DNA from: a virus
Virus record (IMG/VR): IMGVR_UViG_3300009703_000110
Location: 1-23,381 of that record
Reading direction: 5' to 3' (one strand)
DNA: 23,381 nucleotides
Under the pieces are notes generated by a model, which was not told where the DNA came from, did not search any database, and saw nothing but the letters and a program-made list of their open reading frames with translations. Shown here piece by piece: positions 1 to 23,381 of the stretch. A program made the translations under genes and the position numbers. Position 1 is the first letter of the stretch. Every line of letters begins with the position of its first letter.

Positions 1-495
1 ATTATCATTCTGTTCTTCTTTTGCTAGTGCTGTGACTAATACATTGTAAGGAAGATCTCTTATCCACTTAATACTACCAAGCATAAGTCTTTGATTATCT
101 CCCCACATAGCAAGTTTATTCCTGCTATCTCTGTATTCATGTTCAAGGTGATTTATAAGTCTGTCAGATAATTCTGTTAAACTATCTAACATAATCCACT
201 TATATTTCTGATCCTTAAATTCTTTAGTATCCATAATTTTACATATGCCTCTAAAAGAATATAGATTTTCTTCAGGTTTATTCTCACCATCCCATGATTT
301 GAATGGTAAGTAATCAATGTCTGCATTCATAACTGAACGCAGTCCACTCTCACCACTGATAATGAAACCTTTACCATAATACTTCTGCATATGTATTGCT
401 TGGGTAGTCTTACCCCAACCATGATGTCCATACAGTAGTGTCTTCTGTACACCTGCATTATCAACAGATGATGTAGTCATAGGTTTAAACGTCAT
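1..495 (-). CDS. Sak4-like P-loop recombination ATPase (partial, 3' end outside window)
   Basis: I translated this by hand from the minus strand; 165 codons are open to the window edge. Residues about 23-31 read GHHGWGKTT, a Walker A loop, and about 101-106 read WIMLDS, a Walker B strand ending in Asp. The text between and after (ISGESGL, then DSLTEL and LVTALAKEE) is typical of the RecA-like phage ATPases grouped with Sak4, which support single-strand annealing and recombination with phage SSB. That role is family knowledge; the Sak4 assignment is by pattern recognition. The start at 495 is chosen because AAGGAG sits 5-6 bases upstream and the start overlaps the end of the preceding gene by 11 bases, which suggests coupled translation. 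The protein cannot be checked for its C-terminus. Confidence 0.8.
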   Translation of the reverse strand, partial: MTFKPMTTSSVDNAGVQKTLLYGHHGWGKTTQAIHMQKYYGKGFIISGESGLRSVMNADIDYLPFKSWDGENKPEENLYSFRGICKIMDTKEFKDQKYKWIMLDSLTELSDRLINHLEHEYRDSRNKLAMWGDNQRLMLGSIKWIRDLPYNVLVTALAKEEQNDN

Positions 496-931
496 TCAAG
501 CTCCTTACCTCTATTACAGGTTTTACATGTTTAATTGTTAGTGCATCATCTAATTCTTTTTGTTCACCTGTTGTAAGATTTTTATAATTCTTACGATGAA
601 CACTAAGATTTTGATTCACGAAATGTGGCATACTTGCACCATAAATAGACTGTAATTTAGGACTATCCCAAATCCAGTTCTCTCTACGTTTTAAAGTTAC
701 CTCAAAGTTATTAGACTTTTTCGTATGTACACCTGCAGTATCAGGCAATGCTTTAACTATTTGTTCAAATACAGTTTGCTTCTTGAAATCTAATTTCTCA
801 ATTTGACTTTGAAGGTTTTCGTATTGTGAACACAGTTCATCAAAACTTTGCTGTTCTGGAGTTGATACGTTTTTGTCTGTAGTAGTACCATCTTTATTGA
901 TGACCACTTTAAATGGATCGTATTCTTCCAT
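485..931 (-). CDS. Hypothetical protein upstream of the Sak4-like ATPase
   Basis: A 148-residue, charged, cytosolic-looking protein with no membrane segment. Residues about 27-60 form a predicted helical/coiled stretch (FDELCSQYENLQSQIEKL), followed by a lysine/arginine-rich part with conserved-looking aromatic residues and a short beta-like C-terminus (KPVIEVRS). I do not recognise a catalytic motif. The start is backed by AAGGAG 6 bases before the ATG. It is the first gene of the leftward unit and overlaps the ATPase start, so it is probably co-translated with it and may act in the same recombination step. That functional link is inference from position only. Confidence 0.8.
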   Translation of the reverse strand: MEEYDPFKVVINKDGTTTDKNVSTPEQQSFDELCSQYENLQSQIEKLDFKKQTVFEQIVKALPDTAGVHTKKSNNFEVTLKRRENWIWDSPKLQSIYGASMPHFVNQNLSVHRKNYKNLTTGEQKELDDALTIKHVKPVIEVRSLNDV

Positions 932-1002
932 GTTTCTCCTTAAGTTAATATTATGATGGATAACCTCTGTTAGCCAATCAACAATAATTTATGTGTATTG
1001 TA

Positions 1003-1020
1003 TTGACGACAGGTTGTCAA
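1003..1020. promoter_or_regulatory. Putative operator palindrome between divergent genes
   Basis: TTGACGACAGGTTGTCAA is an imperfect palindrome (7 of 9 positions pair between the half-sites). It contains a rightward -35-like TTGACG (1003-1008) and, on the other strand, a leftward TTGACA (1020-1015). A protein bound here would cover both -35 boxes. The next plus-strand gene encodes a small HTH protein, the obvious candidate ligand; that pairing is inference. Confidence 0.6.
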
Positions 1021-1032
1021 TAAGTATATATA
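1003..1032 (+). promoter_or_regulatory. Putative rightward early promoter
   Basis: TTGACG at 1003-1008 is followed after 16-18 bases by TATATA-rich sequence (1025-1032). This is a good sigma70-like match directly upstream of the HTH gene. The predicted transcription start would lie only about 10 bases before the ATG, so the leader is very short and consists mainly of an A-run and the GGAGG at 1041-1045. On the opposite strand a weaker leftward match, TTGACA (1020-1015) with TACACA (997-992), shares the same palindrome. Confidence 0.5.
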
Positions 1033-1048
1033 AAAAAAAAGGAGGTAT

Positions 1049-1237
1049 ATGAAATTTAATATATCAAAACTAATCAACGATTTAGGTGGAGCTACAGAGG
1101 TAGCAAAGAAAATAGGTAAGCATAGAACTGCACCATACGGCTGGATAAATAGAGAAAAAATGTCCACAAAAACTTTATCATTAATTAAAAAAAACTTTAA
1201 GGTGAACATAGATGAATACTTTGAAACTAGCAACTAA
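1049..1237 (+). CDS. Cro-like helix-turn-helix regulator
   Basis: A 62-residue protein that is nearly all one HTH domain. Residues about 14-36 (GATEVAKKIGKHRTAPYGWINR) match the helix-turn-recognition-helix layout of Cro/CI-type or YdaS-like regulators, with the usual Ala, Gly and Trp spacing. It likely binds the palindrome at 1003-1020 and controls its own transcription and the leftward unit; this is inference from arrangement. GGAGG lies 3 bases before the ATG, which is close spacing. The 3' end overlaps the start of the primase-helicase gene by 26 bases, so both are probably on one mRNA. No dimerisation or cleavage domain is present, so a Cro-like role fits better than a full CI repressor. 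Confidence 0.8.
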   Translation: MKFNISKLINDLGGATEVAKKIGKHRTAPYGWINREKMSTKTLSLIKKNFKVNIDEYFETSN

Positions 1238-3044
1238 CACAGAGATTACAAATGAAGCACTAGAATATCTAGAGAGAGGATGGTCGGTTATACCGATCCA
1301 TCCTAGTAAAAAATTACCATTAATAAAATGGAAAGAATATCAAACAAGACATGCAACAGAAGATGAAATAGAAAATTGGTTTAAACAATTTCCTGATGCA
1401 CAGGTTGCTATAGTAACAGGAAGTATATCAAACTTAATTGTTGTTGATGCTGATAGTGAGGATGCCAATAGATTTTGTAAAGCAAATAATTTAATATCAC
1501 CATTCTCTGTAAAAACAAAAAGAGGTTATCATCATTACTTCAAACATCCAGGTACTGGTTACAAAAAAAAGAATGCAACTAATTTATTTGGTGTTAATAA
1601 TTTAGACTTACGTGGTGATGGTGGTTATGTATTAGCACCTCCAAGTCATGGAAAAAGATGGGAACCTTTTATCATTGACTGGGAAGATATGCCTATTTGG
1701 GTTGGTGAAGGTGACTTAGTTGACGTTGATTTTTCGTGGGAAAACCTTGATTTATCTAACATTCAAGTCAAATCTCCAGAAGATTATTTACCTACATGGG
1801 AAAGATTTGAAAACTTAGTTAAGAAGAATGGTAAGTTAGGTGAAGGTGATGGACGTAATGATGCATTGATTAGATATGCAGGAGAAAAAGTTAACAAAGG
1901 AATTATAGGTAGACAACTTAGAGAACTGTGTAATAAATTTTGTGACACATTTTTTACACATAGTTTAGATAATGAAGAGTTTGAAAGAACAGTTGGTAGT
2001 GCAGAAGAAATGCACAAGCGTGAACATCCACATCTTTATGATTCTGATGGAGCAAGAGTTAATAAAAAATTCAAACCTATATATGCAAGTGATATAGAAT
2101 CATTAAAAGAAAAAACTTCTAATCAAAGATATCTAGTTGATCCTTTCTTACGACCAGCATCTATCATACAAGTGTATGGTTATTCTGGACATGGTAAATC
2201 TTTTATAACTTTAACAACAATGTGGCATTTATCTTTAGGTAAAAACTTTGGACCATTTGAAATCAATGCACCAATGAGAGTTTTATATATGGATTTTGAA
2301 AATGGTGCATCAACTGTTACTGACAGATTAGATATCATGAACAAGTCTTATGGAGATCCAGATGTAAACATGATGTATTGGTCATCAGCTTTAATTAAAT
2401 CTGAAGATGGTGGTGATATGAATTTACAAACTGATGAGGGTGTTGAGATTCTTCAGGGTTGGTTAAATGAATTGAAACCAGACGTTGTAGTTATTGATAC
2501 TGTGCGTACAGCCTTTCCTGGTTTGATGGAGAACAACGCAGAACAATGGGCAAGAATAAATAGTATATGTTTGAAGATCCGTAACAACGGATCGTCAGTC
2601 ATCATGTTACATCATGCTAACAAACCAACACAAGACGGGCTAGGTAGAGAGGCTGGATCAACCAACCAATTAACTGTCGTTGATCAACAACTAAGGATTA
2701 CTCCTATTGTAGATGATAAAGAAATGGCTAGAATTAAGGCTGCAAAGCACGATCCTGCCAAAATTATGTCATTAAATCAGTTATTAGAGGCAGACAGCAG
2801 GCTAGGTTTATCTATAGAAATGTCTTATGGAAAACTTAGGGATCATACTGACAACCATGCTACTGTTGCAATTGGTTTTGCAGAAAGATTATCTAGTGGA
2901 CAACAGTATATTATCTCAGAATCTTCACCTAAACAAAAGGTTTTAAAGTTGAGTTTATCTGGAGAATCACCTGTAGATATAGCAAAATTATTAATGATAC
3001 CAACTCGTACAATTAAGAGATGGCTTGGATTAGATGAAAGTTAG
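1212..3044 (+). CDS. Prim-pol primase fused to RepA/AAA_25-type helicase
   Basis: A 610-residue replication protein. Residues about 18-155 look like an archaeo-eukaryotic-type prim-pol domain: a WSVIPIHPSKK start, an acidic VVDADS motif at 77-82, KTKRGYHHYF at 101-110 and DLRGDGGYVLAPPS at 132-145. These are hallmark blocks of bifunctional primase/polymerase N-terminal domains. Residues about 305-500 are a RecA-fold ATPase: Walker A GYSGHGKS at 323-330, MDFENG at 360-365, Walker B VVVIDT at 425-430, and VIMLHHANK at 463-471. This matches hexameric RepA-like helicases. The last 25 residues resemble a small HTH (DIAKLLMIPTRTIKRWLG). The protein probably primes and unwinds DNA at the phage origin. 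It overlaps the HTH gene before it and the small gene after it (11 bases), so the unit is translationally coupled. Confidence 0.92.
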   Translation: MNTLKLATNTEITNEALEYLERGWSVIPIHPSKKLPLIKWKEYQTRHATEDEIENWFKQFPDAQVAIVTGSISNLIVVDADSEDANRFCKANNLISPFSVKTKRGYHHYFKHPGTGYKKKNATNLFGVNNLDLRGDGGYVLAPPSHGKRWEPFIIDWEDMPIWVGEGDLVDVDFSWENLDLSNIQVKSPEDYLPTWERFENLVKKNGKLGEGDGRNDALIRYAGEKVNKGIIGRQLRELCNKFCDTFFTHSLDNEEFERTVGSAEEMHKREHPHLYDSDGARVNKKFKPIYASDIESLKEKTSNQRYLVDPFLRPASIIQVYGYSGHGKSFITLTTMWHLSLGKNFGPFEINAPMRVLYMDFENGASTVTDRLDIMNKSYGDPDVNMMYWSSALIKSEDGGDMNLQTDEGVEILQGWLNELKPDVVVIDTVRTAFPGLMENNAEQWARINSICLKIRNNGSSVIMLHHANKPTQDGLGREAGSTNQLTVVDQQLRITPIVDDKEMARIKAAKHDPAKIMSLNQLLEADSRLGLSIEMSYGKLRDHTDNHATVAIGFAERLSSGQQYIISESSPKQKVLKLSLSGESPVDIAKLLMIPTRTIKRWLGLDES

Positions 3045-3318
3045 CATTGATAAATATCCTATTGTCAAAGTTACGTGGGTTGATGCAACTGATGGTGATA
3101 CTGGTTGGGTTTCCTTTGATGATATTATTAGTCATAAGCTTTCTACTGTTGTGGATATTGGATGGCTTGTTGTCAAAACTAAGGAAAAGATTATACTTAT
3201 GTCTAGCTTTGGTGATCATGCTGATTCTCCTGAAGGTGGTAGGTATACTGCCATACCCTCTAGCTGGATAAAGAAAGTAGAATATTTAAAAGTTGAATCT
3301 GTTAAGGTGATAGAATGA
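3034..3318 (+). CDS. Small hypothetical protein
   Basis: A 94-residue protein that I do not assign to a function. It is rich in beta-strand-like text (VKVTWVDATDGDTGWVSFDDI, then WLVVKTKEKIILMSS) and ends in a short IPSSWIKKVEYL block. This is the look of a small SH3-like or beta-barrel phage protein often found in replication modules. It overlaps the 3' end of the primase-helicase gene by 11 bases and has no clear Shine-Dalgarno, so it is probably translated by coupling. An overlapping open frame in another phase (3047-3271) is hydrophobic and has no ribosome site; I take it as a shadow. Confidence 0.75.
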   Translation: MKVSIDKYPIVKVTWVDATDGDTGWVSFDDIISHKLSTVVDIGWLVVKTKEKIILMSSFGDHADSPEGGRYTAIPSSWIKKVEYLKVESVKVIE

Positions 3319-3372
3319 CTACGCTACGGCTTCGCCTTCGCTAGCTTTATTCTCCAAGACAATCGAAGATTG

Positions 3373-3401
3373 GCTTGGCTTCATAGAAGCAAGCATTCTA
3401 T
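3373..3401. repeat. Alternative stem-loops in the 3319-3498 intergenic stretch
   Basis: GCTTGGCTTC at 3373-3382 pairs with GAAGCAAGC at 3386-3394 (9 bp, one bulged G, loop ATA). A second stem, ATAGAA at 3383-3388 with TTCTAT at 3396-3401, shares bases with the first, so the two are mutually exclusive. There is no T-run directly after either, so this is not a standard terminator. It could attenuate or end transcription from the replication genes. Confidence 0.4.
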
Positions 3402-3415
3402 CAAGAATTTTAGAC

Positions 3416-3445
3416 TTGTCAACCCCCCTACATTTTGTGTATAAC
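3416..3445 (+). promoter_or_regulatory. Putative promoter for the 3499-5998 gene block
   Basis: TTGTCA at 3416-3421 and TATAAC at 3440-3445 are separated by 18 bases, a reasonable sigma70-like pair. The -35 overlaps TTGTCAA, the same half-site word found in the palindrome at 1003-1020, so the same regulator may act here (inference). An imperfect inverted repeat, TACAAATAC (3452-3460) with GTATTGTA (3470-3477), follows downstream. Confidence 0.4.
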
Positions 3446-3498
3446 TTACAGTACAAATACTATATGTAGGTATTGTATGAAACACAACTATAGGACAT

Positions 3499-3810
3499 AT
3501 GCCAAAGCGAGTACCTGTTACGAATCAGGATTTGGCTTGGCTACGTCAGAATGCATCCACCATAACTGTGAAAGAGGTATCAGTTTATTTCAACTGTTGC
3601 ATCGACACTGCAAAAAGAATTTTACACCGAAATGACATTATACATTTTGATGGAGCTAAGTACGAGAAACGTAGAGATCACGATTTAAAGATGTGGAGTC
3701 GACCCTGTATGGGTTGCAAGTCTACGGAGTCTCGACCAAAGAATCAATACTTCTGCGATGTGTGCCGTGAAAGGAATGATATGGATAATGATCATGATGG
3801 TTGGGTATAA
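3499..3810 (+). CDS. Small HTH plus zinc-ribbon protein
   Basis: A 103-residue protein with two recognisable parts. Residues about 8-45 read as a helix-turn-helix (VTNQDLAWLRQNASTIT, then VKEVSVYFNCCIDTAKRIL). Residues 70-89 hold two Cys pairs (C70, C73, C86, C89), the spacing of a small zinc ribbon. Together they suggest a DNA-binding regulatory or nuclease-accessory protein. It is preceded by the putative promoter at 3416-3445 and only a weak ribosome site (AGGA). A 66-residue frame overlapping it in another phase is judged a shadow. The exact function is unknown. Confidence 0.75.
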   Translation: MPKRVPVTNQDLAWLRQNASTITVKEVSVYFNCCIDTAKRILHRNDIIHFDGAKYEKRRDHDLKMWSRPCMGCKSTESRPKNQYFCDVCRERNDMDNDHDGWV

Positions 3811-3863
3811 TGGTAGACACAAAGGACAAATCGTTACAAGCCGTTACATCATTCGGGAGGTAA
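3810..3863 (+). CDS. Possible 17-codon coupling ORF
   Basis: The stop of the preceding gene forms TAATG, giving an ATG at 3810 and a frame of 17 residues (MVDTKDKSLQAVTSFGR) that stops 3 bases before the GTG start of the next gene. The GGGAGG ribosome site of that next gene lies inside its last codons. It may be a leader that brings ribosomes to the next start, or simply an open stretch by chance. Confidence 0.3.
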   Translation: MVDTKDKSLQAVTSFGR

Positions 3864-3866
3864 GAC

Positions 3867-4280
3867 GTGGCAAAATATACATATTTCGAGACAGGCGATC
3901 CATTCTCAGAGTGGCATAGGAAACAAAAAGGTATAAGGCAAATAGATATAGATGGGTGTGAAATCTGTGAACACTGCTATGAACCATTAGCATTAACAGA
4001 GAATGCTTATGATACTGGGCAAACATTCAAAGCATTCTGGACAACAAGATTGTTGGCATTGAAAGCAGGTATCCCAGCATTCTGCATACTCTATAAAGTG
4101 GATGAGGCTACTGAGAATAGAGATGTCGTTTCTCTGAGAATAAAACGAGTGGCACCTGTTGCCTCAAAAGAATACATCACAATAGATCCTGAAGATTTTA
4201 GACAGGAGTTATTAAAAATCCATGAGAAACATAAGTTAGTTTGTAAGGTATTAAATGAGTGGAAAAGCACCGAAGCGTAA
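3867..4280 (+). CDS. Hypothetical phage protein with GTG start and Cys cluster
   Basis: A 137-residue cytosolic-looking protein. The start codon is GTG at 3867, supported by GGGAGG 6 bases upstream. Near the N-terminus CEICEHCYEP (about residues 31-40) holds three Cys in a CxxCxxC pattern, which could bind metal or be structural. The remainder mixes short strands (VVSLRIKRVAPV) with a C-terminal helix (FRQELLKIHEKHKLVCKVLNEW). I do not recognise the family. It sits between an HTH/zinc protein and a resolvase-like nuclease and overlaps the latter by 26 bases. Confidence 0.75.
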   Translation: MAKYTYFETGDPFSEWHRKQKGIRQIDIDGCEICEHCYEPLALTENAYDTGQTFKAFWTTRLLALKAGIPAFCILYKVDEATENRDVVSLRIKRVAPVASKEYITIDPEDFRQELLKIHEKHKLVCKVLNEWKSTEA

Positions 4281-4608
4281 AGGTAGTGGCTACGAAAGAG
4301 AAGTAGCAAACTACATGAAAGAAAAGATAAACATTGATGCTTCTCGCACACCTATGAGTGGTGCGATACAAAACTTACGTGCAGACTTGATGGGTACACC
4401 ACATCTACATGTTGAGTGTAAACGCACAGAGAAGTTTCAAATTTATGCTGCACTAAAGCAAGCTGAGGTTGCAAAGAAAGACGAAGAATTGGTTGCTGTT
4501 ATGAATAGACGTAACCAGATGAAAACAGGTGAGTCACTTGTCGTTATGAGGTTAGATGATTGGCTTCTCCTGTATGAATCATACTTAAAAGAAAGAGGTA
4601 TAAAATGA
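4255..4608 (+). CDS. PD-(D/E)XK nuclease, Holliday-junction-resolvase-like
   Basis: A 117-residue protein with the layout of small Hjc-like or phage VRR/PD-(D/E)XK nucleases. The N-terminus is basic (KAPKRKGSGYEREVANYM, with Glu14/Glu16). It is followed by RTPMSGA at 31-37, Asp44 in RADLMG and the catalytic ECK at 54-56 in HVECKRTE. The ECK plus the upstream Asp and Glu fit metal-dependent phosphodiester cleavage. It probably resolves branched DNA during recombination or packaging, working with the recombination ATPase and primase-helicase in this region. The alternative is a generic structure-specific endonuclease. Its stop overlaps the next ATG (ATGA). Confidence 0.8.
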   Translation: MSGKAPKRKGSGYEREVANYMKEKINIDASRTPMSGAIQNLRADLMGTPHLHVECKRTEKFQIYAALKQAEVAKKDEELVAVMNRRNQMKTGESLVVMRLDDWLLLYESYLKERGIK

Positions 4609-5063
4609 AATTAGACTTCTGTGTAGCATGTGGCACACGGGAGAATTTAATTTACCACCACCTTAAACCGAAGGTTTATGGTGGAGAAGATAGTGAAGAT
4701 AACTTATTAACCCTATGTCAACATCACCATAGCATTATACATTCATTTGAATGGCGTGGTAATCTTAGTGAACTTATTAAACGTGGACATGCCAAAGCTA
4801 AAGCTGAGGGTAAGCGTGTCTATGGAACCCGTGATGAAATGTTAAAACTAAACGAATATCAAAGACAAGCATGGATTAAGTATTGCTGTCGTCTTAAGCC
4901 GTTTATAACACCAGGTATATCCAGGCGTCATCAAGCTGAAATATGGCAGTCTAAAGGCTTTCGTAGGTTTAAAAAATACAGAGGTAAAGAGGGTGTATGG
5001 GACGAAAGCAACGTAAGAGATGTACTAAAGTGCCTTAAAACAAACAATTTATTAGGAGGTTAA
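4605..5063 (+). CDS. HNH endonuclease
   Basis: A 152-residue protein with an N-terminal HNH fold. Cys6/Cys9 and Cys38 plus a following His are the likely zinc ligands. YHHLKP (H18/H19) holds the general base. GGEDSEDNLLTLCQHHH (about 26-42) supplies the Asn and final His. Residues after about 55 are basic and helical (IKRGHAKAKAEGKRVYGT), resembling the linker seen after the catalytic part of some resolvases. The role could be DNA nicking in packaging or a homing-type activity; the position in a replication/lysis block does not settle it. Starts in an ATGA overlap with the resolvase-like gene. Confidence 0.85.
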   Translation: MKLDFCVACGTRENLIYHHLKPKVYGGEDSEDNLLTLCQHHHSIIHSFEWRGNLSELIKRGHAKAKAEGKRVYGTRDEMLKLNEYQRQAWIKYCCRLKPFITPGISRRHQAEIWQSKGFRRFKKYRGKEGVWDESNVRDVLKCLKTNNLLGG

Positions 5064-5064
5064 C

Positions 5065-5193
5065 ATGCCGAATGTTGGTGGAAAAAAATACTCATACACA
5101 AAAGCAGGAATGAAAGCAGCTAAAAAAGCAGCTAAGAAGTCTGGTAATAAAATGGTTATGAGTAAACCAAAAGGTAAGAAGAAAGGTTATTAA
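5065..5193 (+). CDS. 42-residue Lys-rich peptide
   Basis: A 42-residue gene, found by reading the gap between the HNH and lysin genes. It starts with MPNVGGKKYSYTKAG and continues with Ala-Lys repeats, ending PKGKKKGY; about a third of the residues are Lys. AGGAGG lies 5 bases before the ATG, an excellent ribosome site, and its stop forms TAATG with the lysin start. Similar small basic MPxVGGKK-type peptides recur in marine phages in my memory of such genomes, but their role is not known to me. DNA binding is a guess from charge. Confidence 0.8.
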   Translation: MPNVGGKKYSYTKAGMKAAKKAAKKSGNKMVMSKPKGKKKGY

Positions 5194-5609
5194 TGACTTT
5201 TCAATTTGCAGAAGATAGAGGTGACGATATAAAAATCATGGCTAAGACTATGTGGGGTGAAGCACGTGGTGAATCTGAAGAAGGTAAGGTTGGTGTTGCA
5301 TGGGTTATACGTAATCGTGCAGAGAAACCATGCTGGTGGGGTAAGACTGTAGCTGGTGTGTGTTTAAAGAAGTGGCAATTTTCTTGTTGGAATGCTAACG
5401 ATCCTAACGCAGAGAAGATAGCTAATCTAACTGATGATGAATTAGCACCTTTTATTGAAATAGCAGAATTAGTTTTAAATGATGGTGTGGATGATCCAAC
5501 AGACGGAGCAACACACTATCACACTGAAGCAGTAGATCCTAAGTGGGCAGTGGGTAGGGAACCTACATGTACAATTGGGCATCACCTCTTTTATAAGGAT
5601 ATAGGATAA
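5193..5609 (+). CDS. SleB-type cell wall hydrolase (endolysin)
   Basis: A 138-residue protein matching the cell-wall hydrolase SleB (Hydrolase_2) domain over almost its whole length. Visible hallmarks are MWGEARGE with Glu23 as the likely catalytic acid, VAWVIRNRA at 35-43, WQFSCWN at 61-67, DPTDGATHYH at 101-110 and IGHHLFY at 128-134. The enzyme cleaves peptidoglycan at the end of infection. No signal peptide is present, so release should depend on the holin encoded directly after it (TAATG overlap). The small size is usual for phage versions. Confidence 0.93.
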   Translation: MTFQFAEDRGDDIKIMAKTMWGEARGESEEGKVGVAWVIRNRAEKPCWWGKTVAGVCLKKWQFSCWNANDPNAEKIANLTDDELAPFIEIAELVLNDGVDDPTDGATHYHTEAVDPKWAVGREPTCTIGHHLFYKDIG

Positions 5610-5998
5610 TGTGGCAATTACTAGCAAAGCCTCTCTTAGGTGTCGTTGCTGATGGAGTCAAAGGATTCGTAGCAACTAAGAAAGCAAAGGCTGAACAAAA
5701 GATTACAAAGATTAAAGCTGAAACAAAACTGATGGAAGATCAGATCAAGGGTAAGGTAGCTTGGGAACAGAGTGCCGTTGATCAGATGAAGGGATCGTGG
5801 AAAGACGAAGTGAGTTTAATTGTGCTACTTCTTCCAGCCGTTTTAGTCTTCACGCCTTTCCAAGAACATATACATAAAGGCTTTATTGCACTCCAAGATT
5901 TGCCGTCATATTACCATAATTTGTTGTACATTGCGATATCTGCCAGCTTTGGCATCAAGGCGGGAGCAGGTGCGATAGGTATGTTTAAGAAAAAGTAA
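5609..5998 (+). CDS. Holin, gene-transfer-agent 3TM-like
   Basis: A 129-residue membrane protein. An N-terminal short hydrophobic/amphipathic part (MWQLLAKPLLGVVADGV) is followed by a Lys-rich helix (about 23-60), then a WKDE motif (64-67) and two membrane segments at about 68-84 and 105-124, with a Lys tail. This is the plan of the 3TM holins first described for gene-transfer-agent release. It would permeabilise the inner membrane and let the SleB lysin act. Starts in a TAATG overlap with the lysin; only 23 bases separate its end from the convergent integrase. Confidence 0.85.
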   Translation: MWQLLAKPLLGVVADGVKGFVATKKAKAEQKITKIKAETKLMEDQIKGKVAWEQSAVDQMKGSWKDEVSLIVLLLPAVLVFTPFQEHIHKGFIALQDLPSYYHNLLYIAISASFGIKAGAGAIGMFKKK

Positions 5999-6021
5999 AG
6001 TCGAGTTGTCGTTAACGGCAA

Positions 6022-6849
6022 TCAACTTAATTTATCTACAATAACTTGGTGATCCTTACGGCTTAACTTCGTATACCTTCTCACCATGTCAAGATTGCTG
6101 TGTCCCATCAGGTCAGCTATCGTAGTTTCCCCAACGCCAAGACGTTTAAGTTCAGTTCCGTATGTATGTCTATGGTCGTGAACAGTATAGTCTTTTATAC
6201 CAAGTATATTACATACTCGTTTGTTGTGATCTCGTAGCCACTTGGCTGAAAAAGGTTTGCCTAAATATCTATGTGATGATTTATCTCTATGAACAAACAC
6301 ATATCCAGATTTGTTTAGCTTTACTGTTGATAATATTGATTGGAGTTTTGTAGGTATGTTGACCACTCGTTTGTTTTTTCTTCCATACCTACCTTTGTAT
6401 GAGGTTTCTATAATGAAGTGGTCGTGAAATAAGTTGTGTGCTTTAAGTTGTCGTGCCTCTCCAGAACGACAACCAGTATACAATATGAACGATAGTATTC
6501 CTATCTCATCACCTTGTAATTCGTTTAAGTATTGTTTCTTTTCATGGGGGAGTAAGTGCCTATCTCTTGCGTCATCTACTTTAGGCATGATTATTTTGGG
6601 AACTTTAATCATCAAGCCAAGATCACATGCGTGATTCAATACTGCTTTGATGATGTTTAAATCTCGTTTGATTGTAGATGATTTGTTGTGCTTGTGTATT
6701 CTGTTAACATATCTCTTGATGTCCAAAGAGTTTATAGAATCCAAGTCTTTCTTTCCTAGATGTTTTGATTGTCTGCGTATGAGTATCTTATCTGTATCAC
6801 TCATATCCTCGTTGATGTAATGCTTTACAGCATCATTAAATTGATTCAT
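6022..6849 (-). CDS. int: Tyrosine-type site-specific integrase
   Basis: A 275-residue tyrosine recombinase. Residues 1-80 are the helical SAM-like core-binding domain. The catalytic domain shows Arg128 in TGCRSGEA, a likely Lys near 160, His224-x-x-Arg227 in VHDHRHTYGT, His250 in LMGHSN and the nucleophile Tyr259 in VRRYTK. All catalytic residues are present, so it should be active. It is shorter than lambda Int and lacks an N-terminal arm-binding domain. It would integrate the phage at a host att site; I could not identify the att core. The start at 6849 has an AGGGG ribosome site that lies within a perfect hairpin arm (6856-6885), pointing to translational control. Confidence 0.95.
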   Translation of the reverse strand: MNQFNDAVKHYINEDMSDTDKILIRRQSKHLGKKDLDSINSLDIKRYVNRIHKHNKSSTIKRDLNIIKAVLNHACDLGLMIKVPKIIMPKVDDARDRHLLPHEKKQYLNELQGDEIGILSFILYTGCRSGEARQLKAHNLFHDHFIIETSYKGRYGRKNKRVVNIPTKLQSILSTVKLNKSGYVFVHRDKSSHRYLGKPFSAKWLRDHNKRVCNILGIKDYTVHDHRHTYGTELKRLGVGETTIADLMGHSNLDMVRRYTKLSRKDHQVIVDKLS

Positions 6850-6855
6850 GTTTAC

Positions 6856-6885
6856 CCCTGTATGTTATACAATACACATACAGGG
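6856..6885 (-). promoter_or_regulatory. Hairpin enclosing the integrase ribosome-binding site
   Basis: CCCTGTATG (6856-6864) and CATACAGGG (6877-6885) form a perfect 9-bp inverted repeat with a 12-base loop. In the minus-strand mRNA the arm nearest the gene supplies the AGGG of the integrase Shine-Dalgarno (5 bases before the ATG). If folded, it would hide the ribosome site. It could instead be an operator or integrase binding site on DNA. Confidence 0.6.
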
Positions 6886-6899
6886 ATAGAAATATTATG

Positions 6900-7274
6900 T
6901 CAATGCTTTGTTTCGCTTATTACTTCTTCAAATAATTCTGATTCACAACTCTTACATACGTGATCATCTTTATCATGTCTTAACATATCGGTTATATCTT
7001 TAGATATATCTAATCTTTTAAACAACACACCTCTCTTGTGTAGGTTGTGAATAATATTTCCAAATAATTCTATGGATAAATCTTCATCAACCATACGTGT
7101 CATCTCAAACATTTGAATAATACTCATGCAGAATACTTGAGAAGGTTGAAACCCTTCCTTCTTTGCAAGTCTAGATGTTCCAACTCTTAACAAGTCAACA
7201 GTCTTCTTGCGTATCCTATCGCTTAATTGCTCACTAATTTCTTGTGAATTACTTTTAATTTTAGCTTTCTTCAT
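6900..7274 (-). CDS. Hypothetical helical protein
   Basis: A 124-residue, mostly helical, charged protein that I do not recognise. The N-terminus is basic (MKKAKIKSNSQ) and the C-terminus holds a single Cys pair (CKSC, about 112-115), half of a zinc site that could be completed in a dimer. It starts in an ATGA overlap with the preceding winged-helix gene, so the two are co-translated. It is the last gene of the long leftward operon before the integrase. Confidence 0.75.
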   Translation of the reverse strand: MKKAKIKSNSQEISEQLSDRIRKKTVDLLRVGTSRLAKKEGFQPSQVFCMSIIQMFEMTRMVDEDLSIELFGNIIHNLHKRGVLFKRLDISKDITDMLRHDKDDHVCKSCESELFEEVISETKH

Positions 7275-7783
7275 ATGATACTCCTAACATAATTTAAACC
7301 TTTGTCTGTTAGTTTGTAGACAAACACACCCTTGCGTCCATCAACTTCTTGCTTCTCTCTTTCAACCATGTTGCTGTTGCTTGACTTGTATATCTCAGCC
7401 ATCACTTCCAACATGTCTATATCCTTGTTGTCTTTCTTCAACAAGTGATGAATAGATTTAGCTGTTCGTTTCAATACACCTTTCTTCTGCCACAGATTAA
7501 ACAACACCATGTCTGTCACAGCATTGAAAGGTTTCTGACTTTCATTTGCTAACCAACTCCTAGTGTCTGGATCAATGGTAGATTTCTTGTATGCTTCTTG
7601 TTTTGGTTTCGTCTTACTTGGTTTGGATATCGAAGCCTCTGGCTTCGAATCCAAAGATTTCTTTGGGATAAAACTCATTTGCGTTTCTTCGTAAGACAAC
7701 ACAATCTTCTTTGCTTTACTTACTGATAGATAACCCTCATCTATCAATACTTGTAATGCTTTATTCACTTTACTTTTAGGCAT
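7271..7783 (-). CDS. Probable winged-helix DNA-binding protein
   Basis: A 170-residue protein. The first 30 residues (KVNKALQVLIDEGYLSVSKAKKIVL) read like the recognition helix and wing of a winged-HTH. The middle (about 45-75) is a Lys/Ser/Pro-rich linker. Residues about 80-170 look like a second winged-helix (LFNLWQKKGVLKRTAKSIHHLLKK, ending VFVYKLTDKGLNYVRSII). A regulatory or replication-accessory role is plausible; the family is not identified. GGAGG lies 7 bases before the ATG and the start overlaps the upstream gene by 8 bases. Confidence 0.7.
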   Translation of the reverse strand: MPKSKVNKALQVLIDEGYLSVSKAKKIVLSYEETQMSFIPKKSLDSKPEASISKPSKTKPKQEAYKKSTIDPDTRSWLANESQKPFNAVTDMVLFNLWQKKGVLKRTAKSIHHLLKKDNKDIDMLEVMAEIYKSSNSNMVEREKQEVDGRKGVFVYKLTDKGLNYVRSII

Positions 7784-8291
7784 TGTATACCTCCTCTATA
7801 AATTTAGGTTTGTTAATGTTTGTCCACTTGTGCATGTTTGTTTTTGCATAAGTGTAGTATCGTTTATAACCCATGATAGTATCATCAAGAGTTCCACCGT
7901 CTTGTTTGTATTCATCTGGCATACATTGTGGTGGTGTTGTAAAATCAAATTGTGGAAAAGAATTTACAATTTTATCTGACAATGCAACAACTGATATCTC
8001 ACACAATGCGTCAATACCTTTGTGTGCTGTTCCGAATCTGCTGTGCCATTGATTAGATAAACCCATGCCATGAGATACTGCCCACTCAAAGTTTGATACA
8101 GAATCTCCAACCCATATAGTCATTGGGTGTTTCTCGTATGCTGGTTTGTATGGAGCTTGTTCATGTAGTCCATGTCTATGTAATGCTGTCGAACACATCT
8201 GTGCTACTTCAACAATTAGTTTACCTACATGCTTATCTCCATAGAAAGATGAAGCACGTAAAGGATCTTTGTCCAAGAAAAATATATTCAT
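7776..8291 (-). CDS. Conserved phage protein, possibly pyrimidine-dimer-glycosylase-like
   Basis: A 171-residue protein. It has a recognisable series of blocks: MNIFFLDKDPLRASSFYGDKHVGKLIVEVAQM (1-32, in parts), HPMTIWVGDSVSNFEW (55-70), a His-rich middle, TPPQCMPDEYK (119-129) and YKRYY with a later KW (142-156). Similar proteins are common in marine phages and resemble the T4 endonuclease V/pyrimidine dimer DNA glycosylase group in the N-terminal DKHVGK/Q block. I am fairly sure it is a real conserved gene and only moderately sure of the repair role. The 57 bases upstream hold no gene. Confidence 0.75.
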   Translation of the reverse strand: MNIFFLDKDPLRASSFYGDKHVGKLIVEVAQMCSTALHRHGLHEQAPYKPAYEKHPMTIWVGDSVSNFEWAVSHGMGLSNQWHSRFGTAHKGIDALCEISVVALSDKIVNSFPQFDFTTPPQCMPDEYKQDGGTLDDTIMGYKRYYTYAKTNMHKWTNINKPKFIEEVYNA

Positions 8292-8348
8292 AATTAACTC
8301 TCATCAGTTAGTTTGTTTATGTGCAACCATATGTAATCTGTTTTCTTT

Positions 8349-8756
8349 TCAGAATACTTTCGTAGTCTTAAGAACACCAGAATCTTGGTCATTAGTTTTA
8401 CCATCATTACCCCCTTGTATTTGATGTGATAATTTATTACCTCTACGCAACCAATCTGGAATAAACATATTGTTTGTGTAGTCTTTAAAACTTGGTATCC
8501 TACCTAAATCTTCGAACACATGTTGTTCTCCAATGTATCTGGTAGGTATTTCTTTTCCGTCTGAGTTTGTAATAGTAGTTCCAAATTCTTTTTCAAGCAG
8601 GAATATACCCTCACTATGATGTCGTAAACTTCTGTGCCTAAAGTCAGCAACCATAGATTTACTTTCATCAAACCATTTGTGTAAAGGCAGATAATCTTCT
8701 GCCTTTCCACCATATTTTTTAGCACTAGATTTTGCATGTTCAATTGGGTGTGCCAT
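8349..8756 (-). CDS. DUF6915-like protein
   Basis: A protein of 135 residues from the chosen ATG at 8756 (MAHPIEHAKSSAKKYGGK). Hallmarks I associate with the DUF6915 family are the MAHP N-terminus with a following His, EDYLPLHKWFDESK, ADFRHRSLRHHSEGIF and YIGEQHVFEDLGRIPSF. The clustered His residues (RHRSLRHHSEG) suggest metal or nucleic-acid contact, but the function is unknown. A GTG 15 bases further upstream is open too; I prefer the ATG because it begins exactly at the conserved MAHP and lies 1 base after the stop of the preceding gene, which suits coupling. No Shine-Dalgarno is visible. Confidence 0.8.
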   Translation of the reverse strand: MAHPIEHAKSSAKKYGGKAEDYLPLHKWFDESKSMVADFRHRSLRHHSEGIFLLEKEFGTTITNSDGKEIPTRYIGEQHVFEDLGRIPSFKDYTNNMFIPDWLRRGNKLSHQIQGGNDGKTNDQDSGVLKTTKVF

Positions 8757-8757
8757 G

Positions 8758-9288
8758 TTAATAACTAGCACTATCAGATTCAGTTGTTGTCACGTTCCAA
8801 TCATGAACTGCCTCTATATATTTGCCTTCAGAGTTCCAACTAAATCTACCTGAACTACCATCATTGATTTCCCAACCACCAAAAGATAACGACAACATTT
8901 CATAACAAATATCTTTAAGTATTTCTTCATAAGACTTGTGAAATTCATTACATTCAGCCATAGAATTCTTTGCGTCTTCCCAATGTGGAGCAATATATCT
9001 AGGATCACTCTCATCATAACTACTATGAGAAACAAATTTTAAGTAGTCTGGTGGATAATGTGATTTGTCTTTACCATCTTTCGAAAAGATAATATCAACA
9101 TCATTAATCTCTCCATCATCACCATACCCATTATAGCTTACGTTAAATTTTAAAATACCATGTGCTTTCAACCAATTCTTAAAGGTATCCATACCACTTC
9201 TTAATACCTCATCAGTGCTTAATTGTTGCTCTTGTATTTTCTTCATTATCTTTTCTGTATCAAAGCCTTTCACTTCTATAGGTGACAT
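8758..9288 (-). CDS. DUF6878-like protein
   Basis: A 176-residue acidic protein. The diagnostic block is GGWEINDGSSGRF at about 137-149. It is preceded by an NVSYNGYGDDGEI region (49-61), the pattern of DUF6878-type proteins. These tend to occur with DUF6915-like genes and with AAA/VWA pairs in phage and bacterial accessory regions, as here; that association is from memory. The function is unknown. AAGGAG sits before the ATG. A 73-residue frame inside it in another phase is a shadow. Confidence 0.78.
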   Translation of the reverse strand: MSPIEVKGFDTEKIMKKIQEQQLSTDEVLRSGMDTFKNWLKAHGILKFNVSYNGYGDDGEINDVDIIFSKDGKDKSHYPPDYLKFVSHSSYDESDPRYIAPHWEDAKNSMAECNEFHKSYEEILKDICYEMLSLSFGGWEINDGSSGRFSWNSEGKYIEAVHDWNVTTTESDSASY

Positions 9289-9291
9289 AAC

Positions 9292-9732
9292 TTACTCCTT
9301 TATCTTTCTGTAATGTGACATGTCTGGGTCGAATACAATTCCGTCTTGAACACATTCTCGTATCCACTTTCTAAACCCATAATAGTCACCTTTGTTTATA
9401 ACTATTGCACGACTATCAAAACTTGTAATGAAATTACCAAATACTTCTTCAACAATTTCATTTATCTGCATTTCATGTGCATCTACTTTAGGTCTTGGAC
9501 GTGCAATCTTCTTCTTGTTCTTTGCAGGTTTCTGCATATATGATGGTAGGTAATCATCTTCTACAACCTCATCTGGATTGTATAAGAATCCATCAAGTCC
9601 ATCATTAAACAAGTCGTCTTGTGGTGTTGACCACCCATCATCTACAGTTTCTTCAGGTGTTTCATTACCCATAAGTTTATCCAACTGAGAATCAGCGATA
9701 GTATCTTCTATGTCTTTCTTATCTTCTGCCAT
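9292..9732 (-). CDS. Acidic hypothetical protein
   Basis: A 146-residue protein. The first 70 residues are strongly acidic and probably disordered (EDTIADSQLDKLMGNETPEE, then DDGWSTPQDDLF). A basic linker follows (KPAKNKKKIARPRPK, about 67-82), then a folded-looking C-terminal part of about 60 residues (VEEVFGNFITSF, GDYYGFRKWIRECVQDG). The layout suggests an adaptor or DNA-mimic-like tail attached to a small domain, but I do not recognise it. AGGAGG precedes the ATG. Confidence 0.75.
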   Translation of the reverse strand: MAEDKKDIEDTIADSQLDKLMGNETPEETVDDGWSTPQDDLFNDGLDGFLYNPDEVVEDDYLPSYMQKPAKNKKKIARPRPKVDAHEMQINEIVEEVFGNFITSFDSRAIVINKGDYYGFRKWIRECVQDGIVFDPDMSHYRKIKE

Positions 9733-9740
9733 GTTTCCTC

Positions 9741-10418
9741 CTACGCAAAATCAAACATAGAATCTAATCGTTCAAAAGTTTCCTCTTGTTCAATTCTATC
9801 CTTGTCTATTAGTTTTCTATCAACTTCCCACAATGGAAAGATAATATTCTCTACATACAAATCGCCATAACTTCTCTGCTCTTTGTATGCTTGTCCGTAT
9901 CCAAAACCTTGACGTGAAAATGTTTGAAAACTTTCCACTTTATCAACAGATTTAGGATTGCGAATTTGTTCAGCAACAATCTCGTTGTCTTTGTTATGAG
10001 GATTAACTTGTCTAAACCTTAACTTAACCTCATCTTCATCTTCATTTTTTTCTGCTGGTATTTCATCAACAAATTCATACCATTCAGATTGTTCTAATGT
10101 AGTCGCACATAAAGTTCCAACTGGTATACCTCTCATATTTATATCAGTAGTTTTTGTGCGTGGAAAATGCACAGTCTGTGGGTTTATATCATCACTTTGT
10201 TTTTCTGTGCTTCCCCAACCATTAGCAACGCATGAATAAGCAACAGTTCTTGATTGCTTACCATACCCCCAATTAGCAACATTACCTATGACAGATAAAA
10301 GTTTTACAACTCTACCATTGTATAACTTTGCACTCGTGCCTATAGGAAAATGTTTCCAATTAAATATTGGTCGTTCCTTTACGACCACTATCGTATTTAG
10401 TTTTTCTTTTGAGGACAT
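9741..10418 (-). CDS. Hypothetical protein of the AAA/VWA operon
   Basis: A 225-residue, mixed alpha/beta protein rich in aromatic residues and strands (FPIGTSAKLYNGRVVKLLSVIG, NWGYGKQSRTVAYSC). It has an acidic loop (about 122-130), and a C-terminal segment ending in acidic helices. I see no catalytic motif. Located two genes after the VWA gene, it could be a substrate or partner of that system (inference). AGGAG lies about 9 bases before the ATG. Its start overlaps the end of a 69-residue gene by 59 bases. Confidence 0.75.
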   Translation of the reverse strand: MSSKEKLNTIVVVKERPIFNWKHFPIGTSAKLYNGRVVKLLSVIGNVANWGYGKQSRTVAYSCVANGWGSTEKQSDDINPQTVHFPRTKTTDINMRGIPVGTLCATTLEQSEWYEFVDEIPAEKNEDEDEVKLRFRQVNPHNKDNEIVAEQIRNPKSVDKVESFQTFSRQGFGYGQAYKEQRSYGDLYVENIIFPLWEVDRKLIDKDRIEQEETFERLDSMFDFA

Positions 10419-10569
10419 ATATAATTACTCCTATTAGTTTCTTATTTGTTTTGCTTATGTGCAACTCATCTGCAATAAGCATTACCTCTCTCCAAAATCT
10501 AGGATTCATGTTGCCATGTTCCACTGTCCAAGAAAGAGGTATTGTAAAATGTCTATACTCTTTAATCAT
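10360..10569 (-). CDS. Small basic hypothetical protein
   Basis: A 69-residue protein starting in an ATGA overlap with the stop of the VWA gene, filling a stretch otherwise without a gene. It is basic and has a Trp-rich first half (FTIPLSWTVEHGNMNPRFWR), a helix, then a hydrophobic strand (LIGVIIYVLKRK). It overlaps the next gene by 59 bases in another frame, which is more than usual. The coupled start is the main reason to believe it. A plus-strand frame over the same place is a shadow. Confidence 0.5.
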   Translation of the reverse strand: MIKEYRHFTIPLSWTVEHGNMNPRFWREVMLIADELHISKTNKKLIGVIIYVLKRKTKYDSGRKGTTNI

Positions 10570-12476
10570 CTAACTGCTCTCAAGTTTGGTTTGATTAAAT
10601 CAGCATTGTCAATTACAAATCTTTCTCCAAGTAATCGTTTAGCTAACTTGTCCATGACTGACTTCGATAGTTCTTCAATATCTCTAACGACTACATAGTC
10701 TGGGTAAAATCTTTTAACTGCATTAGAATTGATACCAATACCCATAATATCTATTCCTTTACTAACTGCATATGCAACTACATTACGTAGCCACTTATCG
10801 CTAGTTTCTGTTGAGTGACCATGATGTTGTGGATATCCGTCTGATAACACAATCATAACTTTTCTCCTCTCTTGTCTTTCAAGTAATCTTTCGGTAGCAA
10901 CAAGCACTGAACAACCATCTGCATTACAACTACCATGATTACTAGCAACCCGAAGCATGTTGCCAAGTGAACGTCTTGAATCATTCATTCGGTCATCAAA
11001 TGATTTGTAAACATATGTATCTATTGGTTGTGTTCTTCCAAACTCTCTACGATATGTCCTGTCTACAGCTTTATTATCTTCTTCGTTGTAATTACTACCT
11101 GTAGCAAATCCTATTATCTCAAGACTACAACCACACTTGTAAATTGATTCACATAAAGCGATACATGATTGCATTGCTAATCTCATCTTATCTCCACCCA
11201 TACTTCCTGAATGATCGACAACAACAGACACAGCAGTATCAAGTTCAGCAACATCTTCTTTAATTTTGTATACATTTGGTATGCCTTGATATGCAGACAC
11301 AAGTCTTTTACTATCAAGTCGTCCAACCTCATGTCCACTTTCCCAACCTCTCATTTGTTGGCTCATCAATGCTCTCTCAAGTTTTCTTCTCATAACACCC
11401 ATTGTATTACCAAGCATGTTGAATACTTTCTTGTATTTACTATCGCCATCTCCATGTGCCATAGTCAATCCATATGTTTCATCATCACCATAATGATTGA
11501 CATACTTATTAGGTTTGTCTGTTGCATGATGAATCTTATCTGAATTTTTGCTTTGAACAGTAAAGACATTTGTATCATACTCTACTGAATGTCCTTTCCA
11601 ATCTTTGATACCTAGTTCCTTTTGTATATCAAGTGTTGGATCGATTGGATTTTTTGACATACCACTAGCATTGATACTAGAAGCATGCTTTCCTGAATGA
11701 TTCTTAAAATCTTTACTGTGTTCTTCAGCATCTTTGCCGTCTTTACCTGAAGCTTTTGCTGAACCACTAGCGTTGCCACCTAAATCCTCGCCAGAAATCA
11801 TAGCGTTAACAACCTCTTTAGGTAGTTCTTGTTCGCCACTTTCTTTACGAATCATGTTAGCAATACTAATTGCACAAGTGACCATGTCTTTGGTATCACG
11901 CATACCATCAACCATATCAACCCAGTTCTCTACCTTATCTCGTATTTCTTTAGGCACAGTATCAAGACACTTGTCATTGTTTGAATCATAACCAAGACGT
12001 TGCCTACCTTCCCATGTCACAGCAACAGCTCCAACCTTTGCAATGTCGTCAGCAATAGTATTATCTTTCTCATACATTTTTAAATACCCATCATTGACTG
12101 CCTTTGCTGTTGTTTGTAGGTTGTATTTACTACCTGCATATTCATCATTGATAAGACGTTCTATTCTAACATCTTCCAATGCGTTCATAAGTGCAGGTAG
12201 TTGAGTATCTCCACAATCAATGGCTTGTTTGATTGCATTAACCCATATTTTTCTTTCGGTATGTCTAATATGTCCAGCCTCATGGTCAACATATCCTCTA
12301 CCAATAGATACTTGTCGTTCAGTAAGTTCTTTTGTTTGGTCTAATGCAGGTAGTTGTATCGTGCTACCATCAGTCTTTGCATCAGTGCCACGAAACACGA
12401 CATTGATGTCGTGCTTCTTTCCAAAAGTTTTCGCAGCAGCTACACATGACTGCTCAAAGACGTGAGTTTTTACCAT
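10566..12476 (-). CDS. CobT-like VWA protein with metallopeptidase-like N-terminus
   Basis: A 636-residue protein. Residues 64-70 read DHEAGHI, an HExxH zinc motif, followed about 35 residues later by NALEDVRIERLINDEY (98-113), the third-ligand pattern of gluzincin-like domains. This matches the putative metallopeptidase domain seen before VWA domains. Residues about 225-275 are a Ser/Gly/Lys-rich linker. Residues about 415-600 form a VWA domain with an intact MIDAS: DHSGSM at 421-426, a Thr/Asp region near 520 and SDGYP at 545-549. The C-terminal part resembles the cobaltochelatase CobT VWA. Paired with the AAA+ protein encoded 3 bases upstream it should form a MoxR-VWA remodelling machine. 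No CobN-like subunit is seen, so cobalt insertion is unlikely. The substrate is unknown. Confidence 0.87.
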   Translation of the reverse strand: MVKTHVFEQSCVAAAKTFGKKHDINVVFRGTDAKTDGSTIQLPALDQTKELTERQVSIGRGYVDHEAGHIRHTERKIWVNAIKQAIDCGDTQLPALMNALEDVRIERLINDEYAGSKYNLQTTAKAVNDGYLKMYEKDNTIADDIAKVGAVAVTWEGRQRLGYDSNNDKCLDTVPKEIRDKVENWVDMVDGMRDTKDMVTCAISIANMIRKESGEQELPKEVVNAMISGEDLGGNASGSAKASGKDGKDAEEHSKDFKNHSGKHASSINASGMSKNPIDPTLDIQKELGIKDWKGHSVEYDTNVFTVQSKNSDKIHHATDKPNKYVNHYGDDETYGLTMAHGDGDSKYKKVFNMLGNTMGVMRRKLERALMSQQMRGWESGHEVGRLDSKRLVSAYQGIPNVYKIKEDVAELDTAVSVVVDHSGSMGGDKMRLAMQSCIALCESIYKCGCSLEIIGFATGSNYNEEDNKAVDRTYRREFGRTQPIDTYVYKSFDDRMNDSRRSLGNMLRVASNHGSCNADGCSVLVATERLLERQERRKVMIVLSDGYPQHHGHSTETSDKWLRNVVAYAVSKGIDIMGIGINSNAVKRFYPDYVVVRDIEELSKSVMDKLAKRLLGERFVIDNADLIKPNLRAVR

Positions 12477-12479
12477 ATA

Positions 12480-14570
12480 TTAATCCTCGTATTTAAATTT
12501 AAGTGGTTGACCACCCTTCGTGTCGAATACACGTTGAGCAATTTCAGATATGTTCTGAAAATCTTGATGATTACATCTGTTCAATATTGATTTGGTAATC
12601 GCAAATGAAAGTGTGTAATTGAGATTGTTTTCGAAGATGGGTTTGAAGTATGTAATCATACTTGCACATGACAACAAACCTCTTACAGATATTGTCATAT
12701 ATATTGTTCCATTTCTAAATGCTTCTCTTACCTCTTGTGCAAACTTAACCAACTGTTTAGCTAACTCATTGTCTAATGTTGGGTTAGCACGAACAATTAA
12801 TCCACTCTCTTGTTCTTGTGATAGATATGGAACATGAGTAAACACATTGAATCTATCTAGGAAAGCAAGTGATTGATGTCTTGCCCCTTGATAACTTCCT
12901 GTTTCATCTCCTTGACCTTTTGTATTTGCAGTAGCAAAGATTCTGAACAATGGGTTTGGCTCTATGAATCTATCTCCATCTTCAAGCACAGTAAATCCTT
13001 TGTTCTCCAATGCTCGTTGCAATACATATGCAACGTCTGGTCTAACAAAATCTATCTCGTCCAGGCACAGCACACATGCTTGTCTTACAGCTTGAGGAAT
13101 AATACCATCAATGAATTTGGATACTGTGTTGCCACCCTCATTATGTAATACCTCTCTACCAACCAAGTCTAATCTTGTTATCTCACTATCGAAGTTAACT
13201 CGCTTGAAAGGATATCCAAGTCTTGCACAAACTTGTTCAATAAGTGTTGTCTTACCTGTTCCAGTATGTCCAGATAGAAAACCTTTTTGATTATGTAAGA
13301 TACAATACAATACATCTGATAATAGATTGCCACGAAACACATAGTTAGGATCTATTTCAGGCACATCTGTATTAGGTTTCTTCCATTTTAATACAGGCAC
13401 TTCGTAATCAAATGCTTTTATTTTCTTACCATCAGGTGTTTTGAATATATCCATTGCACTTTGCTTTACAATCTCACATTCAATGTCGTCTGGTTTCGTT
13501 TTATTTTTTCCAGCAAGGGTAGCATCTGAGGTTTTCGATACTATTGCTGTTGGAAAACTTGGCTGCATTTGCTTGTGCTGTGCTTTACTCAATTCGCTTT
13601 TAAGTTCAGCAATCTCCTCGTCTTTCTCCACAACACTCTTCGCTGCCAACTTTGTATCAGTAAACATTTCCTCAATGGTTGTCTTTGCTCCAATGGATTG
13701 CAAAACTTGGTCAACCATTTCTTGTTGCTGTTTTGTTATGCCAATGTCAGGTGTTGTTGCATCAGTGTCCGAAGTCGTTGCAACCAGATGTTCTGGTTGT
13801 TCAACAGAATAATCAACACCAAGTGTATGTAGTATTGCTTTTACAAACTCATCAAATTGTGGATCACAAGGTATCTCGTTTGTGTAGTCAGGTATCTTAC
13901 CTTCTGTAAGTTTAGATTTGACTAATGCTTGTAATCCTACGAGCCTATTTTCTTCTTCATATGTTGAGGCAAATGCTTTCATAACATCTGCAACAAATGA
14001 TTCTTCACAAATACCTACCTCTTTGGATACACAATGTGACATGACTGTATCAAATACTGCCATGAGTTCCTCAAGATTTAGGTCAAGTGTTGAACGCCTT
14101 CTTTCTTCTGGATTCATACTTACTCCTGTTGTAGTCGTTGGTTTATCCGATAGAAGTTCCGACTTTAAACTTTCTATGTATTTACTCTGTGTAGATGGAA
14201 CACCCAAGTCGTATCCATGTCTACTCTTTGAGTTCATTCGTGAACGCATTGGAAAAGCAATGCAGTTCATTATGTTTTCAAATCTGTCGTTGGGAGATGC
14301 GTGTTTACCTTTGATATCACAAAGATAAAGCAATGCGTCTGTGTGTAGTCTGTCCCTTATCCATGCCCATGTAAACTTTACACCACTGTAATTGTCTACA
14401 AGCATAGCAGGATTATCTTGTATCTCCTTCAAGGCATCACCTTGTGTAGCTATATTTACGTCTATCTCAACAACCTCGTTTGCTAACTTTCTCAAGTCTT
14501 GTCGCATATCATCAAACGATTTTGATAATGCTTCACGAAGTCGTTGATAAAACTTATGTGTTTTGTCCAT
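12480..14570 (-). CDS. CobS/MoxR-like AAA+ ATPase with long N-terminal extension
   Basis: A 696-residue protein. The C-terminal 270 residues are a MoxR/CobS-type AAA+ module: Walker A GHTGTGKTT at 434-442, Walker B LCLDEID at 501-507, sensor-1 FATANT at 545-550 and the LDRF arginine-finger region at 571-574, followed by a helical lid. CobS itself is about half this length. The extra roughly 400 N-terminal residues are unassigned. They contain helical stretches, a coiled coil at about 310-335 (VEKDEEIAELKSELSKAQ) and a Thr/Asp-rich linker (265-280). It probably energises the VWA partner encoded next. GGAG lies 8 bases before the ATG and a structured leader of over 350 bases precedes it. Confidence 0.87.
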   Translation of the reverse strand: MDKTHKFYQRLREALSKSFDDMRQDLRKLANEVVEIDVNIATQGDALKEIQDNPAMLVDNYSGVKFTWAWIRDRLHTDALLYLCDIKGKHASPNDRFENIMNCIAFPMRSRMNSKSRHGYDLGVPSTQSKYIESLKSELLSDKPTTTTGVSMNPEERRRSTLDLNLEELMAVFDTVMSHCVSKEVGICEESFVADVMKAFASTYEEENRLVGLQALVKSKLTEGKIPDYTNEIPCDPQFDEFVKAILHTLGVDYSVEQPEHLVATTSDTDATTPDIGITKQQQEMVDQVLQSIGAKTTIEEMFTDTKLAAKSVVEKDEEIAELKSELSKAQHKQMQPSFPTAIVSKTSDATLAGKNKTKPDDIECEIVKQSAMDIFKTPDGKKIKAFDYEVPVLKWKKPNTDVPEIDPNYVFRGNLLSDVLYCILHNQKGFLSGHTGTGKTTLIEQVCARLGYPFKRVNFDSEITRLDLVGREVLHNEGGNTVSKFIDGIIPQAVRQACVLCLDEIDFVRPDVAYVLQRALENKGFTVLEDGDRFIEPNPLFRIFATANTKGQGDETGSYQGARHQSLAFLDRFNVFTHVPYLSQEQESGLIVRANPTLDNELAKQLVKFAQEVREAFRNGTIYMTISVRGLLSCASMITYFKPIFENNLNYTLSFAITKSILNRCNHQDFQNISEIAQRVFDTKGGQPLKFKYED

Positions 14571-14600
14571 AAGATATACTCCGATTGTTGTTGTTGATTT

Positions 14601-14652
14601 TAGGGGTGTGGGATATCACTAGGTAAACCGTTTTAACACACCCCTATATCCC
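14601..14652. repeat. Two crossing inverted repeats (10 bp and 7 bp)
   Basis: The perfect 10-bp stem 14601-14610/14637-14646 and the perfect 7-bp stem 14610-14616/14646-14652 share end bases and interleave. They therefore either alternate, as in a switch, or nearly form a pseudoknot. The element ends about 30 bases upstream of the AAA+ gene start codon on the minus strand. Confidence 0.6.
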
Positions 14653-14702
14653 TTGTCGTTGACAACAACTGTCACTTTACGAAAGGGAAACTTTGATACC
14701 AC

Positions 14703-14744
14703 AGATATTTTTACTTTTTCTTTTAGAAAAAGTATAAAATATCT
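14703..14744. repeat. 18-bp AT-rich hairpin
   Basis: AGATATTTTTACTTTTTC (14703-14720) pairs with the segment ending AAAATATCT at 14744, with one bulged base and a loop of about 5 bases. It is one of the longest stems in the window. There is no U-tract on either side, so a simple terminator is unlikely. Confidence 0.7.
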
Positions 14745-14834
14745 AGTGGATTTTGAAGTCTTGTGTCTATGTGTGATGGGTAGTTTTATCTGCCTACGAT
14801 TTCTCGCACTTCAATGGCACTACCCAAGCCAGTC

Positions 14835-14896
14835 GTTGTTTCTCCCCTGCTAGTCGTGAACAAGATTCTATAGAAATCTTGAACTGTCGAAACAAC
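14835..14896. repeat. Nested stem-loop
   Basis: An outer perfect 8-bp stem, GTTGTTTC/GAAACAAC (14835-14842/14889-14896), encloses an inner 7-bp stem, CAAGATT/AATCTTG (14861-14867/14875-14881). Nested complementarity of this kind is more suggestive of a folded RNA than of a protein-binding palindrome. Confidence 0.6.
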
Positions 14897-14927
14897 TAGA
14901 ATATCCCACAGTTAAGTGGAATCCTTT

Positions 14928-15230
14928 TCATGATTGACCTATCTCGTAAGAGATAAGTTCGATTTGTTTCTCAGCCATACGCAACAGGTAAGCATTGTAT
15001 CTTATCTTATCCTTGTGTGTTTGCATGACAAGTTGTCGTTCTTTTCGTGTGCCTTCAGGTAATTCTGGTTTAATCTTCATGCGTGTGAACATGGTGTTCA
15101 TGTTGTATTTTCTTGCTATGTGCATGAGTTGTAGTGAACATTGTAAACAATGCTCTTGTAGTTGGTCACCAGAAACATCACCCTTGAATCTGTGTGGTGT
15201 GTAGTGTTTTCCACATTTATTGCATGTCAT
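14928..15230 (-). CDS. Small zinc-finger-like protein
   Basis: A protein of 100 residues from the ATG at 15230 (MTCNKCGKHYTPHRFKGD). Two Cys pairs, near residues 3/6 and 28/31, make a probable zinc finger, followed by a long basic helical tail (about 45-100). A GTG 9 bases further upstream is also open. I choose the ATG because AGGGTG stands 6 bases ahead of it. Its first bases overlap the end of the 57-residue membrane gene. The coding sequence carries several short hairpins: TATCTC/GAGATA at 14940-14955, TGAACA/TGTTCA at 15086-15100 and CATTGT/ACAATG at 15139-15152. It is probably a regulatory or nucleic-acid-binding protein; no named family is recognised. Confidence 0.75.
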   Translation of the reverse strand: MTCNKCGKHYTPHRFKGDVSGDQLQEHCLQCSLQLMHIARKYNMNTMFTRMKIKPELPEGTRKERQLVMQTHKDKIRYNAYLLRMAEKQIELISYEIGQS

Positions 15231-15390
15231 TGTGATCACCCTGAATTGTTATGTATATACCAATCATTGTCATGATTGTCATGCCAAATGCTACTGGTAG
15301 TAAATCTCCACTTATCCACCACTCCCTGTAAGACAGAAATGATGCAATCGCAGATGCCGTTGTCTTAATTACGCATAAAAATCTAATCAT
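15217..15390 (-). CDS. 57-residue single-pass membrane protein
   Basis: A gene read from the gap upstream of the zinc-finger gene. The protein is 57 residues, starts MIRFLCVIKT and has a clear membrane segment at about 31-50 (LPVAFGMTIMTMIGIYITIQ). GAGAGG lies 4 bases before the ATG. Its ATG overlaps the stop of a 19-codon ORF (ATGA), and its end overlaps the zinc-finger gene by 14 bases. A perfect 7-bp hairpin with a 4-base loop (CAATCAT/ATGATTG, 15261-15278) lies inside the membrane-segment codons. The function is unknown; a small inner-membrane phage protein such as a superinfection or lysis accessory is possible. Confidence 0.65.
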   Translation of the reverse strand: MIRFLCVIKTTASAIASFLSYREWWISGDLLPVAFGMTIMTMIGIYITIQGDHNDMQ

Positions 15391-15446
15391 AAAACCTCTC
15401 TTGTGTTTGTGGGGGAATTATGTCGGCTTCCCCCTTGCCATGTCAT
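15387..15446 (-). CDS. Possible 19-codon ORF in an overlapping chain
   Basis: The frame MTWQGGSRHNSPTNTREVL starts in an ATGA overlap with the 32-residue ORF upstream and ends in an ATGA overlap with the 57-residue membrane gene. It spans a hairpin, GGGGGAA (15411-15417) with TTCCCCC (15428-15434). It may be a coupling peptide that carries ribosomes to the membrane gene; the exact double overlap is the only evidence. Confidence 0.35.
   Translation of the reverse strand: MTWQGGSRHNSPTNTREVL
15411..15434. repeat. 7-bp GC-rich hairpin
   Basis: GGGGGAA (15411-15417) and TTCCCCC (15428-15434) form a perfect stem with a 10-base loop, lying inside the tiny overlapping ORFs upstream of the 57-residue membrane gene. 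Confidence 0.65.
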
Positions 15447-15541
15447 CGCTTGTGTGCCTGTGTGAAAGCCTCACCATATTCATGGATATATCCATGAGTT
15501 AATCTCATGGAATCTATTGCTTTCACACAGTAAGCACGCAT
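15443..15541 (-). CDS. Possible 32-residue ORF coded within a hairpin
   Basis: The frame starts MRAYCVKAIDSMRLTHG and ends HKR, 32 residues. GGGAG lies 5 bases before the ATG, a strong ribosome site, and the TGA overlaps the next ATG. Nearly the whole frame is contained in the 12-bp stem-loop at 15458-15530, so peptide and fold use the same bases. There is no recognised family. A short regulatory peptide or coupling ORF would fit; chance is possible at this size. Confidence 0.45.
   Translation of the reverse strand: MRAYCVKAIDSMRLTHGYIHEYGEAFTQAHKR
15458..15530. repeat. 12-bp stem enclosing alternative palindromes
   Basis: CTGTGTGAAAGC (15458-15469) pairs perfectly with GCTTTCACACAG (15519-15530). 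Inside are a perfect 16-bp palindrome, CATGGATATATCCATG (15481-15496), and an 8-bp stem, TCCATGAG/CTCATGGA (15491-15498/15504-15511), which cannot form together with the palindrome. This is the most elaborate fold in the zone. Confidence 0.75.
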
Positions 15542-15564
15542 ATGAACTCCCTTGTGAAGGTTAA

Positions 15565-15592
15565 CTAGGGTTGCTAACAACAGCAACCCTAG
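15565..15592 (-). terminator. Strong 11-bp stem-loop after the 159-residue gene
   Basis: CTAGGGTTGCT (15565-15575) and AGCAACCCTAG (15582-15592) form a perfect 11-bp stem with a 6-base loop, 11 bases past the stop of the minus-strand gene at 15604. The position suits a terminator or a 3' end-protecting hairpin. A U-tract is missing, so RNA stabilisation or partial termination is more likely than simple intrinsic termination. Confidence 0.5.
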
Positions 15593-15603
15593 AGGTAATA
15601 TAA

Positions 15604-16083
15604 CTACGCTAACTTCGTCAGCATAGCAACCAAGTCAGCCTTGCTCAAAGAAGCAAGGTCGATCGCAGGTTGGTCAGCCTCGCTAGACTTAAGTCTAGCA
15701 AGGTTGTTCTCGGCAGTCGCAAGTGCTTTCTTAAGCACTGGTGTAGACTTCTGTGCAAGACGAGCAGTAAGCATACTTACTGTCGCTTCTTGCTGTGCAA
15801 CTGTGCGAGTTGCTTTCGGCTTACTCGCTTTAACTTCCGACTTGGTCTGAAGACCAAGATCGGACATCTTCACAGCACGACATTGGTCGACAGTAAAACT
15901 GTCGCCACCAACAACAGCACTACCCTCGTTAGTGCCTGTCGCCATGAAAGGCAATACCTTGCCTTTACGAACAACTCCGAAGTCTTTGCCGTTTGGCAAG
16001 ACACGAAGTGGTCTTGAAGCAGTCGCAACTGCAGTTCCCGAACTGTTAATAAAATTAACAGTCACATTTGTAGATGTGTGCAT
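15604..16083 (-). CDS. Hypothetical 159-residue protein encoded by a hairpin-rich gene
   Basis: A soluble-looking protein rich in Ala, Ser, Thr, Lys and Val. The N-terminal half is strand-rich (STNVTVNFINSSGTAVATAS, then GKDFGVV). The middle is basic (KSEVKASKPKATRTVAQQ). The C-terminal half is helical (LKKALATAENNLARLKSS) and ends in a SAP-like LSKADLVAMLTKLA. AGGAG stands 5 bases before the ATG, so the gene is well supported. No family is recognised. The base composition is clearly more GC-rich than its neighbours. About a dozen short inverted repeats, most with 2-4 base loops, follow each other through the codons; examples are 15682-15699 (an 18-bp palindrome), 15836-15864 and 16042-16062. 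Synonymous choice seems bent toward RNA or DNA structure. It may be highly expressed. Confidence 0.8.
   Translation of the reverse strand: MHTSTNVTVNFINSSGTAVATASRPLRVLPNGKDFGVVRKGKVLPFMATGTNEGSAVVGGDSFTVDQCRAVKMSDLGLQTKSEVKASKPKATRTVAQQEATVSMLTARLAQKSTPVLKKALATAENNLARLKSSEADQPAIDLASLSKADLVAMLTKLA
15678..15703. repeat. Palindrome within coding sequence
   Basis: GCTAGACTTAAGTCTAGC (15682-15699) is a perfect 18-bp palindrome; with one mismatch it extends to CCT...AGG at 15678-15703. It lies in the codons of the 159-residue protein. Confidence 0.75.
15836..15864. repeat. 13-bp hairpin with 2-base loop within coding sequence
   Basis: CTTGGTCT (15841-15848) and AGACCAAG (15851-15858) flank the loop GA, and TCCGA/TCGGA extend the stem with a single bulged A at 15859. 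Confidence 0.75.
15883..15911. repeat. Hairpin with AAA loop within coding sequence
   Basis: CGACAGT (15888-15894) pairs perfectly with ACTGTCG (15898-15904) around AAA. TTGGT/ACCAA (15883-15887/15907-15911) extend it past a two-base bulge. Confidence 0.7.
15947..15966. repeat. 8-bp hairpin with 4-base loop within coding sequence
   Basis: AAAGGCAA (15947-15954) and TTGCCTTT (15959-15966) pair perfectly around TACC in the 159-residue gene. Confidence 0.7.
16042..16062. repeat. 9-bp hairpin with AAA loop near the gene start
   Basis: ACTGTTAAT (16042-16050) and ATTAACAGT (16054-16062) pair perfectly around AAA, 21 bases inside the minus-strand start codon at 16083. Confidence 0.75.
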
Positions 16084-16106
16084 AATATCTCCTTGCTGTT
16101 TTCCGT

Positions 16107-16126
16107 CTTGAAACTAAAGTTTCAAG
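16107..16126. repeat. 9-bp hairpin with AA loop
   Basis: CTTGAAACT (16107-16115) pairs perfectly with AGTTTCAAG (16118-16126). A second, similar hairpin with an AA loop (TTGGAAC/GTTCCAA) follows at 16141-16156. Confidence 0.75.
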
Positions 16127-16180
16127 CCACACAAACGGGCTTGGAACAAGTTCCAATTTTCATCACAGCAGTTGAGGTTA

Positions 16181-16219
16181 AGGTTTTTTAAACCCTTACT
16201 TTGTAAGGGTTAAAAACCT
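16181..16219. repeat. 17-bp hairpin with TTT loop
   Basis: The left arm from 16181 (AGG...CCCTTAC) pairs with the right arm 16203-16219 (GTAAGGGTTAAAAACCT) around TTT, with two single-base bulges. Confidence 0.8.
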
Positions 16220-16300
16220 ATAAAAAATCGCCAAATCCTAGCGTGTCGGTGTGTGTTATGCGTGAAATGACAGCAAAAATCTTCCCACTCCGACAGTTCC

Positions 16301-16344
16301 TAGCTATTTTGTGATTATACTTTGTATAATCACTAAAATAGCTA
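16301..16344. repeat. 20-bp hairpin with TTT loop
   Basis: TAGCTATTTTGTGATTATAC (16301-16320) pairs with GTATAATCAC plus AAAATAGCTA (16324-16344) around TTT, with one bulged T at 16334. It is the longest stem in the window and is extremely unlikely by chance. Confidence 0.85.
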
Positions 16345-16457
16345 AGGGTTTCCAGCCTTTATCGTGTGCCTCTGTGTGTTCATGTGTGTGTAGACAACAT
16401 ACCACCCCCAACACTATAAGTGTTGTAATGACAGCGTTTTCATGTGTGTAAGCCGTA

Positions 16458-16487
16458 TTTTCACCTCTTGCAAGGCAAGAGTGAAAA
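16458..16487. repeat. 13-bp hairpin with AAG loop
   Basis: TTTTCACCTCTTGC (16458-16471) pairs with GCAAGAGTGAAAA (16475-16487) with one bulged C. Confidence 0.75.
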
Positions 16488-16498
16488 CTTCCAGAAAC

Positions 16499-16531
16499 CT
16501 TGTATACAACCTTAAAAAGGTTGTATCCAAG
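16499..16531. repeat. 15-bp hairpin with AAA loop
   Basis: CTTGTATACAACCTT (16499-16513) pairs with AAGGTTGTATCCAAG (16517-16531) with one mismatch. The next hairpin, ACAAAAACCT/AGGTTTTTGT, lies at 16554-16574. Confidence 0.75.
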
Positions 16532-16708
16532 TGCAGAAAACCTAGCAATTACAACAAAAACCTAAGGTTTTTGTGTGTAAAGGTCGAGGTTGCAAAACAT
16601 GGGGGGGCGTGGTACCCAACCCGCCTTGCACGAGTGCCACGTTGCTGTTCGGTACTCACATAAAATTCTGCAGAAATGAAAATGTCTGTATTGTAAAGGA
16701 GACACTTA

Positions 16709-16951
16709 ATGTCAGTAACTAACATAGAAAAAAAATTTAAACCTGCAAAAATAAGTCCAGAAGTTTTTGCCAAAGCTATACAGTCTTTAGATTTGTCTAC
16801 AATATCTGATCCAGATAAAAGACAACGTGCAATTATTGAAAGAGTATTTAAAATAATGGCAGAAGAGTTAAAAGATCCTAAAGAAAGAAAAAATTTAAAA
16901 GAGGAATTAAAAAAATTAGAATATTATAAAAAACAATTAGGATTATCATGA
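16709..16951 (+). CDS. Small helical protein, possible small terminase subunit
   Basis: An 80-residue, strongly helical and charged protein directly before the terminase large subunit, which it overlaps in ATGA. Residues about 17-45 (SPEVFAKAIQSLDLSTIS, then KRQRAIIERVFKIM) and the Lys/Glu-rich C-terminus suggest a helix bundle with an oligomerising tail. By position it may be the small terminase or an accessory DNA-recognition protein. It is short for a TerS and shows no HTH that I can call with confidence. AAGGAG lies 7 bases before the ATG. Confidence 0.8.
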   Translation: MSVTNIEKKFKPAKISPEVFAKAIQSLDLSTISDPDKRQRAIIERVFKIMAEELKDPKERKNLKEELKKLEYYKKQLGLS

Positions 16952-18489
16952 TAACAAAGCAAGAAGCAGCTAAGAGATTATTGTCTCTTAGAAATGCTGA
17001 AGAAACATTTGCTGGATTTGTAAAACTTCATCACCCTAAATTTAATCTAGCTAGTTTTCAAATAGACTTAATAAATAAATTGGATGCAGTTGAGCGAGGT
17101 AAAATTAAAAGACTAATGATAAACATGCCACCACGTCATGGTAAATCATTCTTAGCGTCTTGTCTTTTCCCTGTATATTATGTGGGTAGAAATCCTGAAC
17201 GTGCAGTCATGTGTGTTACATATAACTCAGAGTTATCTATGACTTTTGGAAGACAAGTAAGACAGTATGCTAAAGATCCTAATACATCACAAGCATTTGG
17301 TGGTTTAGAATTATCAGCTGACTCTCGTGCAGTTGATCATTGGGGTACATCTCAAGGTGGTGTTTATTATTCTATTGGTTTAGGTGGAACAACTACTGGT
17401 AGACGTGCAAACTTACTTATCATTGATGATCCAATCAAATCACGTGAAGATGCAGACTCAGCAATACAAAGAAATAAAGTATGGGATTATTATGTTGCCT
17501 CATTATTAACTCGTTTACAACCATTAGATGATCAGCAGCCAGCTGTTATATGTATAGCTACTAGATGGCACCCTGATGATTTATGTGGAAGAATACAAAA
17601 ACAAGAAGATTGGTATGAGTGGGAGCATGTAAACTTTCCAGCTATTATAGAAAAAGAATCTAAAGATGAAATACGTAATCCAGAGTATGCACACTTACCA
17701 CTAAGTAAAGTATCTAGATATAAAAGATATATGAAGGTTAAAAAAGAATATCCTCTGTGGGAAGAAAGATTTCCTATGGCTGACTTGCGTAAAATGGAAA
17801 AATTAAATCCTCGTGAGTTTGCTGCACTCTATCAACAGTCACCATATATTAAAGGTGGTAATATGATAAAAACAGAATGGTGGAAATATTATAATACAGA
17901 AGACATAGATATAGAAAAGTTTCCAACAATAATAATAGCCTGTGACACAGCATTTAAAAAAACAACAACAGCAGATTATTCTGTTGCTGTAGTAGCTGGA
18001 TTAGATAATCAAGGTGATATCTATATTATAGATATAAAAAGAGGTAGATGGGATTTTCCTGAGCTAAAAAGAAAACTAATAAATATGAATACAAAATGGC
18101 GTGGCAAAGGATTGAGAGGTATACATATAGAGGATAAAGCTTCGGGACAATCACTCATACAAGAATTAAAAAATCAATCTGGTTTAGCAGTTATACCATA
18201 CAAAGTATCAGTAGATAAGGTATCTCGTGTAGCAGCAATTACAGACTTAATAGAAGGTGGTAGAGTATTCTTAAACAAAACAGCTACTTGGTTAGATGAC
18301 TTTTTAGAAGAATCTGTTGGTTTCCCTAATGGATCACATGATGACCAAATAGATGCATTAACAATAGCATTAGATAAACTATCTCGTATGTCATTTAATG
18401 CTGGTGAATTAGAGACGTTACCAATTACATCTCATGGATCATTACAGTCTGAAATGGGAAAAACTGATTGGCAAGGATGGGGAGAATAG
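16948..18489 (+). CDS. terL: Terminase large subunit
   Basis: A 513-residue packaging motor. N-terminal ATPase: Walker A PPRHGKS at 61-67, Walker B LLIIDD at 156-161 and a coupling-motif-like CIATRWH at 202-208. C-terminal RNase H-like nuclease: Asp333 in IIACDTAF, the GIHIEDKASG block (391-400) and the SHDDQIDA block (463-470) supply the acidic metal ligands. The length is normal for the family. It would cut concatemers and pump DNA into the prohead through the portal encoded next. Starts in ATGA overlap with the upstream small gene and ends in TAG, followed by a 10-base word that recurs after the tail-fibre stop. Confidence 0.96.
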   Translation: MITKQEAAKRLLSLRNAEETFAGFVKLHHPKFNLASFQIDLINKLDAVERGKIKRLMINMPPRHGKSFLASCLFPVYYVGRNPERAVMCVTYNSELSMTFGRQVRQYAKDPNTSQAFGGLELSADSRAVDHWGTSQGGVYYSIGLGGTTTGRRANLLIIDDPIKSREDADSAIQRNKVWDYYVASLLTRLQPLDDQQPAVICIATRWHPDDLCGRIQKQEDWYEWEHVNFPAIIEKESKDEIRNPEYAHLPLSKVSRYKRYMKVKKEYPLWEERFPMADLRKMEKLNPREFAALYQQSPYIKGGNMIKTEWWKYYNTEDIDIEKFPTIIIACDTAFKKTTTADYSVAVVAGLDNQGDIYIIDIKRGRWDFPELKRKLINMNTKWRGKGLRGIHIEDKASGQSLIQELKNQSGLAVIPYKVSVDKVSRVAAITDLIEGGRVFLNKTATWLDDFLEESVGFPNGSHDDQIDALTIALDKLSRMSFNAGELETLPITSHGSLQSEMGKTDWQGWGE

Positions 18490-18496
18490 GGACGAC
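18487..18496 (+). repeat. TAGGGACGAC repeat, copy 1 (at the TerL stop)
   Basis: The TAG stop codon of the TerL gene begins the 10-base word TAGGGACGAC. The same word begins at the TAG stop of the tail-fibre gene (22486-22495). I saw no third copy. It may mark a late promoter, a processing site or a rearrangement junction. Confidence 0.55.
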
Positions 18497-18542
18497 ATAC
18501 TTATAGATTTTCTTCTATGTGTAACAATACTGTTGGAGTTTT

Positions 18543-20471
18543 ATGGTAGCAAATAATTATATCGGTGGAAATTACCGAGACATCAAAATCGATGCTGAAT
18601 CTAATGTAGTTGTAGATTTATCTAGACATATAAATAAACTACAAAATTATGAAGATATATCTTCTGACTTAAATGACGAAGAAGAAAATAAAATAGTACA
18701 ATATGTGAAAGCTATGGTTGATATGTCTCACGACAAAATCAAAAATAGATATGATCACTGGAGAGAAGCTGACATGGCACATGATGTTTATGTCAAACCA
18801 TCATCAACAAAATTTAGAGAAAAAGCAGTTATAGCAGATACACGTGCAGTAGCTGACACAGTTACAACATATTTAATGTCAGCATTAGCTGGTAGAAACC
18901 CCATGTTTATGTTGGAAGGTTTAAATCGTAAATCAAGAAAAGTAGCTGCAGTATTAGAAAGAGTTTTACATCAACACATGAGACGTACAGCAGGTGAAGC
19001 AAGAATGGCACAAATGTTACTTGACTCTGTACGTTATGGTTTTGCACCAACAAAAATAGTTTGGGATAGTAAATTTAATCAATCAAAAATAGTTAACTTC
19101 GATCCAAGACGTGTGTTTCCTGATCCTCGTGTACAATGGGGTGATTGGGAAAACATGCAATATATAGTATGCTCTGACTTTCAATCATACAATGCATTAG
19201 TACAATCAGGATTATATCCTAAACTAAAAAAATATCCTGGATTAAGAAGTATATCTCCAATGAAAAATTCTTGGAACGCACATAGATTTCAACAAGAAAA
19301 AGGAAGAGGATTATCTATTGATCCAGCAGAGTCATTACAAAAAAGTAATACAACACAAGGATCATTTTTTACATTAGGTGATGCAAGGATGGTAGATGAA
19401 GCATGGATAAAATTATCTGGTGCAGAAATAAATATACCATCAATAGAAACTATATATTTAGTTGTTGCTATACTTGATGAACAAGTATGTGTAAGATTTC
19501 AACTTAACCCTTATGGTCAACAGTTACCATTTGCTTTTGGTGGATTATTTCAAGATTCACATAAAACTTATGGACAAAGCCTGTATGATATATTGTTACC
19601 CCTACATGATATCGCTACGTGGTTGCTTAGATCACGTATCGATAACGTACAGGCAGCATTAAATAATTTAATATTTGTTGATCCTACACAAGTATCAGTT
19701 CCTGATTTAGTAGATAGAAATCCTTATGGTATTGTTCGTACATTACCTGGAACAAAACCAGGCGATGGTGTTTTCATAGCACAAGTTCCAGATGTAACTA
19801 AAGGTCACTGGAATGATATTGGTCAATTAGGAGAATTAAAACAAAGACTGTCTGCTGCATCAGATGCACAACAAGGTATGCCTACTGGTGAAGTTCGTAC
19901 AGCTACAGAGATTGCTCGCCTAACGCAGTTAGGCTCACAACGACTAGGTGGATTAGCTCGTATAATGTCAGCAACTACAGTACGACCAATGGCTCGTATG
20001 ATGATTGCAAATATACAAGATGCATTAGCTTATGATGGATCTATAAAGATGGACCCATATAATATGCCTACTCAATTAGCTGACATGGTGGACGATGGAT
20101 ACATTGATTTCAGTGTACAAGATTTACAAGGTGATATTGACTATTTAGTTATTGATGGCTCATTACCTATTGAACCAACTAGAAACGCAGAGACATGGAT
20201 GAACATGTTGAAGGTTATGGGAGAGACAGGATTGAATATGGAATACAACACAGCTAAAATTGCTGAAGAAGCAATACGTGCAATGGGTATATCTGACTTA
20301 GATCAATTCCGTATTTCTAAGGAACAACAAGCTCAGGGTCCAACACCATCTCAACAAATGTCATTGATGGAAAAAATGCGTGGTGCTTCTGTACAACCAA
20401 ATGAAGATGTTCAACGTGAAGTAGAAGCTGGTAATCTAATACCATTAACAAAACAAATGGGAGGAAGATAA
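18543..20471 (+). CDS. Portal protein
   Basis: A 642-residue protein directly after TerL, the usual place for the portal. The sequence fits head-tail connectors of podovirus-like marine phages. An N-terminal helical part (about 40-70) leads to ADTRAVADTVTTYLMSALAG (about 98-117). A core with YGFAPTKIVWD and DPRRVFPDPRVQWGDW (about 160-200) and a long helical C-terminal region with LGELKQRLSAASDAQQGMPTGEVRTATEIARL (about 430-460, in parts) follow. The last part is Gln/Met-rich. The portal forms the dodecameric DNA gate. GGAG lies 4 bases before the ATG. Its stop overlaps the next start (TAATG). Confidence 0.88.
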   Translation: MVANNYIGGNYRDIKIDAESNVVVDLSRHINKLQNYEDISSDLNDEEENKIVQYVKAMVDMSHDKIKNRYDHWREADMAHDVYVKPSSTKFREKAVIADTRAVADTVTTYLMSALAGRNPMFMLEGLNRKSRKVAAVLERVLHQHMRRTAGEARMAQMLLDSVRYGFAPTKIVWDSKFNQSKIVNFDPRRVFPDPRVQWGDWENMQYIVCSDFQSYNALVQSGLYPKLKKYPGLRSISPMKNSWNAHRFQQEKGRGLSIDPAESLQKSNTTQGSFFTLGDARMVDEAWIKLSGAEINIPSIETIYLVVAILDEQVCVRFQLNPYGQQLPFAFGGLFQDSHKTYGQSLYDILLPLHDIATWLLRSRIDNVQAALNNLIFVDPTQVSVPDLVDRNPYGIVRTLPGTKPGDGVFIAQVPDVTKGHWNDIGQLGELKQRLSAASDAQQGMPTGEVRTATEIARLTQLGSQRLGGLARIMSATTVRPMARMMIANIQDALAYDGSIKMDPYNMPTQLADMVDDGYIDFSVQDLQGDIDYLVIDGSLPIEPTRNAETWMNMLKVMGETGLNMEYNTAKIAEEAIRAMGISDLDQFRISKEQQAQGPTPSQQMSLMEKMRGASVQPNEDVQREVEAGNLIPLTKQMGGR

Positions 20472-20755
20472 TGGCTGAAACAATTGCTAATGCAGAAGTG
20501 TTAGAAAAAAATATAGATGCAAAAACTAGAGACTTTGTAAAATCTTTAAACAAAGAAACTATAGATGCAAACACAAAAAAAATTTTAGAATTAACTGCAG
20601 AAGTTGCTGCATTAAATAATAAATTAGAAAATTTGAAAGAAACAATACCAGTTATATTTAAAGGATTGGTTGATCAACCACTTAGTGAATTTAAAAGAAA
20701 AGTCACAAAAGGTGACGTAATAAGATTTATGAAAAAAATGGGATGGAGTGAATAA
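20471..20755 (+). CDS. Small coiled-coil protein
   Basis: A 94-residue helical protein between portal and tail fibre, joined to both by TAATG overlaps. Residues about 38-60 form a clear heptad-like stretch (ILELTAEVAALNNKLENLKETI), followed by a basic C-terminal segment (EFKRKVTKGDVIRFMKKMGW). It could be a virion assembly factor or chaperone for the fibre; I do not recognise a family. Confidence 0.8.
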   Translation: MAETIANAEVLEKNIDAKTRDFVKSLNKETIDANTKKILELTAEVAALNNKLENLKETIPVIFKGLVDQPLSEFKRKVTKGDVIRFMKKMGWSE

Positions 20756-22488
20756 TGGCTGAGACGCAACCACGTGGTGAACAGTTAAGATTCCTGTCTT
20801 CAAAGACAGGTTCACATAATTTAGATACATATTTAGAAAGTGCAGAAAGAGGATCAAGAAGCATTGGTGATATGCTTGGTGATATTTTTGATTCATCAGG
20901 TAATTTTGACCCAACTAATTTTACTTTTCGTTATGATACTACAACGAAAAGCATTGAGGTGAAGGTAGGTAGCGGTTCATATTCAAACATTACTCCTTTT
21001 TTTAATATACGAGGCACCTACTCTTCATCTTCAACAACATATAAAAATTTTGATTTAGTAACTAGATCAAATGGAGATGTATATATTGTTCAAGGTTTAT
21101 CATCTAATACTGCAACAACAACATTCGCAAATGATGCTGCTGTAGATTCATCATCAAATACTACCAAACTTGTAGATGTTTCAGGTGCTGCAACACAGGC
21201 AACTAACGCTGCTTCGTCAGCGACTGCTGCCGCTAACTCAGCTACAGCTGCAGCTAACTCTGCAACTTCAGCTGCTACCCAAGCAACAAATTCAGCCAGC
21301 TCCGCAACGACAGCGTCTGGACACGCTTCAACAGCAACAACTAAAGCGTCTGAAGCTAGCACGTCTGCAACTAATGCAGCGACTTCAGCTTCTACTGCTT
21401 CTACTCAAGCTACCAATGCAGCGTCTTCAGCAACATCAGCTGCAAGCTCATTATCAACATTTCAAGGTCAATATCATGGAGCTTCAGGTTCAGATCCTAG
21501 TAGTGGTCTGGATACTGGTGACCTATATTTTAATACTTCATCAGGATTAAAAGTTTACAATGGATCTGCATGGGAAGATATAAAACCAACATCTTCTGAA
21601 CAGACAGCAATTAATGCCGTCAATTCAAATGCATCCAACATTAATACTGTAGCTGGTCAAAATTCTAACATAACAACTCTAGCTGGTATATCTAGTGATA
21701 TAACGGCAGTTGCAGGAATATCTGCAGACGTTGCAGCAGTAGAAAATAAATTAACAGAAATAGAAGCAGTAGCAGATGATTTAGCTGAATCTTCTTCTGA
21801 AATAGATTTAGTAGCTGGATCAATTGCTAACGTAAATACAGTTGGTGGAGCAATCGCTAATGTTAATACTGTTGGTGGTGCTATAGCTAATGTCAATACA
21901 GTAGCGTCAAATGTAACTGGTGTAAACAGTTTTGCCGATAGATATAGAATAGCTAGTTCTGCTCCCTCATCTAGTTTGGATGCAGGTGATCTTTATTTTG
22001 ATACGACAGCAGATGAATTAAAAGTTTATAAATCTGGTGGTTGGGCTGCCGCAGGATCGACAGTCAATGGTACTTCAGCTAGATTTAAATATACTTCTCC
22101 TGCTCCAAACGGAGCTACTACATTTAGTGGTAATGATGATAATGGAGTTGCATTAGCTTATGATGCAGGTTTTATTGATGTTTATTTAAATGGTGTCAAA
22201 CAAGTAAATGGTGTTGATGTAACTGTTACTTCTGGTACATCTGTTGTGTTTGCAACAACTGTACCTCAAAGTGCAACTATAGATATTGTTGCTTATGGAA
22301 CATTTTCTTTAGCTTCTTTTGCAGGTACTGCAATAACATCAGGCACAGTAAATATAGCAAGATTACCAATCATACCAAATACTCAATTGGCAAATAATCA
22401 AATAACCATTAACGGATCAGCCGTTAGTTTAGGTGGATCAACAACCATTGCTGACAATAGTGTAGTGATGGCAATTGCACTCGGTTAG
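20755..22488 (+). CDS. Tail fibre or appendage protein with Ala/Ser/Thr collar repeats
   Basis: A 577-residue virion protein. The N-terminal 140 residues are strand-rich and probably attach to the tail. Residues about 145-235 are a low-complexity Ala/Ser/Thr stretch with AATQATNAASSAT-type repeats, the trimeric coiled stalk of phage fibres. A GDLYF module occurs twice (about 255-275 and 411-430). Between them runs a repeat built on IANVNTVGGA (three copies around 358-384). Residues about 445-520 (DVYLNGVKQVNG...VVFATTV) match a strand-rich module common in marine phage fibres. The end is INGSAVSLGGSTT, also present in the partial gene downstream. It would bind the host surface. An antisense 90-residue Ala/Val frame is a shadow of the repeats. 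Confidence 0.88.
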   Translation: MAETQPRGEQLRFLSSKTGSHNLDTYLESAERGSRSIGDMLGDIFDSSGNFDPTNFTFRYDTTTKSIEVKVGSGSYSNITPFFNIRGTYSSSSTTYKNFDLVTRSNGDVYIVQGLSSNTATTTFANDAAVDSSSNTTKLVDVSGAATQATNAASSATAAANSATAAANSATSAATQATNSASSATTASGHASTATTKASEASTSATNAATSASTASTQATNAASSATSAASSLSTFQGQYHGASGSDPSSGLDTGDLYFNTSSGLKVYNGSAWEDIKPTSSEQTAINAVNSNASNINTVAGQNSNITTLAGISSDITAVAGISADVAAVENKLTEIEAVADDLAESSSEIDLVAGSIANVNTVGGAIANVNTVGGAIANVNTVASNVTGVNSFADRYRIASSAPSSSLDAGDLYFDTTADELKVYKSGGWAAAGSTVNGTSARFKYTSPAPNGATTFSGNDDNGVALAYDAGFIDVYLNGVKQVNGVDVTVTSGTSVVFATTVPQSATIDIVAYGTFSLASFAGTAITSGTVNIARLPIIPNTQLANNQITINGSAVSLGGSTTIADNSVVMAIALG

Positions 22489-22495
22489 GGACGAC
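22486..22495 (+). repeat. TAGGGACGAC repeat, copy 2 (at the tail-fibre stop)
   Basis: This is identical to 18487-18496 and again starts with the gene's TAG stop. Downstream, AAGGAG (22503-22508) is only 2 bases from an ATGTAA start-stop at 22511-22516 and 17 bases from the real gene start at 22526. Confidence 0.55.
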
Positions 22496-22525
22496 CAAAT
22501 ATAAGGAGAAATGTAAGACAAACTC

Positions 22526-22843
22526 ATGGCAAATAATTTTTCACAAGCAGATGCTACACTAGCAAATAACAACTTAACTACTGTTGTTTCAGCAACATCA
22601 AACAAACAAATCATTATTGGTTTACTTATTTCTAATACAGGTGCAACTTCTATAAATGTAGATGCTGTATTAAATGATGGATCTAACGATAGATACATAA
22701 TTAAAAATGCACCTCTTCCTACTGGGTCTTCACTTGAATGTGTTCAGGGTAAAATTGTTATTCCTAGTGGTGGTGCTGTAAAAGTAAAAAAGGATAGTGG
22801 AACGGCAGACGTAATTGTATCACTATTAACAGACGTATCGTAA
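22526..22843 (+). CDS. Probable virion structural protein
   Basis: A 105-residue, strand-rich protein (KQIIIGLLISNTGATSINVDAVL, in parts; KIVIPSGGAVKVKKDSGTADVIVSLL). Small beta-sandwich proteins of this look are common beside tail fibre genes in marine phages and are usually called structural or tail proteins. No catalytic motif is present. The best ribosome site (AAGGAG at 22503-22508) is too far from this ATG and close to an ATGTAA start-stop pair instead, so initiation may use reinitiation. It ends 1 base before the next gene. Confidence 0.8.
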   Translation: MANNFSQADATLANNNLTTVVSATSNKQIIIGLLISNTGATSINVDAVLNDGSNDRYIIKNAPLPTGSSLECVQGKIVIPSGGAVKVKKDSGTADVIVSLLTDVS

Positions 22844-22844
22844 T

Positions 22845-23381
22845 ATGCCTTACTTAGGTTCAGCTCCTAAAAGTGGTTTCATTAGTAATGCCAAAGAAAG
22901 ATATACAGGCATAACAACTGCTTATATAGATTTAAATCAAAGCATAACATCATTAGCTGATGTTATTGTATGGGTAAACTTTGTAAAACAAGATAGCACA
23001 AATCTTACCCTTACAACTTCTACTCGAATAACTCTTGGAGCAACTTTAGTTGCAAGTGATATTGTTGAGGTAGTTTACTTAGGAAAAGCAGTAGCAACTC
23101 AAAATCCTTCAACTAATTCTGTGACAAATGATATGTTGGCTGGTAGTATCGCTAATGATAAACTAGCTGGAAGTATAGCAAACTCTAAACTTGCTAACTC
23201 TAGTATTACATTAAATGGCTCGGCAGTTGCTTTAGGTGGTAGTGCTACTCTTGGTGGATTATCAAATGCAGATTATTGGATATTTAAGACCGAACAAACA
23301 ATTAGTGCTACAACTGAAACAACCTTAACTGGGGGTTGGGCACAACAAACTAATCGTGGAGGAGCAGGTGGAGAATTAGGG
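22845..23381 (+). CDS. Tail fibre-like structural protein (partial, 3' end outside window)
   Basis: I translated this by hand; it is open from the ATG at 22845 for 179 codons to the window edge. It starts MPYLGSAPKSGFISNAKERYTG. A strand-rich module (IDLNQSITSLADVIVWVNF and ITLGATLVASDIVEVVYLG) leads to LAGSIANDKLAGSIANSKLA, a short tandem repeat near residues 110-130, then ITLNGSAVALGGSATLGG. The last is nearly the same as the end of the upstream fibre protein, so the two share modules. The final visible part (WIFKTEQTISATTETTLTGGW) begins a new domain. It is probably a receptor-binding or appendage protein. Its ATG follows 1 base after the TAA of the preceding gene. Confidence 0.85.
   Translation, partial: MPYLGSAPKSGFISNAKERYTGITTAYIDLNQSITSLADVIVWVNFVKQDSTNLTLTTSTRITLGATLVASDIVEVVYLGKAVATQNPSTNSVTNDMLAGSIANDKLAGSIANSKLANSSITLNGSAVALGGSATLGGLSNADYWIFKTEQTISATTETTLTGGWAQQTNRGGAGGELG

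Follow-up and report, generated by a model that had tools for sequence, protein, structure and literature searches.

Our study shows a dense array of short, perfect stem-loops upstream of the terminase genes in a marine phage and its close relatives, whose stems keep their places and their pairing across clades while their arm sequences differ. The sequence comparisons suggest that this might be a selected, sequence-free DNA hairpin array, serving early transcription or replication and read as structure, a reading in which we hold belief and doubt evenly balanced.

A hairpin array between two divergent operons

The window, i.e. the whole stretch of DNA that was analysed, has a length of 23,381 bases and is part of a virus record. 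It encodes a prim-pol, an integrase (ordinary for a phage, matching PF00589 and phrog_1), a CobS/CobT-like pair, a terminase, an SU10-like portal and a tail fibre. Its gene content, together with the 53.7% identity of its terminase large subunit (TerL) to that of Roseobacter phage CRP-810, puts it beside the CRP-810-type family (PMC11288001). In subgroup II of this family the G+C averages 35.6%, and SAR11 is the predicted host (PMC11288001). Since the G+C of the window is 0.36, membership of this subgroup can reasonably be inferred, and the hosts of the array-bearing marine phages are probably SAR11-type bacteria. Hairpins did not turn up in a text search of PMC11288001.

The array marks the point of divergence between a leftward early-type operon, with the gene of a 159-aa protein and the CobS/CobT-like genes, and the rightward terminase and structural operon. 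It begins beside a conserved block and continues to the left, across the opposing operon's leader and first gene. The parts of the region are listed below (strands are given for genes and leader; L followed by a number designates a contig of a related phage).

14601-15479: sparse left flank, with isolated hairpins at 14653-14665, 14712-14734, 14940-14955, 15086-15100, 15139-15152 and 15261-15278
15480-16574: dense array core of ~22 hairpins (stems 5-11 bp, loops 2-6 nt), at positions conserved in related phages
15565-15592: 11-bp hairpin directly downstream of the 159-aa gene
15604-16083, minus strand: gene of the conserved 159-aa protein, with 11 stems of at least 6 bp
15639-15658: coding hairpin CCTTGCT..AGCAAGG over the codons of LASLSK; L012 and L001 have TCTTTCGTC-ATA-GACGAAAGA there (LSSMTK)
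15888-15904: coding hairpin CGACAGT-AAA-ACTGTCG
15947-15966: coding hairpin AAAGGCAA-TACC-TTGCCTTT over the invariant KGKVLP motif; stem present in all clades
16042-16062: coding hairpin, codons ACT GTT AAT ttt ATT AAC AGT, the loop being one codon
16084-16574, minus strand: hairpin-rich untranslated leader, upstream of the 159-aa gene
16107-16126: hairpin CTTGAAAC-TAAA-GTTTCAAG; TTGAATC-GAA-GATTCAA in L021, L025 and L027
16181-16219: long bipartite hairpin AGGTTTTT..AACCCTTAC-TTT-GTAAGGGTT..AAAAACCT, -13.1 kcal/mol
16301-16344: long bipartite hairpin of 20 bp with one bulge and a TTT loop, DNA fold -14.7 kcal/mol; other clades have unrelated long hairpins at this place instead
16409-16425: hairpin CAACACT-ATA-AGTGTTG; CAACGCT/AGCGTTG in L012, TCAAGGGT/ACCCTTGA in L015
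16465-16481: hairpin CTCTTGC-AAG-GCAAGAG; TCGAAGC-TAAA-GCTTCGA in L021
16504-16526: hairpin ATACAACCTT-AAA-AAGGTTGTAT, the most conserved stem; arm ACAACCTT in all clades
16554-16574: rightmost hairpin ACAAAAACC-TAA-GGTTTTTGT, the sharp right edge of the array
16575-16708: hairpin-free block, strongly conserved in all clades, with GTGCCACGTTGCTGTTCGGTAC, CATAAAATTCTGCA and a G-run; candidate promoter, operator or packaging site
16709-16951, plus strand: 80-aa ORF before TerL, in the position of a small terminase, without family match
16948-18489, plus strand: TerL

The initial annotation had described dense short perfect stem-loops throughout 14601-16574, and their density is real. In this interval there are 30, 26, 20 and 10 perfect Watson-Crick stems with 3-8-nt loops at minimum stem lengths of 5, 6, 7 and 8 bp, against 10.3, 3.3, 0.8 and 0.2 in dinucleotide shuffles; the 20 stems of at least 7 bp compare with 0.83 (sd 1.07). 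The extent has to be narrowed, because density is only slightly raised in 14601-15480 and the dense core is 15480-16574, where there is one perfect stem per ~40-60 bases. Hairpins take up fractions of 0.35, 0.27 and 0.16 of the bases in successive 500-base bins from 15500, against 0-0.07 in bins outside 14500-17000. The whole array holds ~25 perfect short-loop hairpins, running through leader and coding gene, and hairpins of the window folded singly as isolated single strands have energies of -4.7 to -14.7 kcal/mol under DNA parameters. Several of the examples listed in the initial annotation belong to longer bipartite hairpins, such as those at 16301-16344 and 16181-16219.

The excess also holds against the codon-permutation control that had been proposed along with the shuffles: the 11 stems of the 159-aa gene compare with 0.82 under synonymous codon permutation (z 10.5). 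In five related contigs, the homologous genes each hold 6-8 stems of at least 7 bp, where 0.2-0.7 are expected (p 0.005 each, the smallest value attainable). Sampled parts of the neighbouring genes had been noted as less dense, and most other genes of the window indeed show no excess under the same permutation; the exceptions are the gene at 7271-7783 and, weakly, the CobS-like gene. The former, which has a DnaD-like helicase-loader match, holds 5 stems of at least 6 bp against 0.6 under codon permutation and forms a minor second cluster.

The 159-aa protein had no match in Pfam or PHROG and no relatives in 50,697 phage records. None was found in GTDB genomes either, and the host was therefore not found directly. 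Its predicted fold, a small beta domain with helices, is of modest confidence (mean pLDDT 73.9, pTM 0.43) and gave no significant match in structure searches. A distant homologue (36% over 92 aa) lies at L058:1800-2190, in a G+C-rich phage whose few C-TTC-G hairpins form no dense array.

Relatives whose TerL is 81-100% identical have the array wherever the contig holds the region, while it is absent from relatives at 45-54% TerL identity, and from CRP-810, HTVC027P, HTVC023P and HTVC010P. We can rule out a sequencing or amplification artefact because the array recurs in many independent metagenome contigs at conserved positions. It is internal to several contigs (L012, L015 and L020). Eight others (L009, L010, L014, L016, L019, L022, L023 and L024) have their left ends no more than ~1.1 kb before TerL, inside the array or next to it, which could mean that assembly failed on the hairpins or that the genome ends there.

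Conservation of positions and pairing

Across the clade, stems occur at matching distances from TerL with different arm sequences. The stem ~757 bases upstream of TerL, for example, is AACCCTTAC, AACCCTTAT, ACCCTCTCA or ACCCCTTAC, each with its exact complement, and the one at ~637 bases is GTGATTATAC, CCCCTCTTA, ACCCCTTAC or GGATTATAC. Between distant clades, coincident hairpin centres numbered 10, 13 and 12 where 2.4, 2.9 and 3.2 were expected (each p 0.0005), and two comparisons were weaker (8 vs 3.2, p 0.007; 7 vs 3.0, p 0.026). Since a multiple alignment puts shifted hairpins out of register, homologous stems were compared individually and not by column covariation. They show 315 compensated pair changes, summed over all genome pairs. 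Stems covary at conserved positions, as those of an RNA secondary structure under selection would. Within the 159-aa gene, the LASLSK hairpin of the window and the LSSMTK hairpin of L001 and L012 occupy one place, and therefore the amino-acid changes themselves preserve pairing. Selection for structure had been suggested from the window alone, with compensatory changes in homologues as the check; the excess over both controls and the conservation of positions and pairing bear this suggestion out.

The rates of change within the leader point in the same direction. Four close pairs, two of them from one subclade, differ at 12 of 450 arm positions (2.7%), 13 of 95 loop positions (13.7%) and 207 of 1418 linker positions (14.6%), where the arm count excludes stems wholly replaced between the members of a pair and some arms may have other constraints. 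Arms differ from loops (p 5e-5), and loops do not differ from linkers (p 0.88). Arms change far more slowly than loops and linkers, and the pairing is therefore under purifying selection.

These data also bear on the possibility that mutation maintains the hairpins without any function. Fold-back template switching or self-priming might make perfect short-loop hairpins and copy one arm onto the other, and such an origin has been proposed for the palindromes of nematomorph mitochondria (PMC6649704). Perfect-or-absent pairing, small loops, multi-base compensated changes and the gain or loss of hairpins between clades all fit this process (PMC8794818, PMC6649704). However, arm-to-arm copying alone would let arms diverge as fast as loops, and the slower arms therefore argue for selection and not only conversion; conserved positions across clades and the confinement of the array to ~1.1 kb also speak against it. 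We thus consider function-free maintenance rather unlikely. Template switching may still contribute to maintaining the array, but alone it does not explain the conservation of the arms.

DNA or RNA structure

The initial annotation had left open whether selection acts on a transcript or on cruciform-prone DNA. Three kinds of evidence suggest that the second is better supported and the first less so: the absence of wobble, the equal folding of both strands, and short loops of the DNA mini-hairpin type. When one mismatch is allowed, G-T, A-C, A-G, C-T and T-T add 5, 10, 5, 6 and 5 hairpins, respectively, to 131. A G-T mismatch would be a wobble in plus-strand RNA and an A-C mismatch one in minus-strand RNA; the A-C gain is slightly the largest, but it matches that of the control region. 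Internal mismatches in homologous stems are equally even (4 GT, 5 AC, 5 CT and 4 AG), with no wobble excess. On neither strand did G-U tolerance of a transcript exceed the control mismatches, in a scan for which the positive controls, MS2 and Qbeta, have too few short perfect stems to calibrate it. RNA folding z-scores are alike on both strands of the array, and near zero or positive in TerL.

Among 104 distinct hairpins with minimal loops of 0-8 nt, 47 have loops of 3 nt, 15 of 2, 14 of 4 and 12 of 5-8, counts in which hairpins differing in alignment bin or loop are taken as separate, so that their independence is approximate. The 3-nt loops are closed by C-G in 34 cases and by G-C in 2, and 16 of the 34 C-G-closed loops are GNA or its complement. 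Many coding stems are in phase, with a loop of one codon; the loops of the untranslated leader are also mostly of 3 nt, and the preference is therefore not due to reading phase alone. The promoter hairpins of phage N4 have loops of the same type, with a sheared G:A closure, which allows them to be extruded at physiological supercoiling (PMC4496689), and such loops also close the telomere hairpins of Streptomyces (PMC4513846).

The main alternative is selection on RNA, in which the leader and the first gene of a leftward early transcript would be highly structured to give stability, RNase resistance, anti-termination or translation control. All hairpins lie within the span of a putative leftward transcript starting from the 16575-16708 block, the ribosome-binding site of the 159-aa gene stays unpaired, and RNA folding is far better than in shuffles. 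Three relatives (L018, L025 and L027) also carry, inside the leader, an extra leftward ORF of 72-78 aa with its own ribosome-binding site (minus-strand starts at L018:4222, L025:2577 and L027:4349), and this small ORF is hairpin-rich too. The three copies are homologous and inserted at different sites between hairpins; in L018 and L025 a long bipartite hairpin is duplicated, so that its copies flank the ORF. Nevertheless, the minus strand has no G-U enrichment over control mismatches and the plus strand folds equally well. Typical RNA tetraloops are GNRA and UNCG, which these loops are not, and 3-nt loops make up about half of those found here but only 6% of those of rRNA hairpins (PMC8794818). 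Rfam covariance models gave nothing near any gathering score in the window. An RNA structure on one transcript thus seems unlikely, if worth keeping in mind.

If both strands were transcribed and both RNAs had to fold, wobble would be excluded on each. This would account for the missing G-U and A-C mismatches and for the equal folding, but it requires antisense transcription over the entire array and leaves the loop types unexplained, so that we find it improbable.

We infer that the functional form is DNA, and several observations count against this reading. The array lies wholly on the side that a leftward transcript would occupy and ends sharply at 16574, as also expected of an RNA leader. 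Wobble would be excluded too by an RNA requirement on both strands, and template-switch conversion could equally yield wobble-free stems. Loops of the cGNAg type occur on both strands, AAA and TTT are frequent among the loops, and no virion RNA polymerase was found in the available part of the genome. Finally, related phages at 45-54% TerL identity live without the array.

Comparison with known systems and possible role

The array does not appear to be a set of N4 promoters or an attC array, and it is not a terminator series, a repeat family or a known RNA. The initial annotation had rightly seen that the hairpins have shape and not sequence in common, since no repeat, of REP/MITE or CRISPR type, is shared by the hairpins of 14571-16708; two long hairpins do occur twice, but in just some of the relatives. 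It had also correctly set aside a series of intrinsic terminators, as the main stems lack T tracts. Terminator-like sites in 14500-17000 number 6 against 1.9 expected, and a promoter scan showed no excess.

The early promoters of N4 are the nearest worked example. They too are short perfect DNA hairpins in an early control region, with 3-nt, C-G-closed and often GNA loops, and their non-conserved stem bases matter only through pairing (PMC4496689). Yet the N4 hairpins are three in number, conserved in sequence and served by a cognate polymerase, whereas here ~25 hairpins without common sequence run through a coding gene and no such polymerase was found. Stems of 5-10 bp, the loop types and the adjoining early-type operon might suggest extruded promoters of a virion RNA polymerase. 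The lack of a common promoter sequence, the number of hairpins and the failure to find this polymerase in the known part of the genome make such promoters very improbable. Neither the 1897-aa virion protein of L094 nor gp35 of CRP-810 had a polymerase match, the genome being incomplete. The former (L094:11479-17172) is a virion-type protein with a weak ART-PolyVal (ADP-ribosyltransferase-in-polyvalent-protein) match, below the curated cut-off.

Other systems share part of these traits. The telomere palindromes of Streptomyces linear replicons are tightly packed GNA-loop DNA hairpins bound as structure by a replication protein (PMC4513846), but they lie at a protein-capped 3' overhang, while the array lies inside contigs and runs across a gene. 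Coding palindromes of nematomorph mitochondria are perfect inverted repeats in functional genes, gained and lost between species and almost never imperfect (PMC6649704). These are up to 284 bp long and spread over many genes, whereas the stems described here have 5-20 bp, lie close together in one 1.1-kb stretch that includes non-coding DNA, and have arms more conserved than loops. The rRNA hairpins maintained by template switching show compensated multi-base stem changes (PMC8794818), but most of their loops are of 4 nt, frequently GNRA, and G-U intermediates occur, whereas the hairpins described here have 3-nt loops and no wobble signal. Integron attC sites are sequence-poor, structure-recognised DNA hairpins beside insertable cassettes (PMC8946536); judged by eye, the stems of the array lack their paired boxes and extrahelical bases, and the phage integrase matches ordinary phage integrases.

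If the array acts as DNA, its stems would form mini-hairpins on one or both strands when replication leaves the stretch single-stranded, or when it is under negative supercoiling, either after entry or in the wake of RNA polymerase. The mini-hairpins would act through shape and not sequence, as a landing and opening region for proteins of early transcription or replication; likely partners might be an SSB or annealing protein, a Hjc/RusA-like resolvase, the prim-pol or RNA polymerase. In N4, gyrase extrudes the early-promoter hairpins. In phage lambda, the place of the hairpin-free block (16575-16708) is taken by the packaging site, beyond which lies the DNA that enters the cell first. By analogy, if entry were lambda-like, the hairpins would be at the leading end of the entering genome and host gyrase would act there first, as in N4. 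A more specific proposal, a phage cis-element in which ~25 DNA mini-hairpins make up a whole control region together with its first gene and a phage or host protein recognises them through shape alone, is one that we put forward tentatively. In such an element the letters would drift while each hairpin stays perfect, laying a structural DNA code over the protein code, and here our doubt outweighs our belief.

Where DNA secondary structure is under selection, it is usually one site whose reader is known. The phages described here, whose hosts probably belong to one of the commonest groups of bacteria on Earth, form a natural set of genomes that has kept ~25 hairpins for their shape only, in coding and non-coding DNA. 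This offers a comparative system to find what reads DNA hairpins in phage entry, early transcription and replication. It might also reveal how a gene evolves when its DNA must fold too, and how far template switching helps to maintain hairpins.

We also considered and set aside the hairpins that HTVC023P has upstream of TerL, and the repeats of L074 and L077, as ordinary or sequence-sharing. In the latter two, which are distant relatives, inverted repeats TGTAAAC-NNN-GTTTACA recur upstream of TerL (L074:42-360, L077:387-690) and look like an ordinary operator array.
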